A stretch of DNA of 64,000 nucleotides from Bacillus mojavensis RO-H-1 = KCTC 3706 (GTDB taxonomy: Bacteria > Bacillota > Bacilli > Bacillales > Bacillaceae), in the NCBI RefSeq assembly GCF_000245335.1, contig NZ_JH600279.1:806001-870000 (forward strand), in the 5' to 3' direction. Position 1 is the first letter of the stretch, and each line of letters opens with the position of its first letter. Of this stretch, positions 1 through 64,000 are shown one piece after another. A program made the translations under genes and the position numbers. The notes beneath the pieces were generated by a model. The model was not told the origin of the DNA. It saw only the letters and a list, made by a program, of their open reading frames with translations, and searched no databases.

Positions 1-49
1 CTTCCATGACAGTTTTTAAATCGTCCATATGTGTTACAGATAAATCCAT
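1..49 (-). CDS. sasA: (p)ppGpp synthetase SasA/YwaC, 5' fragment only
   Basis: Only the first 16 codons, reading off the left edge on the minus strand, are present. The start MDLSVTHMDDLK matches what I remember of the small alarmone synthetase YwaC (SasA/RelP). The ATG at 49 is preferred over the in-frame ATG at 58 because AAGGAG lies 9 bases before it and abuts the other. The family makes (p)ppGpp or pGpp from GTP/GDP and ATP. No catalytic residue lies in the window, so the call rests on the N-terminus and the menA neighbour. Confidence 0.75.
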   Translation of the reverse strand, partial: MDLSVTHMDDLKTVME

Positions 50-95
50 TTTCGTCATCTCCTTTAACGGATCTTTATCCGCTGTCCATGTACTA

Positions 96-121
96 GACGT
101 GCCTGCCTGCTGCTAGGTTCT
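96..121 (-). promoter_or_regulatory. ECF-sigma-type promoter of sasA
   Basis: On the minus strand AGAACC, a 16-base spacer and CGTC fit the ECF pattern TGAAAC-N16-CGTC, about 45 bases before the sasA start. sasA (ywaC) is a known target of SigM/SigW-type factors in B. subtilis. The -35 matches at four of six positions. Confidence 0.5.
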
Positions 122-152
122 ATGAATTTTTTTACAAAATCCTGTCGAATGT

Positions 153-183
153 AACAAAAAAAGACCGCATGAAAAAGCGGTCT
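153..183 (-). terminator. Terminator of menA
   Basis: AGACCGC and GCGGTCT pair around an 8-base loop, followed on the minus strand by nine Ts. It lies directly after the menA stop. Confidence 0.85.
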
Positions 184-189
184 TCTTTC

Positions 190-1125
190 TTACCGGAAAT
201 AACTGATCAATAATCCAATTGACAGCAGGAATCCGAAAAATGTATTGGTTTGCGCTGTAGATTTCATCGCCACAATCATATTCATTGGCAATTCTTTTTT
301 GACGAAGCCTTTCACCGCCTGAACTGGTTTAGGTACGCTCAAAAAGACGACAAACAGCCATGGGCTTGCAGCTCCTGTAATGACCAAGCCGACAACCCAA
401 ATATACGCCACAGCAAAAGATGCAGCCAGCAGAGTGACAGCTCCTTTATGCCCCATCAGGATTGCCAATGTTTTGCGTCCGCCTTTTTTATCCTCTTCGA
501 TATCGCGAATGTTGTTCGACAGGTTAATCGCGCCGACAAGAATCGCAATCGGAATCGAAATCAAAATGCTTTGCATATTGATCTTATCTGTCTGAATAAA
601 AAATGAAATCAGCACAAATACCGAACCCATGCAAATGCCTGAGAATAACTCACCGAACGGTGTATATGCAATTGGCAGAGGCCCGCCTGTATACAGGTAA
701 CCGATCGCCATTCCCACGAGGCCGATGACAGCCAGCCACCAGCTGCTGCTCATGCAAATATACACACCGAGCAAAATGGCAATGCCGTATGAAGCGAGAG
801 CTAATTGCAGAATCGTTTTGGGCTTCATACCATGTCTGACAATTGCGCCGCCGATTCCGACAGATTCAGCTGTATCTAACCCGCGTTTAAAATCGTAGTA
901 TTCATTGAATAAGTTCGTCGCGATCTGGATCCATAAGCAAGAAAACAGCATAGCCAGAAACAGCAGCAAATCAACCTTCACATAAAACATCGCCAAAACT
1001 GTTCCTAGAAGCACAGGAACAAACGACGCCGTTAATGTATGCGGGCGCGTTAATTGCCAAAGAATCTGCCCCATACTTTCTTTTTCCGGCGCTGTCTGAC
1101 CCTCACCCTTATTTGTTTGGTTCAT
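190..1125 (-). CDS. menA: 1,4-dihydroxy-2-naphthoate polyprenyltransferase MenA
   Basis: MenA attaches the polyprenyl (heptaprenyl in Bacillus) chain to 1,4-dihydroxy-2-naphthoate in the membrane, the step that makes demethylmenaquinone. The 311-residue protein has about eight hydrophobic segments. It carries both UbiA-family aspartate motifs: NLFNEYYD at residues 71-78 and NNIRDIEED at about 204-212, which bind Mg and the prenyl diphosphate. Length matches B. subtilis MenA. It stands alone between sasA and the dlt operon, with its own promoter (TTGTGA-N17-TATGAT) and terminator. The product feeds the cytochrome bd oxidase encoded further along. Confidence 0.95.
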   Translation of the reverse strand: MNQTNKGEGQTAPEKESMGQILWQLTRPHTLTASFVPVLLGTVLAMFYVKVDLLLFLAMLFSCLWIQIATNLFNEYYDFKRGLDTAESVGIGGAIVRHGMKPKTILQLALASYGIAILLGVYICMSSSWWLAVIGLVGMAIGYLYTGGPLPIAYTPFGELFSGICMGSVFVLISFFIQTDKINMQSILISIPIAILVGAINLSNNIRDIEEDKKGGRKTLAILMGHKGAVTLLAASFAVAYIWVVGLVITGAASPWLFVVFLSVPKPVQAVKGFVKKELPMNMIVAMKSTAQTNTFFGFLLSIGLLISYFR

Positions 1126-1204
1126 CTTCCTCTTCCTTTCTATTAAAAGGCTTACTTTATTTCAGCCGGCCACTTGATGAAACTTGCGTTTTGCTTCCTT
1201 ATCT

Positions 1205-1233
1205 ATCATAATGACTTCTCCACCATTTCACAA
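1205..1233 (-). promoter_or_regulatory. menA: SigA-type promoter of menA
   Basis: On the minus strand TTGTGA, a 17-base spacer and TATGAT precede menA by about 80 bases. Confidence 0.5.
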
Positions 1234-1466
1234 GATACCTTGAGCGGGCGTTTTCCTTCTTATCATACCCTTTCTCCCTGATTTCATTAGGGTTCTGCCT
1301 GTGCCTTTACAAACAGGAGCGGAAAAATTTTTTTAAATACATTTTCACTTTTTAAAAGTTAAAAAGTTCTCTTCATTACATTTGATCTTTCCTTTATAAT
1401 GAATCAGTCAGAGAAGCTTCATTCATACTCTCTCTCTGAGATAAAAATTCACTTCTGAAGGCAGAA

Positions 1467-1474
1467 GCCGATAT
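1467..1474 (+). promoter_or_regulatory. SigD-type -10 element of the dlt operon
   Basis: GCCGATAT is an exact SigD -10 consensus. The -35 TAAA is not at the usual distance: a TAAA at 1442 gives a 21-base spacer. Earlier work on B. subtilis reported SigD control of dlt, which supports this site. Confidence 0.5.
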
Positions 1475-1502
1475 ATAAATTTGAGGGAGATTAGGGAAAA
1501 TA

Positions 1503-1528
1503 TGAAACTTTTTGCGCATCCGCTCGTC
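1503..1528 (+). promoter_or_regulatory. SigX-type ECF promoter of the dlt operon
   Basis: TGAAAC (1503-1508), a 16-base spacer and CGTC (1525-1528) are an excellent ECF promoter, 45 bases before dltX. SigX is the known ECF regulator of dlt in B. subtilis, so D-alanylation responds to cationic peptide stress. Confidence 0.8.
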
Positions 1529-1572
1529 ATATACTCATGTAATTATCGAAAAAACGGGAAGGGAATTTAGAT

Positions 1573-1722
1573 ATGCTGCAATTGATGAAACAGCTGTATG
1601 AAAAACCCGCTGTCAAGTGGACTTGTCATACAGGCTTTTATTTGTTGATACTGCTTGTTTTGTTTTTTATGTATGGTTTTCACACCGCGAATACCGGTTC
1701 TTATATTTATAACGATTTCTAA
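1573..1722 (+). CDS. dltX: D-alanylation accessory membrane peptide DltX
   Basis: This 49-residue protein opens the dlt operon. It has a basic N-terminus, one membrane segment (residues about 22-36) and ends in the conserved DltX tail IYNDF, which carries the FxYxxF-type motif placed outside the membrane. In known systems the C-terminal Tyr carries D-alanine between DltB and DltD. The ATG follows GGGAAGGGAA, and the stop is 17 bases before dltA. It was too short for routine ORF listing. Confidence 0.92.
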
Positions 1723-1739
1723 TTGGAGAGAGAATAACA

Positions 1740-3248
1740 ATGAAACTTTTAGATGCTATTCAAACACATGCGGAAACTTATCCGCAAACCGAAGCTTTCC
1801 GCTCTCAAGGCCAGTCGCTCACATATCAGGAACTTTGGGCGCTGTCTGACCGTGCGGCTGCCGCGATCAAAAAACGCGTTTCCGGAGAAAAGGGTTCTCC
1901 TGTTCTGGTGTACGGACATATGGAACCGCACATGATTGTCTCCTTTTTAGGAAGCGTCAAGGCGGGACATCCTTATATCCCGGTTGACTTGTCCATTCCG
2001 TCCGAGCGGATTGCGAAAATCATTGAAAGCTCGGGCGCCGAATTGCTGATTCATGTATCTGGTCTTCCTGTTGATATTGACAGCGGGCTGATTCAGACAG
2101 TTTCAGCGGAAGAACTGCTGGAACACGAAGGCACTGTCAGCCGTGATCAATGGGTGACGGGACACGAAACGTATTATATTATTTACACTTCCGGAAGCAC
2201 GGGCAATCCGAAAGGCGTGCAGATTTCAGCCGCGAACCTTCAAAGCTTCACAGACTGGATTTGCGCGGACTTCCCGATCAACGGAGGCAAAACGTTTTTA
2301 AACCAAGCGCCGTTTTCATTTGATTTATCCGTCATGGATCTTTATCCGTGCCTTCAGTCAGGCGGTACTTTACACTGTGTGACAAAGGACGCCGTGAATA
2401 AGCCGAAGATCTTATTCGAAGAGCTTAAAAAGTCCGGGCTGAATATATGGACATCGACGCCATCCTTTGTGCAAATGTGCCTGATGGACCCTGGATTTTC
2501 ACAAGATCTGCTTCCTGAGGCGGACACATTTATGTTTTGCGGAGAGGTTCTCCCGGTTTCTGTAGCCGAAGCGCTGCTTGAGCGTTTCCCGAAAGCAAGA
2601 ATCTTTAATACGTACGGTCCGACTGAGGCGACAGTCGCTGTTACGTCCGTTGAAATTACAAGTGACATCATCAGCCGGCACGAATCTCTGCCAGTCGGCT
2701 TCGCCAAACCAGATATGAACATTTTGATTATGGATGAACAGGGAAATCAGCTCCCGGATGGAGAAAAAGGCGAAATCGTCATTGCAGGTCCGAGTGTAAG
2801 CCGCGGCTATCTCGGTGAGCCTGAGCTGACAGATAAAGCGTTCTTCTCTTATGAAGGCCAATGGGCATACCGAACTGGCGATGCTGGTTATACACAAGAT
2901 GGTCAGATTTTCTGCCAAGGCCGCTTGGATTTCCAGATTAAACTTCACGGGTACCGAATGGAGCTGGAGGAAATTGAGTTTCATGTGAGACAGTCTCAGT
3001 ACGTGCGCTCAGCTGTTGTGATTCCGTATCAGCCAAACGGAACAGTTGAATATCTGATAGCTGCAATTGTGCCTGAGGAGCATGAATTCCAGAAGGAGTT
3101 CCAGCTGACAAGTGCGATTAAAAAAGAGCTTGCCGCTTCCCTGCCGGCTTATATGATTCCGAGAAAGTTCATTTATCAGGATCACATTCAAATGACGGCT
3201 AACGGCAAAATTGACAGGAAACGCATCCGCGAAGAGGTTCTTGTATGA
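1740..3248 (+). CDS. dltA: D-alanine--D-alanyl carrier protein ligase DltA
   Basis: DltA activates D-alanine with ATP and loads it on the phosphopantetheine of DltC in the cytoplasm. The 502-residue protein has the adenylation-domain core: P-loop [11 protein letters not shown] at residues 149-159, YGPTEAT in the middle, YRTGD, and the C-terminal catalytic-lysine motif NGKIDR. The ATG follows GGAGAGAG at normal distance. The last bases ATGA overlap the dltB start, so translation is coupled. Length is within one residue of the strain 168 protein as I remember it. Confidence 0.97.
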
Positions 3249-4432
3249 CGCCTTACAGCTCGTTTCTATTCTTTATATTGCTTGGCATTCTTCTTCTGCC
3301 GACCATTATTCTCGGCCTGAACGGGAAAAGATTCCAGGCATACAACATGTTTATATCCATTCTTATATTGGCTCTGATTTTCTCGCATGACTTACACGGC
3401 GTCATCGCCCTGTGTCTGTTTACCATATGGCAGGTGCTCCTGATCAGCGGCTACCTGGCGTACCGGCAGAAAGCGAACAGCGGCTTTGTCTTTTGCTCGG
3501 CTGTTATCGCGTCTATTCTGCCTTTATTCTTGTCAAAAATATGGCCGTTTCTTTCTCATCCGCAGCCGCATCATCCGGCGCATAACCTGATCAGCTTTTT
3601 AGGGATTTCGTATTTAACATTTAAAGGCGTTCAGCTGATTATGGAAGCGAGAGACGGGCTGCTGAAGGAACAGCTGCCGCTTCACCGCCTGCTGTATTTC
3701 ATCCTGTTTTTCCCGACAATTTCTTCCGGTCCGATTGACAGGTACCGCAGATTCGTCAAGGATGAGCAGAAGGCCTGGACAAAAGAGGAATATGCCGATC
3801 TGCTGTATACGGGGATTCACAAGATTTTCATTGGATTCCTTTACAAGTTTATTATCGGCTATGCGATCAACACATATTTCATCATGAACCTTCCCGCGAT
3901 CACGCACAATAAGATCCTCGGGTATCTGCTGTACATGTACGGCTACAGCATGTATTTATTCTTTGATTTTGCCGGCTACACGATGTTTGCCGTCGGGGTC
4001 AGCTATATTATGGGGATTAAATCGCCGGAAAACTTTAATAAACCGTTTATCAGCAAAAATATTAAAGATTTCTGGAACCGCTGGCACATGTCTCTGTCAT
4101 TTTGGTTCAGAGACTATGTATTTATGAGATTTGTATTTTGGATGACAAAGAAAAAGTGGATCAAAAACCGTATGGCCGTCTCAAATATCGGGTATTTCCT
4201 GCTGTTTATGCTGATGGGGGTTTGGCACGGCCTTGCGCCGCAATATATCATCTACGGCCTCTATCACGCCGTCCTGATGACGTGTTACAACTTTTTCGAG
4301 AAGTGGAATAAGAAATATAAATGGCTGCCGTCCAACCGCTGGACAACGATTCTCGCCATTGTGATCACGTTCCATTTTGTTTGCTTTGGGTTTTATATTT
4401 TCTCAGGAAAACCATTTCATCACCATCATTAA
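3245..4432 (+). CDS. dltB: D-alanyl transfer membrane protein DltB (MBOAT)
   Basis: DltB is the membrane-bound O-acyltransferase that passes D-alanine from DltC across the membrane for teichoic acid esterification. The 395-residue protein is almost entirely hydrophobic. It shows the MBOAT signature [16 protein letters not shown] and the catalytic-His motif GVWHGLAP near residue 328. It overlaps dltA by four bases and ends with four natural histidines (GKPFHHHH). Its neighbours DltX, DltC and DltD form the transfer machine. Confidence 0.96.
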
Positions 4433-4448
4433 AGGAGATTAGAAAACT

Positions 4449-4685
4449 ATGGATTTTAAACAAGAGGTATTAGACGTTTTAGCAGAGGTTTGCCAGGATG
4501 ACATCGTAAAGGAAAACCCTGATATTGAAATTTTTGAAGAAGGTTTGCTTGATTCTTTTGGAACAGTAGAATTGCTGCTTGCGATTGAAAACCGTTTTGA
4601 TATTCTGGTGCCTATCACTGAATTCGACCGGGATGTATGGAATACGCCTAATAACATTGTAAACCAGCTGTCTGAGTTGAAATAA
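4449..4685 (+). CDS. dltC: D-alanyl carrier protein DltC
   Basis: DltC is the 78-residue acyl-carrier-like protein that holds D-alanine on a 4'-phosphopantetheine arm. The attachment serine is Ser36 in DSFGT (35-39), at the start of helix 2. The protein is acidic throughout, typical of carriers. An AGGAG box lies before the start, and the TAA shares one base with the dltD ATG (TAATG), so the two genes are coupled. Confidence 0.97.
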
Positions 4686-5863
4686 TGAAAAAGCGTTTTT
4701 TCGGTCCAATTATTTTGGCGTTTATTCTATTCGCAGGCGCCATCGCAGTTCCATCTTCATGGCTGACTCGTTTTATTACCGATAAACGGGTTGAAGAGTC
4801 AGCAACAACCTTAAACCCGAGTATGTTTCAGGGGCTTTATTTACAAAATCAGATGCTCAATGATCCGAAGTATCTTCCGATTTACGGATCTTCTGAGCTT
4901 TCCCGGCTGGACGAGTTCCACCCATCTAATTATTTTCAAGTAAACAATGAGGGATTTACGCCTTACCTTGTCGGCAAAGGCGGGTCCCAGTCATTGATAC
5001 ATTCTTTAAACTTCGCTGCCCATATGGATCAGCTGAAGGGCAAAAAAATTGTTTTCATCGTTTCTCCGCAGTGGTTTATTAAGCGCGGGTCTGATGAACA
5101 GCATTTTGCGCCGAACTATTCTGCGCTTCAAGGGCTGGATCTGGCATTTAACGAGCAGATCGATCCTGACGTGAAAAAGAAAATGATGAAGCGCATGCTG
5201 CGCTTCAAAGCTGTTCAAAACGATGCTGTACTTTCCGAGCTTTATAAGGCGATGGTGAACGGCCAGACATGGAAAGTGAACGCGCTGAAGCCGGCGGCAA
5301 AAGTATATTACAAGATGCTCGAAAAGAAAGACCTTTATTATTCAACGACGGAAACCACAGGACCAAAGCGTTATATCTCACAATCCGTGAAGGATAAGTC
5401 ATGGTCGGAATTAAATAAACTGGCCGATGAATCAGGCAAACGCCACTCCGGGTCTAACGATTTTCACATCGACAATCCTGTTTATAAGAAGCTGAAGCCG
5501 AAAGTGCCTAAGCTGAAAGGGAAGAACAAAGGCAGATCGTATGCGAAGTCACCGGAATACGGCGATTTTGAGCTGATGCTTCATATCCTGAAAGACGCGG
5601 GCGCAGAGCCTATGTTTGTCACCATCCCTGTTAACGGAAAATGGTATGACTACACAGGCTTCCCGAAAAAAGGGCGCACTGACTATTATGAAAAGGTCAA
5701 TAAACAGATTAAAGCGAAGGGCTTCCAAGTCGCTGATTTTTCAGGTCATGAATATGACCCTTATTTTATGAAAGATACCATCCACATCGGCTGGAAAGGC
5801 TGGGTGTATGTGGATAAGGCAATTGATGAATTCTATAAAACCGGAAAGGTTACTTCATCGTGA
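4685..5863 (+). CDS. dltD: D-alanyl transfer protein DltD
   Basis: DltD is a membrane-anchored, outward-facing protein that completes D-alanine transfer onto lipoteichoic acid. The 392 residues start with a signal anchor (about 6-24). An SGNH-hydrolase-like domain follows, with YGSSELSR near residue 69 (candidate nucleophile Ser), and the C-terminal Asp/His pair lies in KDTIHIGWKGW. It follows dltC with a one-base overlap and normal family length. Confidence 0.95.
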   Translation: MKKRFFGPIILAFILFAGAIAVPSSWLTRFITDKRVEESATTLNPSMFQGLYLQNQMLNDPKYLPIYGSSELSRLDEFHPSNYFQVNNEGFTPYLVGKGGSQSLIHSLNFAAHMDQLKGKKIVFIVSPQWFIKRGSDEQHFAPNYSALQGLDLAFNEQIDPDVKKKMMKRMLRFKAVQNDAVLSELYKAMVNGQTWKVNALKPAAKVYYKMLEKKDLYYSTTETTGPKRYISQSVKDKSWSELNKLADESGKRHSGSNDFHIDNPVYKKLKPKVPKLKGKNKGRSYAKSPEYGDFELMLHILKDAGAEPMFVTIPVNGKWYDYTGFPKKGRTDYYEKVNKQIKAKGFQVADFSGHEYDPYFMKDTIHIGWKGWVYVDKAIDEFYKTGKVTSS

Positions 5864-5951
5864 GCATCTATTAGGACGCGGCTGCATATTTCCTGCTAAG
5901 ATTTGAAATAGTAAAGGAATCACAGCCAGCTTGATAAGAGGTGTTACATCA

Positions 5952-6710
5952 ATGAAGATGACAGGCAATACGGTTTTGATCACAGGCGGTTCAGCAGGCA
6001 TCGGGCTTGAACTGGCCAAACGGCTGCTTGAGCTCGAGAATGAAGTGATCATTTGCGGACGCAGCGAAACGCGTCTTGCAGAAGCAAAAAAACAGCTCCC
6101 AGCCCTCCATACAAAACAATGCGATGTCTCAGACCGCACACAGCGTCAGTCATTGTTTGAATGGGTCCAGAAGGAATTTCCAACACTGAACGTTCTCGTT
6201 AACAATGCGGGCATTCAAAAGGAAATCGACTTTAAAAAAGGGACTGAGGAGCTTTTTGTGGACGGGGATGAAATTGAGCTGAATTTCCAAGCGCCTGTCC
6301 ATTTATCAGCTCTTTTTACGCCCCACTTGATGAATCAGCCGGAAGCGGCAATTGTTCAGGTAACATCCGGGCTCGCGTTTAACCCGTTAGCTGTTTATCC
6401 GGTGTACTGTGCAACAAAAGCGGCGCTCCACTCCTTCTCACTCACGCTCAGACACCAGCTTCGCGATACAAGCGTTGAAGTGATTGAGATGGCGCCCCCT
6501 ATGGTTGACACGGGATTAAATCAAAAATCACGCGATAAGCAAGGTCTGACGTCCCGCGGCATTACACCTGAAGAATATGTTCAATATTTCTTAGACGGCT
6601 TAAACGAAGGCAAGCAAGAGATTACAAATGAACGTGTCGAAGGTCTGCGGAATGCAGTCCGTGCCGATTACGACAGAGTATTTGAACAAATGAATGCGCA
6701 GGAGAATTAA
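5952..6710 (+). CDS. dltE: Short-chain dehydrogenase DltE
   Basis: This is a 252-residue SDR oxidoreductase at the end of the dlt operon. The NAD(P) motif TGGSAGIG is near residue 12, NNAG follows, and the catalytic YxxxK is YCATK. The ATG at 5952 is chosen over the earlier in-frame TTG at 5931 because AAGAGGTG lies 8 bases before it, and it gives the known 252-residue length. DltE is not required for D-alanylation in B. subtilis, so its substrate is unknown. The 88-base gap after dltD contains no clear terminator. Confidence 0.92.
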   Translation: MKMTGNTVLITGGSAGIGLELAKRLLELENEVIICGRSETRLAEAKKQLPALHTKQCDVSDRTQRQSLFEWVQKEFPTLNVLVNNAGIQKEIDFKKGTEELFVDGDEIELNFQAPVHLSALFTPHLMNQPEAAIVQVTSGLAFNPLAVYPVYCATKAALHSFSLTLRHQLRDTSVEVIEMAPPMVDTGLNQKSRDKQGLTSRGITPEEYVQYFLDGLNEGKQEITNERVEGLRNAVRADYDRVFEQMNAQEN

Positions 6711-6727
6711 AACTCTCCTGCTTTTTC
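6698..6727 (+). terminator. Terminator of the dlt operon
   Basis: GCAGGAG and CTCCTGC pair and are followed by TTTTTC. The 5' arm overlaps the end of dltE. Confidence 0.85.
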
Positions 6728-6759
6728 TTATAAATTTTTTACAAATTTGAGCAAACCTA

Positions 6760-6787
6760 TTGCGATTATTTGGTGAAGGTATACAAT
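6760..6787 (+). promoter_or_regulatory. ilvK: SigA-type promoter of ilvK
   Basis: TTGCGA, a 16-base spacer and TACAAT lie about 65 bases before the start. The AT-rich stretch to 6840 could hold CodY sites, which would fit known ilvK (ywaA) control, but I see no strong 15-mer match. Confidence 0.55.
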
Positions 6788-6851
6788 AGAATATAAAATA
6801 TTTTCAAATAAGTTTGATAATATAAACAATTTAACAACAGGGAGATTGACC

Positions 6852-7943
6852 ATGACTAAACAAACGATTCGAGTTGAATTAACATCAGCAAAAAAACCGA
6901 AACCAGATCCAAATCAGCTTTCTTTCGGAAGAGTGTTTACAGACCACATGTTTGTAATGGACTATGCATCTGATAAAGGCTGGTACGATCCGAGAATCAT
7001 TCCTTATCAACCCGTTTCAATGGACCCGGCCGCAATGGTTTATCACTATGGCCAAACGGTGTTTGAAGGCTTGAAGGCTTATGTCACAGAAGATGACCAT
7101 GTTCTGCTTTTCAGACCGGAAAAAAACATGGAGCGCCTGAACAAATCAAATGACCGCATCTGTATTCCGCAAATTGATGAAGAACAGGTTCTTGAAGGTT
7201 TAAAACAGCTGATCGCTATTGATAAAGACTGGATTCCGAATGCGGAGGGCACGTCCCTTTACATCCGTCCATTCATTATCGCAACCGAACCTTTCCTTGG
7301 TGTCGCGGCATCTCATACGTATAAGCTTCTTATCATCCTTTCTCCGGTCGGCTCATATTACAAAGAAGGCATTAAGCCTGTCAAAATTGCTGTGGAAAGT
7401 GAATTTGTCCGTGCGGTAAAAGGCGGAACGGGAGATGCGAAAACCGCAGGAAACTACGCGTCAAGCTTAAAAGCGCAGCAGGTAGCAGAAGAGAAAGGAT
7501 TTTCTCAGGTTCTCTGGCTGGACGGCATTGAGAAAAAATACATCGAAGAAGTCGGCAGCATGAACATTTTCTTTAAAATCAACGGTGAAATTGTGACACC
7601 GATGCTGAACGGCAGCATTCTGGAAGGCATCACGCGCAATTCCGTCATTACCTTGCTTAAGCATTGGGGGCTTCCGGTATCAGAACGAAGAATCGCCATT
7701 GATGAAGTCATCCAAGCCCATAAAGACGGTGTTCTTGAAGAAGCCTTCGGAACGGGTACAGCAGCTGTTATTTCTCCAGTCGGCGAGCTGATCTGGAATG
7801 ACGAAACACTGATGATCAATAACGGAGAAACAGGAGAAATCTCCAAAAAGCTGTATGACACGATTACAGGCATTCAGAAGGGTACAGTTCCTGATGAATT
7901 TGGATGGACGACTGAAGTCGCAGCGCTCACTGAAAGCAAATAA
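6852..7943 (+). CDS. ilvK: Branched-chain amino acid aminotransferase IlvK (YwaA)
   Basis: IlvK is a PLP enzyme that interconverts leucine, isoleucine and valine with their 2-oxo acids. The 363-residue class IV aminotransferase has the PLP lysine at about residue 197 in [11 protein letters not shown], and the fold-type IV C-terminal motif [13 protein letters not shown]. The ATG at 6852 has GGGAGA before it, while the upstream in-frame TTG at 6846 lies inside that box. It is a single-gene unit between two terminators. The sequence differs at scattered positions from my recollection of the 168 protein, one sign that this is a related taxon. Confidence 0.95.
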
Positions 7944-7944
7944 A

Positions 7945-7977
7945 CAAAAAACGGCCCGAAACGGGCCATTTTTTTAT
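7945..7977. terminator. Bidirectional terminator between ilvK and licH
   Basis: GGCCCG-AAA-CGGGCC has seven or more Ts on the ilvK side and a T-rich run on the minus strand. It serves both convergent genes. Confidence 0.85.
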
Positions 7978-9302
7978 GCTTCAATTTTGTTAAAGAACTG
8001 CGGCAGATGTGTTTTGTGCGCCTCCAGCATTTCATCTAAGATCTGTTTGGCCACTGTGTCGGATGGTACGAGAGGGTTAATCGTCATGGCGAGCAGCGCT
8101 GTTTGGTAGTCGCCTGTGACAGCCGCTTCTGCCGCAACACGCTCAAATGATTTGATTTGCTGGACAAGGCCGCGGACAGATACTGGCAGGTCGCCTACGG
8201 CGATTGGCTTAGGGCCATTTTTCGTCATCACGCAGTTCACTTCAACAGCGGAATCATCTGGAATGCTTGCAATCGCACCGTTATTGATCGTGTTCACCGG
8301 CTGAATGTCGTGTTTATCATTGTAAATGGAGCTGATGAGATTACACGCTGCGTCACTGTAGTATGCCCCTCCGCGTTTCTCAAGCTGCGGCGGCTTGATC
8401 GCCAAATTTGGATCTTTATAAAGCTCGAACAGCTCTTGCTCTACCTTTTGCACCACTTCAGCACGGGTGCCTTCCGTTTGTGATGCTTCAAGCTCATGCT
8501 CGAACATTTCTTTTGTTTTGAAATAGTAGCGGTGGTAGCCGCAAGGGATCATGTTGAGTGCCTTTAAGAATTCTGGCTCCCACTCAGCGCCGGAGATGTT
8601 TTTCATTGTCATCGCGTTTTCCGGATCACCCATCGCTTCAATGACTTGATCCTTGACGCTGACGCCATCTAAAAAGACGTCCATTCCGAACACCATATGA
8701 TTCAATCCGGCAAATTGAACCTCTACCCGGTCAACCTCTACATCGAGCGCTTTCGCTACGCCCATTTTCATGCCGATTGGAACATTGCAGAGACCAACAA
8801 CTTTCTTCAGGTTGGAGTAGCGAAGCAAGGCTTCCGTCACCATACCTGCAGGGTTTGTAAAATTAACGAGCCATGCATTCGGACAAAGCTCCTCGATGTC
8901 CTTGGCAATCTCTAGGATGACCGGGATAGTGCGCAATCCTTTAAAGAGTCCTCCCGGGCCGTTTGTTTCCTGGCCGATGACGCCGTATTTTAATGGAATG
9001 CGCTCATCCTTGGCTCTCGCCTGCAGCAACCCGACCCGAAATTGAGTCGTCACAAAGTCTGCATCACTCAGCGCTTCCCTTCTGTCCAAAGTGAGGTGAA
9101 TGTCAATCGGGACACCAGCTTTTTCAACCATCCGCTTGGCGAGCGTGCCGACAATGTTCAGCTTTTCCTCGCCTTCAGGAATATCAACGAGCCATAATTC
9201 ACGTACGGGCAGCTCTTCGTACCGTTTGATTAAACCTTCCACGAGCTCCGGTGTGTAGCTTGAACCTCCGCCAATCGTTACAATTTTCAATCCTTTTGTC
9301 AT
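7974..9302 (-). CDS. licH: 6-phospho-beta-glucosidase LicH (GH4)
   Basis: LicH hydrolyses phosphorylated beta-glucosides such as cellobiose-6-phosphate delivered by the Lic PTS. The 442-residue protein is a family-4 glycosidase. It has an NAD-binding [13 protein letters not shown] near residues 11-23, NGPGG near 115, NFTNPAG near 147, and the metal-binding Cys and His in GLCNVPIG and GLNHMVFG. This family uses NAD+ and Mn2+. The ATG overlaps the licA stop (ATGA), so it is the last gene of licBCAH, and GGGGGAG precedes it. Confidence 0.96.
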
Positions 9303-9631
9303 ATGCTTGCTCCCCCTTGCACGGTGATTTTTTCATATAGCTCAATGAATTCAGCCGCCAAATCCTTGACTGTCATGGCATTCATTAAATGATCCTGCGC
9401 GTGGACCATCAGCAGTGTCATTTCTGTTTTTTCTCCGCCTGCTTCACTTTGGATCAGTTCTGTCTGATAATGATGGGCTTTTGACAATTCATCCGCAGCG
9501 TCTTGAAGCTTATTCCGCGCCTCTTCACTGTCGCCTTTTTTCGCGGCGGCGATCGCTTCCATTGCGGAGCTCCTTCCGTTTCCTCCGTGAAGTATGATTT
9601 GAAAAATAATTTGCTCCATTTTCTCATTCAC
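9299..9631 (-). CDS. licA: PTS lichenan/cellobiose IIA component LicA
   Basis: LicA takes phosphate from HPr and gives it to LicB. The 110-residue protein is a lactose/cellobiose-type IIA, helical, with the active-site region [11 protein letters not shown] near residues 73-83. The GTG at 9631 is chosen because AAAGGAG stands 8 bases before it, whereas the GTG at 9640 overlaps the box. It also gives the expected 110-residue length. It lies between licC and licH. Confidence 0.93.
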
Positions 9632-9648
9632 GCGATTCACTCCTTTCT

Positions 9649-11007
9649 TTACAAAGCTGCCTCTTTGTCGTCTGAAACAGCAGGCGTTTGAACGAGCTCT
9701 AATTCGTTTTCTTCTTTCAGCTTCTGTTTATCCCACATTCTGAAGAACGGGTAGTAGACAACAAAGGAAACGGTGATATTAATGGCTTGCATGACCGCGC
9801 CTGATATTTTGCCTCCTGTCGCCAAATAGCCTGAAAAGATCGGCGGCATGGTCCAAGGGACTGCGATACCCGCCGGTTTGGCGACAAGTCCGGTGCTCAT
9901 TCCGATGTATGTGAGTGTCAGTGTGATGAGCGGCGTGACGATAAACGGAATTAAGAGCATCGGGTTCATGACGATCGGCATTCCAAAAATGATCGGTTCG
10001 TTAATATTGAAGACCGCCGGGCCGATCGCAAGCTTTCCGAGCTGCTTCATTTGTTTGCTTCGGGCGCGAAGGAACATCGTGACAACCAGTGCAAGAGTGG
10101 CACCGCTTCCGCCGATATTGATCCAGATATCGAAAAATTGCTGGGTGAAAATCTTAGGCAGTTCCTCACCGGCTTGGAAGGCGATCCGGTTGGCATCCAT
10201 GGCGCCGTACCAAATAGGTGCCATGACACCGCCGACAATGTTGGCGCCATGAAGACCGCAGGCCCATAAAAGCATTTTGACAGCTTCTGCGATAAGGCTT
10301 CCCCCGAGGCTTCCGCCAAGGATGGAGAGCGGCGTCCCCAGTAAAACGCTTACAACATTATGAAGGCTTTCAAAAGGCGTCGCTTCCACAATCAGTCGGG
10401 CTCCCCAAATCAGGAAGATGACGGCAAAGCCGGGGATTAAAGCGACAAATGACTTGCTGACCGCTGGCGGAACGCCATCCGGCATTTTAAAAACCATATT
10501 GCGTTGAATAATGAGACGGTAAATCTCTGTTGACACCATTGCGATAATCATGGCGACAAACAGGCCTTTACTTCCCATCAGCGATAGCGGAATACCGCCG
10601 CTGACCATCATCTCTTTTGTCGAGCCATCCGGTGTAAACGGCACTTGATACGGTGTCGCTAAGAGGAAAGCCGCAAGAGAAATGGCACCTGCCGACAAGG
10701 CATCAACCCCGTATTTCTCTGCCAGCCTGTAGGCGATGCCGAATGCGGCGACAAGCCCCATAATTTCAAAGGTGGCGTCAACCGGGTAAGCGAGCTTCTC
10801 TGACCAAGCGCTTCCAAACGTTCTTGCCATAAAATCGGCATATCCGGGAATCGGGAGGTTGCCGATGATGAGGAAAAAGGAGCCGATGATAATAAGCGGC
10901 ATTGTTAAAATGATACCGTCACGGAGCGCCTGCAAATGACGCTGTCCCGCAATTCTTCCTGCTATAGGCATGACCTTCTCTTCTAACAACTGATTGACTT
11001 TATTCAC
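9649..11007 (-). CDS. licC: PTS lichenan/cellobiose permease IIC LicC
   Basis: LicC is the membrane translocation unit for oligomeric beta-glucosides from lichenan and for cellobiose. The 452 residues carry about ten membrane segments and the EIIC substrate-pocket motif [13 protein letters not shown] near residue 330. It is in the lic operon, 15 bases after licB and 17 bases before licA. It works with LicB and LicA; LicH then cleaves the imported sugar phosphate. Confidence 0.95.
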
Positions 11008-11022
11008 ATAGCCCGCCCCTCT

Positions 11023-11331
11023 CTATGACGCGTTTCCAAGCTGTTCAGCCGATTTCAGCACTTCCGCTCCGTTGCACGTCCCATAATGGACTGTGTTAAT
11101 GACGTCTACCGGAACACCCTTTGATTCACCTAGTTTTTTCAGCTGAGGAAGCAAGTAACGGACTTGCGGGCCGAGGAGCAATACATCCGCTTTATCGATA
11201 TGATTTTGTACAGAATCACCTGATACTGCCCAAATGGTATAGTCTTTTCCTTGTTCCTGCGCGCTTTTTTCCATCTTGCTGACGAGTAAGCTTGTTGACA
11301 TGCCTGCTGCACAAACGAGTAATATATTCAT
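11023..11331 (-). CDS. licB: PTS lichenan/cellobiose IIB component LicB
   Basis: LicB transfers phosphate from LicA to the sugar carried by LicC. The 102-residue cellobiose-type IIB has its phospho-cysteine Cys7 in [11 protein letters not shown]. It is the first gene of licBCAH. Upstream (11332-11464) are a promoter and a cre box, so CcpA repression and LicR activation both act here. Confidence 0.95.
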
Positions 11332-11389
11332 GTAAGAGACCCCCTAAGAGTTTGATAGAATTTGTATGTCCTGCTGTTGATAACATCAT

Positions 11390-11418
11390 ATTATGAAATC
11401 GCTTTCATATACACTCAA
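11390..11418 (-). promoter_or_regulatory. licB: licB promoter with cre box in the spacer
   Basis: On the minus strand TTGAGT, a 17-base spacer and CATAAT. A 14/14 cre match (TGAAAGCGATTTCA, positions 11394-11407) fills the spacer and -10, so CcpA binding would block polymerase. An 8-bp hairpin at 11421-11443 sits just upstream, where LicR would act. It lacks a T-run, so I do not call it a terminator. Confidence 0.75.
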
Positions 11419-11464
11419 GGTTTTTCCGCAGGAAACGGAAAAAAGGTATATCCAGGCTGTCAGT

Positions 11465-13384
11465 TTATCGTTTTTTGTCAAACACATCGGAGAGCTCTTG
11501 GTATGTGCGGCTTTTTAAAAGCTGGCTTACCGCGGCCGGGTCATCCAAAATGCTGCCGAGCAGTTTATACATGCTTTGCAAATCCGCCTTGTTTTCCTTT
11601 TCGACACAAAGCAGGCAGACAAATTGAACCCGTTTATTCTCCCAGTCTATCGGTTTTTTGAGCGTGCAGACGGCCCAAAATGTCGTTTGCGTCTGCGGGA
11701 CGAGCGGGTGCGGAATGGCCACGAGGTTGCCAAAGCACGTTGGCGACATCTCTTCTCTTTCAAATATAGAATCTATGATTTCCTTATTCGCATAGCCGCC
11801 TTCCACTGCTTTCTGACCTAAAAATTGAATCACTTCTTCTTTTGAACGCAGATCCTTCTGGAAAAAAACGAGATCTTCTTTGAGATAGCTGATCGCTTTT
11901 TCTTTCTCATCATTGAGGATGGATTCTATTTTTGTAAAATCGGTTCCGCCTAAGATGGTGTTTACCTTCAGTACAGGCACAGGGAGTTCTTTTTTGATCG
12001 GAATGGTGCTGACGACAAAATCAATCGATTCGTAAGACATCTGGTCAAGACTGTAATATTCAGCCGTGCCGAGAATATCAATCCGTTTGCCGAAATGGGA
12101 GCGAAGTTTTTCCCTCAGAAGCTGGGCGCTTCCCGCACCTGATGCACAAACGATGATGCAGCGCTTCGGCGGGCTTTCTGTTTTCTTCCGTTCAATTGCG
12201 GCGCCGAAGTGCAGAGCTAAATAACCGACTTCATTTTCATGGATATCAATGCCCGTTTTCTCTTTTATGACGATTCCGGCGATGATTCCGGCCTCAAAGG
12301 CGAGAGGATAATTTTCTTTGATCGCTGCCAGCATCGGATTTCTTAGATTCATACCATACCGGTTGCGGGTGACCGCGGGTTTTACATGCAGTGCCAAGCC
12401 GATTTTCAGCTCTTGATCATGCAGGATGCCGAGCTTTAATTCTCGATCGACCGCTTCGATCATGGCGGCAGTCAGCCGATCTGTTTCTTCATCAATTGAA
12501 AATTCGCCGTCCCCGCACTGCGGCTGTGTCATTCGTTTCGTGCCGAGAAGATGCATGGCGATATAAGCTGTTTCTTTTTCCAGAAACGTGACGTCAAGGG
12601 CTGATTCCAGTTCTTTCACAATGGCTTCTGCAGTTTGGTATTCTTTTTGATGCAGAATGTGTTCCATATCTTCCGGGAAAAGAGACACATAGTGTTCCGT
12701 TCTGATCCGCTTACAGGCGATGGCGATATGAATGATGAGGTTATTCAATCCAAGGTTAGACAGAGGAATCCGGTCGTTTTTGACCTTTTTCATAATAATA
12801 GAATGGATGATATCGATTTGTTCCTTCGGCAATATATCAGCCTTTTCATTCAGTAAATCGATCTCTGTTTCTCTTTCATCGACAATGTACTCCGCCATAC
12901 AATACCTCATCTGCACCTCATCTCCGCGCAGCTTGAAGCCGTAATTCGGGCGTGTTTCCATGACAATGCGGTAAGGGAGCAGCCGTTTCTTCACTTCCTT
13001 TAAATCGGTTTGAAGTGTAGATTTTGAGATAAATAGTTCTTCAGCCAGCTCATCCAGCTTGAGATAATGATCCGCCAGCAGCAGCCGTTTCATGAGATAT
13101 GTAATCCTCTCCTCGGGAATTACCGGCAGTCCCTTTTTCTGATGAAACTCGTCTTGCAGCAGCATTCTAAAGGTCTGGTCGTCATGAATGCGCAGCCTGT
13201 ATCCCGAGCCTCTTACCGATTGAACCAAAGCGCCATGGGCGCTTATCACATCTTGGAGTTCCTTTATATCATTGCGGACCGTCCGCGTCGTCACATGTAA
13301 ATGTGCGGCAAATACCGAGCTTGTCACCGGAGCTTCTGCCGCCATCAATAAGCGCAGAATTTCACGAAGTCGCCCATGCAGCAT
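11465..13384 (-). CDS. licR: Transcriptional activator LicR (PRD/PTS regulator)
   Basis: LicR switches on licBCAH when beta-glucosides are present. The 639-residue protein has an N-terminal DeoR/Mga-type helix-turn-helix, then two PRD domains phosphorylated by HPr and LicB. An EIIB-like domain follows, with Cys in VCASGAGSAQLL near residue 415, and a C-terminal EIIA-like domain with the phospho-His in AIPHPLV near 562. The order HTH-PRD1-PRD2-EIIB-EIIA is the LicR signature. It has its own promoter and lies directly upstream of licB on the same strand. Confidence 0.95.
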   Translation of the reverse strand: MLHGRLREILRLLMAAEAPVTSSVFAAHLHVTTRTVRNDIKELQDVISAHGALVQSVRGSGYRLRIHDDQTFRMLLQDEFHQKKGLPVIPEERITYLMKRLLLADHYLKLDELAEELFISKSTLQTDLKEVKKRLLPYRIVMETRPNYGFKLRGDEVQMRYCMAEYIVDERETEIDLLNEKADILPKEQIDIIHSIIMKKVKNDRIPLSNLGLNNLIIHIAIACKRIRTEHYVSLFPEDMEHILHQKEYQTAEAIVKELESALDVTFLEKETAYIAMHLLGTKRMTQPQCGDGEFSIDEETDRLTAAMIEAVDRELKLGILHDQELKIGLALHVKPAVTRNRYGMNLRNPMLAAIKENYPLAFEAGIIAGIVIKEKTGIDIHENEVGYLALHFGAAIERKKTESPPKRCIIVCASGAGSAQLLREKLRSHFGKRIDILGTAEYYSLDQMSYESIDFVVSTIPIKKELPVPVLKVNTILGGTDFTKIESILNDEKEKAISYLKEDLVFFQKDLRSKEEVIQFLGQKAVEGGYANKEIIDSIFEREEMSPTCFGNLVAIPHPLVPQTQTTFWAVCTLKKPIDWENKRVQFVCLLCVEKENKADLQSMYKLLGSILDDPAAVSQLLKSRTYQELSDVFDKKR

Positions 13385-13469
13385 GAGAAAAACCTCCTAT
13401 CATGATAGATGCAGGAATTACATAAGTAGGCAGAAAGGATGTGGTGAAGGGAAAGCGAAATGTATATAA

Positions 13470-13498
13470 ATTCTATAATGGGGAGAAATGCAAGTCAA
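13470..13498 (-). promoter_or_regulatory. licR: SigA-type promoter of licR
   Basis: On the minus strand TTGACT, a 17-base spacer and TAGAAT precede licR by about 85 bases. Confidence 0.6.
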
Positions 13499-13534
13499 TG
13501 AACATCGGGAGGACAAGAGGGAAAACAGACCCAT

Positions 13535-13563
13535 AAAAAAACAGCCGGAATTAGCCGGCTGTT
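13535..13563 (-). terminator. Terminator overlapping the yxzF stop
   Basis: AACAGCCGG pairs with CCGGCTGTT over a 6-base loop and is followed on the minus strand by a T-run. The yxzF stop codon lies inside the loop. Confidence 0.85.
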
Positions 13564-13676
13564 CGGGATGCGGACATGTTCTTTTGTTTAGACGCCTTGC
13601 GGTCCTTCATGATTTTTCGAACAATCGGGTAAATGACCGGCGCCCATTTGATAACGGTTTTGACCATTTTTTTCAA
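13551..13676 (-). CDS. yxzF: Small basic protein, YxzF-like, unknown function
   Basis: This 41-codon gene starts with TTG ([17 protein letters not shown]...), preceded by AAGGGAG at 9 bases. The N-terminal 25 residues can form a cationic, amphipathic helix, and the tail is Lys/Ser rich. One acidic residue (Asp) is present. It sits between licR and yxlJ, and its terminator overlaps the stop. Position and size match the small gene yxzF of strain 168 as I recall it. No function is known to me. Confidence 0.7.
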
Positions 13677-13738
13677 GACTCCGATTCTCCCTTCTTTTTT
13701 TCTCAACTATTCCCCAGATTCCCCTTTGCTTAAACATG

Positions 13739-14329
13739 CTAACGCGATACGTACCTGTTTCCCGTCACCCAGAAACGCCACGGATAATCGCGCGCCTCTC
13801 CGCTGTTGTCAATGCCGATCCGCGGGCCGGTTGATATTTCTTCCGGTGTGTACCCACTTTCAATGTAAAGCGGCTGTTCCGTGATCCAGCGTCCGTAGTC
13901 ATTCATCGTGACGCCAAGCGCTTTCGTCAACTTTCCGGGACCATTTGTCCATTCCCTCGGACGCCGGCCCGGCCTTCTTTCCTCCATTAACAGCTGGCCT
14001 TCTTGAGGCTCAATCGCCCTGATTAATACCGCTTGCGGAACATCCTCTTCGGCGGCAACGACGTTCAGCAATGTATGGGTGTGCATCACATACGTATACA
14101 CACGGCCAGCTTCAGCAAACATAATCTCAGTCCGTTTCGTCCGGCGGTTGTTAAAGCTGTGGGCTGCTCTGTCCCCGGCTCCCATATAGGCCTCTGTTTC
14201 CACGATATAACCTGAAGCTGTCCCTTCATCCGTTTCTTTTACCAAAAGACAGCCGAGAAGAGAGGGAGCAAGTTCTAGGGCCGTTTTTTGATAAAACGTG
14301 ATGGGCAGCGGATTTCTTTTTCTGGTCAC
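13739..14329 (-). CDS. yxlJ: 3-methyladenine DNA glycosylase (AAG/Mpg family) YxlJ
   Basis: This 196-residue enzyme of the AAG/MPG family excises alkylated and deaminated purines such as 3-methyladenine and hypoxanthine. The active-site region IVETEAYMGAGDRAAHS (base-flip Tyr and catalytic Glu) starts near residue 42, and NGPGKLTKALGV is the conserved C-terminal motif. The GTG at 14329 is preferred. The ATG at 14371 lacks a ribosome binding site, while AAAAGGAG lies before the GTG at 12 bases and the length then equals the known protein. Confidence 0.9.
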   Translation of the reverse strand: MTRKRNPLPITFYQKTALELAPSLLGCLLVKETDEGTASGYIVETEAYMGAGDRAAHSFNNRRTKRTEIMFAEAGRVYTYVMHTHTLLNVVAAEEDVPQAVLIRAIEPQEGQLLMEERRPGRRPREWTNGPGKLTKALGVTMNDYGRWITEQPLYIESGYTPEEISTGPRIGIDNSGEARDYPWRFWVTGNRYVSR

Positions 14330-14398
14330 GGATGTCGTACTCTCCTTTTTTCGTTTTAGTAATTGTACCATTCCCGAAGCAGCTAAAAAAAAACTTCA

Positions 14399-14429
14399 GT
14401 TTTAAAATTCTTCCATCAAGGGAATATTG
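14399..14429 (+). promoter_or_regulatory. katX: SigB/SigF promoter of katX
   Basis: GTTTTA (14399-14404), a 15-base spacer and GGGAATATTG (14420-14429). The -10 fits the SigF pattern GGNRANANTR at every specified base and also resembles SigB GGGTAT. katX is known to be forespore (SigF) and general-stress (SigB) controlled. Confidence 0.7.
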
Positions 14430-14456
14430 TTACTGTTCAAAAAGGAGGATCCATCA

Positions 14457-16100
14457 ATGAAAGATGATCATCAAAAAGAGTATCACGGCACAAATGTCGA
14501 AGGCAGTGAGGATGCGCTTTCTCATAAGACATCCGGGAAAAACGAGTCAGAGGATACCTTAACGAACAGACAGGGGCATCCCGTCACTGACAACCAGAAT
14601 GTGAGAACAGTCGGGAACAGGGGACCAACAACGCTGGAGAATTACGATTTTCTTGAAAAGATCAGCCACTTTGACCGGGAACGCATCCCTGAACGTGTTG
14701 TGCATGCCAGGGGCGCAGGCGCACACGGTTATTTTGAAGCCTACGGAAGTTTTGGAGACGAGCCGATTTCAAAGTACACGCGAGCGAAGCTCTTCCAGGA
14801 AAAAGGCAAGAAAACGCCGGCATTTGTCCGTTTTTCTACGGTCAATCACGGAAAACATTCACCTGAAACCTTACGGGACCCCCGCGGTTTTGCCGTTAAG
14901 CTTTATACCGAAGACGGAAACTGGGATTTGGTCGGGAACAACCTGAAAATCTTTTTTATTCGAGATCCGCTGAAGTTCCCGGACCTTGTACACGCGTTTC
15001 AGCCTGACCCGGTGACCAATATCCAAGATGGTGAACGTATTTTCGACTTCATTTCTCAATCTCCTGAAGCGACACATATGATCACATTCTTGTTTTCGCC
15101 TTGGGGCATTCCTGCCAACTACCGGCAAATGCAGGGTTCAGGCGTTCACGCCTACAAATGGGTGAATGAGGAAGGCAAGGCCGTTCTTGTAAAATACCAT
15201 TTTGAACCGAAACAGGGCATCCGCAACCTGACACAGAAGGAAGCGGAAGAGATTCAGGGGAAAAACTTCAACCACGCGACACAGGATTTGTATGAAGCGA
15301 TTGAAAACGGCGATTATCCGGAGTGGGAGGTTTATGCCCAAATCATGAGTGATGACGAGCATCCGGAGCTCGACTTTGATCCGCTTGATCCGACTAAGCT
15401 GTGGTATAAGGATGATTTCCCGTGGAAGCCGATCGGCAAATTAGTGTTAAACAAAAACCCTGAGAATTACCATTCTGAAGTAGAACAGGCTTCATTCGGT
15501 ACAGGGGTCCTTGTCGACGGACTTGATTTTTCTGATGACAAATTGCTTCAAGGCCGGACGTTTGCCTATTCCGATACGCAGCGGTACAGAGTTGGCGCAA
15601 ACTACCTGCAGTTGCCAATCAACTCACCGAAAAAACACGTCGCGACCAACCAGCAGGGGGGTCAAATGCAATACCGCGTGGATATCGGCGAAGGTCAAAA
15701 TCCGCACGTCAACTATGAACCGTCTATTATGGGCGGGCTAAAGGAAGCAAACCAGCAGGCAAAAGACCATACCCCGCATGTCGAAGGCGACCTGAAGCGG
15801 GAAGCGATTGACAGAACGAACAATTTCGGACAAGCCGGTGAAACGTACCGGAGATTTACTGAGTTTGAGCGTACTGAACTCATCACAAATCTGGTCAATA
15901 CGCTTTCAACCTGCAGAAAAGAAATTCAGGAGCAAATGATTGAGAATTTCACAAAAGCCGATCCGGACTACGGAAAACGCGTGGCGGAAGGGCTGAAAAA
16001 GGCTTCAGAAAATAACAGCAACGGACCGGTTGGCACGACAGAAACGGCTCAAGCCGTCGAGCAGGCCGAACAGGAAAGCCATCCGTCTGATCCGTATTAA
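14457..16100 (+). CDS. katX: Spore catalase KatX
   Basis: KatX degrades hydrogen peroxide and protects germinating spores. The 547-residue clade-3-sized catalase has the heme-pocket regions [18 protein letters not shown] (catalytic His), [20 protein letters not shown], and the proximal Tyr in [12 protein letters not shown] near residue 366. The ATG follows AAAGGAGG at 8 bases. It is transcribed away from yxlJ as a single gene with its own terminator. A second, larger catalase gene (katE) lies at 56.9 kb. Confidence 0.95.
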
Positions 16101-16107
16101 CACCAAG

Positions 16108-16136
16108 AACAGGACTTTTTTGAAGTCCTGTTTTTT
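16108..16136 (+). terminator. Terminator of katX
   Basis: AACAGGACT pairs with AGTCCTGTT over 7 bases and is followed by TTTT. Confidence 0.85.
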
Positions 16137-16199
16137 CAATTCTCTATTGAAACGTTTCCACAAATTGTGTTGTACTGGAAGGAAAGAGGTGGTGAGAGC

Positions 16200-17402
16200 A
16201 TGGAAATTCAGCAGCCGCTGATTCCTCAGCAAAAAACAATCGGCACTTTCGATCACGCCGTTTTCTTATGCATGGTATTTTGTTTTTGGTTTTCGGGCTA
16301 TATTTACGTTCCTGTTTTCAGCCTTTATTTGGAGGATCTGCACTTTTCATACGGAGAGATCGGCATGATTCTCGGAAGCTACGGGGTGACCCAAATCCTG
16401 CTGCGGTTCCCGCTTGGGGTTCTGTCAGAAATTCTTTTTTCCCTGCGTAAGCCATTGTTAATTGCCGGCTTTGGATGGTCCATTTTCAGCAGCGTGCTTT
16501 TTCTTGCGTTTGATTCTTTTTTCTTCGTCCTGACCGCCCGGCTTCTCGCGGGGTTAACAGCATCCATGTGGGTGATGGCAACGATTCTATACGCTCATTA
16601 TTTCAAAGATGGCAGTGCGTCAAAAGCAATGGGCATTATGCAGTTTTTTACCGTCATGCCTCAGTTTGTCAGCATTGTGTTCTGCGGGCTTGCAGCAGCG
16701 CATTTAGGCAGGCAGGTTCCGTTTTGGATGGCACTGGCTGCCTCGTGCATCGGCCTTGTGATATGCTGCTTTATTAAAGATCCGTCCGTTTCTCCTGGGC
16801 AACGTAAGGCTCTCCGTATAACGCAATACATCAAAGAAACATTGCGGCTGCCAAAGCTGAAGCTTTTCACGATTCTATCTATGACAGCTCATGCCGTGCT
16901 ATTTATGACGGTGTTTGGTTTTACGCCGCTTTATACAAATCAGCTCGGAATGGGGGACATCGAACTGCTTTGGGTGATGAGCGCCTTTTTTCTCCCTCAT
17001 GCAGCGGCTACCCTGAGCTTTTTGTTTTTGCGTTTTACCGGAAGAATCGCCTATGGCACCATGCTGATCTGTTTTGCTGTCATTGGAGTCTGTTTGATGT
17101 TCGTCCCTTTTTCAGTTTCATTGTCCACGGTTTGCATGACCCATGCTTTCATCGGTCTGGCGCTTGGCTTTGTGTTTCCCCTATTGTTAAGCCGGGTCGT
17201 CGATATCAGCTCAGCTCGTTTAAAAATGTCAGCCATGGGATTTTATCAATCGTTTTATGCGCTGGGCATCTTTATCGGCCCCCTTCTCGCCGGAAAAATC
17301 GCACAGGTTTTCGGTTTGGCAGAGGTATTTTATGGAGCGGGATTGATGGCATTTTCCGCTTTGTTGATGATGCTGGCCACAAAGCGAAAAATGATCGGTT
17401 AA
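16200..17402 (+). CDS. yxlH: MFS transporter YxlH
   Basis: This 400-residue major facilitator protein has twelve predicted membrane segments. The loop 2-3 motif appears as [16 protein letters not shown] near residue 65. The substrate is unknown. The ATG at 16200 is chosen because AGAGGTGGTGAG precedes it; the earlier in-frame start at 16167 would add 11 polar residues without a ribosome binding site. It converges with yxlG, and the two stops are almost back to back. Confidence 0.88.
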
Positions 17403-18175
17403 TAGCTTTCATACTGCCGGAAGCGCCACACAGAAAAAATGGCCAGAAGCATGATGCACAGAATGGAGAATGTGAGCGACCACCCAAAAAAGTCCGCCCG
17501 CTCTCCATGAAGCAGAATATGCTCCGCCTGCTTGCAAAGCTCAGCCGGCAGCCATTTCGCACCATCAGGAAAAAGTGAGACAGCAAAGGAAACGGCAGCA
17601 GTCAGCCCAATTCCGGCTGCCGCGGCTGCTCCGAGAGACCGAAACATCACGCTTCCGGCTAGCCCTGCAGTAACAATAAACATCATCCAAAGAGAGTAGA
17701 GGCCGAGGCTTGCTGCAAAGCGGCTGAACGATGCGTGCTCAAACAAGATCCGGACGTAATAATAAGCAAGTCCGTACCCAGCTGCAAACGACGCGATTCC
17801 GATCATGCTTTGGGTGATCCATTTGTTCAATATATACTGGGCTGCCGTCACTGGCCGCGACATAATCAGAGCCGTTACACCTTGATTTCTTTCATTCGCC
17901 ACACTGCCCATGACACTGAAGATGATCAGCGCCATGCCAAGCGTGTTGAATTGGGAAAGCGTGCTCACCATCACCTCAGATCCGGAAGGCATGGTAAAAC
18001 TGATTTTCATACCGTCTGGAAGGCTCCCCCCATGCGCAATGATTTCCGGCATGTAATAAATGGTCAGCGGCTGCGTCAGCCCCACGATCATCATCGCGAT
18101 GGGCAGCCAGATCAGCTTGCCGCTTCTCCAGCCTTCCAGCCATTCCTTTTGTAATAGCGTCATCATGACATTCAT
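17399..18175 (-). CDS. yxlG: ABC transporter permease YxlG
   Basis: YxlG is the membrane half of an ABC-2-type exporter. The 258 residues have six hydrophobic segments and the ABC-2 motif [21 protein letters not shown] near residues 94-114. It overlaps yxlF by four bases (ATGA) and closes the sigY operon. The transported substrate is unknown. The family commonly moves antimicrobials or envelope components, which fits control by an ECF sigma factor, but that is inference. Confidence 0.92.
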
Positions 18176-19059
18176 GCGTGCACCACCTTAAGATAGACGT
18201 CTTCGAGAGACTCGGTTTTTTGTTCAAAACAGGTGATTGTCAATCCCACTTGGATACAATCACTCAGCAATGTCCTGCCAGAGCCTGTATCGCTTAGCTC
18301 AAAAACAGCTTGAGACGGATTCTTATAGACAACATCGGATATATAAGGCCTCTCTTCAAGCCAGCCCTTCAGTTTCTCTTTTACAGTAAGAGTGAAAACA
18401 TTCGTTTGATGCTGTTCTTTAAGCTGCTGTAAAGCGCCTTTCCATGAAATCTCGCCATTTTGCATGATCACGACTTGATCACACACCTGCTCCGCATCGT
18501 GCAAAACGTGAGTAGAAAACAAAACAGCCATATGTTTTTTCAATTCCCGCATCATATCCAGCACCTCGATACGCCCAGAAGGATCCAGGGCAGATACCGG
18601 TTCATCCAAAATCAAAAGCTTCGGTTTATGAAGCAGAGCCTGAGCCAGGCCGAGCCTTTGTTTCATGCCGCCAGAATAACCGCCGATTTTTTTGTTTGCC
18701 GCGTCCTGCAAACCGACAAACTCCAGCATTTCGCCTATTTTCTCAAGGCTTTTTTTCTTTGAAAGGCCAGACAGTCTCCCGGCAAAGGTTAAAAATTCAT
18801 TAGCCGTCATCCAGGAATAAAAAGCCGGGTACTGCGGAAGATAGCCGATCATACTGCGATCTGCCTTTTGCTCCCCGTACAGCTTGATCGTCCCGGAGGT
18901 GGGTGACAGCAGTCCGGACAGCATTTGAAGCGTTGTGGTTTTACCAGCCCCATTCGGTCCTAATAGAGCGACACACTCGTTCTCCTTGACTTGAAAACTG
19001 ACATCCCGTACAGCTTGATGATGCCGATATGATTTGCATAATGACTCAATAGATAGCAT
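18172..19059 (-). CDS. yxlF: ABC transporter ATP-binding protein YxlF
   Basis: This 295-residue ATPase partners YxlG. Walker A is GPNGAGKTTT near residue 34, the Q-loop is GYLPQYP, the signature is YSGGMKQRLGLAQ, and Walker B is LLILDEPVSALDP. The last 70 residues form the extra C-terminal domain seen in drug- and bacteriocin-type exporters. It starts six bases after yxlE within the sigY operon. Confidence 0.93.
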   Translation of the reverse strand: MLSIESLCKSYRHHQAVRDVSFQVKENECVALLGPNGAGKTTTLQMLSGLLSPTSGTIKLYGEQKADRSMIGYLPQYPAFYSWMTANEFLTFAGRLSGLSKKKSLEKIGEMLEFVGLQDAANKKIGGYSGGMKQRLGLAQALLHKPKLLILDEPVSALDPSGRIEVLDMMRELKKHMAVLFSTHVLHDAEQVCDQVVIMQNGEISWKGALQQLKEQHQTNVFTLTVKEKLKGWLEERPYISDVVYKNPSQAVFELSDTGSGRTLLSDCIQVGLTITCFEQKTESLEDVYLKVVHA

Positions 19060-19065
19060 GCTCGC

Positions 19066-19254
19066 TCACCTTTGCTTTCTGCCGACGGTAAAAAATAATA
19101 TCGGCCCAATAATATTGATGCATAAAATCACTGCTGCCCACATCCATTTCGGCCCGTTTGTCCGTTCTTCTTTCACACAGCTGATCAGGGCAAACACTGC
19201 CAGCATGGCCTGTAACACAATCAGCGGTACAATCATTTCCCAAGAAATATTCAT
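19066..19254 (-). CDS. yxlE: Small PLDc_N-type membrane protein YxlE
   Basis: This 62-residue protein has two membrane helices. The second half, with GPKWMWAAVILCINIIGP and the closing FFTVGRK, is the PLDc_N module found at the N-terminus of phospholipase-D-like synthases and in many small Bacillus membrane proteins. Genes yxlC to yxlE are needed to restrain SigY in B. subtilis. The start base coincides with the last base of yxlD. Confidence 0.88.
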   Translation of the reverse strand: MNISWEMIVPLIVLQAMLAVFALISCVKEERTNGPKWMWAAVILCINIIGPILFFTVGRKQR

Positions 19255-19457
19255 TAGCTGATCCTCCTATTTTTTCGGTCCGGCCTTATCACAAAAAAGT
19301 AATAGCAAATCAGAGGCATCGGCGCTTGAATCAGTCCGACAATTCCCCACACCCATGCCAGACGATCCCGTTTTTTCGCATCAATGAATAAAAAGATGCC
19401 CTGTGCCAATACAATCAGATAAGCAAACACAAAAATCGTCAATTCTGTTTGGGACAT
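19254..19457 (-). CDS. yxlD: Small membrane protein YxlD, SigY control
   Basis: This 67-residue protein has two predicted membrane helices and a basic C-terminal tail (RPDRKNRRIS). It overlaps yxlC by one base. In B. subtilis YxlD is needed with YxlC to keep SigY inactive, so it is probably a partner of the membrane anti-sigma complex. Confidence 0.88.
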   Translation of the reverse strand: MSQTELTIFVFAYLIVLAQGIFLFIDAKKRDRLAWVWGIVGLIQAPMPLICYYFFVIRPDRKNRRIS

Positions 19458-19774
19458 CAGTGTTTCACCTCACGTTCGCCAAGGTATCGTTTTTTCTCAG
19501 CTGCAATCAAAATCGGCAGGACAGCCAGCGCACAGACCTGAAGCACGACAAAAGCAGCGGGAACTTGAGTAAATGCCAGAATCGCCGCGCTTACCACCAT
19601 CAGTGCAGAGAACACAAATAAGATAACTTCTTTCAGCACGCTTTTTCTTCGTTCGGCTTTCATTTGTGACAGCTGATCAAGCAATTCTTTTTGACTCGGT
19701 ATATTCGGGTTGGCGCATTGGTCAATTTTCTGCAATTCCGATTTTAAATGAACAGATCGCTTTTCTTTATTCAT
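19457..19774 (-). CDS. yxlC: Anti-SigY factor YxlC
   Basis: YxlC is 105 residues: a charged cytoplasmic N-terminal half with a coiled segment (about 1-50), then two membrane helices (about 52-71 and 75-92) and a basic tail. It overlaps the 3' end of sigY by eight bases, the common layout of sigma and anti-sigma pairs. Genetic work in B. subtilis identified it as the main negative regulator of SigY. Confidence 0.9.
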
Positions 19775-20303
19775 CGGTCCACTCCTTTCTGATTTGCTGG
19801 AGCCCTTTATGGACTCTGGACTTTACCGTGCCTTCTTTGATATGCAGCATCACCCCGATATCCGCATAGGTATAGCCATAATAGTGCCTTAATAAAACGG
19901 GCGTGCGCAGCTTCGGGTCAAGCTGAGAAAAGAGATCAAGCGTCTCGCTCCACTCGGAGCCTTTCATTGACACGTCCCATTTGATCTTGCGTATCGTTTC
20001 CTCTGTAACAGCCTGATTTCGTTTCCATTCTCTCTTTCTCTTTTTCTGGTGATCAAGGTAGAGTCTTGACGCAATAGAGATCAGCCAAGTGGAGAATTTG
20101 GATCGGCCTTGAAAACTCCCCAGATGGACGTACCCTTTCAGAAAGGTTTCCTGAACCAGATCCTCGCTGATGTCAGGGTGAAGGGAAAGCTTTAACAAGT
20201 ATTTGTATAGAAAAGAATAATAATGCTGAAAAAGAGCTGTAAACGCCTCGTCGCTTCCCTCTTTCGCCTGCTGAATCAATTGCTGTTCTTCATTTGTATC
20301 CAA
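19767..20303 (-). CDS. sigY: ECF RNA polymerase sigma factor SigY
   Basis: This 178-residue ECF sigma factor has region 2 ([13 protein letters not shown], near residue 45) and region 4 ([23 protein letters not shown], near 145-167) with the helix-turn-helix. The start is a TTG with GGGGGG 10 bases upstream, as in strain 168. It heads its own operon sigY-yxlCDEFG, and an ECF promoter lies 40 bases upstream, so it is autoregulated. Confidence 0.93.
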
Positions 20304-20343
20304 TGCACGCGATCCCCCCTTTTTATGTTATCTTGCCTTATGA

Positions 20344-20369
20344 GACGACACCGGATTCCAAAGCGTTCA
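20344..20369 (-). promoter_or_regulatory. sigY: Autoregulatory SigY promoter
   Basis: On the minus strand TGAACG, a 16-base spacer and CGTC precede sigY. This matches the SigY promoter I recall from B. subtilis. Confidence 0.8.
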
Positions 20370-20516
20370 ATTTTTTTTATAATTCTTTTGATCTATTGAC
20401 TTCACTGGCTTCTCATTGGTTTTTGTGAGCATCAAAATTTGTAAAGCAAAGTACAGTCTGTTAAGCTATGTTTTTATGTCTATATCAAAATTTCATTATA
20501 TATGGAGGACGATGCA

Positions 20517-21890
20517 TTGAAAGTAGAAAGGCGAACGATTGAATATATTCCAAATGAAGAAAGACATGGTAAAGCGAAAGATTTATTTCCCGTATGGTTC
20601 GGGGCCAATATGCATATCACCACGTTAGTAACCGGTACCCTTCCCGTTGCAATGGGACTTAATCTGTTTTGGAGTGTTGCCGCTATTATTTGCGGAACCT
20701 TAATTGGTGCCATATTTATGGCTTCTCATTCCGCGCAAGGACCTCAGCTCGGCATCCCGCAAATGATTCAAAGCCGTGCCCAATTCGGCGTAATCGGAGC
20801 GATTCTTCCCCTCTTCTTAGTCATGTTTATCTACCTTGGTTTCTTCGCAAGCAGTACGATTCTGGCGGCCGGGACCTTAAGCAGCTTTGTTCCCATCCCG
20901 GGATCATGGAGCATTATAGGCTTAAGCGCCGCATGTTTTTTACTCACCATTTTCGGTCATGATTTGATTCATAAAATGCAAAAAATCCTTTCTTGGACCT
21001 CTTTTGCCGTATTTTTCGCTGCAACGATACTCATTTTCCAATTACCGATTCCGGCAGGCAGCTGGGTGCCCGGAACGGTCGACTTGCCCGTTTTCTTGGT
21101 GGCAGTCAGCGCAGTAGCGACTTGGCAGCTTGCCTATGCGCCTTATGTCGCCGATTATTCTAGATATCTGCCCATTAAAACACCGGCGTCCAAAACGTTT
21201 TGGTACAGCTACGCAGGAACATCTGTCAGCTCCATCTGGATGATGCTGCTCGGCGCGCTGCTGACCACAGCACTTCCTGATTTTACGACAAACTCAGGGA
21301 CCCAGATTGTGCAATTGTTCGGCCCCTTCTCGTTCATTATGCTGATCATTGTTTTATTTGGCCAGATGGCGATTAATGTCTTTAACTTGTATGGAGCTTT
21401 TATGTCCACGACGACTACGCTTGAGCCGTTTCTGAAATTAAAAGTCACACCGAAAATCAGAATCATCATGATCCTTGGCGTCACAATCGTCGGAACAGTC
21501 CTAAGCCTTCTGGGGCAAAGTAATTTTATGGAGCTGTTTTTGAATTTCATCTTTTTTATCAGTTATTTCTTAATTCCATGGACGGCGATCAATTTAGTGG
21601 ATTACTACTTCGTCCGCCACGGGAACTATGAGGTCAAAGCGATGTTTGATGTCAACGGGCCATATGGAAGAGTCAATTGGATCACAACGATTGCTTTCAT
21701 TCTATCCATCTTGTTAGAAATTCCGTTTATCAATACATCCTTTTACATCGGGCCATTGGCAAAAATGTTTGGCGGCGGGGATATCGCATGGATTATCGGC
21801 TTAGCCGTGCCTTCTGTTCTATATTATGTACTCATGAAACCGCGCCTGAAAAAACGAGCGGGCTATCAAGAAAAGCTGTCTTCCCTATGA
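20517..21890 (+). CDS. yxlA: NCS1-family nucleobase permease YxlA
   Basis: This 457-residue cation symporter of the purine/cytosine permease family (NCS1) has twelve membrane helices. The helix-1 region FPVWFGANMHITTLVTGTL and SHSAQGPQLGIPQMIQSRAQFG are typical of it. The TTG at 20517 is preferred: GGAGG lies 8 bases before it, while the ATG at 20502 lies inside that box, and the length equals the known protein. It is divergent from sigY. The exact substrate is unknown. Confidence 0.9.
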   Translation: MKVERRTIEYIPNEERHGKAKDLFPVWFGANMHITTLVTGTLPVAMGLNLFWSVAAIICGTLIGAIFMASHSAQGPQLGIPQMIQSRAQFGVIGAILPLFLVMFIYLGFFASSTILAAGTLSSFVPIPGSWSIIGLSAACFLLTIFGHDLIHKMQKILSWTSFAVFFAATILIFQLPIPAGSWVPGTVDLPVFLVAVSAVATWQLAYAPYVADYSRYLPIKTPASKTFWYSYAGTSVSSIWMMLLGALLTTALPDFTTNSGTQIVQLFGPFSFIMLIIVLFGQMAINVFNLYGAFMSTTTTLEPFLKLKVTPKIRIIMILGVTIVGTVLSLLGQSNFMELFLNFIFFISYFLIPWTAINLVDYYFVRHGNYEVKAMFDVNGPYGRVNWITTIAFILSILLEIPFINTSFYIGPLAKMFGGGDIAWIIGLAVPSVLYYVLMKPRLKKRAGYQEKLSSL

Positions 21891-21900
21891 AGACAGCTTT
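21872..21900. terminator. Bidirectional terminator between yxlA and yxkO
   Basis: An 11-bp stem (AAAGCTGTCTT with AAGACAGCTTT) overlaps the yxlA stop. T-runs follow on both sides. Confidence 0.85.
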
Positions 21901-21902
21901 TT

Positions 21903-22733
21903 TCATTCAAATCGTTTCCACACACGAGGCAACATGTCAGAGAGCTCGTGGGCGAGCAGCGTATGAGCAGAGTGTTCGTCAGTCCAAAGCTCGGCGCATG
22001 CACCGTGCAAGTATACGGCATTTAATACGGCATGTTTCGGGTCTTTGTGGCAGCAAAGCATGCCCAATATCATTCCCGTCAGCGTGTCGCCGGTTCCTCC
22101 TTTGGCGAGTGCCCCGTTTCCGGTCGGATTGCTCCAGCAGTCGCCATCGGGAAACGCGATGATGGTTTGATTTCCTTTTAACACGATCACAGTTTGCAGC
22201 TGAACCGCCCACTCCTTGGCATATTCCGCTCTTTTGTTTTGTAAGTCTTTCACCGGAACCCCTGTCATTCGGGAAAACTCACCTGGGTGCGGCGTGAGGA
22301 TGACGGGTGCCTCTCGTTTCGGATACGTGCGCTTTGTCAGCGCTCCGGCATCCAAAATAACAGGGCAGTCCTTCTCAAGTACATGATCAACGGCCTGCTG
22401 CACTCTCTCTGTTTGTGGAAGCCCCGAACCGATCGCAATTGCCCGGTACGTCTCTTCAAGCCGAGAGCCCGCCGCTTTTTCCCAGCCGTCACGCCAATAC
22501 GTGGCCTCCGGCAGAACCGGAACGATCAGCGGGATCACGCTTTCAGACGTGCCGATGACAAGCTTGCCGAGACCGCTCCGCATGGCACCAAGCCCGGCCA
22601 AAAGCGCAGCGCCCGGCATGTCATCGCTTCCCGCCAGCAGCAAAGCCGTACCGTACGTGCCTTTATGGCTCGCTGCATCTCTTTCAGGGAGCGCAGCCCT
22701 CACATGCTCTTCCGTCCAAATCGGAACATTCAT
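21903..22733 (-). CDS. yxkO: ADP-dependent NAD(P)H-hydrate dehydratase YxkO (NnrD)
   Basis: YxkO repairs hydrated, inactive NADH and NADPH by dehydration at the cost of ADP or ATP. The 276-residue ribokinase-fold protein has VILTPHPGEFSRM near residue 130 and the nucleotide motif GNGALAKGGTGDTLTGM near 200. The ATG at 22733 (AGAGGAGG 7 bases before it) is chosen over the ATG six bases upstream, giving the known length. It is a single gene after cydD on the same strand. Confidence 0.92.
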   Translation of the reverse strand: MNVPIWTEEHVRAALPERDAASHKGTYGTALLLAGSDDMPGAALLAGLGAMRSGLGKLVIGTSESVIPLIVPVLPEATYWRDGWEKAAGSRLEETYRAIAIGSGLPQTERVQQAVDHVLEKDCPVILDAGALTKRTYPKREAPVILTPHPGEFSRMTGVPVKDLQNKRAEYAKEWAVQLQTVIVLKGNQTIIAFPDGDCWSNPTGNGALAKGGTGDTLTGMILGMLCCHKDPKHAVLNAVYLHGACAELWTDEHSAHTLLAHELSDMLPRVWKRFE

Positions 22734-22791
22734 ATCCATACCTCCTCTTATTATCTCTTCTTATTTTTCCTGCACTTCTTCCTTTTCAAAC

Positions 22792-22817
22792 AAAAAAGAC
22801 AGCCCCAAAGGCTGTCT
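22792..22817 (-). terminator. Terminator of cydABCD
   Basis: AGACAGCC pairs with GGCTGTCT over 5 bases and a T-run follows on the minus strand. It lies directly after the cydD stop. Confidence 0.85.
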
Positions 22818-22818
22818 T

Positions 22819-24546
22819 CTATTTTACAGGAACGTCGAGGTGATAAAGACGGCGATATCGTTCGTTCGTCGCCAGCAGTTCCTCGTGCGTTCCTTCCATT
22901 TCTGTTTTTCCGTTTTCCAGAAAGACGATTTTATCGGCTGCTTCCACACCCGCCAAGTGATGCGTAATCCAAAGAATCGTTTTACCTTTCAGCACCTCAA
23001 ACACGGTTTCCATCAGTTCGCGTTCCGTGATAGGGTCTAAGCCTACTGTAGGCTCATCAAGTATAATGATCGGCGTATCCTGCAGCAAAATCCGGGCGAG
23101 CGCGATCCGCTGCCGCTCTCCTCCTGAAAAACGGATTCCGGTTTCCTGAACTGAAGTATGATACCCGTCAGGCAGCGACTCAATGTAATCATGCAGTTTC
23201 ACCTGCTTTGCGGCGCGGCGCACATCCTCGTCGCTCGCCTTTCCGTTTCCCAGCCTGATGTTATTCAAAATGCTTGTATCAAACAAGTGAGGCTTTTGAT
23301 TTAACACAGCCACCGCATCAGCAATCTGGTCCTTTAAAAACGCCGTTTCCACTCCGTTTAACGTTACCGAGCCTGAGTCAGGTTTCAAGGCGCCCTCAAT
23401 TAATGCAAGTGACGTTGATTTTCCTGATCCGCTCCGGCCGAGCAGTGCCATTTTTTCTCCTTGGCGCAGCGTAAAGGAAAAATGGTTCAATACTTGGCTG
23501 GTGTTGTCATAAGAAAACGTCACATCTCGAAACGCCAAGGTGACATCTTTGAGATCAAGCCTATCAGCCGCAGACTCTGTTTGTGAAGACTCAGGCTGAG
23601 GAGCCACCTTGTTCATTCTTTTGATAGAATCCTGATAACCCGGCACTTCGCCCAAGGCATCAGAAAGCGGCAGAAAAGCTTCTGTCAGCGGAAACACAAC
23701 AAGCACAAAGGCTGCAATCATTGTTCTGGCGAGTTCGCCATTTGCATGCTGCCCCGCCGTCCAAAACAGCATCAGCAAAATGAGGCCGGCGACAAGGCAT
23801 TGCGCGGCGAAATCCCGCCATCTAGTAAAACGATGTTTTTTTCGTTCCAGCTCAAACCACGTATTTTCTTCTTTTTCATAGGAATCAATAAAAGCATGCC
23901 GGCGTCCGCTGAACATCCAGTCGCTGACACCCATCACGGCATCTGTGAGACGGCTGTACAGCACATTCCGCCCGCTTTTCAGCTTGGCATTCTTCGCCCG
24001 CGTCACAAGCAAAGACACGACCGGAAATAGCACAACCAGAACAAACAGATACACCGCCAGCAAAATGGCAAACGGCCAGGAGAAGAAACCAAGCGCAATC
24101 ACTGAAACAGCATACAAAAGCAAGGCTGAGATGGCAGGGAAAATGGTTTTCAAGAAGGCATCCTGCAAATGCTCAATGTCCTCAGATAAAATGCCGAGCA
24201 TATCTCCCGTGCGAAAACGGGATCGCAGCATCAAAGCGCCCGGCTCAAGCATGTTGTAAAGGCGGACACGCATGTCGGACACGATTTTCAAAATGATGTG
24301 ATGGCCGATCAGGCGCTCCACATAGCGTGACACAGACCGGGCAATCCCAAAGGTTCGAACGGCGACAATCGGGACATAAATGAGCAGGATGTTCTCCGGT
24401 CTTGTCGCCGCTTTTGAAATTAAAAACCCTGACGTAAACATGAGAAAAGCAGCGGAAAAAATCGTCACCGCGCCCAAAAAGACAACAAGAACAAACAGAC
24501 GGGCATTTTGCTTGATATACGGCAGAATCCATTCTTCTTTCTTCAT
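22819..24546 (-). CDS. cydD: Cytochrome bd assembly ABC exporter CydD
   Basis: CydC and CydD form the heterodimeric ABC transporter required to assemble cytochrome bd (a heme or thiol transporter). The 575 residues have six membrane helices in the first 300, then an ATPase domain. This has Walker A LGRSGSGKST near 370, signature FSGGERQRIALARILL and Walker B IIILDEPTVGLDP. It overlaps cydC by four bases and ends the cyd operon. Confidence 0.94.
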   Translation of the reverse strand: MKKEEWILPYIKQNARLFVLVVFLGAVTIFSAAFLMFTSGFLISKAATRPENILLIYVPIVAVRTFGIARSVSRYVERLIGHHIILKIVSDMRVRLYNMLEPGALMLRSRFRTGDMLGILSEDIEHLQDAFLKTIFPAISALLLYAVSVIALGFFSWPFAILLAVYLFVLVVLFPVVSLLVTRAKNAKLKSGRNVLYSRLTDAVMGVSDWMFSGRRHAFIDSYEKEENTWFELERKKHRFTRWRDFAAQCLVAGLILLMLFWTAGQHANGELARTMIAAFVLVVFPLTEAFLPLSDALGEVPGYQDSIKRMNKVAPQPESSQTESAADRLDLKDVTLAFRDVTFSYDNTSQVLNHFSFTLRQGEKMALLGRSGSGKSTSLALIEGALKPDSGSVTLNGVETAFLKDQIADAVAVLNQKPHLFDTSILNNIRLGNGKASDEDVRRAAKQVKLHDYIESLPDGYHTSVQETGIRFSGGERQRIALARILLQDTPIIILDEPTVGLDPITERELMETVFEVLKGKTILWITHHLAGVEAADKIVFLENGKTEMEGTHEELLATNERYRRLYHLDVPVK

Positions 24547-26246
24547 GCTCTTTCCCCCAGTTGTGCCTTCACGAGTTTGGTGTACACACCGTTTTTCGCC
24601 AGCAATTCATCATGAGTCCCGATTTCTGCAACCCTGCCTCCGTCCAGCACGATCATTTCATCCATATCAAGCATCCAATGGAGGCGGTGTGTCGCGAGAA
24701 AGACAAGCTTATCATCAAATAAATCCAGCATCGTTTCTTTTATTTCATATTCTGTTTCGATATCCAGATGGGCGGTCGGCTCATCCAGCAGCAGAATCGG
24801 CCGGTTTCCCAAAAAGGCGCGGGCCAGCGCGACACGCTGAGCCTGACCGCCGCTGAGCGTCCGGCCGCCTTCTCCGATCCGTCCCTCCAACCCTTCATGA
24901 AGGGTGTTTACAAACTCCGTCAATCCCGCTGAGGCAGCAGCGCGGGCTGTATCTTCAGCAGAAGCGCTTGGGTGATAAAAGCGGATATTGTTCGCCAGCG
25001 TATCATCAAAAATATAAGGATGCTGCGGAATATAGAGAAGGTTTTTCTGCCAGTTCCCGTCCTGCAAGTGGGACCGTTTTGAACCGTTGACTTCTATCGT
25101 GCCGCTATCCGGCTCCAAAAACCCGCCGAGGATATCAATTAATGTTGATTTTCCGGCACCGCTTGCACCGATAATGCCGATTTTTTTCTTGCCTTTGAAT
25201 GACAGATCAATATCAGACACCGATCGGCCGACTGACACGCCTGACAGCTTCAGTTCATCTTGATCGGACCACATCCCAAGCTGAAGCGGCGCCTCTTCTT
25301 TAAAGCCAGGCTGCGACAAAATTTCTTGAATGGTTTTGCCTGCCTCCTGCCCGTTTAGCGTTGCGTGATAATCGTTCCCCACTTCCCGCACCGGCAGAAA
25401 ATACTCAGGTGCCAGGATAAGCGCCGTTAATGCAGGGCCAAGCAAAATATCGCCGTCAATCAAACGCAGTCCCAAAAACACAGCAACTGTCGCCACAGAC
25501 AGCATCGTGAAAAAGTCGAGAGCAAATGAAGATAAAAACGCCACCCGCAGTGTACTCATTGTCGCTTTGCGATACCGCTCACTGACGTGGAAAATGTTTT
25601 TGCTATGCGATTTGCTCAATCCTAAAAAACGCAATGTCTCCAATCCGCGAAGAGAATCAACGAAATGGTTGGACAATGTCTGATATGATTTCCACTGGCG
25701 ATCCGCTTTTCGCTGTGCGACAAGGCCAAGAAGAATCATAAATATAATCAGAATCGGCAGGGCCGCGATTAAAATAATCGCCGACGTCCGATCCTGAAAA
25801 AACACGTAGATGACAACCGCAGCAGGCACAATCGCCATGCTGACCATTTTCGGCAAAAACAGTTCAAGATAGCGGCGGAACTGGCTGATGCCTTCCATCG
25901 CCAGCGTCACCATTTGTCCCGTCCCCTCTTTCTTTGCAAAGCGGGGGCCTAAACGGAACAGCTGATCGAGAAAGCTTTTTCTCAAATCAGCTCCCGTCTG
26001 GGCGGCATAATGATAGACGAGTTTCTGACGCGCCACTGTCACCCCGTGCCGCGCGACAAAAGCGATGAGGAAAAAGCCGATCACCGGAAACAGGGAGGCA
26101 ATGCTCTTCCCGTTGAACAGTCCGGTTACAGCTTCACTCAGCCACTCTGCCTGCATGATAATAGCGGCTGTCTGAATCAGCGTTAAGCAAGTAATCACGG
26201 TGAGAATCCGCTTCATTCCTTTATATCGAAACAGGTCTTTTCCCAT
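24543..26246 (-). CDS. cydC: Cytochrome bd assembly ABC exporter CydC
   Basis: This 567-residue partner of CydD has the same layout: six membrane helices, then Walker A GASGAGKST near 365, signature LSGGQAQRVALARAFL and Walker B ILLLDEPTAHLD. It follows cydB with a one-base overlap. All four genes are needed for a functional bd oxidase. Confidence 0.94.
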   Translation of the reverse strand: MGKDLFRYKGMKRILTVITCLTLIQTAAIIMQAEWLSEAVTGLFNGKSIASLFPVIGFFLIAFVARHGVTVARQKLVYHYAAQTGADLRKSFLDQLFRLGPRFAKKEGTGQMVTLAMEGISQFRRYLELFLPKMVSMAIVPAAVVIYVFFQDRTSAIILIAALPILIIFMILLGLVAQRKADRQWKSYQTLSNHFVDSLRGLETLRFLGLSKSHSKNIFHVSERYRKATMSTLRVAFLSSFALDFFTMLSVATVAVFLGLRLIDGDILLGPALTALILAPEYFLPVREVGNDYHATLNGQEAGKTIQEILSQPGFKEEAPLQLGMWSDQDELKLSGVSVGRSVSDIDLSFKGKKKIGIIGASGAGKSTLIDILGGFLEPDSGTIEVNGSKRSHLQDGNWQKNLLYIPQHPYIFDDTLANNIRFYHPSASAEDTARAAASAGLTEFVNTLHEGLEGRIGEGGRTLSGGQAQRVALARAFLGNRPILLLDEPTAHLDIETEYEIKETMLDLFDDKLVFLATHRLHWMLDMDEMIVLDGGRVAEIGTHDELLAKNGVYTKLVKAQLGERA

Positions 26247-27262
26247 TAATAAGTCATAGGCTCCTTATGACTGACGCGCTTCCGGAAGACATAATAGCTC
26301 CAGATCTGACTGCCGATGACAAACGGCAATAGCGTTAATGCTGCAATTGACATGACTTTAAGCGAATAATCACCGGAAGAAGCGTTAGCTACTGTTAAAT
26401 CGAACGCGCTTTGAATCGAGCTGACCATCACCCGAGGGAATAACGAAATGAAAATCATTCCTATGGTCAGAGCAAGTCCCGCGCCTGTCATCGCAAATGT
26501 CCAGCCGTCTTTACTCTTACGGATGAATAAAGCTGCAAGCATAAAGCAGATGACAATCAAAACAACAAGCGGTATTGTAATCTCGCCGCGGCGTGTAAAC
26601 ATGTCTGTCTCATAAGCAGAAAGAGCCGCGAAAGCAAGCACTGCCACAAAAACAATACCCATTATCTTTTGCGCCATTTGTCGGGCGCGCTGCTGCAAAT
26701 CACCAATCGTACGCAGCGTGATGAACATTAATCCATGCAGGAAGCAGAGAAGTGTTACGGTCACGCCGCCAAGTACAGAATATACATTTATATAATCAGA
26801 GAAATGCGCGTGAATGTTCATATCGGCATCAATCGGCATACCGCGGAATAATGTCGTAAATAACACACCAAGCACAAACGGAGGAATCAGACTGCCGAAG
26901 AAAACCACCCAGTCCCAAACCTTTACCCATTTTAAATGATCAACCTTGCCGCGGAATTCAAACGCGACCCCGCGGCCCATTAACGCAAGCAGCACAATGA
27001 CAAACGGAATGTAATAACCGCTCAGCATCGTTGCATACCAGTTTGGAAACGCCGCGAAGATAGCACCCGCACCAGTCAAAAGCCATACTTCATTCGCGTC
27101 CCAGAACGGCCCGATCGTGTTGATCAGCACTCTGCGCTCTAATTCATTATGGCCAAGAAAACGGGTCGCCATGCCGACCCCGAAATCAAAGCCTTCCAAA
27201 AAGAAGAAACCGATAAACAATACAGCAACGAGTATAAACCAAAGATCATGAAGAGATGCCAT
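26246..27262 (-). CDS. cydB: Cytochrome bd ubiquinol/menaquinol oxidase subunit II CydB
   Basis: CydB is the second integral subunit of cytochrome bd. The 338 residues hold eight or nine membrane helices, with GFFFLEGFDFGVGM and FWDANEVWLLTGAGAIFAAFP as family signatures. The ATG at 27262 is chosen because GGAGG lies just before it and the length is correct. A longer in-frame reading from 27343 would run 27 residues into the cydA end. cydA and cydB overlap by 17 bases. Confidence 0.95.
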   Translation of the reverse strand: MASLHDLWFILVAVLFIGFFFLEGFDFGVGMATRFLGHNELERRVLINTIGPFWDANEVWLLTGAGAIFAAFPNWYATMLSGYYIPFVIVLLALMGRGVAFEFRGKVDHLKWVKVWDWVVFFGSLIPPFVLGVLFTTLFRGMPIDADMNIHAHFSDYINVYSVLGGVTVTLLCFLHGLMFITLRTIGDLQQRARQMAQKIMGIVFVAVLAFAALSAYETDMFTRRGEITIPLVVLIVICFMLAALFIRKSKDGWTFAMTGAGLALTIGMIFISLFPRVMVSSIQSAFDLTVANASSGDYSLKVMSIAALTLLPFVIGSQIWSYYVFRKRVSHKEPMTY

Positions 27263-28652
27263 GGTATACCTCCTGACTAAAAGGATCTGTTGAAACAGGA
27301 ACATCATGATGATCATCATGCTCCGCGCCTTTTTTAATTTCACGGATGAACAAGAAGACGAGCAATGCGCCCAAAATCATATACATCACACCGAATGCGA
27401 TGATTGAGAATAACAGGGAGCCCGCCGTTACGTTAGGCGACACGGATTGAGCCGTTGTCATCAAACCCATGACCGTCCAAGGCTGACGCCCGATTTCTGT
27501 CATTATCCAGCCCGCGGAGTTCGCAATAAACGGGAAGGAAATCAATGCGATCATGATGCGCAAATACCATTTGCTGTTTTCCAGCTTTTTGCGGCGGTTC
27601 AGCCAAAGGCCGCCTAACGCAGCAAGAATCATGACAACACCTGCTCCAACCATAATACGGAAGCTCCAGAATGTCGTTTTGACAGGCGGAATATAGTCGC
27701 CTTTTCCATACACTTTTTCGTACTCTGCCTGAAGTGTTTTCATTCCCTTGACACTGCCGCTGAATTTTTGGTAAGCCAGGTAGCTCAATGCGTATGGAAC
27801 TTTGATTTCATTTGAGCTCTTTTCATTTTTCGTATCAATTGTGGCAAAAGCCGTCCAAGCAGCAGGGTCGCCGCTGTCTTCCCAAAGCCCTTCACTGGCA
27901 GCCATTTTCATTGGCTGTGATTCCATCAAGTGTTCAGCCTGCATGTGGCCGCTCAGGCCAACGCCAAGGCCTGCACAAAGACCCACAATCATTGCGAGTT
28001 TGAAAGATTGTTTAAAGAATGGCACTTCTTTTTTCTTTAATAGTTTAAAAGCACTGACACCCGCGATAAAGAAGGCCCCGGTGGCAAGCGCACCGAAAAT
28101 GACGTGCGGGAATTCAACCCATAGCTGCGGATTTGCCAACAGCGCGCCAAAGTCATTCATTTCCGCGCGTCCGTTTTTGATCGTAAAGCCGACCGGCTCC
28201 TGCATAAAGGAGTTCGCTGTTAAAATCCAGAAGGACGACATAATCGTTCCGAATGATACGAGCCAAATGCAGAGCGCGTGAATTTTTTTAGGCAGGCGGT
28301 CCCAGCCGAAAATCCACAATCCGATAAAAATCGATTCCATGAAAAACGCCAATAATGCTTCAATCGCAAGCGGCGCGCCAAATACATCTCCGACAAAACG
28401 GGAATAATCAGACCAGTTCAGTCCAAACTGGAATTCTTGCAAAATCCCCGTAACAACACCGACTGCGAAATTTATTAAGAACAAGTGTCCCCAAAACTTC
28501 GCCATTTTGAGGTACAGCTCATTTTTCTTCACAAGATAAAGAGTCTCCATCAATGCAACCATAAACACAAGCCCGATTGACATTGGCACAAACAAGAAAT
28601 GAAACAACGTTGTTGATGCAAATTGAATGCGGGCTAATACTAATTCACTCAT
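27246..28652 (-). CDS. cydA: Cytochrome bd oxidase subunit I CydA
   Basis: CydA binds hemes b558, b595 and d and oxidises menaquinol while reducing oxygen at low tension. The 468-residue protein has His18 in TTLFHFLFVPMSIG (heme ligand), the GRQPWTVMGLM motif near residue 390, and a short Q-loop, as in Firmicutes. It is the first gene of cydABCD, and the upstream Rex sites make it NADH/NAD+ responsive. Confidence 0.96.
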   Translation of the reverse strand: MSELVLARIQFASTTLFHFLFVPMSIGLVFMVALMETLYLVKKNELYLKMAKFWGHLFLINFAVGVVTGILQEFQFGLNWSDYSRFVGDVFGAPLAIEALLAFFMESIFIGLWIFGWDRLPKKIHALCIWLVSFGTIMSSFWILTANSFMQEPVGFTIKNGRAEMNDFGALLANPQLWVEFPHVIFGALATGAFFIAGVSAFKLLKKKEVPFFKQSFKLAMIVGLCAGLGVGLSGHMQAEHLMESQPMKMAASEGLWEDSGDPAAWTAFATIDTKNEKSSNEIKVPYALSYLAYQKFSGSVKGMKTLQAEYEKVYGKGDYIPPVKTTFWSFRIMVGAGVVMILAALGGLWLNRRKKLENSKWYLRIMIALISFPFIANSAGWIMTEIGRQPWTVMGLMTTAQSVSPNVTAGSLLFSIIAFGVMYMILGALLVFLFIREIKKGAEHDDHHDVPVSTDPFSQEVYHGISS

Positions 28653-28686
28653 GCTTTATCCTCCATTTCCGATTGAAAATGTTATA

Positions 28687-28704
28687 TTGTTCACTACTTC
28701 ACAA
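28687..28704. promoter_or_regulatory. Rex operator 1 (cydA)
   Basis: TTGTTCACTACTTCACAA resembles the Rex dyad TTGTGAA-N4-TTCACAA, with the right half exact. It is the nearest of three to the cydA start. Confidence 0.65.
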
Positions 28705-28718
28705 GCAGAACCAAAACT

Positions 28719-28736
28719 TTGATCAGCATTTCACAA
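28719..28736. promoter_or_regulatory. Rex operator 2 (cydA)
   Basis: TTGATCAGCATTTCACAA has an exact TTCACAA half and a degenerate left half. It is 32 bases from operator 1, three helix turns. Confidence 0.65.
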
Positions 28737-28750
28737 AATAGACGAAAAAA

Positions 28751-28780
28751 ATAATGCTCAACATTTCACAAATACGTCAA
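28751..28780 (-). promoter_or_regulatory. cydA: cydA promoter with Rex operator 3
   Basis: On the minus strand TTGACG, an 18-base spacer and CATTAT. A third Rex-like dyad with exact TTCACAA half (28754-28771) lies in the spacer and -10, so Rex would block polymerase while NAD+ is high. The distance to the start (about 100 bases) leaves room for operators 1 and 2 downstream. Confidence 0.6.
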
Positions 28781-29206
28781 AAAGTCGTCCAATATGATTC
28801 AAGATTGCCAGACTGACGAATGGCACGATCCCTGAATGGTTCATATTAAGTACTTTACAACGATCTGTTTCAAAAATAAAGCCCAATATACCTAAAAAGT
28901 CCTGCGCTATGTGACGGATTATTGTCTATTTTGTTGCTGATTTATGACGGTCGCTAGGATAAATGACCCTTTATTATCGTACATCAACACTTCGCTCCTT
29001 GCGAATAAAATGCTTGACCGGCATCAGCACTGGGTTCTCGGCACTCCGGCACATCCGGAATTTAGTCAGAACGTCTCTTTTCATCTGAATCATAAAAAAG
29101 AAAAGTTTGAATAGTAAATTTTTAATATATTAATAATTTCAATTTTTTAGTATACTTAACATAGTGAACAATTTCACTGGCAACAAGATTAGGGGGAGGT
29201 TTTTTA
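28781..29206. other. cydA-cimH intergenic stretch
   Basis: These 426 bases between divergent cydA and cimH hold no gene I can support. A 39-codon minus-strand reading (about 28979-29093) lacks a ribosome binding site. The last 60 bases are AT-rich with TATACT at 29151-29156 as a possible cimH -10, but no good -35 at 17 bases. GGGGGAGG at about 29191 serves cimH. Confidence 0.4.
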
Positions 29207-30556
29207 ATGGGAGAGCTTCAAACTCAATTGCAAATGCAAACGGATACAATTCACGAAGGGGTTCGAAAAGAGAATTGGTTTGCGAAGGCTATGAATATAA
29301 AAGTAGGCATTATACCGCTTCCTGTTTATGCCCTGCTGTTTATATTAATTACTATTTTTGTATTGCATCACGATGTAAAAAGCGACATCTTGACATCCAT
29401 TGCCGTCATGGCGTTTTTCGGATTTACCTTTGCCCAAATCGGAAAATCGATACCGATTGTGCGCTCTATCGGCGGTCCGGCCATCCTTGCTACTTTTATT
29501 CCATCTGCTGTCGTCTACTATCACCTGCTGCCAAATGATATTGTCAAATCCACCACAGAATTTACAGAAAACTCAAACTTTCTTTATTTGTTTATTGCCG
29601 GAATTGTTGTCGGAAGCATCCTCGGCATGAAAAGAGAAACACTTGTAAAAGCATTTATGAAAATTTTTATACCGCTTATCGCCGGTTCTGTCGCGGCCGC
29701 CATTGTGGGACTGGCTGTCGGTACATTGCTCGGCCTCGGATTTCAGCATACCCTTCTGTACGTCGTGATTCCTATTATGGCTGGCGGCGTCGGAGAAGGC
29801 GCCATCCCTCTGTCCATCGGTTATTCGGATATCATGCCGATGTCTCAAGGGGAAGCGTTTGCACTTGTTCTTCCATCGATCATGCTCGGCAGTCTATGTG
29901 CAATCATTCTAGCGGGCCTGCTCAACAGAATCGGCAAGAAAAAACCGGAATGGACCGGCAACGGTAAAGTTGACCGTTCAGAAGATTCACCTGCGCTGGA
30001 GGAATCGCAAAACGGCCAGCACATGTTCAACCTTTCTCTGTTTGCGTCCGGGGGAATCCTTGCCGTCTCCTTATATTTGGTCGGTATGCTCGCCCACGAC
30101 TTTTTCGGTTTTCCTGCTCCTGTTGCCATGCTGCTGTTAGCTGTTTTGATCAAGCTGTTCAGACTGGTCCCTGCCTCAATTGAAAACGGCGCGTTTGGCG
30201 TGTCCCGCTTCTTTTCAACGGCAGTCACCTATCCGCTGCTCTTTGCAATCGGCGTGTCCATGACGCCATGGGACAAGCTTGTGGCCGCCTTTAATCTCAG
30301 TAATATTATTACGATTCTGTCTGTCGTTGTGACAATGATGACGGTCGGCTTTTTCACGGGAAAATGGCTGAACATGTACCCGATCGAAACAGCCATTATT
30401 AATGCGTGCCATTCAGGGCAAGGAGGCACCGGTGACGTCGCGATATTAAGCGCCGCAGAAAGGCTTGAGCTGATGCCTTTTGCCCAGGTGTCCACTAGAA
30501 TTGGAGGGGCCATCACAGTGTCCCTCACGTTATTGCTGTTACACCAGTTTTATTGA
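29207..30556 (+). CDS. cimH: Citrate/malate:proton symporter CimH
   Basis: CimH imports citrate and L-malate with protons. The 449-residue 2-hydroxycarboxylate transporter has eleven or so membrane segments. Both family loops are visible: GGVGEGAIPLSIGYSDIMP near residue 190 and the C-terminal HSGQGGTGDVAILSAAERL near 404 with the substrate Arg in STRIGGA. GGGGGAGG precedes the ATG. It is monocistronic with its own terminator. Confidence 0.95.
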   Translation: MGELQTQLQMQTDTIHEGVRKENWFAKAMNIKVGIIPLPVYALLFILITIFVLHHDVKSDILTSIAVMAFFGFTFAQIGKSIPIVRSIGGPAILATFIPSAVVYYHLLPNDIVKSTTEFTENSNFLYLFIAGIVVGSILGMKRETLVKAFMKIFIPLIAGSVAAAIVGLAVGTLLGLGFQHTLLYVVIPIMAGGVGEGAIPLSIGYSDIMPMSQGEAFALVLPSIMLGSLCAIILAGLLNRIGKKKPEWTGNGKVDRSEDSPALEESQNGQHMFNLSLFASGGILAVSLYLVGMLAHDFFGFPAPVAMLLLAVLIKLFRLVPASIENGAFGVSRFFSTAVTYPLLFAIGVSMTPWDKLVAAFNLSNIITILSVVVTMMTVGFFTGKWLNMYPIETAIINACHSGQGGTGDVAILSAAERLELMPFAQVSTRIGGAITVSLTLLLLHQFY

Positions 30557-30563
30557 TAGGCTG

Positions 30564-30602
30564 AAAGCAAGTTCTTCGGATGACGAAAGAGCTTGCTTTT
30601 TT
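30564..30602 (+). terminator. Terminator of cimH
   Basis: AAAGCAAGTTCTT pairs with AAGAGCTTGCTTT (one G-T pair) and T residues follow. Confidence 0.8.
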
Positions 30603-30679
30603 GCATTTCCGTGTTTTTACAAATTCCCGCCGCATGCTATAGTAGTAGTTGGAAAGATTATGATAGAAAGGACTCTAGC

Positions 30680-32368
30680 ATGCCTATGGGAACCAGTCTT
30701 TTTTTCTTTATCATTCTCGGGCTGGGCATTCAGCTGATATCAGCCCTTGCAGCAAAGCTTCTTCCGGCATTAGAACTCTGGATTGATATTGTTCTTTGGG
30801 TCGGTGCTGCTAGCTTTATCTTCTCTCAACAGCCTTTCATAGATGGCATCGTCTCTCTGGCATTGATGTTCACCAGCTACTGGACCGCATTGGATCTGAC
30901 TGTCCCCAGCCGTGTTGAAAAGCCATCAGGCGATTGGCAGGAAGTTGAGCTTGCAAGAGACCACACACGCCTCCTCTCGGATATTGCCCTGACTGTCATT
31001 GTGTTTGCGGGCGCTATTGTTTTCTTCATTTACGGGCCTGACACCAGCGTTCTAAAATATGTGATCCTGTTCGGTTTCATCTCGGGCGGCGCGGCACTGG
31101 TAAAACGCATATTAAATTTTCTAAGTGTAAAAGTCTTTTATTCTTCATCTTTAGAAACATGGCATATCAGCTCACGATATGAAACCCGCACCTACCCGCT
31201 TTCAGACCTGAAAGACATCCGGCTTGAATCGACGGCAGATTTATTAAAACTTCATCCGCTTTTGACAATGTATTCATCCCGGCTCGATATGACGACAAGC
31301 TTTCAGCAAGTCATAAGGCTCTCTCTTCCCGGCGAAACACTGTATCTGACCGTGAAGGAACCTAAAAAATGGAAAGTGATCCTCGGGGAATTTCTAGAAT
31401 CAGAAAACAAAGAGGAAACGGTTATTGCTGTCCTGCCGCTTTATCATCGGAAAAATGTGAAACGGCTTTTAGGTAAACTTTATTTTGCCGCAAGCGTAAA
31501 AGGGATATCTGCTTACGCCATATTGGTGCTCGCTTTATATGCCTTACACGCTTCACCTTGGATCATGGCTGGTGCCGTGATGTTGTACTGGGCTTTGAAT
31601 ATGTATCTATCTGACCGGGTGCTGCGGACAGCAATGGATGCCAGGCCTTGTCTGAATTCAGACGTTCAGGCAGCGGCAGATAAGATGTTTAGAAAAGCAG
31701 GCATTTCGCATGTGGAGATATATGAAACGGATAGTGATGAATATAACGGCATGGCAGTCGGAATGAATGTAGGAAGATCAATGGTGATTCTGACAAGCGC
31801 TACATTAACCCTTCCGCCGCATGTCATTGAGGGTATTCTTGCCCATGAAGCTGTTCATATTAAAAAACGTGATGTGCTGTCCATGCAGCTGTTGCGCTTT
31901 CTCTATCTTGGGGCAGTCATCGGGATCATTCTTTTACTTGAGCATTACATCGCCCATCCCGGCGCTTACAAAATCGCACTTTGGGCGCTAATCATGGGAA
32001 TCATCATTCTATTCCAGCTTTATCAGTCATTTTGTTCCCAATGGATGGAGGTGCGCGCCGATCACCTTGGCGCTTCACTGCTGGAGGGCGGATACAGGCA
32101 GATGGCTGAATCCTTAAAGATCCTGGCGGTTCGTCAGGATGAAGCTCTGCAAAAACAAAACACCTACAGCTCTGATATAGATGAAGATGAAGTTAAGGTG
32201 AACTCTCTCATCCGGGATAACAGCTGGCTTTTCAGAATCATAGACTTTCAGTTTTCTCCTCATCCGCCTATGTATTGGCGTGTCAGCGCATTGCTTTCGA
32301 ACAAAGGAAACGGCATGGTCAAGCGCTGGCTGAGAGATCGGCTGAAAGAATCTGTCTCCCTCAAGTGA
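30680..32368 (+). CDS. yxkI: M48-family membrane metalloprotease YxkI
   Basis: This 562-residue protein has an N-terminal half of about six membrane helices, with a cytoplasmic segment at about 160-290. An M48 peptidase domain follows with zinc motif HEAVH near residue 395 and two further helices; the third zinc ligand is probably Glu in [10 protein letters not shown]. It resembles HtpX-like membrane proteases. The ATG at 30680 follows AGAAAGGA; the frame is open upstream to 30593 but without a ribosome binding site. I recall a shorter product (about 280 residues) annotated in strain 168, so the longer form may be of note. Confidence 0.8.
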
Positions 32369-32391
32369 AACTTTTCAGATTTTAAAACGTA
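32366..32391 (+). promoter_or_regulatory. yxzE: SigW-type promoter of yxzE
   Basis: TGAAAC, a 16-base spacer and CGTA are a perfect SigW consensus, 30 bases before yxzE. The TGA of TGAAAC is also the yxkI stop codon. Confidence 0.88.
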
Positions 32392-32421
32392 TGAAAAATC
32401 ATTGTTTAAGGGGGGAGCCAT

Positions 32422-32628
32422 ATGATTGTGATTCTTATCGCTTTGATCTTCGGAATGATCGTCATTTATCAATCGGCTCGATCATCTGATTCAGAAACCA
32501 AAGGACGCCAGCGGGCGGACAGCGGTTTTTTCGGATTTTCCGATGGTGATTCCCGCCATGATGGATGCGGCAGTGACGGAGGCTTCGGGGATTCCGGCTG
32601 TGACGGCGGAGGGGGCGGCGGCGATTAA
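32422..32628 (+). CDS. yxzE: Small membrane-anchored Gly-rich peptide YxzE (putative bacteriocin)
   Basis: This 68-residue protein has one membrane segment (residues 1-17) followed by a polar linker. The tail is rich in Gly, Asp and Ser with two cysteines (SDGDSRHDGCGSDGGFG..., ending in six glycines and Asp). GGGGGGAG precedes the ATG. A SigW promoter drives it and a hairpin at the stop ends it, so it is a one-gene unit. The 168 counterpart yxzE is annotated as a putative bacteriocin. The tail could bind metal instead. Function unproven. Confidence 0.8.
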   Translation: MIVILIALIFGMIVIYQSARSSDSETKGRQRADSGFFGFSDGDSRHDGCGSDGGFGDSGCDGGGGGGD

Positions 32629-32645
32629 TCGCCGCCATTTTTATT
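32614..32645. terminator. Bidirectional terminator between yxzE and yxkH
   Basis: GGCGGCGA and TCGCCGCC pair over TTAA and T-rich sequence follows. The yxzE TAA is in the loop, and the yxkH stop is just beyond. Confidence 0.85.
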
Positions 32646-33480
32646 TCATCGACTCAATGTACGCCCCAAAGGACGCCCCTGACATTCCCGGGGATACACG
32701 TACGCGATGGAGGGCGTACATCCCCTGATCTCTGGAGGCTGCACCAGGTTCAGTCGTCACTCCCATTTGATAACCGGTTTCTTCAGCGGCCTTCAGCGTA
32801 TCTTCGTTGTAGCGCCCAACCGGATAGCTGATGATGGCCGTTTGCTGATTGAACATCCTATCAAACAGTTTTTTTGAATCTGCCATTTCGCTATATTGCT
32901 GTTCTGGTGTTAAACCGTTCAGCTCAAGGTGGTCAATCGTATGGCTTTCAATCGATATGCCATGCTGCGCCATTTCTTTCATTTGATCCTCTGTCAGATG
33001 ATGTTTATGTCCAATTGATTTGCCGATCATAAAAATCGTCGCCTTCATGCCGTACTTCTTTAATACCGGATACGCGTCTTTGTAATTATCGGTGTATCCG
33101 TCATCAAACGTGATCAGCACACATTTCTCACTCGGCTTCTTGTCCTGAGTCAGCATGAGATACGCCTCTTTTGGGGTTAATGTCTGGTAGCCGTTATCGT
33201 GCAGCCATTTCATATGTGCCTCAAATTCTTTCTTTGGCACACGGAGGCTGTTGCCCGAAGAGATGCTGTGGTACATCAAAATCGGCAGCTTTGCCGGTTT
33301 CTCTGTTTTGATCCATGCGGATGTATCATCTTCTTTTTTCTGCACATGTACTGTCTTTTCTTCCGGTTTCTTTTGTTCCGCTTTTGGCATCTGCTGCTCT
33401 GCGTTCGCCTCTTTTTCAGCGCAAGCGGCAAGAGACAAACAGCTGCCCAAAAGAAAGATGCTTAAGATAAATCGTTTCAT
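32641..33480 (-). CDS. yxkH: Lipoprotein polysaccharide deacetylase YxkH
   Basis: This 279-residue lipoprotein has a lipobox LAAC with Cys20 after a 16-residue hydrophobic segment, then a Lys/Glu-rich linker to about 60. The NodB domain follows with the metal-binding Asp pair in TFDDGYTDNYKDA near 124 and the His pair in ESHTIDHLEL near 177. Such enzymes remove acetyl groups from peptidoglycan or other cell-wall sugars outside the membrane. The exact substrate is unknown. Confidence 0.9.
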   Translation of the reverse strand: MKRFILSIFLLGSCLSLAACAEKEANAEQQMPKAEQKKPEEKTVHVQKKEDDTSAWIKTEKPAKLPILMYHSISSGNSLRVPKKEFEAHMKWLHDNGYQTLTPKEAYLMLTQDKKPSEKCVLITFDDGYTDNYKDAYPVLKKYGMKATIFMIGKSIGHKHHLTEDQMKEMAQHGISIESHTIDHLELNGLTPEQQYSEMADSKKLFDRMFNQQTAIISYPVGRYNEDTLKAAEETGYQMGVTTEPGAASRDQGMYALHRVRVSPGMSGASFGAYIESMK

Positions 33481-33544
33481 CGTTTTCCTGCTTTCTGTCT
33501 ATTTCTTCCTCCTTTTCATCGGTTGATTTGCGGGATTTTCAAGT

Positions 33545-33574
33545 GAAAAAACCAGACATGTAGCCATGTCCGGT
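33545..33574 (-). terminator. Terminator of the ZIP transporter gene
   Basis: ACCGGACATG pairs with CATGTCTGGT over TAGC-type loop bases and a T-run follows on the minus strand. Confidence 0.85.
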
Positions 33575-33579
33575 GCAGA

Positions 33580-34308
33580 TTAAGAAAACTGATTCAAAAT
33601 CAAAGACGTTAAAAGACCAAGAGCAGCCATTAACCCTGTCATCGGACCGCTGTCTTCATATGCCTCGGGCATCATCGTGGATGCAATCATTGCGATGATT
33701 CCTCCGCCCGCAAAAGCGGCGATTGCCGACATCATCTCCTCAGGAGCATCATCGAGGAAGTAATATCCTGACCATGAGGCAAAAATAGAAATCATCAGTA
33801 CCGCCGCCCAAAGCAGCAAGATTTTCGCCTTTGAATATCCGCTGTTCTTCATGCCGGCCGTGCTGGACAGCCCTTCAGGTATATTGCTGATAAAAATCGC
33901 GACCACCAAAAGGAAACTGACGGATTGTTCCTCAAGAAGACTGGCTCCAATCATAATAGACTCGGGGACAGCATCCATGATGGTGCCGATAAAAATTGCG
34001 ATCCCCCCGCTGCCTGCAGCTGCTTGTCCCGACCTTTTTCTTTGTGACGCGCCTCTTTTCGAAACCGCGTAGTCAAAAAGGGTAAACACGACAGCTCCTG
34101 CTATAAATCCGGCGCCTGTCGAGACCATTCCGCCATCCTTCACCGCGTCCTCAAGAAGTTCATAGGCGGCAGCACCGATTAATACCCCTGTGCCAAAAGC
34201 CATGATATAACCGATGATACGCTTGCGAATCGGAAGAAACATCGACACCAGCGCGCCCAGCAAAACAGCAGAGCCGGAAATACCGCCCCACATCGCCGCA
34301 TTCCACAT
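33580..34308 (-). CDS. ZIP-family divalent metal transporter
   Basis: This 242-residue membrane protein has about eight helices. FISNIPEGLSSTAG near residue 137 is the helix-4 ZIP signature (N-x-P-E-G), and a matching acidic/His-poor helix 5 follows. ZIP proteins bring zinc, iron or manganese into the cytoplasm. AAAGGAG lies before the ATG. It is monocistronic, between msmX and yxkH. I do not recall the 168 symbol with confidence, so none is given. Confidence 0.82.
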   Translation of the reverse strand: MWNAAMWGGISGSAVLLGALVSMFLPIRKRIIGYIMAFGTGVLIGAAAYELLEDAVKDGGMVSTGAGFIAGAVVFTLFDYAVSKRGASQRKRSGQAAAGSGGIAIFIGTIMDAVPESIMIGASLLEEQSVSFLLVVAIFISNIPEGLSSTAGMKNSGYSKAKILLLWAAVLMISIFASWSGYYFLDDAPEEMMSAIAAFAGGGIIAMIASTMMPEAYEDSGPMTGLMAALGLLTSLILNQFS

Positions 34309-34381
34309 CTCGATCTCTCCTTTCTACAAACCACTACCCGCCGCGGTTTTTGCTGTAAACCTTGAAAGAGAGAGGGCATGC

Positions 34382-34411
34382 AAAAAACCGGACATCTCTC
34401 CATGTCCGGTT
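34382..34411 (-). terminator. Terminator of msmX
   Basis: AACCGGACAT and ATGTCCGGTT pair over a GGAGAG loop, with TTTTTTG following on the minus strand. Confidence 0.88.
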
Positions 34412-34418
34412 CTCCAGC

Positions 34419-35516
34419 TTAACGAATTCTGATTTCTGTTTCACTATCAAAGAAATGGCCTTTATTCATATCAAACGCAACTGTCAGCTCATCACCTGAC
34501 TGAATATCGAGACGGGCATCGATCCTCGCAATAAAGTCTTGGTTATCAATTTGCGAATAAATCATAATCTCAGATCCCAGAAGCTCCGCGACATTGATTT
34601 TCGCTTTAATTGAAGAGCTCTTATACGATTCCACGACAATCAGTTCATCATGAATATCCTCAGGGCGGATGCCGAAAATGACTTCTTTGCCAATGTAGCC
34701 CTTTTCACGAAGCACCTTCATTTTCCCCTCCGGCACGCTCAACACGGAGGAACCGATTTTGATTGTGCCGTCAGACAGCTTTCCTTTGAAAAAGTTCATG
34801 GCTGGTGATCCGATAAAACCGCCCACGAATACATTTTCAGGGAATTCGTAAACATCCTTCGGCGTCCCGATCTGCTGAATTTTGCCGTCCTTCATAACCA
34901 CAATTCGAGTCGCCATCGTCAGTGCTTCTGTCTGATCATGCGTGACATAAATCGTGGTGGTCTGCAGTCTCTGGTGGAGTTTAATGATTTCGGCTCTCAT
35001 TTGCACCCGAAGCTTTGCATCCAGATTCGACAAAGGCTCATCCATCAGGAATACCTTTGCATCCCGCACGATCGCCCTTCCCAGCGCAACCCGCTGTCTC
35101 TGCCCGCCTGAGAGCGCTTTTGGCTTGCGGTGCAAATATTCTTCCAGCCCGAGAATTTTAGCGGCTTCCTCCACTCTTTTTTTAATTTCAGGCTTTGGCA
35201 TTTTGCGGAGCTTCAGCCCGAAGGCGATATTATCGTATACCGTCATATGCGGATAGAGCGCGTAGTTTTGGAACACCATCGCGATATCCCTGTCCTTTGG
35301 CGCCACATCATTTACCCGTTTTCCTTCAATATAAAAATCACCCTTCGAAATTTCCTCAAGTCCTGCGACCATCCGCAGTGTTGTTGATTTACCGCAGCCG
35401 GACGGGCCGACAAATACGATAAATTCCTTATCCGCTATGTGAAGATTAAAGTCGTCTACCGCCGCTTCCTTCTGATCATAATATTTATAAATGTGCTCCA
35501 TCCGCAATTCAGCCAT
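34419..35516 (-). CDS. msmX: Multi-sugar ABC importer ATPase MsmX
   Basis: MsmX is the shared ATPase that powers several sugar importers in Bacillus (maltodextrin, arabino- and galacto-oligosaccharides, pectin fragments). The 365 residues carry Walker A GPSGCGKSTT near 37, signature LSGGQRQRVALGRA near 135, Walker B VFLMDEPLSNLD and a C-terminal TOBE region. It stands apart from permease genes, as expected of a shared subunit. A cre-bearing promoter lies upstream. Confidence 0.95.
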   Translation of the reverse strand: MAELRMEHIYKYYDQKEAAVDDFNLHIADKEFIVFVGPSGCGKSTTLRMVAGLEEISKGDFYIEGKRVNDVAPKDRDIAMVFQNYALYPHMTVYDNIAFGLKLRKMPKPEIKKRVEEAAKILGLEEYLHRKPKALSGGQRQRVALGRAIVRDAKVFLMDEPLSNLDAKLRVQMRAEIIKLHQRLQTTTIYVTHDQTEALTMATRIVVMKDGKIQQIGTPKDVYEFPENVFVGGFIGSPAMNFFKGKLSDGTIKIGSSVLSVPEGKMKVLREKGYIGKEVIFGIRPEDIHDELIVVESYKSSSIKAKINVAELLGSEIMIYSQIDNQDFIARIDARLDIQSGDELTVAFDMNKGHFFDSETEIRIR

Positions 35517-35529
35517 CTAACATCCTCCT

Positions 35530-35558
35530 TTAGTATTGTAAACGCTTTCTTAAGTCAA
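35530..35558 (-). promoter_or_regulatory. msmX: msmX promoter with cre-like box
   Basis: On the minus strand TTGACT, a 17-base spacer and TACTAA. The spacer contains a 13/14 cre match (35537-35550, TGTAAACGCTTTCT on plus), so catabolite control is likely. Confidence 0.65.
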
Positions 35559-35635
35559 GTGTATCAGCATTTATCCAACACTGAAATGGGCAGCATTCAT
35601 AAAATCACACGGCCGTTTTCGTGCATATTTCCAGT

Positions 35636-36529
35636 TTATTCTGAACCTTCGCTTTGCAGGCAGATAAAATACGCAAGCAGAGCGCCTGTATACGTTTTAA
35701 TGTCTATTCCTGACCGCTCGATAAATTTATCAATTCGGTACTGCAGGCTGTTGCGGTGCAGATGCAGTTTTTTCGCTGTTAATGTCACGTTTGAGTTGTT
35801 TTCAATAAACAGCTTGATCGTGTTTCTCAGCTCAGGGTCATTTACAAATAATAGCTCGGCTTCTTCACAAAGCAGTGATTTCAGCCGTCCCTTTTCTTCT
35901 TCCAATAATAAAAAAGGGAACATGATATCAAACGTCACACGCTGAACCTGCGGCAGCCGCTTTTCAGCAAATAGAAAATACGTTTGTTCACGGGCATAAT
36001 GCTTTCGTAAGCGCTCATCTGTTTCATAAAACCTTCCGGCGTAAAAACGGACACTGAAGTAGAAATCACTTTCAAGAACCCTGGCGAGCGATTCCAGTTC
36101 GTCTTTCCCGGCCGCCGCTTCACTTTCCTGCTCGACAATCACGCCTCTGTCCTCATGCATCCAAACGATCACAAAAGACACCGGCCAAAAGTGGCGCATC
36201 GCTTCCGCAAATGACGCCCGTTCTGTTTTGCCAATCAAATGAAAATGAATGAACCTTGTCCTCTTCTTGATATTCGGCGGCACTTCTCCTTTCGAGAATA
36301 GAAACGCAAACCACTTGTTTTCTTCCGGCGATTTGAGAGACATGTGATCCGTCTCTTCCGCTAGCGTTAAAAATGACTGGAGCAGCAACGTCTCCTTTTG
36401 GCTGATCTCCGTTTTTGGGATCGAGATATATTTCTGACTGTTTTCATCAAAAAAACATAGACAGTCTTCCTTTGTACAAAGCTTGTCAGACACAATCGAA
36501 CCGGGATAAATAGCCAGCAGCGACTTCAT
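35636..36529 (-). CDS. yxkF: PucR/CdaR-type transcriptional regulator YxkF
   Basis: This 297-residue protein ends in the PucR-type helix-turn-helix: FIENNSNVTLTAKKLHLHRN and SLQYRIDKFIERSGID at about residues 244-280. The N-terminal 200 residues resemble the ligand/GGDEF-like region of CdaR regulators. Its target is unknown. It lies upstream of msmX on the same strand, with a 119-base gap that contains the msmX promoter, so co-control is possible but not shown. Confidence 0.82.
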   Translation of the reverse strand: MKSLLAIYPGSIVSDKLCTKEDCLCFFDENSQKYISIPKTEISQKETLLLQSFLTLAEETDHMSLKSPEENKWFAFLFSKGEVPPNIKKRTRFIHFHLIGKTERASFAEAMRHFWPVSFVIVWMHEDRGVIVEQESEAAAGKDELESLARVLESDFYFSVRFYAGRFYETDERLRKHYAREQTYFLFAEKRLPQVQRVTFDIMFPFLLLEEEKGRLKSLLCEEAELLFVNDPELRNTIKLFIENNSNVTLTAKKLHLHRNSLQYRIDKFIERSGIDIKTYTGALLAYFICLQSEGSE

Positions 36530-36715
36530 ATGGTCTCCTCTCCTATGTAAGGATATGTATTTTCAGTATAAGGCGAAATACACATGTTCTCCAGCTTCTT
36601 TTTCACATAAGACGGCCCTCTTTCGTTTACAGCCTTGCTTCAACGACAATAGAGGATATGCATGAACTGAGACGAATGCAGAAACAATACCGCACATATC
36701 CGTTCTAAACAAATA

Positions 36716-36742
36716 AATCCCTCTGCAGATGCGCAGAGGGAC
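36716..36742 (-). terminator. Terminator of yxkD
   Basis: CCCTCTGC pairs with GCAGAGGG next to the yxkD stop. The T-run is weak (ATTTATTTG). Confidence 0.65.
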
Positions 36743-36746
36743 CTCC

Positions 36747-37586
36747 TTATTTTGAAATATCCACAAACCCTTCACCAAACACATCGCGCACGTCATGGAC
36801 AATCACAAACGCTTTTTTATCACAGCTTCTGATGATTTTCTTCAGCATAGAAAGCTCCTGTTTGTTAATGACGATGTACAAAATCTCTTTTGACTGGCCG
36901 GTATAGTTTCCCTTACCTGATAAAATGGTGACGCCCCGGTCCATCAGCGTATTGACCTGCTCGGCAATTTCACCTTTATTTTCTGAAATGACAGTAATCG
37001 CTTTTTTTGTATTCAGGCCTTCAATAATAAAGTCCATCACTTTCGTTCCGATATACAGCATCACAATCGTAAACATCATGTTTTCCGCACCAATAATAAA
37101 ATAAGAGCTGAAGACGACAATTAAATCAAAAAAGAGCAGCGCGTAACTGATATTCCAATCTAAATATTTATTGGCGATTCTGGCCAGAATGGCGGAACCG
37201 GCTGTTGTGCCGCCGACCCGAATGATCATGCCGATCCCGACACCCGCAAACACTCCTGCGAAAATCGTGTTAATGATCAGCTCATCTGACGGTGTGCTCC
37301 ACCCGTGAGTCAAATGCAGAAAAAGCGAGTTTGCTGCCACGGCGATAATCGTATAAACCGTAGTTTTCCCGTCGAGAAATTTATATCCGATCAATAGCAG
37401 AAAAGCGTTTAATATAAAGTTTGTCACACCGGGAGACCATTGAAACACATAGTACAAAATCAGCGTAATCCCCGTAACGCCGCCTTCCCCAAGGTCATTG
37501 GGAATCGCGAATAAATTCACAGCAAGCGCGAAGAAAAAAGCGCCAATCACAAGCATCAACACATCAAGCATTTTCTTTTTCATCAC
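36747..37586 (-). CDS. yxkD: YitT-family membrane protein YxkD
   Basis: This 279-residue protein has five or six membrane helices in the first 165 residues (YitT/DUF161). A cytoplasmic DUF2179 domain follows (KKAITVISENKGEIAEQVNT... and IVINKQELSMLKKII). A guanidine-I riboswitch precedes it, and this gene gave the ykkC/yxkD RNA class half its name. Its role in guanidine physiology is not known: it is not one of the established guanidine exporters or hydrolases. Confidence 0.9.
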   Translation of the reverse strand: MMKKKMLDVLMLVIGAFFFALAVNLFAIPNDLGEGGVTGITLILYYVFQWSPGVTNFILNAFLLLIGYKFLDGKTTVYTIIAVAANSLFLHLTHGWSTPSDELIINTIFAGVFAGVGIGMIIRVGGTTAGSAILARIANKYLDWNISYALLFFDLIVVFSSYFIIGAENMMFTIVMLYIGTKVMDFIIEGLNTKKAITVISENKGEIAEQVNTLMDRGVTILSGKGNYTGQSKEILYIVINKQELSMLKKIIRSCDKKAFVIVHDVRDVFGEGFVDISK

Positions 37587-37615
37587 AAAACACTCCTCCT
37601 TCAGATCGTATCAAC

Positions 37616-37766
37616 AAAAAAACCCAGGAGTACGCTCTCGCAAAAGAGCAGAAACTCCTGGGCTTTTATCCCACCGTGTCATAACAGCCAGGCTGTTATG
37701 TGTTTTCTCTCGGTCACAGGCCAATGCCAATATGCATTGCGGAACCCTAGAAAACCAATGTTTTAG
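37616..37766 (-). ncRNA. Guanidine-I (ykkC/yxkD) riboswitch with terminator
   Basis: On the minus strand the leader contains the class landmarks in order: CTAGGGTTCCGC (37750-37739), a GAGAGAAAACAC block, ACACGGTGGGATAAAAG, then GCCCAGGAG. That last segment pairs with CTCCTGGG in a terminator (37616-37661, T7). Guanidine binding should disrupt the terminator and turn yxkD on. Confidence 0.92.
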
Positions 37767-37794
37767 CATATCTTTTTCACTTTCCAATATTAGC

Positions 37795-37823
37795 ATTATA
37801 AGGGACTGAGCAAATTGGTTCAA
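37795..37823 (-). promoter_or_regulatory. yxkD: SigA promoter of yxkD riboswitch RNA
   Basis: On the minus strand TTGAAC, a 17-base spacer and TATAAT, about 30 bases before the aptamer. Confidence 0.8.
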
Positions 37824-37981
37824 GGGGTATTTGCGGAGATTTAGTTGCAAGTGAAAATTCAAGAAAATACAAATTAGCTATTAACATATGTGCGATATAG
37901 ACGATAAGAAAATAAGCATGTATTTTCACAAGAAAATATAACTATGAATGCTAAATAATATAATAAATTCATAATTTTGTA

Positions 37982-38010
37982 TTGACTAAGTGAAATAATA
38001 TAGGCATTAT
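37982..38010 (+). promoter_or_regulatory. yxkC: SigA-type promoter of yxkC
   Basis: TTGACT, a 17-base spacer and CATTAT. yxkC is listed in the SigD regulon in strain 168 as I recall; I do not see a GCCGATAT here. The 37824-37981 stretch before it is AT-rich with nothing else recognisable. Confidence 0.5.
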
Positions 38011-38053
38011 AGTACATATGTTTTGTGTATTTAATGACATAGGAGGAAATATA

Positions 38054-38692
38054 ATGGCAGGAAAACTAGTCCCTTGTAAAGCTTGCGGTCAAGAAATTGC
38101 AAAAGGTGTAAAAAAATGTCCTAACTGTGGTAAGGATCAGCGTAACTTTTTTATGAGACATAAAATTATTACGTTTATTCTCGCAGTTGTTGTCATCATT
38201 ATTATTGCTAACATTGGCGGCGGAGGCGGTTCAGAAGCCACTTCCAAAACATCAAGCAACAGCAAAGCAGAAACTGAAAAAACATACAATATCGGTGATA
38301 CTGTTAAGACTGAGAAAACTGAAGTGACAGTTACGAAGGTAGAAAAACGAGATTCAGTTGGTAACGAGTTCCTAAACAAAAAGGCGTCTGACGGCGGTAT
38401 TTTAGTTGCTGTACAATACACAGTAAAAAACGTGTCTAAAAAGCCTATAAGCTCTTTTTCAATTCCTACTGTTAAACTTGTAGATTCCACTGATACATCA
38501 TATGATGCTGACATAGATGCATCTTCTAACTATGCGGCAGAAACAAAAATCGATGATTCAAAAATTTTAAGTGATCTAAATCCAAATATTAAAGTAACCA
38601 ATGTTGAAGTATTCGAAGTGGACAAGGATGCTTACTCTAAAGGAACTTGGAAACTTAAATTCAGTAATGATGTTATTGTAAAAATCAAATAG
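38054..38692 (+). CDS. yxkC: Membrane-anchored zinc-ribbon DUF4352 protein YxkC
   Basis: This 212-residue protein has a zinc ribbon with Cys8, Cys11, Cys22 and Cys25, one membrane helix (about 39-54), then a Gly/Ser linker. An extracellular beta-rich DUF4352-type domain starts near 85 (YNIGDTVKTEKTEVTVTKVEK). The ATG at 38054 follows AGGAGGAAAT. The base composition is more AT-rich than that of its neighbours. Function unknown. Confidence 0.85.
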   Translation: MAGKLVPCKACGQEIAKGVKKCPNCGKDQRNFFMRHKIITFILAVVVIIIIANIGGGGGSEATSKTSSNSKAETEKTYNIGDTVKTEKTEVTVTKVEKRDSVGNEFLNKKASDGGILVAVQYTVKNVSKKPISSFSIPTVKLVDSTDTSYDADIDASSNYAAETKIDDSKILSDLNPNIKVTNVEVFEVDKDAYSKGTWKLKFSNDVIVKIK

Positions 38693-38699
38693 TAGCTGA

Positions 38700-38728
38700 A
38701 AAGGGTGCCTGCGAAGGCACCCTTTTTT
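38700..38728 (+). terminator. Terminator of yxkC
   Basis: AAGGGTGCC pairs with GGCACCCTT and a T-run follows. Confidence 0.88.
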
Positions 38729-38731
38729 AGG

Positions 38732-38761
38732 AAAAAGGCCTTCTCTGTTGAGAAGGCCTCC
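38732..38761 (-). terminator. Terminator of galE
   Basis: GAGGCCTTCTC and GAGAAGGCCTT form a stem, and TTTTTCC follows on the minus strand, directly after galE. Confidence 0.85.
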
Positions 38762-38765
38762 ATTC

Positions 38766-39785
38766 TTATTCCTGATTCTTATACCCATTCACATTAGAAG
38801 ACTGCCATCTCCAAGAATCGGCACACATTTCCTCAAGGCCTCTTTTTGCTTCCCAGCCCAGTTCTTGCTTGGCTTTTGCAGGATCTGCGAAGCAGGTGGC
38901 GATGTCTCCAGGACGGCGGTCCGCAAAACGGTATGGAACCTCTTTCCCTGACACTTTTTCAAAGGCTTTGACCATTTCAAGCACACTGTAGCCTGTGCCT
39001 GTTCCGAGGTTGTATGCGTCTGCTCCAGTGGAGTTCAATACTTTTTCAAGCGCTTTGACGTGGCCTTCTGCGAGATCGACGACGTGAATATAATCGCGCA
39101 CGCCTGTCCCGTCTTTTGTCGGATAGTCATTGCCGAATACGCTTAATTGCTCCAGCTTGCCGACGGCTACCTGCGCCACATATGGCATGAGGTTATTTGG
39201 GATGCCATTCGGATCTTCACCGATTCGTCCGCTTGGATGTGCGCCGAACGGATTAAAGTAGCGCAGCAGGGCAACGCTCCACTCATTGTCGGCCGTATGC
39301 AAGTCACGCAATATTTGTTCAAGCATGAGCTTCGTCTGTCCATAAGGATTTGTCGCGCCTAATGGAAAGTCCTCCGTAATCGGTGATGTTTCCGGAACGC
39401 CGTATACTGTCGCAGATGAACTGAACACGATTTTCTTGACGCCGTATTTCTCCATGACCTCACATAAAATAAACGTTCCCGTGAGGTTGTTATGATAATA
39501 TTTGAGCGGAATCGCAACAGATTCACCGACTGCTTTTAATCCCGCAAAATGAATCACAGCTTCAATTTCATTTTCCGCAAAAACCGAATCTACCGCTTCC
39601 CGATCCAATAGATCCGCTTCATAGAACGTTAACTCTTTTCCCGTAATCTCCTTGACGCGATTCAGCGCCTCAGCTGAGCTGTTGGACAGATTATCAAGTA
39701 CGACAATCTCATATCCGCTGTTCAATAACTCCACACATGTGTGACTTCCGATGTATCCGGCGCCGCCTGTAACAAGTATTGCCAT
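38766..39785 (-). CDS. galE: UDP-glucose 4-epimerase GalE
   Basis: GalE interconverts UDP-glucose and UDP-galactose. The 339-residue extended SDR has the NAD motif [10 protein letters not shown] at residues 6-15, the catalytic Ser in SSSATVYG near 123 and YxxxK as YGQTK near 148. It is monocistronic. In B. subtilis it supports galactose detoxification and exopolysaccharide precursor supply. Confidence 0.96.
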
Positions 39786-39899
39786 GATGTAAACCCTCCT
39801 AAAAAATGACCTGCTATTATTATATAGTGTTTAGAACTGGTCTACATCCATTTTCATGAAGTTTAATCGTTTATTAATCGTTTCTTCATATTTTCTGCC

Positions 39900-40406
39900 C
39901 TAAACCCTTGCCAGCAATTCAATAGAGGCTTCAGCGAGAATGCGTTCTTTCATTTCTTGGTAGAGCTGATTCATATAAAAGCCCTGCTGAAGATTCAGTT
40001 CAGCATCCAAAGCATAGACCGTCAGCGTATATGTATGATCCTCGTCAGGCGGCGTCGGCCCGCAATACTGGTGAATCACCTTTGGATTGATGCTTCCCGC
40101 AAGCGCTGAAGCAAAGCTGTTTTGCCCCTGTATCATCAAGTCCTGTCTTTCCTCACTTGCATGTTCAGGAAGCTCTCCGATGTGCGCCGGGATGTTCGCC
40201 GCTATCCAGTGAATCCAGCTGAATCCGCATACGGGAATGGCGTCATGGTCGATGAAAGTCAGTGCGAGCGTCTTTGCACCGAGCGGGACTTCCTCAAAGC
40301 GAATCGGAAAGGATACAAATGGATTCCCGTCTCTCTTATATTTTTCATCTGCATATTTTGAGTATTTGTCATGTAAATATGGATTTGCTTCTACGTATAT
40401 GTTCAT
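39900..40406 (-). CDS. yxkA: PEBP/YbhB-like protein YxkA
   Basis: This 168-residue protein of the phosphatidylethanolamine-binding (Raf-kinase-inhibitor-like) family has FIDHDAIPVCGFSWIHWIAANI near residue 50 and YCGPTPPDEDHTYTLTVYALD near 113, the two ligand-pocket signatures. The ATG at 40406 follows GAGAGGGA; an upstream ATG in the same frame is too close to that box. No signal peptide. It is divergent from yxjO, and function in Bacillus is unknown. Confidence 0.85.
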   Translation of the reverse strand: MNIYVEANPYLHDKYSKYADEKYKRDGNPFVSFPIRFEEVPLGAKTLALTFIDHDAIPVCGFSWIHWIAANIPAHIGELPEHASEERQDLMIQGQNSFASALAGSINPKVIHQYCGPTPPDEDHTYTLTVYALDAELNLQQGFYMNQLYQEMKERILAEASIELLARV

Positions 40407-40532
40407 GTGATTCCCTCTCTCCATTTTTTCGTTCTATAGGTATACTAAACGAATGGAAGTATAATCAGTGATAAGCAAATAAGCATTTTCAATTAACAAT
40501 TTGTTATCAATTAGCAGTGAAGGAGGTATTTC

Positions 40533-41411
40533 ATGGATTTACAATGGCTGCAAACCTTTATTTCCGCAGCGGAATCAGAAAACTTCAGGGAAACGGCTGA
40601 GCGTCTTTATCTCACACAGCCAGCTGTTTCTCAACATATGAGGAAATTGGAAGATGAACTGGACATGCAGCTGTTTTTGCATAGCGGAAGAAGAGTTGTC
40701 CTGACTGACGAAGGCAGGCTGTTTTTGCCTTATGCCAAAGAAATAATCAATGCATACCAAGCCGGAAAGCACAAAGTCAGCCAATGGAAGCAGGGGTACA
40801 GCCGGGCACTTACGCTGGCCGTACACCCCTACATCGCGTCCTATATATTGCCTCGTTTTCTGCCCGCCTATATCCAAAAACATCCGCATGTCGAGCTTTC
40901 AACTCATGTAGCTGAATCTGACGATATCAAACTAGCGGTAGAACACAATGAAGCTGATATTGGTTTGTCGCGAAAAGACCCGAACTCCGGCACTCTTTAT
41001 TATCAGCACATATGCGAAGGTACGCTGTGTCTGGCTGCTCCTTTTCAAGAAAGCAGGCCTGCGGATGCTGCATCTGTCTTCAGCCGCTATCGGCTGCTTA
41101 CGCATGATCATCCGTCATATGGGGATGCCTTTTTGGACCGCATCCATTCACATTACCCGCATATTCAAACGATGGCTGTCGGGCAGACTGATACGGCTGT
41201 TCATATGATAAAAGCGGGAATGGGTGCCTCTTTCCTCCCCACCTACATCATCAAACAGGAAGAGGACGAAAAAAAGCTGATGGCTGTAATTACGCCGCCG
41301 CATCTTGAATTGCCGGCGTCCCAGACATTTATGATGTGGAAAAGAAATAGCGAGGACATTCAGCATTTTCACGCCATGCTGCAGGACTTCATGCAGTCCG
41401 AACAGGTCTAA
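40533..41411 (+). CDS. yxjO: LysR-family regulator YxjO
   Basis: This 292-residue LysR-type regulator has an N-terminal winged helix (ENFRETAERLYLTQPAVSQHMRKLEDEL, residues about 15-44) and a periplasmic-binding-protein-like effector domain. AAGGAGG precedes the ATG. It is divergent from yxkA across 126 bases, so yxkA is its most likely neighbour target. In strain 168 it lies beside yxjN-yxjM-yxjL, which are lost here. Confidence 0.9.
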   Translation: MDLQWLQTFISAAESENFRETAERLYLTQPAVSQHMRKLEDELDMQLFLHSGRRVVLTDEGRLFLPYAKEIINAYQAGKHKVSQWKQGYSRALTLAVHPYIASYILPRFLPAYIQKHPHVELSTHVAESDDIKLAVEHNEADIGLSRKDPNSGTLYYQHICEGTLCLAAPFQESRPADAASVFSRYRLLTHDHPSYGDAFLDRIHSHYPHIQTMAVGQTDTAVHMIKAGMGASFLPTYIIKQEEDEKKLMAVITPPHLELPASQTFMMWKRNSEDIQHFHAMLQDFMQSEQV

Positions 41412-41469
41412 AATCAATCTGCCGGTTGACGTTTTCTTTTATTTTATCGATGTACCGAGAAAGAACTGT

Positions 41470-41957
41470 AAAGCCCGGGAAACTGCCCGCTGCTGCTGTT
41501 AAGTCGAAATGCCGTCCTGCTCAGGCATTGAAGCGGCCAAGGACATCATGTCCACCCTCCCGGATACAAAAATCGTCATTTTAACGACCTTTGACACTGA
41601 AGAATACGTATTTGAAGGCATCCGCGCCGGCGCTGTCGGCTACCTGCTGAAGGACACGCTTCCTGAAGAACTGATAGACGCCATTCGGGCTGCCTCCAGA
41701 GGCGAAGCGATTTTCCGTACAGTCACAGCCGCTAAAATCAGCCTTATACTGAAAATCTGACTGAACCGTTTACCAAAAGAGAACTCGAGGTTCTTCAGCA
41801 AATGGCCTATGGCTTGAGAAATGAAGAGATTGCCGACAAGCTTTTTATCAGCGAAAGCACCGTCAAAACCCACGTGCATCGAATTCTGCAAAAATGCAAT
41901 GCCCAAGACCGGACACAGGCAGTCGTTTTTGCCATTCGAAACGGCATTGTGAAATAG
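41470..41957 (+). pseudogene. yxjL: Remnant of response regulator yxjL
   Basis: A NarL/LuxR-type response regulator is visible in pieces. VEMPSCSGIEAAKDIM (after the phospho-Asp site) to [11 protein letters not shown] is one frame from 41503. Then the frame shifts and [19 protein letters not shown] through the [22 protein letters not shown] to the normal stop at 41957 lies in another. A stop codon (41500) sits where the Asp region should be, and the N-terminal part is absent. The partner kinase (yxjM) and yxjN, next door in strain 168, are missing between yxjO and here. Non-functional. Confidence 0.85.
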
Positions 41958-42006
41958 AAATCTCTCATCTCGGCATGATAGAATAAGACAAAGGAGATGA
42001 TTGGAA

Positions 42007-43239
42007 ATGAAAGAAGACATCATTGAACGGTTTACTACATACGTAAAGGTCGACACGCAGTCAGATGAATCAGTCGACACCTGCCCATCCACACCCGGCC
42101 AATTGACGTTAGGAAACATGCTTGTTGAGGAATTAAAGTCAATCGGCATGGAAGACGTAGCCATTGATGAAAACGGCTATGTCATGGCGACTCTTCCTTC
42201 CAATACTGACAAAGACGTGCCGACAATCGGCTTTCTCGCCCACGTCGATACCGCCACAGATTTTACCGGCAAAAATGTCAATCCGCAAATCGTTGAAAGC
42301 TACGATGGAAAAGACATCACGCTCAATGAAAAGCTTCAGGTCATCCTATCGCCTGATCAATTCCCTGAGCTGTCGGGCTACAAAGGACACACTCTGATCA
42401 CCACAGACGGCACAACCCTTCTTGGCGCTGACAATAAGGCTGGCATCGCTGAAATCATGACTGCCATGGATTATCTCATCAAACACCCTGAAATCAAGCA
42501 CGGCACCATTAGAGTTGCATTTACACCTGATGAAGAAATCGGCAGGGGCCCGCACAAATTTGATGTTGAGCGATTCAATGCCTCCTTTGCCTATACCGTT
42601 GATGGCGGCCCACTCGGTGAGCTTGAATATGAAAGCTTCAATGCTGCCGCGGCGAAAATCACAATTAAAGGCAACAATGTACATCCCGGCACGGCAAAAG
42701 GCAAAATGATCAACTCTGCAAAAATCGCAATGAAGCTGAACAGCATGCTACCGGCAGATGAGGCACCTGAATATACAGAGGGCTACGAAGGCTTCTACCA
42801 CCTGCTGTCCATTCAGGGAGACGTAGAAGAGACCAGGCTCAACTACATTATCAGAGACTTTGACAAAGACATCTTCCAAAACAGAAAAAAAACCATGCAG
42901 CGCATCGTTGAAGAGCTCCAAAACGAATACGGACAAAATCGCATTCAGCTTGATATGAACGATCAATACTACAACATGAGAGAAAAAATTGAGCCTGTCA
43001 TCGAAATCGTCCACATTGCCAAACAAGCAATGGAAAACCTCGGCATCGAACCGAAAATCTCTCCAATCCGCGGCGGCACGGACGGCTCGCAGCTTTCTTA
43101 CATGGGACTCCCGACGCCGAACATCTTTACCGGCGGGGAAAACTTCCATGGCAAATTTGAATACATCTCTGCCGACAACATGGTCAAAGCCGTAAACGTT
43201 ATCGTTGAGATTGCAAAGCTGTTTGAAGAACAGGCGTAA
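42007..43239 (+). CDS. pepT: Peptidase T (tripeptidase) PepT
   Basis: PepT removes the N-terminal residue from tripeptides in the cytoplasm. The 410-residue M20 metallopeptidase shows the di-zinc ligands: HVDTATD near 78, LGADNKAG near 140, TPDEEIGRG near 174 and VDGG near 196. AAGGAG precedes the ATG at 42007, which is preferred to the TTG at 42001. Length matches B. subtilis PepT. Confidence 0.95.
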
Positions 43240-43245
43240 GCTGAA

Positions 43246-43275
43246 AAACCAGTCCGAAAAAGGACTGGTTTTTTG
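43246..43275 (+). terminator. Terminator of pepT
   Basis: AACCAGTCC pairs with GGACTGGTT, followed by TTTTT. Confidence 0.88.
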
Positions 43276-43283
43276 CGTGAAAA

Positions 43284-43310
43284 TGAAACATTTTAAAAGC
43301 TCTGTCCGTA
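43284..43310 (+). promoter_or_regulatory. ECF (SigW-like) promoter of the cationic peptide gene
   Basis: TGAAAC (43284-43289), a 17-base spacer and CGTA (43307-43310) match the SigW consensus apart from one extra spacer base. It starts eight bases after the pepT terminator and 36 bases before the peptide ATG. Confidence 0.65.
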
Positions 43311-43345
43311 AAACAACTATCAACGGATGAGGAGGAAATGCAAAG

Positions 43346-43471
43346 ATGAAGAATACAATTGCCGCAAAAAGCCTGTTCAAAAAATGGATGATTTCGCGCC
43401 CGCTCAAAATGCAAACAAAACGATCAAACCCATTTAAAAAAATAAGAAGAATGTTCAAACGCTTTTTCTGA
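43346..43471 (+). CDS. 41-residue highly cationic peptide, unknown
   Basis: The frame MKNTIAAKSLFKKWMISRP...KRFF has 41 codons, with nine lysines, five arginines and no acidic residue (net charge about +14). It can form a basic amphipathic helix and lacks a signal peptide. GAGGAGG stands 10 bases before the ATG. An ECF-type promoter is just upstream and a strong terminator lies at 43519-43547, so it forms a complete one-gene unit. I do not recognise the family. It could be a stress peptide, a membrane-active toxin or an RNA/ribosome-binding peptide. Confidence 0.65.
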   Translation: MKNTIAAKSLFKKWMISRPLKMQTKRSNPFKKIRRMFKRFF

Positions 43472-43518
43472 CCCATCCCCGGACTCCCCTCAAATCAGGC
43501 ATCCATTCCAAATTCCCG

Positions 43519-43547
43519 CCCAAATGCTCCGTAATTTGGGTTTTTTG
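43519..43547 (+). terminator. Terminator after the cationic peptide gene
   Basis: CCCAAAT pairs with ATTTGGG over 8 bases, followed by TTTTTT. Confidence 0.85.
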
Positions 43548-43788
43548 TGTTCAATTCCTCAAAATAGGGTATATATCAAACAAAGAAGAACACATTATCC
43601 ATATATAGTTAATTTGAATTACAGAAATTTAGGTTAAAAGTTATATAAAGGAATTCATTTTAACGTCGATAGTAACTATAGAACCAATCAAAAGAAAAAA
43701 CACCAGCTTAATGCAAGACTATTTTCAGGTCATCGACGAAAAGGAATTTTGAGGGACACGCATTTATTTTTATTAGATTTGGAATTTT
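43548..43788. other. AT-rich intergenic stretch
   Basis: Between the peptide terminator and the promoter region of the next small gene I find no supported gene, RNA motif or long repeat. The stretch is more AT-rich than the flanks. Confidence 0.5.
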
Positions 43789-43856
43789 TTGAATACTTTT
43801 AGACGTTTTATCCGTACAATAGAGAATACCAAAACTTTTTTTGGGAGGTATGTAAA

Positions 43857-44027
43857 ATGATCTTATTTATTATCATCGCATTATGTGGCTATCTTCTCTT
43901 TTCGTTCAGCAAAGACAATAGACGAAAACCGCAAAAGACAAGCCCTCTGCCTGCACCCGTTCCTCATCATAACAACCTAATCGACCTTGACGCCATCCGC
44001 CAAAAACGCCGGATGCACCTTTCCTAA
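43857..44027 (+). CDS. 56-residue membrane-anchored small protein, unknown
   Basis: The frame starts MILFIIIALCGYLLFSFS (one membrane helix, residues 1-18). A proline-rich basic linker (KPQKTSPLPAPVPHH) follows, and the end is the basic LDAIRQKRRMHLS. GGGAGG stands 8 bases before the ATG. GAATAC-N16-CGTA at 43791-43816 is a weak ECF-like promoter. A terminator hairpin follows. I do not recognise a family; it resembles the many single-helix stress peptides of Bacillus. Confidence 0.7.
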   Translation: MILFIIIALCGYLLFSFSKDNRRKPQKTSPLPAPVPHHNNLIDLDAIRQKRRMHLS

Positions 44028-44044
44028 GACATACCTTATAAATG

Positions 44045-44074
44045 AAAAGGCTGCATATATGCAGCCTTTTCGTT
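44045..44074 (+). terminator. Terminator of the 56-residue gene
   Basis: A 26-base perfect dyad (AAAAGGCTGCATA and its complement) is followed by TTTTCGTT. Confidence 0.75.
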
Positions 44075-44109
44075 ATTCCTGAAACTAGACTTCAGTAATG
44101 ATCGAATGA

Positions 44110-44551
44110 TTGATGAAACAACGGATCTTTTCGTTTAACACATTTACGGACAGAATGAACAAGAGAAATTCAAGGTGGAGGGCCGTTTGTTTTCATTCGG
44201 AGACTCGTTACACATATCAGACTCCTCTGGAGAAACGCTCGCTTCCATTGAGCAGAAGCTCATGTCTTTTTTGCCCCGTTATGATATTTCTATCGGGGGG
44301 GAAACGATTTGTGCGGTGACGAAGAAATTAAGGTTATTCAAACCGAAATAATAGACGGTGATTGATGGAAGGACAAATTCCAGCTGACGGTCAGCCAGAA
44401 TGTGTGAATGTCTGTCAGCAAAAAGCGGCTCAGCTGGGGTGATACGTATCGCCTGCAGATTGCACATGGGGAAGATGTGCTGATTTGCACAGCCATCGCG
44501 ATTGTGCTGGATATGGTATGGGTTGACGATGAAGATAAGCCAAACTTCTAA
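44110..44551 (+). pseudogene. yxjI: yxjI remnant (LURP-one-like family), frameshifted
   Basis: Pieces of a YxjI/LURP-one protein appear in different frames: MKQRIFSFNTFTDR at the start, then FKVEGRLFSFGDSLHISDSSG to TKKLRLFKPK. Next comes IDGD-stop-WKDKFQLTVSQNV-stop, and finally VSKKRLSWGDTYRLQIAHG to the normal end at 44551. At least two frameshifts and two stops interrupt it. YxjI is a SigW target in B. subtilis. A TGAAAC at 44080 is all that remains of a promoter here, and no ribosome binding site is clear. It lies upstream of yxjH. Confidence 0.85.
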
Positions 44552-44558
44552 AAAACTG

Positions 44559-44586
44559 TTGACAATTCATGCAAAAATAATAATAT
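44559..44586 (+). promoter_or_regulatory. yxjH: SigA promoter of the yxjH S-box RNA
   Basis: TTGACA, a 16-base spacer and TAATAT, about 30 bases before the aptamer. Confidence 0.75.
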
Positions 44587-44612
44587 TAAGATAATTAAAA
44601 ACTCAATATGAA

Positions 44613-44774
44613 GATTTACCTTATCAAGAGAGGTGGAGGGACTGGCCCTATGATACCCGGCAACCGCTGTTTTACACAGAATGGTGCTAAATCCTTAAGA
44701 ACATCGCGTTCTTGCAGATGAGGCAGAGATTTGATCGTTCAAGCTCTTCCTTACACAAAGGAAGAGCTTTTTTC
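44613..44774 (+). ncRNA. SAM-I (S-box) riboswitch of yxjH
   Basis: S-box landmarks are in order: TTATCAAGAGAGGTGGAGGG, ACTGGCCC, ATGATACCCGGCAACC, ATGGTGCTAAATCC, then a P1 closing arm. A terminator (AAGCTCTTCC with GGAAGAGCTT, T6, 44741-44774) follows. SAM binding turns expression off, which fits a methionine synthesis role. Confidence 0.95.
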
Positions 44775-44808
44775 ATGCAGCAAACATTTCAGAAAAGAGG
44801 CGAATGAT

Positions 44809-45942
44809 ATGACTCAACAAGTAAACCTTGCAGCACAGAAATCAGATAAACAGAAGAAAGCTCCTTTCCGCGCTGATCATGTCGGCAGTTTATTACGATC
44901 CGCACCAGTAAAAGAGGCGCGGCAAAATCAAGTGGCCGGCGAGATCACGGCAGAACAGCTTCGCGATATTGAAAATAAAGAAATCACCCGCATTGTCAAA
45001 AAGCAAAAGGAAATCGGCCTAAACGTCATAACCGACGGAGAGTTCCGCCGTTCTTGGTGGCATTACGATTTTCTTGAAGGGCTTGATGGTGTAGAGCCCT
45101 TCATTCCGGCCGAAGGGATTCAATTCCATCATGCGAAAACAAAAGCCCGCAGCATTAAAGTCACAGGAAAACTGGATTTCACAAGCCATCCGGCGCTTGC
45201 CGATTATCAATTTTTACACAGCATTGCCGGAGATGCGACAGCAAAATTGACGATACCAAGTCCGAATATGCTGTTTTTCGGTGAAAAAGCTGATCAAGGC
45301 GTATATCCCGATCAGGAGGAATATTTTCATGACCTGGCCCAGACGTACAAAAAAGCGATTACCGCTTTCTATGATGCGGGCTGCCGCTATCTTCAGCTCG
45401 ATGATACGTCTTGGTCTCTCTTCTTTGAAGAAAAAGGCAGAGAGGTTGTCCGTGCCCTCGGCGGTGATCCGGAAACATTGCCTGCGTTATTTGCCAAAAC
45501 AATTAACGATGCAGTGGCGGACCGTCCTGATGACCTAACGGTTACGATGCACATCTGCCGCGGCAACTTCCGCTCGACTTGGGCCGCATCAGGAGGCTAT
45601 GACGCTGTAGCGGAAACGATTCTTGACGGTTTAAACCTTGATGGCTTGTTCCTGGAATACGATGATGACCGCTCCGGAAACTTTGACCCGCTTCGCTTTG
45701 TCAAACGCAAGGATCTGCAGATTGTCTTGGGCTTGATTACATCCAAATACGGAGAGCTTGAAGATCCAGAGGATGTCAAGCGCCGAATCAATGAAGCTGC
45801 GCGCTTTGTCAGCTTAGATCAGCTTTGCTTGAGCCCGCAGTGCGGTTTCGCTTCTACGGAAGAAGGAAACCTTCTGACTGAGGAGCAGCAGTGGGCGAAG
45901 CTCCGTCATGTGGTCGACATTGCCAATGATGTGTGGAAATAA
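44809..45942 (+). CDS. yxjH: MetE-like cobalamin-independent methionine synthase homologue YxjH
   Basis: This 377-residue protein resembles the C-terminal catalytic half of MetE. The zinc ligands are His and Cys in TMHICRGNF near residue 248 and Cys in LSPQCGFAS near 346. These proteins transfer a methyl group to a thiol and are implicated in methionine synthesis or in recycling from S-methyl compounds. The ATG at 44809 lies after AAGAGG and the riboswitch terminator. It is a close tandem paralogue of yxjG. Confidence 0.9.
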   Translation: MTQQVNLAAQKSDKQKKAPFRADHVGSLLRSAPVKEARQNQVAGEITAEQLRDIENKEITRIVKKQKEIGLNVITDGEFRRSWWHYDFLEGLDGVEPFIPAEGIQFHHAKTKARSIKVTGKLDFTSHPALADYQFLHSIAGDATAKLTIPSPNMLFFGEKADQGVYPDQEEYFHDLAQTYKKAITAFYDAGCRYLQLDDTSWSLFFEEKGREVVRALGGDPETLPALFAKTINDAVADRPDDLTVTMHICRGNFRSTWAASGGYDAVAETILDGLNLDGLFLEYDDDRSGNFDPLRFVKRKDLQIVLGLITSKYGELEDPEDVKRRINEAARFVSLDQLCLSPQCGFASTEEGNLLTEEQQWAKLRHVVDIANDVWK

Positions 45943-46006
45943 TCTATCGTTGACAGAAACGAAAAATGTGTGAATAATAGATACTATCAGAAAATTTCAT
46001 AAAAAG

Positions 46007-46170
46007 GTTTTCCTTATCAAGAGAGGTGGAGGGACTGGCCCTGCGATACCCGGCAACCGCTGTTTTACACAGAATGGTGCTAAATCCTTTAGAGCAGATA
46101 TGTGCTCTTGTAGATAAGGTTGAGATTGTTCACGCAAGCTCTTCCTTATCCAGAGGAAGAGCTTTTTTAT
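46007..46170 (+). ncRNA. SAM-I (S-box) riboswitch of yxjG
   Basis: This is nearly the same sequence as the first S-box (TTATCAAGAGAGGTGGAGGG, ACTGGCCC, GATACCCGGCAACC, GGTGCTAAATCC), with a terminator at 46137-46169. TTGACA at 45950-45955, with a -10 in GAATAATAG, is its probable promoter. Confidence 0.95.
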
Positions 46171-46198
46171 ATTCGAATGGAAAGAAGGAATGAACAAC

Positions 46199-47338
46199 AT
46201 GTCACAGCAAACAACACCCGCAGAACAAAAACAATCGCTTCAGAGAAAAAAACCGCCGTTTCGCGCGGATCAAGTCGGAAGCCTGCTGAGATCTGAGCCC
46301 GTCAAAAAAGCGCGCCTGCAAAAGGCGGCCGGCGAAATGACTGCCGAACAGCTTCGGCAGATTGAAAACGATGAAATCATCCGCATTGTGGAAAAACAAA
46401 AGGAAACCGGCCTGAACGTCGTGACAGACGGGGAATTCCGCAGAGCATGGTGGCATTTTGATTTCCTGGAAAATCTGGATGGCGTTGAGCCGTTTACACC
46501 TGAACAGGGTATCCAGTTCCATAATGTGCAGACAAAAGCACGCGGCATCAAAGTGACGGGTGATATTGATTTCTCAAACCACCCGATGCTCGAAGATTAC
46601 TCATTTTTACATGGCATCGCTGGTGATGCCACGTCAAAAATGACAATTCCGAGTCCGAATATGCTCTTTTTCCGGGGGAGACTGGAAAAGGATGCCTACA
46701 AGAACGATTATGCTCTTTTCCAGCATGATGTATCAAAAGCTTATAAGAAAGCGATTCAAGCGTTTTATGACAGAGGCTGCCGCTACCTCCAGCTTGACGA
46801 TACAGCATGGGCTGTTTTCTTATCTGAAAAAGGCTTAAAACAAGTGGAAGCATTCGGAACAACGCCTGACGAGCTTCGCCAGCTGTTTGCGAAGTCGATC
46901 AATGACGCCATTGCTGACCGTCCGGATGATATGACAATCACCATGCATATCTGCCGCGGCAACTTTCAGTCCACTTGGACAGCTGAAGGCGGTTATGATG
47001 CGGCGGCCGAAACCATTTTTGACGGCTTGAATCTGGACGGGCTTTTCTTAGAGTATGATGATTCACGCTCAGGCGGATTCGAACCGCTCCGTTATGTGAA
47101 ACGCACTGATCTTCAGCTTGTCCTCGGTTTAGTTACATCTAAATTCGGTGAGCTCGAAGATCCGGACGACGTGAAACGCCGTATTGAAGAGGCGTCACGT
47201 TATGTCAGCTTAGACCAGCTATGCCTGAGTCCGCAATGCGGGTTCGCTTCGACTGAGGAAGGCAACAAGCTGACCGAGGAACAGCAATGGGCGAAGCTGC
47301 GCCATGTTGTTGAGATCGCTAACGATGTTTGGAAATAA
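46199..47338 (+). CDS. yxjG: MetE-like cobalamin-independent methionine synthase homologue YxjG
   Basis: This 379-residue paralogue of YxjH has the same zinc motifs (MHICRGNF and SPQCGFAS) and core sequences such as ASTEEGN and EEQQWAKLRHVV in both. The ATG at 46199 has GAAGGA 9 bases before it; the ATG at 46190 abuts that box. Each copy has its own promoter, riboswitch and frame, so the pair is a tandem duplication of about 1.39 kb. Confidence 0.9.
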   Translation: MSQQTTPAEQKQSLQRKKPPFRADQVGSLLRSEPVKKARLQKAAGEMTAEQLRQIENDEIIRIVEKQKETGLNVVTDGEFRRAWWHFDFLENLDGVEPFTPEQGIQFHNVQTKARGIKVTGDIDFSNHPMLEDYSFLHGIAGDATSKMTIPSPNMLFFRGRLEKDAYKNDYALFQHDVSKAYKKAIQAFYDRGCRYLQLDDTAWAVFLSEKGLKQVEAFGTTPDELRQLFAKSINDAIADRPDDMTITMHICRGNFQSTWTAEGGYDAAAETIFDGLNLDGLFLEYDDSRSGGFEPLRYVKRTDLQLVLGLVTSKFGELEDPDDVKRRIEEASRYVSLDQLCLSPQCGFASTEEGNKLTEEQQWAKLRHVVEIANDVWK

Positions 47339-47347
47339 AGAACAGAA

Positions 47348-47386
47348 ACACACACTTGATTCCTTGGCGGGACAAGTGTGTTTTTT
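47348..47386 (+). terminator. Terminator of yxjG
   Basis: ACACACTTG pairs with CAAGTGTGT over 14 bases, followed by TTTTT. Confidence 0.8.
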
Positions 47387-48780
47387 ATGCCTGCTCAATT
47401 TGATAGGCTTTGCATTTTTCATATAAGCTTGTTTTTCCTATGCCTAATAGCTTTGCTGCCTTTATTTTATTGCCGTCTGCTGCGGCAAGCGCCTCGATGA
47501 TCGCGTTTTTTTCCGCCTCAGCGATTGTCTCTTTTAATGGCTGTATCGATTGATATTCTCGGACTTTGATTGTTCTTTGGATGGGTTGATCTTCAGGAGC
47601 GAGGTTCAGGTGTTTCGGTTCGATTCGTTTGCCGTCGAGGACGTTGACAGCCCGTTCTAGGACGTTTTCCAGTTCACGTATGTTGCCCGGCCAAGAATAG
47701 CTCTGAAGCACCGCAATCGCTTCTTTAGAAAGCTCCAAGCCATCAAATCCAAATTTCCGTTCAAGTTTTTTTAATAGAAGCCCTGCGATGGGCACAACAT
47801 CCTCTATGCGCTCTCTTAGGGACGGGATTTGAATTTTGATTACATTCAATCGGTAATAGAGGTCTTGCCGGAAGTCTCCTTCCCGGACCATTTTTTCGAG
47901 GTTTCGGTGTGTCGCCGCAATCACTCGTACATCTATCGGTACCGGGCTTCCTGCGCCGACCCGCTCTATCTCTTTCTCCTGCAGGACGCGAAGGATTTTG
48001 CTTTGCATATGCAGCGGCATATCACCTACTTCATCAAGGAAAATGGTTCCTTGATGCGCGAGTTCAAATTTTCCTTTTTTCCCGCCTTTTTTCGCCCCCG
48101 TAAACGCTCCGTCTTCGTATCCGAACATTTCTGATTCAAACAATTGCTCCGGGATCGAAGCGCAGTTGACACGCAGAAAGGGGAGCATACCGGCGGCGGC
48201 TGTTCTGATGGATGGCGTGGGCGAACAGCTCTTTTCCCGTACCTGATTCTCCTAAAAGCAAAACGGCCGATTGGCTGTCAGATACCCGTTCAGCCAGCCG
48301 TTTCGCATCCATAAAGAGAGGGCTGTTTCCGATCAAGTCGCCAAAGTGATATTTACTGAAAAGCTCTTTTTCGTATCTATTTTTATAGTAATTGAGTTCA
48401 TTGAGGATGGGTTTAATTTTTCTTGAATAATCCATCCATTCCTGCGGATTGCGAAACATAACGGTTCCGACCGCTCCGACAAGCTGCTGGTTCACATAGA
48501 GCGGATACCGGTTGGCAATCATTTCACTGCCGTTAATTGGATGAATAGCGGCAGCCTCTGTACGCCCCGTCTTCGCCACGATATGCATTCTCGAATTTTC
48601 AATCACGTCCTGAACGGGTTTTCCTATCGCTTCGTTCTCTGTTTTTTTCAGAAAGTCACAGTATGCCGGATTGATATAGAGAATGTTCCCCTCATGATCA
48701 ACCACAACAATACATTCCGCCGCAAGGTTGATGATTTCATCCAGCCATTCAAAGGGTAATCTTTTAATAGAATGTTTCAT
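47385..48780 (-). pseudogene. Sigma-54-dependent activator (PAS-AAA+-Fis HTH), one-base frameshift
   Basis: Reading both frames gives one regulator of about 464 residues. A PAS domain (about 15-120) is followed by AAA+ with Walker [11 protein letters not shown] near 183, GAFTGA near 230 (sigma-54 contact) and Walker B-like FLDEVGD. The Fis-type HTH is [19 protein letters not shown] at the end. Frame one stops 15 residues after RRRYAP; the rest resumes at [14 protein letters not shown]. An extra base in a run of four C (48180-48183) explains the break. It is adjacent to the ketone-body operon, which has a sigma-54 promoter, so this is its likely activator. Sequencing error is the main alternative to real inactivation. 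Confidence 0.85.
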
Positions 48781-48802
48781 CTCCCTGTCGCTCCCGTCAC
48801 TT

Positions 48803-48816
48803 TGTAATCGCTTTCA
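48803..48816. promoter_or_regulatory. cre box before the sigma-54 activator gene
   Basis: On the minus strand TGAAAGCGATTACA is a 14/14 cre match, 23 bases before the start and just downstream of a possible TATCAT -10. CcpA would repress the activator when glucose is present. Confidence 0.75.
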
Positions 48817-48858
48817 ACCTTATGATAAACGAGAGCCTCCTATGAATACAAGAATCTA

Positions 48859-49632
48859 TTATTGAGCTGTGTAGCCTCCATCCAGCACGACCGCCTGCCC
48901 GGTGACGCCTTTCGCCTTTTCACTCGCCAAAAATACAGCATAATCAGCAATTTCTTTCACCGATAGAAGACGTTTTTGCGGCACAAGCGGAAAAATCACC
49001 TCTTCCAGAACCGATTCATAGGGAACATTTCTTGTTTTAGAAAGATCGCTCAGCTGATTGCGGACAAGCTGTGTGTCCACATATCCCGGGCAGAGTGCAT
49101 TCACCGTAATCCCGTGGAGCGCGCCTTCCAGCGCCCCCACCTTTGTCAGCCCAATGACGCCATGCTTTGCGCTGTTATAAGCGGCTTTTCCCGCAAATCC
49201 CACCAGTCCGTTCACAGACGCGATATTGATGATCCTGCCGAACTGCTGTTTTTTCATAAGGGGAAAGACATGCTTCATCGCAATGAATGGCGCGGTCAGC
49301 ATGACGCGAATAAGCTGTTCAAACCGTTCTGTCGGAAACTCTTCAATCGGCGCGACATGCTGCATGCCTGCGTTATTCACCAAAGTATCCAAACGTCCGT
49401 ATCGGGTCTTGATAGTATGGACGATATCAGCAATTTGCTCTTCCTTTGTTACGTCACATGGAATGCCCGTGATATTAAAGCCTTCCTCGTTCAGCTTGGC
49501 GGCGGCCTCCCCGCACGCTTTTTGATTTACATCTGAAATAATGACTTCGGCGCCTTCCCGGGCGAATTCCTTTGCGATTTCAAATCCGATTCCGCCGGCT
49601 GCGCCTGTCACAAGAGCGACTTGTGTTTTCAT
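48859..49632 (-). CDS. yxjF: 3-hydroxybutyrate dehydrogenase YxjF
   Basis: YxjF is a 257-residue SDR resembling D-3-hydroxybutyrate dehydrogenases. TGAAGGIG is near residue 9, NNAG near 86, and the catalytic YNSAK near 153, with ALCPGYVDTQLV. It would oxidise 3-hydroxybutyrate to acetoacetate with NAD+, which ScoAB then converts to acetoacetyl-CoA. The ATG at 49632 follows AGGAAGG; the GTG at 49641 lies in that box. It is the last gene of the yxjC-scoAB-yxjF unit. Confidence 0.88.
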   Translation of the reverse strand: MKTQVALVTGAAGGIGFEIAKEFAREGAEVIISDVNQKACGEAAAKLNEEGFNITGIPCDVTKEEQIADIVHTIKTRYGRLDTLVNNAGMQHVAPIEEFPTERFEQLIRVMLTAPFIAMKHVFPLMKKQQFGRIINIASVNGLVGFAGKAAYNSAKHGVIGLTKVGALEGALHGITVNALCPGYVDTQLVRNQLSDLSKTRNVPYESVLEEVIFPLVPQKRLLSVKEIADYAVFLASEKAKGVTGQAVVLDGGYTAQ

Positions 49633-49649
49633 GTCATACACCTTCCTGC

Positions 49650-50306
49650 TTAAGATTTTTGCCGGATGACTGACTGGCTTACGGCGAAGTCAGCTTCAGT
49701 TTTCTCATATACCTCTTCCAGCGTGACGCCGTCCTGGAGCTCAGTCAGTGTCATATGGCCGTTATCAAAATCAAAAACAGCTAAATCAGTGATCAGCCGA
49801 TGAACGACTTTCTGTCCTGTCAGCGGGAGGGAGCATTGTTTTTTCACCTTCGATTCCCCATGTTTATTGACGTGCTCCATGATGACAACGATTCGCTTAG
49901 CCCCGTTGACCAAATCCATAGCGCCGCCCATTCCCTTCACCATTTTCCCCGGGATCATCCAGTTCGCCAAATCCCCTTGCTCAGAAACCTCCATGCCCCC
50001 GAGGATAGCCAGGTCGATATGACCGCCTCGTATCATCGCAAAGGATTCTGCGCTGTCAAAATAGGATGCGCCTGTTACGGCGGTGATCGTTTCTTTCCCC
50101 GCATTGATCAGATCCGGGTCTTCCGTTCCGTCCAGCGGATACGGGCCGATCCCAAGCAAGCCGTTTTCTGATTGAAGCATCACATGAACGCCCTCCGGTA
50201 TTTCATTTGCCACAAGTGTCGGCATCCCTATCCCAAGATTGACGTTCATACCGTCTTTTATTTCCTTTACAGCACGTTTGACCATTCGTTTTCTGGCTTC
50301 CTTCAT
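49650..50306 (-). CDS. scoB: Succinyl-CoA:3-oxoacid CoA-transferase subunit B ScoB
   Basis: ScoB is the catalytic beta subunit that moves CoA from succinyl-CoA to acetoacetate. The 218-residue protein has the active-site glutamate in SENGLLGIGP near residue 47 and the NLGIGMPTL region near 23. It overlaps scoA by four bases (ATGA). Present only as a pair with ScoA. Confidence 0.94.
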   Translation of the reverse strand: MKEARKRMVKRAVKEIKDGMNVNLGIGMPTLVANEIPEGVHVMLQSENGLLGIGPYPLDGTEDPDLINAGKETITAVTGASYFDSAESFAMIRGGHIDLAILGGMEVSEQGDLANWMIPGKMVKGMGGAMDLVNGAKRIVVIMEHVNKHGESKVKKQCSLPLTGQKVVHRLITDLAVFDFDNGHMTLTELQDGVTLEEVYEKTEADFAVSQSVIRQKS

Positions 50307-51016
50307 TGTGCCGCCTCCTTTCCCTCCGCTTGCTGAACAGTTCGTTTTTCAATCCGCTTTTCATGTGTGCCGAGCACAACATGCTGTACGTAAATACCAG
50401 GCGTGTGTATGTGGTCGGGATCGAGCTCTCCCGCCTCAACAATTTCTTCTGCCTCGGCAATTGTGATCTTTCCCGCCATGGCGGCAACCGGATTGAAATT
50501 TCTTGCCGTTTTCCGAAAAACTAAATTCCCCATGGTGTCCGCTTTCCATGCTTTTACAATGGCGACATCCCCAGTAATCCCTTTTTCTAACACATAAGTG
50601 CGTCCGTCAAAGGTTTTATGCTCTTTCCCGTCAGCGATAGATGTTCCGACGCCTGTGGCTGTGTAAAATCCCGGTATACCCGCTCCTCCGGCTCGGATTC
50701 TTTCAGCGAGGGTCCCTTGGGGAACCAATTCCACTTCCAATTCTCCGCTTAAAAATTGCTTTTCAAAAATTTTGTTTTCTCCGACGTAGGAAGCGATCAT
50801 TTTTTTGATTTGCTTGTTTGCCAGCAGCAGACCGAGCCCCCAATCATCAACTCCGCAATTATTGCTGACGACGGTTAAATCTTTTACCCCTTTATCCCTT
50901 ATCGCCAGAATGAGCTGCTCGGGAATTCCGCACAGGCCGAATCCGCCCGCGATCAGTGTATCCCCCTCCCGAATGAGTTCCGCGGCTTCCTTACTCGATG
51001 ACAGCACTTTTCCCAT
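50303..51016 (-). CDS. scoA: Succinyl-CoA:3-oxoacid CoA-transferase subunit A ScoA
   Basis: ScoA is the alpha subunit. The 237-residue protein has the CoA-transferase signature GGFGLCGIPEQL near residue 23 and the conserved GGAGIPGFYTATGVGT near 110. It follows yxjC by 24 bases, with AAGGGGAA before the ATG. Together with ScoB it activates acetoacetate for thiolysis to acetyl-CoA. Confidence 0.94.
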   Translation of the reverse strand: MGKVLSSSKEAAELIREGDTLIAGGFGLCGIPEQLILAIRDKGVKDLTVVSNNCGVDDWGLGLLLANKQIKKMIASYVGENKIFEKQFLSGELEVELVPQGTLAERIRAGGAGIPGFYTATGVGTSIADGKEHKTFDGRTYVLEKGITGDVAIVKAWKADTMGNLVFRKTARNFNPVAAMAGKITIAEAEEIVEAGELDPDHIHTPGIYVQHVVLGTHEKRIEKRTVQQAEGKEAAQ

Positions 51017-51040
51017 ATCTGATTCCCCTTTCGTTTTGTC

Positions 51041-52486
51041 CTATACAAGGCCAGTCAAACTGTAAATCGCGATAATCACAAATACGGCGGCGGTTTTGAT
51101 GAGAGTAATCGCAAAAATATCCCGATACGATTGGCGATGAGTCAAACCCGTCACAGCCAGCAGGGTGATCACCGCCCCATTATGCGGAAGCGTATCCATG
51201 CCTCCTGACGCCATCGAAATGACCCGGTGCATCACTTCGGGCGGTATGTTGTAGGTCTGAATCGCTTTCACATATTGATCAGACATCGCGCTTAACGCGA
51301 TTCCCATTCCCCCTGAGGCCGATCCGGTGATCCCTGCCAGCGTTGTTGTCGTTACCGCTCCGTTCACAAGCGGATCTGTAAACGTATGTGAAATGCCGCT
51401 GCTCAGCTTATGAAACCCCGGCAGCGCAGCAATAATGCCGCCGAAACCGTACTCGGCACCTGTATTCATTGATGCCAGCAGGGCACCGCCGATCCCTTCA
51501 TTCAGCCCTTCCTTTAGCTGTCCAAACACTTTTCTCCAATCAAACAAAATGGTTGCGATGATTCCGATCAGGAGGGCCAGCTCCACTGACCAAATGGCAA
51601 CCGCGGAGGAGATATCAAGTTTCCCGAACTCTCCCAATCCTATGGCGGAAAAATCGAATTCATTCGGATACCACTTGGGGAGGATCGTGGTGAAACATTT
51701 GTTCATCACACCAACGAGAATAAGAGGGACAAAAGCGAGTGCGTGCCGGACCTTGCTTGTGTCAGGCTCTAAGGCCGGTGAGCTTTGTTCCGGGGCAAGA
51801 TCAGTTGGCTCACGCGCGGCAGAAATCTCCGATCGAAAACCGGCGTAGCCTTCTCCTGTTTTTTCTGCTTTTTTTCGCCTCGATTCCAAGTAGAACATAC
51901 CCGCCGCCAGCACAAATACCGCGCCGATCATACCAAGCCAAGGGGCGGCATAAATGTCTGTTTTGAAAAACGTCGTAGGAATTACATTTTGGATTTGCGG
52001 TGTACCCGGCAGTGCGTCCATCGTAAAAGTAAATGCCCCGAGAGCAATCGTTCCCGGTATGAGGCGCTTCGGGATGTCAGCTTCTTTAAACAGATTTTTC
52101 GCAAAGGGGTATACAGCAAAGACGACAACAAACAGGCTGACTCCGCTATACGTTAAAATAGCGCCCATCAATACGATAGCGAGTGTCGCCCGTTTCTTCC
52201 CGACCAATCTGACAATAGTCTTCGCAATGGAAGCCGCCAAACCGGACATCTCGACGACCTTTCCGAAAATGGCGCCAAGCAGAAATACTGGAAAGTACAG
52301 CTTAATAAAGCCTGCCATCTTCTCCATGAATATGGTTGAGAAAAAAGGAAGCACAAAGCTTGGATCTGTCAGCAGCACAGCAAATAAGGCGCAAATCGGG
52401 GCAAACAAAATGACAGAAAACCCCCGATAGGCGACAAACATCAGCAAACCCAAAGCCAAAAGAATAATCATAATGTCCACAAACAT
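51041..52486 (-). CDS. yxjC: GntP-family permease YxjC (probable ketone-body transporter)
   Basis: This 481-residue membrane protein of the GntP/Gnt-II type has about twelve helices. The family motif GGMGIALSAMSDQY is near residue 400, and SMASGGMDTLPHNGAVITLL near 430. First gene of yxjC-scoA-scoB-yxjF, so its substrate is probably 3-hydroxybutyrate or acetoacetate; this is inferred from context. A sigma-54 promoter and cre box lie upstream. Confidence 0.88.
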   Translation of the reverse strand: MFVDIMIILLALGLLMFVAYRGFSVILFAPICALFAVLLTDPSFVLPFFSTIFMEKMAGFIKLYFPVFLLGAIFGKVVEMSGLAASIAKTIVRLVGKKRATLAIVLMGAILTYSGVSLFVVVFAVYPFAKNLFKEADIPKRLIPGTIALGAFTFTMDALPGTPQIQNVIPTTFFKTDIYAAPWLGMIGAVFVLAAGMFYLESRRKKAEKTGEGYAGFRSEISAAREPTDLAPEQSSPALEPDTSKVRHALAFVPLILVGVMNKCFTTILPKWYPNEFDFSAIGLGEFGKLDISSAVAIWSVELALLIGIIATILFDWRKVFGQLKEGLNEGIGGALLASMNTGAEYGFGGIIAALPGFHKLSSGISHTFTDPLVNGAVTTTTLAGITGSASGGMGIALSAMSDQYVKAIQTYNIPPEVMHRVISMASGGMDTLPHNGAVITLLAVTGLTHRQSYRDIFAITLIKTAAVFVIIAIYSLTGLV

Positions 52487-52512
52487 CCCTCTTTTCCGCT
52501 TGTCTGAGAAAA

Positions 52513-52526
52513 GGAAAGCGTTTACA
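52513..52526. promoter_or_regulatory. cre box downstream of the yxjC promoter
   Basis: On the minus strand TGTAAACGCTTTCC matches cre at 13 of 14 positions. It lies about 20 bases after the predicted transcription start, a roadblock position for CcpA. Confidence 0.7.
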
Positions 52527-52555
52527 AAATATCCCCTCCCTTTTCGTCATTTCTA

Positions 52556-52572
52556 ATGCAAGTTCTGTGCCA
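52556..52572 (-). promoter_or_regulatory. Sigma-54 (SigL) promoter of yxjC-scoAB-yxjF
   Basis: On the minus strand TGGCAC (52572-52567), five bases and TTGCAT (52561-52556) match the -24/-12 consensus TGGCAC-N5-TTGCW exactly. Transcription would start near 52546, about 60 bases before yxjC. SigL is the Bacillus sigma-54. Confidence 0.9.
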
Positions 52573-52603
52573 GTCACCAGAACACCATTTCAAGCCTTTC
52601 CTC

Positions 52604-52619
52604 TTCCATATTTACGGAA
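52604..52619. promoter_or_regulatory. Activator-site candidate 1
   Basis: TTCCA-N6-CGGAA dyad, 32 bases upstream of the -24 element. It is one of three copies of TTCCR-N6-YGGAA here. Confidence 0.65.
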
Positions 52620-52634
52620 AATGAGCGATAACTA

Positions 52635-52650
52635 TTCCAATCCAGTGGAA
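52635..52650. promoter_or_regulatory. Activator-site candidate 2
   Basis: TTCCA-N6-TGGAA, a perfect arm-to-arm dyad, centre 31 bases (three helix turns) from site 1. Confidence 0.65.
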
Positions 52651-52652
52651 AA

Positions 52653-52668
52653 TTCCGTTTTTGCGGAA
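52653..52668. promoter_or_regulatory. Activator-site candidate 3
   Basis: TTCCG-N6-CGGAA, a perfect arm-to-arm dyad, centre 18 bases from site 2 and just before the rlmA terminator. Confidence 0.65.
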
Positions 52669-52670
52669 AA

Positions 52671-52700
52671 CAAAAGGAAAGCTCTTTATGGGAGCTTTCC
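52671..52700 (-). terminator. Terminator of rlmA
   Basis: GGAAAGCTC and GAGCTTTCC pair over 7 bases, with TTTTGTTTT following on the minus strand. Confidence 0.8.
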
Positions 52701-52708
52701 TCTTTCAC

Positions 52709-53581
52709 TCATTTCGTTCCGATTAATATATCAACATCAACTGTCAGCTGAGCCGATTTCATTTCTCTAAACTGGTTGATATTTTCAGCCGATGCGGACC
52801 AGGCTAACGGTGTCATGTTCAGAAGCCATTCTACGCCTTGCTGATGAAGCGTTTTGGTATAGCGCATCCTCATCAGATGATCGAGCTGAAAATGTGTGGT
52901 AAAGCGCTCAATTGCAGGTGCATTGGAATAGGTTCGTCTTTCTGAATCTGCGTATAAAACCTGCCTTAGTTCTGTTAAGTAATCCTTTTGAGGGACAACC
53001 TTTATAACCAAACCATCTTTTTTCAGCAGTCTGTGAAACTCTGCATAATTAGAAGGTGAGAAAATCGATAGAATGACATCAAATTGCCGGTCTTGAAAAG
53101 GCGTATTAGCTACATCGGCTACGGCCCACAGCTTTCCGCCACTATTTTTTGAAGCTCGTAAAATGCCATCCTTGGCAATATCAATCCCAATTCCGTGAAC
53201 TGTTTTCTTCTCCTGAAGCAGCTCGCAAACCGCTTTCAAGTGGGTCCCCTCACCGCATCCGCAGTCTAAAATGGTTAACGTTTCTTTTTCAGACTTCCGG
53301 TCACTGATCAAGTCAGCTAATGCCTGATGAAGCGGTGCAAAAAAGTGATACTCTGCCATCAGCCGGCTTCTTGCTTCGAAAAGCCCCGCCCGATAGCTGC
53401 TTTTGACCGGCTTTGTCAGGAAATTTACGTACCCATGCCGGGATATATCAAACGTATGCCCGCTCTTGAAACAAACCAAACTTTTCCAAGATGTGACCTT
53501 CATTGAAGAATCGCAAATCGGGCATCGAAATAGAGAGACAAATTGATTCATATAAGCAGCATGCTTCTTTATGTTTGACAC
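52709..53581 (-). CDS. rlmA: 23S rRNA (guanine-N1) methyltransferase RlmA (YxjB)
   Basis: RlmA(II)-type enzymes methylate N1 of G748 in the 23S rRNA exit-tunnel region; the actinomycete homologue TlrB gives tylosin resistance. The 290-residue protein opens with a zinc motif (CPICDSSM...CFKSGHTFD). A class I SAM-binding domain follows with LDCGCGEGTHL near residue 100 and SIFSPSNYAEF. The GTG at 53581 has GAGGTG at 6 bases; the frame is open to an ATG at 53599, so the start is uncertain by six codons. A leader peptide and terminator precede it. Confidence 0.88.
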   Translation of the reverse strand: MSNIKKHAAYMNQFVSLFRCPICDSSMKVTSWKSLVCFKSGHTFDISRHGYVNFLTKPVKSSYRAGLFEARSRLMAEYHFFAPLHQALADLISDRKSEKETLTILDCGCGEGTHLKAVCELLQEKKTVHGIGIDIAKDGILRASKNSGGKLWAVADVANTPFQDRQFDVILSIFSPSNYAEFHRLLKKDGLVIKVVPQKDYLTELRQVLYADSERRTYSNAPAIERFTTHFQLDHLMRMRYTKTLHQQGVEWLLNMTPLAWSASAENINQFREMKSAQLTVDVDILIGTK

Positions 53582-53616
53582 AAAAAACACCTCATTCATT
53601 CGTTTTTAAATAAATG

Positions 53617-53685
53617 AAAAAGGCATAGACAAATAAACCTGGGCCTATCTAACTTTTTGGCCAGGTCTGGAAAGTCGTCTATACC
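53617..53685 (-). promoter_or_regulatory. Attenuator (terminator hairpin) before rlmA
   Basis: On the minus strand a long hairpin joins GTATAGAC to GTCTATGC (outer stem) and GGCC/AGGT arms to ACCT/GGCC (inner stem), followed by TTTTTC. It begins six bases after the leader stop, so a ribosome stalled at the end of the leader would cover its 5' arm and allow read-through into rlmA. Confidence 0.75.
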
Positions 53686-53690
53686 TGTCA

Positions 53691-53720
53691 TTATCTATAA
53701 CGAATGAATTGAATAATCAT
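53691..53720 (-). CDS. Nine-residue leader peptide MIIQFIRYR
   Basis: An ATG with AAAAGGAG 9 bases upstream opens a nine-codon frame, MIIQFIRYR, ending in TAA. The last three residues are Arg-Tyr-Arg, the +X+ pattern that stalls ribosomes carrying macrolides in leaders such as that of ErmD. Its place between promoter region and attenuator fits a regulatory leader. Confidence 0.75.
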   Translation of the reverse strand: MIIQFIRYR

Positions 53721-53776
53721 AAAAAAGAACTCCTTTTTGCTGCATAGAGGGTTTCCCCGCTATTATGATACATCAA

Positions 53777-54116
53777 TCATCCAGGAATAGGAACGAGATT
53801 CTCAACGACAGGCGGCTGCCCGAACTCCTCACTGTTTAGAAGATCAATTAATAAGCGGGCTGTTTCTTCAGCTCCTCCGTTTTGTTGTTCAATCGGCCCA
53901 ATGGAGCCAGTACACCGGCATTATTGATTACATAAATGCTTCCGGCTCCGTATCAAGGCTAATGCGCTGAAACAATTCATCAAAGAGCGCCTCAATCCCG
54001 TGGCTATCTCTCAAACCACTGCTGTCCAAGTCGATCAGCTTTTGATTATTCTGTCTTGAAATACAGTAAAGCCGATGGTCCGCATGTATTGGCGTGCCTG
54101 TGATGATATGCTTCGT
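53777..54116 (-). pseudogene. Short-chain dehydrogenase remnant (benzil-reductase-like)
   Basis: On the minus strand a good AGGAGGG box precedes ACG (probably a lost ATG at 54116), then KHIITGTP, ISRQNNQKL, INNAGVLAPLGRLNN in a shifted frame. The C-terminal AEETARLLIDLLNSEEFGQP and a stop at 53777 follow. The NNAG motif identifies an SDR like YueD; the catalytic YxxxK segment is deleted. A dead gene. Confidence 0.75.
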
Positions 54117-54220
54117 TTTTCCCTCCTGATCACAATTTCAGCATAGCAATCCAATATGAATTTCCTTTATTTTCTCGACTTCGAAATATAAATTTATTAT
54201 TTTGAAAATAGTTAAAAAGG

Positions 54221-54249
54221 TTGATTTTCAAAAAGTGAAAGGATAAAAT
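54221..54249 (+). promoter_or_regulatory. nupG: SigA promoter of nupG RNA
   Basis: TTGATT, a 17-base spacer and TAAAAT, about 30 bases before the aptamer. Confidence 0.7.
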
Positions 54250-54277
54250 ACTGCTATCATCTTAGAAAAAAGACATT

Positions 54278-54453
54278 CTTGTATATGATCAGTAATATGG
54301 TCTGATTGTTTCTACCTAGTAACCGTAAAAAACTAGACTACAAGAAAGTTTGAATAAATTTGAACGAGTTGAAAAGGACAAGTTCTTTTCTGTTTGCTCT
54401 TATTTTTCACACTTTCTGAACTTCCAGAATTTGTGAAGAATAAGGGCTTTTTT
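54278..54453 (+). ncRNA. Guanine riboswitch of nupG with terminator
   Basis: The aptamer (54278-54344) has P1 CTTGTA/TACAAG and the purine-riboswitch core: TAATATGG before P2, TTTCTACC with the specificity C, and the final GACTAC whose C pairs with guanine. A long terminator stem follows (54396-54453, T6). Guanine binding shuts nupG off. Confidence 0.93.
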
Positions 54454-54487
54454 CATTTCCATAATAAACCTCATAGGAGTTGCTATC

Positions 54488-55681
54488 ATGTACTTTTTAT
54501 TAAACCTTGTCGGCCTCATTGTGATTATGGCAGTTGTGTTCCTATGCTCCCCGCAGAAAAAGAAAATCCAGTGGCGTCCGATCATTACGTTAATTGTTCT
54601 GGAGCTTTTGATTACGTGGTTTATGCTGGGGACAAAAATTGGCAGCTGGGCCATCGGACAAATTGGAAATTTCTTCACTTGGCTGATTGCTTGTGCCAGT
54701 GACGGGATCGCCTTTGCCTTCCCTTCTGTGATGGCAAATGAAACGGTAGACTTTTTCTTCAGCGCACTTCTTCCAATTATTTTCATCGTCACATTCTTTG
54801 ACATTTTAACATATTTCGGCATTTTGCCATGGCTGATTGATAAAATCGGCTGGGTGATCTCAAAGGCTTCCCGCTTGCCGAAATTAGAGAGCTTTTTCTC
54901 TATTCAAATGATGTTTTTGGGAAATACAGAAGCTCTGGCAGTCATCCGCCAGCAGCTCACAGTATTAAACAACAACCGCCTGCTCACATTCGGCTTAATG
55001 AGCATGAGCAGCATCAGCGGTTCTATTATCGGATCTTACCTGTCAATGGTGCCGGCGACATACGTGTTTACAGCGATTCCTTTAAACTGCTTAAACGCGC
55101 TGATTATCGCAAACCTGCTGAATCCAGTGCATGTGCCGGAGGATGAAGACATCATCTATACACCGCCTAAAGAAGAGAAAAAAGACTTTTTCTCTACAAT
55201 TTCTAACAGTATGCTTGTCGGCATGAACATGGTGATCGTTATTTTGGCAATGGTCATCGGCTATGTGGCGTTAACGTCAGCGGTCAATGGCATTCTTGGT
55301 GTTTTCGTACACGGCCTGACCATCCAGACGATTTTTGCTTATCTCTTCAGTCCGTTCGCATTCCTGCTTGGGCTGCCGGTACACGACGCGATGTATGTCG
55401 CTCAGCTGATGGGAATGAAATTGGCAACGAACGAGTTTGTTGCGATGCTTGACTTGAAAAACAATCTTAAAACACTGCCCCCTCACACAGTTGCGGTAGC
55501 GACGACATTCCTGACGTCATTTGCCAACTTCAGTACTGTCGGCATGATTTACGGAACGTACAACTCGATCCTTGACGGCGAAAAGTCAACGGTCATCGGG
55601 AAAAACGTGTGGAAGCTGCTCGTCAGCGGAATTGCGGTATCTTTACTAAGTGCTGCGATTGTCGGTCTGTTTGTGTGGTAG
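54488..55681 (+). CDS. nupG: Purine nucleoside transporter NupG (YxjA)
   Basis: NupG imports guanosine and inosine in B. subtilis. The 397-residue concentrative nucleoside transporter has about nine helices and the CNT motifs GNTEALAVIRQQLT near residue 138 and TSFANFSTVGMIYG near 346. ATAGGAG precedes the ATG. It is monocistronic, behind the guanine riboswitch. Confidence 0.94.
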   Translation: MYFLLNLVGLIVIMAVVFLCSPQKKKIQWRPIITLIVLELLITWFMLGTKIGSWAIGQIGNFFTWLIACASDGIAFAFPSVMANETVDFFFSALLPIIFIVTFFDILTYFGILPWLIDKIGWVISKASRLPKLESFFSIQMMFLGNTEALAVIRQQLTVLNNNRLLTFGLMSMSSISGSIIGSYLSMVPATYVFTAIPLNCLNALIIANLLNPVHVPEDEDIIYTPPKEEKKDFFSTISNSMLVGMNMVIVILAMVIGYVALTSAVNGILGVFVHGLTIQTIFAYLFSPFAFLLGLPVHDAMYVAQLMGMKLATNEFVAMLDLKNNLKTLPPHTVAVATTFLTSFANFSTVGMIYGTYNSILDGEKSTVIGKNVWKLLVSGIAVSLLSAAIVGLFVW

Positions 55682-55687
55682 AAAAAT

Positions 55688-55721
55688 GGAGCCATATCCC
55701 TTTTTAAGGATATGGCTCTTT
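55688..55721. terminator. Terminator of nupG, also facing the next minus-strand gene
   Basis: GAGCCATATCC pairs with GGATATGGCTC over 8 bases, then TTTTG. The minus-strand T-run is moderate. Confidence 0.8.
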
Positions 55722-55724
55722 TGA

Positions 55725-56399
55725 TTATTGATAAACAGAGGAAGGCACCTGTACATCCCGGATTCCGGCTGCATATGGTCCTAAATCATACTGGCCGAAG
55801 ACGATGGCGATTCCGTTTTTCGTAAAGTAAAACGTTGTGTCTTGGTTAAGGGTAATATCCTCTTTCTTTACATCAGGGAAAAACAGCGTGTCATGTTTTT
55901 TGATATAGCTGTATAGGTAATCTTTCGTTTTGCTGACTTTTGTTTTGGTATTCAGAATCTGATTCAGTGTCACCCGCTTTTGTGTGTTCAAGTCATAGTT
56001 GAAGGACTGAACAGACGTTAAACCATGGGCGCCGCCTGAATAGATATAATTGAGCGTTTGTATGCTGAGCTTGCCAGCCGCATTATATTTGACGCTGAAG
56101 GATGTTTGATATTCCGCGTTGAAGCCCTGCTGTTCGCCTGCTTTTTTGTTTTTCAGATATTCCTGATACGATTGTTCAATGTAGGCTTTCAGCTCTTGAT
56201 TGATGTTCTTTTCAAACGCGGCATTCCCGATGTGATGCACCTGAGGATACTTTAATTCCTTGATCTTTTTGTACGTATGGCTGCTTACAGTCGGCGTTTT
56301 CGCTTGAACCGCTTGTAAAGATGGGGCCGCATATGCAAATACACTAAAAAGCAAAACAGCAGCAGCTACGGCGAGTCTCATCATTTTATTCCATTTCAT
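55725..56399 (-). CDS. Secreted DUF4163/DUF3298-type protein
   Basis: This 224-residue protein has an N-terminal signal peptide (hydrophobic 8-25, probable cleavage near AYAAP or VQAKT). A DUF4163-like segment (about 40-115, YKKIKELKYPQVHHIG...) follows, then the DUF3298 core YIYSGGAHGLTSVQSFNYDLNT near 118 and VFGQYDLGPYAAGI near 205. The same domain pair forms the outer part of RsiV (where it binds lysozyme) and of PdaC. Here no transmembrane anti-sigma or deacetylase part is attached. I give no symbol. Confidence 0.82.
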   Translation of the reverse strand: MKWNKMMRLAVAAAVLLFSVFAYAAPSLQAVQAKTPTVSSHTYKKIKELKYPQVHHIGNAAFEKNINQELKAYIEQSYQEYLKNKKAGEQQGFNAEYQTSFSVKYNAAGKLSIQTLNYIYSGGAHGLTSVQSFNYDLNTQKRVTLNQILNTKTKVSKTKDYLYSYIKKHDTLFFPDVKKEDITLNQDTTFYFTKNGIAIVFGQYDLGPYAAGIRDVQVPSSVYQ

Positions 56400-56515
56400 A
56401 CAATCTCCTCCTTTGATTTTCTTTGTTTATCATTCCCTTTTTTCTGCAACGCACACTTTTATAGACCGATGAAGTGAAAAGAAGTTTCTAGGTCGATCTG
56501 CTCGATTTTTTCCCA

Positions 56516-56543
56516 AATAAAAAAGAGACAACATACTGTCTCT
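56516..56543 (-). terminator. Terminator of yxiS
   Basis: AGAGACA and TGTCTCT pair over ACATAC, with TTTTTT following on the minus strand. Confidence 0.85.
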
Positions 56544-56549
56544 TTTTTA

Positions 56550-56837
56550 CTATTTACGCTCAGCAATCACTTCGTGAACCGCTTGTGCCAAATCAATATT
56601 CCCAAACATCTCTAACACCGCAATGACGGTCTGGTCAGGTATGTGTTCTGACTCGTTCTTCGGCACGATCAGTTCTTCCACTGTTTTTTTCAAGCTTTCA
56701 TTCAGCTTTTGCTGCGGATACGCTTTGGCATACAGCTCCAACGGATCAAGATCATGGTTGACACACCATTGGGCGAATACTAATATCATCATATTTTCGT
56801 CGCGCTCGTAAGCCTCTGCGAGCTGTTTCTCGTTCAT
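56550..56837 (-). CDS. yxiS: Small acidic protein YxiS, unknown function
   Basis: This 95-residue, helical, acidic protein has no membrane segment. It includes AQWCVNHDLDPLELYAKAYPQ, with a WC and a DPLELY motif. It lies 50 bases after katE on the same strand with a terminator behind it, so it may be read with katE from the SigB promoter. Size and position match yxiS of strain 168. Confidence 0.82.
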   Translation of the reverse strand: MNEKQLAEAYERDENMMILVFAQWCVNHDLDPLELYAKAYPQQKLNESLKKTVEELIVPKNESEHIPDQTVIAVLEMFGNIDLAQAVHEVIAERK

Positions 56838-56887
56838 ATGTCATGCTCCTTATCCATAAGTATCTTCCTCTACGATACAGGAGCGAA

Positions 56888-58948
56888 TCAAATTCGTCTA
56901 TCCCAATGGCGGTGGGCGGCAACTGCTTCGATAAACGCTTTGCTGAAGCCGGTGTAGTCCTCTTCGTCTTTTGCTGTCACAATTCCCGGCCCCCCTGTTG
57001 CGCCGACAGCTGATTTGAGGAGGCCAACTCCTTCGTTTGCCGCACCGACCGCCTTATAGTGATTGTAGGCTTCTCTGATAAACGCCATCGCTTGTTTATC
57101 TTCTTTTAGTTCAAGTCCCCCTGCGGTATAGACGGCGTCATATAGAACGGAGTCTGTCGTCAGGAATGTGCCGCCGACCTCAAGCTGCTGTCCGGCGCCG
57201 CTTGTGATGTACCCCAGCGTTTGACTGATGATATCCGCTGTGATCCCTTCTTGTTTTAAGGCGTCCAGCACTGTTTGCAGTTCTTTTTCATCAAAACCAT
57301 TGCCGGCGAGAACCGCGACTTTTCTCGTTGACGCTGTTTTCACTGTACGGGCTTGGCTTAATGCAGGTGAGGTAAGGATTTCTTTTGATGCTTTGCGTTT
57401 CGCCGGCGGTGCCACACCTACTCCTTTGGCGATTTCTTCTGCCAGGACAGTATCTACGTTGCTGAAGACATCTACGACCTGCCGCTGCACATCTTTGCTT
57501 TTGACCTTCCCGACCTCGAAGCAAAAGGCAGAAATGATGTGCTTTTTCTCAACCGGGGACATGCTGTTCCAGAACAGTTTTGCCTGTGAATAATAATCAT
57601 TAAAACTGTCGCTCCGCTGGCGGATTTTTCTGCCCTCTACTTTCTCCTGATAGTGGACGTAACCGCCTTCTTCGGCTGACGCAGGAGACGGGTCATTGTT
57701 CTGCAGAGAATTTTTATGATAAGCGACCGGCCCCTTATTGATGGTCATCCGATGATAACCGTCGTACTGGTTGTTATGGAACGGACATACCGGGCGGTTA
57801 ATCGGAATCTCGTGGAAGTTCGGGCCGCCAAGACGGATCAGCTGTGTATCTGTATAAGAGAAAAGCCGTCCCTGCAGGAGCGGATCATTTGTGAAGTCGA
57901 TGCCCGGCACAACATTTCCCGGGTGGAATGCGACTTGCTCCGTTTCCGCAAATACATTATCCTGATTGCGATTCAGCGTCATTTTCCCAATGATCTTCAC
58001 CGGCACAAGCTCTTCCGGCCAAAGCTTCGTCGGATCAAGAATATCAAAATCAAATTTGAATTCATCTTCTTCCTCTATCATCTGCACGCCTAGCTCATAT
58101 TCAACCGTGCCTCCGTTCTCAATCGTTTCCCACAGATCGCGGCGGTGGAAGTCGGGGTCTTTTCCGGCAATTTTCTGCGCTTCATCCCATACGAGAGAAT
58201 GCACGCCGAGCACCGGCTTCCAATGGAATTTCACGAAACGCGCCTTTCCTTGTTCATTGACAAACCGGAACGTGTGAACGCCAAAGCCCTCCATCATCCG
58301 GTAGCTGCGGGGGATGCCTCTGTCAGACATCGTCCACATCACCATGTGTGCCGACTCAGGGTTATTGGCGACAAAGTCCCAAAACGTATCATGGGCAGTA
58401 GCGGCCTGCGGCATTTCATTGTGCGGCTCAGGCTTAAACGCATGCACCAAATCCGGGAATTTGATCGCATCCTGAATAAAGAACACCGGGATATTATTGC
58501 CTACAAGATCATAGTTTCCTTCTTCAGTATAAAATTTTGTCGCAAATCCTCTGGCGTCACGCACTGTGTCAGCTGAGCCTTTGGAGCCCGCAACCGTTGA
58601 AAAACGGACAAATACTGGTGTCTTCACCGAAGGGTCCTGAAGAAATTTCGCCCGGGTGAATTCTGTCATCGGTTCGTAAACCTGAAAAAAGCCATGCACG
58701 CCATACCCGCGCGCATGCACGATCCGTTCAGGAATTCTCTCATGGTCAAAATGGGTCATCTTCTCCCGAAAGTGAAAATCCTCCATCAACGTCGGGCCGC
58801 GAACTCCGGCTTTTAACGAATGTTCGTCCTCAGACACCCGTACGCCTTGGTTTGTCGTCATTTTCTTTCCACTGTTATCAACCCTGTACTGTTCGAGCTG
58901 CTCGTCTTTTGAGTGTTCATTGACTCGTTTGTTTTGATCATCACTCAT
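56888..58948 (-). CDS. katE: Large-subunit catalase KatE
   Basis: KatE degrades hydrogen peroxide as part of general stress defence. The 686-residue clade-2 catalase has the catalytic His in [16 protein letters not shown], the conserved [20 protein letters not shown], and the proximal Tyr in [14 protein letters not shown] near 365. It ends in a GATase1/DJ-1-like domain from about 545 ([19 protein letters not shown]). The ATG at 58948 follows AGGGGGAG. A SigB promoter lies upstream. It differs from KatX by about 140 extra residues at the C-terminus. Confidence 0.95.
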
Positions 58949-59004
58949 GTCTGCTCCCCCTTTTCCTATTCCAGATCTCAAAAAATAAACATTCTATAGC
59001 ACAT

Positions 59005-59030
59005 TTACCCTTGGCGGCCTGCATATAAAC
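59005..59030 (-). promoter_or_regulatory. katE: SigB promoter of katE
   Basis: On the minus strand GTTTAT, a 14-base spacer and GGGTAA match the SigB consensus GTTTAA-N13-15-GGGTAT. Confidence 0.8.
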
Positions 59031-59109
59031 TGCTTATCTGCTCTCTAGGTTTTTAGGTCTACTTGTCAACATGAGGTCATAAATATTTGAAATAAGCCTT
59101 CCTGAAATG

Positions 59110-59123
59110 TGGAAGCGCTTACT
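59110..59123. promoter_or_regulatory. cre-like box before citH
   Basis: TGGAAGCGCTTACT matches cre at 12 of 14 positions, 35 bases before the citH start. citH is CcpA-repressed in B. subtilis. Confidence 0.55.
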
Positions 59124-59157
59124 AAAAATTGTGCTGTTGAATGGGGGAGGTCATATC

Positions 59158-60438
59158 GTGCTTGCGATACTCGGTTTTGTGATGATCATTGTCTTCATGT
59201 ATCTTATTATGTCAAATCGGCTTTCCGCTCTTATTGCTTTAATTGTTGTTCCTGTTGTGTTTGCCCTGATCAGCGGATTCGGCAAAGACCTGGGCGATAT
59301 GATGCTTCAGGGTGTAACAGGCCTCGCTCCGACAGGCATCATGCTATTATTTGCGATCCTGTATTTCGGCATCATGATTGATTCAGGCTTGTTCGATCCG
59401 CTCATTGCCAAAATCTTATCCCTTGTCAAAGGAGATCCATTAAAAATCGCTGTCGGCACAGCGGTGTTGACGATGACCATTTCGCTGGATGGAGATGGGA
59501 CAACAACGTACATGATTACCATTGCGGCGATGCTACCGCTATACAAACGGCTCGGCATGAACCGGCTGGTGTTGGCGGGAATTGCAATGCTCGGGTCGGG
59601 AGTCATGAATATTATTCCGTGGGGTGGACCGACTGCAAGGGTTTTGGCTTCTTTAAAATTGGACACGTCAGAAGTCTTCACTCCGTTGATTCCTGCTATG
59701 ATCGCCGGCATTCTCTGGGTGCTTGCCGTAGCCTATATTCTAGGAAAAAAAGAACGGAAACGGCTCGGCGTCATCTCAATTGAACACCAGCACGCATCCG
59801 ATCCGGATACAGCGCCGCTCAAACGCCCCGCTCTCCAGTGGTTTAACCTGCTACTGACTGTCGTGCTGATGGCCGCTTTGATCACCAGCCTGCTCCCGCT
59901 CCCTGTTCTTTTTATGATCGCATTTGCTATCGCCTTGATGGTGAACTATCCAAATGTAAAAGAGCAGCAAAAGCGAATCTCAGCGCATGCAGGAAATGCC
60001 TTAAACGTTGTTTCCATGGTGTTTGCCGCCGGCATTTTCACAGGCATTTTGTCGGGCACAAAAATGGTAGACGCCATGGCGCATTCTCTCGTATCACTCA
60101 TCCCTGACGCCATGGGCCCGCACCTGCCCTTGATTACAGCCATCGTCAGCATGCCATTTACCTTTTTTATGTCGAATGACGCCTTTTACTTCGGTGTTCT
60201 GCCGATCATCACAGAAGCCGCCGCTGCTTACGGGATCGATGCCGCAGAAATCGGCAGAGCCTCCTTGCTGGGCCAGCCTGTGCATTTGCTCAGTCCTCTC
60301 GTGCCTTCCACTTATTTATTGGTCGGAATGGCGGGCGTCAGCTTTGGCGACCATCAAAAATTCACGATCAAATGGGCCGTGGGAACAACCATTGTGATGA
60401 CGATTGCGGCACTGCTGATTGGGATTATTTCGTTTTAA
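59158..60438 (+). CDS. citH: Metal-citrate transporter CitH (YxiQ)
   Basis: CitH imports citrate bound to divalent ions, mainly calcium. The 426-residue CitMHS-family protein has about eleven helices, with DGDGTTTYMITIAAMLPLYKRL near residue 118 and SNDAFYFGVLPI near 340. The GTG at 59158 follows GGGGGAGG and gives the expected length; the earlier in-frame ATG at 59107 lies within the promoter/cre region. Confidence 0.92.
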   Translation: MLAILGFVMIIVFMYLIMSNRLSALIALIVVPVVFALISGFGKDLGDMMLQGVTGLAPTGIMLLFAILYFGIMIDSGLFDPLIAKILSLVKGDPLKIAVGTAVLTMTISLDGDGTTTYMITIAAMLPLYKRLGMNRLVLAGIAMLGSGVMNIIPWGGPTARVLASLKLDTSEVFTPLIPAMIAGILWVLAVAYILGKKERKRLGVISIEHQHASDPDTAPLKRPALQWFNLLLTVVLMAALITSLLPLPVLFMIAFAIALMVNYPNVKEQQKRISAHAGNALNVVSMVFAAGIFTGILSGTKMVDAMAHSLVSLIPDAMGPHLPLITAIVSMPFTFFMSNDAFYFGVLPIITEAAAAYGIDAAEIGRASLLGQPVHLLSPLVPSTYLLVGMAGVSFGDHQKFTIKWAVGTTIVMTIAALLIGIISF

Positions 60439-60444
60439 CGTGAG

Positions 60445-60477
60445 AAAAGGATTTCCGCTGCCGGAAATCCTTTTTTG
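60445..60477. terminator. Bidirectional terminator after citH
   Basis: AAAGGATTTCCG pairs with CGGAAATCCTTT over CTGC, followed by TTT on plus and TTTTC on minus. Confidence 0.85.
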
Positions 60478-60482
60478 GTCAT

Positions 60483-61589
60483 TTAATTGATATATTTTAT
60501 GACAGGCAAGCTTTCAACACCTGAAGCATAGTAGTAATTTAATACACTGAAAAAGTCTATCGCTTTGCCGGTTTTTAGATCAACGATTAATATATGATCC
60601 CCATAGTTCTGATCATCCGCATCAAGCCTTCTCGGTGTTTTTTTACCTAACGTATCAAGGAAAGAATCATCATAACCTACCCCGGACTGATAAGCTGATA
60701 CGTGATGCATAAAAAGCGTGCCTGTGTCTAAGTAAACCATGATGGCTGAGCTAGAACTTGCATAACTCGAACGATAAGTGACAGGGTCAGAAATATTTTT
60801 AACCTTCACATCAGAAATGGAATGGGTGCGCTGATTATACCCGCCACCATAGGAAAAATAATATACTCTTTCCCAGTTTAATGAAGATGTTTTCGTATTA
60901 GAATTGTACAGCAGTGTACCATTCGCATAAACGGAACCGTCTCCATACTCAGCAACAAAGGCTTGTAAATTAGACGTTACCGATTTTACACTTGAATAAT
61001 TTGAAGGGTTTTTCGCGTTTAACTGAATGTTATATGAATCTCCCGTCGTTCCTTCAGAGTAAACCCGGATCATATAATCGCCAGCGGGAAGCTCTTTTAA
61101 AAGCACTAAGTTCCCTGCTGCCATTGATATATTAGACGGCTGAGCTTCTCCTGTATCCCAATTGACAACATACAATTTCAGATGGTAATCGCTGTTGTTT
61201 GAAAGAATTCTTGTGATAAGGGTTCGATCTGACGAAGTACTGAAAAAGTACATATCATCAGGATTATTTTCATCAAGGACAGAGGTTGTATTGAAAACCT
61301 GGTCATCGGAGTTGTACATGGAACTTGTTTTAAAACCATTCTCATTCGAAGGCTTCTTCACTTTCATCTTTTCTGTTTTATTGTCTGTTTTAAGGCTTAC
61401 TTGTTTCGCTTGATTTAATGAAACACGCTCAGTTTCCTTTTGTTTTTTCAGTTTTTCCTGCTGCTCCATGATTGTTTTTTCTTTTAACACACTTTGCGCT
61501 GAGGCAGCATTTGAATTCATACCTAAACTAAAAACAACAAGCAACACAGTACACAAAAAAGGCAGTGAAACAATTTTTTTGATCTTCAT
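60483..61589 (-). CDS. Secreted protein with pre-peptidase-like beta domain, unknown
   Basis: This 368-residue protein has a signal peptide (MKIKKIVSLPFL..., hydrophobic to about 25). A Lys/Glu-rich coiled segment (about 35-75) follows. The beta-rich region about 105-205 (NPDDMYFFSTSSDRTLI, GDYMIRVYSEGTTGDSYNI) resembles a PPC-type beta-sandwich. The unfamiliar C-terminal half is rich in Tyr/Ser and ends in KTGKAIDFFSVLNYYYASG. The ATG at 61589 follows AAAGGGG. It is more AT-rich than its neighbours and lies beside a GH1 relic, a spot that suggests insertion or replacement. I do not recognise a named homologue. Confidence 0.75.
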   Translation of the reverse strand: MKIKKIVSLPFLCTVLLVVFSLGMNSNAASAQSVLKEKTIMEQQEKLKKQKETERVSLNQAKQVSLKTDNKTEKMKVKKPSNENGFKTSSMYNSDDQVFNTTSVLDENNPDDMYFFSTSSDRTLITRILSNNSDYHLKLYVVNWDTGEAQPSNISMAAGNLVLLKELPAGDYMIRVYSEGTTGDSYNIQLNAKNPSNYSSVKSVTSNLQAFVAEYGDGSVYANGTLLYNSNTKTSSLNWERVYYFSYGGGYNQRTHSISDVKVKNISDPVTYRSSYASSSSAIMVYLDTGTLFMHHVSAYQSGVGYDDSFLDTLGKKTPRRLDADDQNYGDHILIVDLKTGKAIDFFSVLNYYYASGVESLPVIKYIN

Positions 61590-61684
61590 ATACAAACCCC
61601 TTTCCAATTTTATACTATACATATCGGCGAGGAGCTCGGATCATTTACATAAATATATTTATTTTCATGAATTGTTTATTTTTT

Positions 61685-61812
61685 CTATTTATTTAATGAC
61701 CTGCCACTCGAAGCCATCAGCTCTTTATACCAATAAAAGCTTTCTTGCAGCATCGAATTTATCGAAAGCGCCTAACCCGTTTTCTGTCATGATCAATGGC
61801 AGCTGTAGCGGT
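61685..61812 (-). pseudogene. C-terminal remnant of a GH1 6-phospho-beta-glucosidase
   Basis: On the minus strand LPLIMTENGLGAFDKF carries the GH1 nucleophile motif TENG. After a deletion and frame change, SFYWYKELMASSGRSLNK ends at a stop at 61685, the usual end of bgl-type enzymes. About 100 residues between the two are gone, and nothing upstream is left. Confidence 0.8.
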
Positions 61813-61911
61813 CATTGACTAAACGTTTTGTAAAAATTGACGGCAGTTCCATCCTTTTCTACGTGGTTTCTCGTACAATAGAAGTATCGTTACTGGGGAG
61901 GGGCTCTGCAG

Positions 61912-63195
61912 ATGAAACGTTTTACGAAACAAGAAAACAGCTGGGTTGTATATGACTGGGCAAACTCTGCTTATTCCATTGTCGTCACAACCGCGGTATT
62001 TCCGTTGTTTTATAAATCAGCCGCTGCGGAAGGCGGTGTCAGCGCTGCTCAATCAACTGCTTATTTAGGTTATACGATAGCGATTTCTACCTTTATTCTC
62101 GCCATGCTCGGCCCGATTTTAGGAACCATCGCCGACTATGAAGGCTGCAAAAAAAAGTTCTTCGGCTTCTTTGTGTCTGCCGGTGTCGCCAGCACTGCGG
62201 CGCTTGCCTTTATTCCTAGTGAACATTGGCTGCTTTTGCTGCTGTTCTACACCATATCGGCTGTCGGTTTTTCCGGCGCCAATGTTTTCTACGATGCCTT
62301 CCTCGTTGACGTCACGCCTGAAGAGCGAATGAATCTTGTTTCCGCTCGCGGCTTTGGCTTAGGCTATATTGGCAGCACGATTCCATTTATCCTCAGCATT
62401 GCCGTCATCCTGCTTGCACAAGCTGAAACGATTCCGATGTCTGTGTCTGCCGCAAGCCAGCTGTCCTTTTTTATAACGGCCGCTTGGTGGGGGCTGTTTA
62501 CCATTCCGATGCTGAAACACGTTCATCAGCGCTATTACATCAAAAAAGAACCCCGCATCATAGCCAACAGCTTTAAACGCCTCGGGCAAACGATGAAACG
62601 GATCCGGCAGTACCGGGCGCTGTTCCTCTTTCTGCTCGCTTATTTCTTTTATATCGACGGAGTCGGCACCATTATTACGATGTCGACGTCCTATGGATCA
62701 GACTTGGGCATCAGCTCCACAAGTCTCCTGATCATCCTGTTTGTCACTCAGGTCGTCGCCGCGCCGTTTGCCATTTTATACGGAAGACTGGCGGAACGCT
62801 TCACAGGGAAAACAATGCTGTACGTTGGCATTGTCATGTATATGATTGTCTGCGTATATGCGTATTTTCTGGAAACGACGCTTGATTTCTGGATTCTAGC
62901 CATGCTTGTCGCCACCTCGCAGGGCGGCATTCAAGCATTAAGCCGCTCCTATTTCGCCAAGCTCGTCCCGAAACACCATGCAAATGAATTCTTCGGCTTC
63001 TACAATATTTTCGGGAAATTCGCCTCGATTATGGGGCCGCTGCTCATTGCCGTTACCGCCCAGCTAACCGGGAAATCCTCGACTGCGGTGTTCAGCCTGA
63101 TCATTTTGTTTGTGATCGGAATTGTGATCCTCGCGTTTGTGCCGGAAGAGAACAGTGCCGATGTCAGCCATCACAAAAATGACCTGCCCCTTTAA
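61912..63195 (+). CDS. yxiO: MFS transporter YxiO
   Basis: This 427-residue protein has twelve membrane helices and belongs to the Atg22/UMF1-like branch of the major facilitator group. The typical start SWVVYDWANSAYSIVVTTAVFP (about 8-29) and YFAKLVPKHHANEFFGFYN near 347 are visible. GGGGAGGGG precedes the ATG. The substrate is unknown; relatives export amino acids. Convergent with dbpA. Confidence 0.88.
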   Translation: MKRFTKQENSWVVYDWANSAYSIVVTTAVFPLFYKSAAAEGGVSAAQSTAYLGYTIAISTFILAMLGPILGTIADYEGCKKKFFGFFVSAGVASTAALAFIPSEHWLLLLLFYTISAVGFSGANVFYDAFLVDVTPEERMNLVSARGFGLGYIGSTIPFILSIAVILLAQAETIPMSVSAASQLSFFITAAWWGLFTIPMLKHVHQRYYIKKEPRIIANSFKRLGQTMKRIRQYRALFLFLLAYFFYIDGVGTIITMSTSYGSDLGISSTSLLIILFVTQVVAAPFAILYGRLAERFTGKTMLYVGIVMYMIVCVYAYFLETTLDFWILAMLVATSQGGIQALSRSYFAKLVPKHHANEFFGFYNIFGKFASIMGPLLIAVTAQLTGKSSTAVFSLIILFVIGIVILAFVPEENSADVSHHKNDLPL

Positions 63196-63211
63196 CTGGG
63201 GGCAGGTCATT
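63178..63211. terminator. Bidirectional terminator between yxiO and dbpA
   Basis: AATGACCTGCCCC pairs with GGGGCAGGTCATT over about 8 bases. The yxiO stop is in the loop. T-runs are short. Confidence 0.7.
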
Positions 63212-63213
63212 CA

Positions 63214-64000
63214 TCATTTATTCGCTTTATTCACCTTAAGCTTTTTCCCTTTGACGGTTGTATCCTTCATGGCTTTGAGAACACGAGGGCCTTTTCCGTT
63301 TAAAATTTCTACGTACGAGGCGTTATCCATGATTGTAATGATGCCAATGTCATCAGCTGACACACCATCAATTTTGGCAATCGTCCCTACAAAATCAACG
63401 GCTCTGATTTTCTTTTTCTTTCCGCCGTTAAAATACAGCTTCATGATGTCTTTATTCAGCTCTTCGCTCTTGTCTTTTTTGATCGCCGGACGGTCTTTCA
63501 GTTTAGCGAGAAAATCCGGTTTCTTTTTTGCGACATCCTCTTGGGATGGGGCTTCCAATTTCTGAATCCCAAATCCGATATAGTCTTCTATTTCAGTCAG
63601 GAACCGCTTTTCAAACGGCGCCACAAATGAAATCGCTTTTCCCTGATTTCCGGCTCGGCCTGTCCGTCCTGTACGGTGTACGTAGCTTTCTTTCTCAAGA
63701 GGCAAATCATAGTTGATGACAAGGGCGATATTTTCGATATCGATCCCCCGCGCGGCCACGTCTGTCGCAACTAAATAACGGTACTCGCCTCTTTTAAATT
63801 CATTCATGACGTCAAAGCGGTCTTCCTGAATCATCCCGCCGTGAATTTTATCACATGGATACCCTAAGTCATCCAATTCTTCAGTCAGCTGATTGACATG
63901 CTCTTTCGTCCGGCAGAAAATGATGCAGCTGTCCGGGTTCTCAGTAATAAGTACATCCTTCAGCAAAGAAAACTTATTCTCTTCTCTGACTTGAATCACC
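63214..64000 (-). CDS. dbpA: DEAD-box RNA helicase DbpA, C-terminal part
   Basis: The gene runs off the right edge; 262 codons of its 3' part are present. Helicase domain 2 has motif [11 protein letters not shown], motif [14 protein letters not shown] and motif [14 protein letters not shown]-terminal RRM domain (about the last 75 residues: [21 protein letters not shown]...) binds hairpin 92 of 23S rRNA. The enzyme acts in 50S subunit assembly. In B. subtilis it is DbpA (YxiN). Confidence 0.93.

Follow-up and report, generated by a model that had tools for sequence, protein, structure and literature searches.

The short open reading frame upstream of rlmA in the window (the whole stretch of DNA analysed, 64,000 nucleotides) is, judged by sequence, clearly the orthologue of the tlrB (yxjB) switch published for Bacillus subtilis. 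A tylosin-responsive switch of the tlrB type is the best explanation of this leader, with a probability that we put at about 93%, because the peptide is identical to that of B. subtilis, the published numbered bases fit the leader of a comparison genome, G004 (PMC6851288), and both the conservation of the leader and the counts of its base pairs point the same way. The sequence elements and their conservation were observed here, and we infer that the leader behaves in the same manner in this strain. The rlmA leader switch has been in print since 2019 and is thus not new (PMC6851288); the window offers its recognition, as a published tylosin-controlled resistance switch, in a sister species, together with a broad test of its conservation.

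In B. subtilis, YxjB was reported to methylate G748, RlmA(II) gives protection against tylosin, and yxjB is induced by tylosin and not by erythromycin, with the ribosome stalling at the RYR end of the nine-residue leader peptide MIIQFIRYR (PMC6851288). Expression is repressed by a NusA-dependent terminator and by a hairpin in which the yxjB ribosome binding site is hidden, full induction needs NusG-dependent pausing at U129-U131, the transcript 3' ends mapped by term-seq were reassigned to that pause, and a leader-lacZ fusion was translated (PMC6851288). The same report demonstrated the terminator and hiding structure, induction by tylosin, stalling, pausing, methylation and resistance in B. 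subtilis, in cells or in vitro, blockage of both hairpins by the stalled ribosome and the self-limiting end of the response being the authors' inference; conservation was described in B. licheniformis and B. pumilus, along with 180 leaders having a C-terminal R/K-X-R/K (PMC6851288). Ribosome stalling at RYR, an attenuator and an RlmA(II) target, as the first-pass annotation had proposed for the window, have been shown experimentally for the orthologous B. subtilis leader with the identical peptide. That annotation had also noted a strong ribosome binding site, a nine-codon RYR frame, and a long hairpin with a T-run before rlmA, all of which are present, on the minus strand:

53765..53770, minus strand: probable -10 element TATCAT, aligned to TATGAT of the G004 promoter region
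53755..53758, minus strand: GGGG at the equivalent of the mapped yxjB transcription start, +1 = 53758 (alignment with the G004 leader)
53738-53730, minus strand: leader ribosome binding site AAAAAGGAG (sequence)
53720-53694 (53688..53720 with stops), minus strand: leader open reading frame MIIQFIRYR, nine codons (sequence; identical peptide in B. subtilis; conserved)
53693-53688, minus strand: tandem stops TAA TGA after the leader (sequence)
53686-53621, minus strand: predicted terminator hairpin, with an apical portion corresponding to the pause hairpin (fold; pair counts in helix 3 of the leader alignment)
53686-53675 with 53632-53621, minus strand: outer stem of the hairpin (fold)
53668-53659 with 53645-53635, minus strand: apical stem of the hairpin (fold)
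53631..53637, minus strand: TTTATTT, equivalent of the T-rich element for NusG-dependent pausing (same letters in the G004 leader; near-invariant motif)
53625..53627, minus strand: TAT, equivalent of the NusG pause sites U129-U131 (G004 alignment; PMC6851288)
53621-53617, minus strand: T-run of the predicted intrinsic terminator (sequence)
53588..53604, minus strand: 3' arm AACGAATGAATGAGGTG predicted to pair with the leader codons, ending in the rlmA ribosome binding site GAGGTG (consensus fold, pair counts)
52709..53581, minus strand: rlmA (RlmA(II), yxjB/tlrB orthologue), probable GTG start at 53581 (profile and PDB sequence matches; start from relatives)

As in tlrB, the nonapeptide ends in RXR and is followed by tandem stops, a putative intrinsic terminator (judged by structure) lies between the leader and rlmA, and the T-rich NusG pause element before U129-U131 appears to be retained, with the same letters at aligned positions. 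A stem hiding the rlmA ribosome binding site is predicted by the consensus fold and pair counts; in the minimum free energy fold of the window, the stretch 5' of GAGGTG pairs with the leader codons, the stem ending just before GAGGTG, which is itself unpaired with them. Positions 53715-53600 fold with a minimum free energy of -35.6 kcal/mol (z -6.3; 0 of 200 shuffles equally stable), and 53757-53550 with -66.8 (z -6.3). The automatic terminator scan did not list the hairpin of the rlmA leader, probably because of the 8-nt loop limit of that scan, and a generic promoter scan gave only a chance-level score. From the equivalent +1 (53758) to the GTG at 53581 there are 177 nt, matching the published leader length (PMC6851288). 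When the published base numbering was placed on the G004 leader, with +1 put 177 nt upstream of the start codon, G71, G72, T123-T125, C128, T129, A130, T131 and others agreed, the sole mismatch among the checked positions being the toeprint base U74, which reads G in G004 (PMC6851288). The window element thus has in common with tlrB (yxjB) of B. subtilis the peptide, the tandem stops, the putative terminator and hiding stem, the T-rich pause element and the 177-nt leader, and it differs by single-base changes and short gaps within the leader and by an rlmA start of GTG instead of ATG (PMC6851288).

Should the window leader operate in this way, the nine codons would be translated in the absence of drug, the ribosome would come off at the tandem stops, and the hairpin would end transcription, while in read-through RNA the leader codons would pair with the region around the rlmA ribosome binding site. 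Tylosin would make the ribosome stall once Tyr8 occupies the P site and Arg9 the A site; covering the base of both hairpins, it would allow transcription to go on and leave the ribosome binding site open. Time for ribosome loading may come from a NusG-dependent pause immediately upstream of the terminator, and methylation of G748 by RlmA would bring the stall to an end. In ErmC-type translation attenuators, ribosome stalling exposes a ribosome binding site that is otherwise hidden. The window element would resemble them in this respect, but would in addition control termination and use a NusG pause. Of the circuit drawn in the first-pass annotation, transcription attenuation has held up for the B. 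subtilis orthologue; the hairpin hiding the ribosome binding site and the NusG-dependent pause were missing from it (PMC6851288).

The rlmA product matches the NCBIfam G745/G748 methyltransferase models, with best scores below the curated cut-offs, as well as Pfam Zn_ribbon_RlmA and PDB 1p91 (sequence search), and its sequence places it with RlmA(II), the G748 type. The ATG at 53599 in the list of open reading frames is probably not its start; GTG 53581-53579 is favoured because it lies 6 nt 3' of GAGGTG (53593-53588) and because relatives have an ATG, GTG or TTG start near the same place, behind the same kind of site. The window RlmA shares 94% identity with that of B. halotolerans and, over the matched part, 65% with that of G004; the leader belongs to a Bacillus close to B. 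halotolerans. The rlmA DNA (52709-53581) is 72-73% identical to that of five relatives, whereas the adjoining riboswitch/transporter DNA (54135-54600) is 93-95% identical. Horizontal replacement of rlmA was suspected from this contrast and was rejected, the RlmA tree being without sign of transfer: the window groups with B. halotolerans, then with spizizenii/inaquosorum/tequilensis, then with velezensis/nakamurai/siamensis (all starred). Fast evolution of rlmA is enough to explain the contrast with the neighbouring DNA.

The leader is widely conserved. In the genus sample, RlmA was matched at E 0.001 in 27 of 44 genomes, with 21 strong matches, and the leader was present at all 21 strong loci (RYR in 20, RFR in 1; starts ATG, GTG or TTG), which is more than chance. 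Named genomes were also scanned with the RlmA alignment, the best 80 of 485 loci were kept, and the pause/terminator motif, itself read off leaders, was used with up to 5 substitutions as the sole selector; it was found in 37 of these 80 loci and in 0 of 1465 control stretches. The first-pass annotation had named conservation of the leader codons as one point on which its reading could fall, and RXR proved to be kept in 34 of the 37 loci chosen by the hairpin motif alone (32 with a usual start codon, L073 with an ATT start and L096 cut by the contig end). The exceptions are two Oceanobacillus sojae loci with the leader MYFQPLLYS and one locus without a leader; the RXR peptide is therefore not indispensable for keeping the RNA. 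At the O. sojae loci (L080 and L089), the RNA motif stands about 160 nt upstream of rlmA, and, by eye, CCTCTTCTTTAT is still able to pair with ATAAAGAATGAGG.

The leader persists, together with its ribosome binding site, across genera from Bacillus to Paenibacillus, and shows synonymous change. Of 41 distinct leaders collected, 40 were aligned, L117 being left out. In this alignment Arg7 and Arg9 are invariant while their codons vary (CGT/CGC and AGA/AGG/CGT), a conservation that is circular when taken from this set alone, picked as it was by leader pattern, and less so in the genus-sample and motif-selected counts. At positions 2-9 of the 40 ten-codon leaders (25 distinct), 10 alternative codons are synonymous and 5 nonsynonymous. 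The consensus fold of the 40 leaders pairs the leader codons with the rlmA ribosome binding site region; 97.3% of pair cells are held, as against 31-46% with the partner slid by 1-3 columns, and 13 cells are changed on both sides, compared with 2.0 on average in shuffles. Four pairs carry a double change, which 22 of 500 shuffles also attain, and the 18 further standard pair types do not stand out from the shuffled mean of 17.6 (262 of 500 shuffles score as high). An Rfam scan of 53300-54600 to E 1 gave no family at the leader, the matches being a purine riboswitch and a sub-threshold microRNA match at 54382-54457.

The same nonapeptide design also occurs before macrolide esterase genes. R2, a model of the window-type leader RNA whose E-values, like those of R1 below, are rough, matched seven places in 6 of 299 genomes, the sample for the order-level searches drawn from a larger group: five before an RlmA-like frame, one a weak opposite-strand overlap, and one in genome G672. 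There, the leader MIIHFMRLR, in a relative of the rlmA-type RNA, precedes an alpha/beta-fold macrolide esterase (NCBIfam NF052610, 459 bits against a cut-off of 420; PDB EstT, E 7e-125). Esterases like it (E 1e-60 or better) were found at 19 places in 18 of the 299 genomes, and upstream regions, read for about 330 nt, held a nonapeptide leader behind a ribosome binding site at 12 of these 19 (L240, L241, L243, L248 and L250-L257; for example L255:1376-1510). The peptides are MIIKWIKLR, MIIKWVRLR, MIIKWIRLR, MIIKWVRVR, MIIKWIKQR, MVIKWIKLR and MIIHFMRLR; L244 has MIIKWVRLNN instead, and within about 330 nt upstream no leader was seen at L242, L245, L246, L247, L249 and L258. At 11 of the 12 leaders the RNA is unlike the rlmA type. 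The esterase leaders may fit two-state translation attenuation, because in the L255 fold a CUCC stretch further upstream is the pairing partner of the esterase ribosome binding site (z -3.0; 1 of 200 shuffles as stable), whereas the consensus of the 11 leaders forms a different helix with CUCC in the loop (double change in 1 of 14 pairs); they look closer to the ErmC type than the window element does. A nonapeptide DNA pattern, which took no account of the downstream gene but had been drawn up once both sets were known, hit 16 places in the 299 genomes (4 before RlmA, 11 before an esterase and 1 orphan), and its reversed form hit none. The orphan, L263 (G660:C1:1867275-1867318), consists of MIIKFIRLR and a ribosome binding site, and no open reading frame of at least 120 residues starts within 500 nt downstream.

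EstX and EstT act on 16-membered macrolides (PMC11214618), and six Gram-positive esterases were reported to raise resistance to 16-membered but not to 14-/15-membered macrolides (PMC12704417). Since the esterases hit 16-membered macrolides and RlmA(II) guards against tylosin, both targets of the nonapeptide match the stalling drug, which suggests a sensor peptide common to the rlmA and esterase genes. The main text of PMC12704417 makes no mention of a leader peptide, attenuation, or inducible or regulated expression, and that of PMC11214618, likewise, none of a leader, attenuation or inducibility. We found no report of a leader peptide with a macrolide esterase in the open-licence literature, which is no proof of novelty; the leader before esterases is apparently unreported, and the link is a lead worth following.

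A different leader, MTHxMRLRFPTLNQ-like, stands at 10 of the 80 best RlmA loci, 219 to 552 nt upstream of the match (L103, L110, L114, L118, L119, L130, L134, L135, L137 and L139), and resembles ErmDL, with its residues MTHSM, RLR, FPTL, N13 and Q14 (PMC8298421). All ten loci fall in one RlmA clade of 16 rows (support 100/100; L115 left out as too short), in which six rows have no leader found and none has a window-type leader. R1, a covariance model of the RLR-type RNA, gave 111 matches in 95 of the 299 genomes, at least one of them an opposite-strand echo. The longest open reading frame starting within 1,000 nt was grouped by BLAST for 90 of these 111 matches: 24 were Mph-like, 22 ABC-F, 14 HflX, 11 Mef-like, 6 RlmA, 5 Erm and 2 LmrB-like, 4 were unrelated, and 2 matches yielded no frame under these criteria (one of the two, L156, is followed by an RlmA-like frame). 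In an NCBIfam check of ten R1 proteins, Mph, Mef and RlmA scored below the curated cut-offs, and the LmrB-like protein below that of LmrB itself. The window genome gave no R1 match and has no ErmDL-type RLR leader, and a search of five RLR cassettes against Rfam at gathering level returned an unrelated fluoride riboswitch and nothing else. Leaders with RLR have been described for ErmDL (PMC8298421) and HflXr/rli80 (PMC6310831), and attenuation for ermK (PMC5418344); the survey is a wide view of a known kind, and a link of the RLR leader to an RlmA clade was not found in the literature searched. The window element is like these systems in having a short, presumably drug-stalled leader and attenuation of a resistance gene, but in the ErmDL type RLR lies inside a peptide of about 14 residues unrelated in sequence to the window leader, and the ErmDL-like leaders seen here, unlike it, have a longer RNA and precede several kinds of gene. 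In L110, L114, L118, L139 and L142, a hairpin and then GGTTTATTTG are seen by eye between leader and rlmA, and GGTTTATTTG resembles the rlmA leader's element for NusG-dependent pausing. The L119 cassette, in the roughly 570 nt that precede rlmA, carries an insertion of about 200 nt relative to L114, which by eye we take to resemble an IS200/IS605-type end.

We think it rather probable that M-[IV]-I-[QKH]-[FWY]-[IVM]-[RK]-X-R is a dedicated sensor of 16-membered (tylosin-class) macrolides in two RNA switches, terminator/NusG before rlmA and translation attenuation before esterases, sensor and effector being matched by drug class, and that leaders with an internal RLR serve broad macrolide genes, among them a separate RlmA clade. 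A sensor of macrolides in general, or of any translation stress, is an improbable alternative: R/K-X-R/K does stall other macrolide-responsive leaders, ErmDL (PMC8298421) and HflXr (PMC6310831), and the B. subtilis comparison covered only tylosin and erythromycin, but erythromycin gave neither induction nor a toeprint there (PMC6851288). Moreover, the gene downstream of the pattern site acts against 16-membered macrolides in 15 of 16 cases, whereas RLR-type leaders are found before several kinds of macrolide gene. The macrolide sensing claimed by the first-pass annotation is accordingly borne out for tylosin in the B. subtilis orthologue and fails there for erythromycin, and the leader does not look like a general macrolide sensor.

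It is less likely still that the leader codons are conserved only as an RNA strand pairing with the rlmA ribosome binding site, the peptide being irrelevant. Codons 2-8 do lie largely within the pairing arm, the third positions of TTC ATT CGT vary little, and the O. sojae loci have changed the peptide and apparently kept the pairing. However, Gln4, Tyr8 and Arg9, mostly outside the main stem, are largely kept with synonymous change, the nonapeptide design recurs before esterase genes in unrelated RNA, and replacement of RYR by AYA virtually abolished induction in B. subtilis (PMC6851288), all of which weaken conservation through pairing alone. A plain terminator belonging to an upstream transcript, next to a reading frame that arose by chance, would account for the terminator-like hairpin, but is hardly credible given the leader and ribosome binding site kept with synonymous change from Bacillus to Paenibacillus and the functional published orthologue (PMC6851288).

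If esterases do sit behind the tlrB sensor peptide, their expression may be inducible, and susceptibility tests without an inducer could understate Gram-positive macrolide esterases. The same nonapeptide plan in unrelated RNAs would also be a natural experiment on how 16- are told from 14-membered macrolides.

Around the switch, 53771-54150 is a degraded coding-like stretch between the rlmA promoter and a riboswitch, three pieces of which had no match in Pfam. The riboswitch is a purine riboswitch (RF00167, 85.5 bits; 54259-54360, plus strand) before a divergent open reading frame at 54488-55681, which looks like a transporter.
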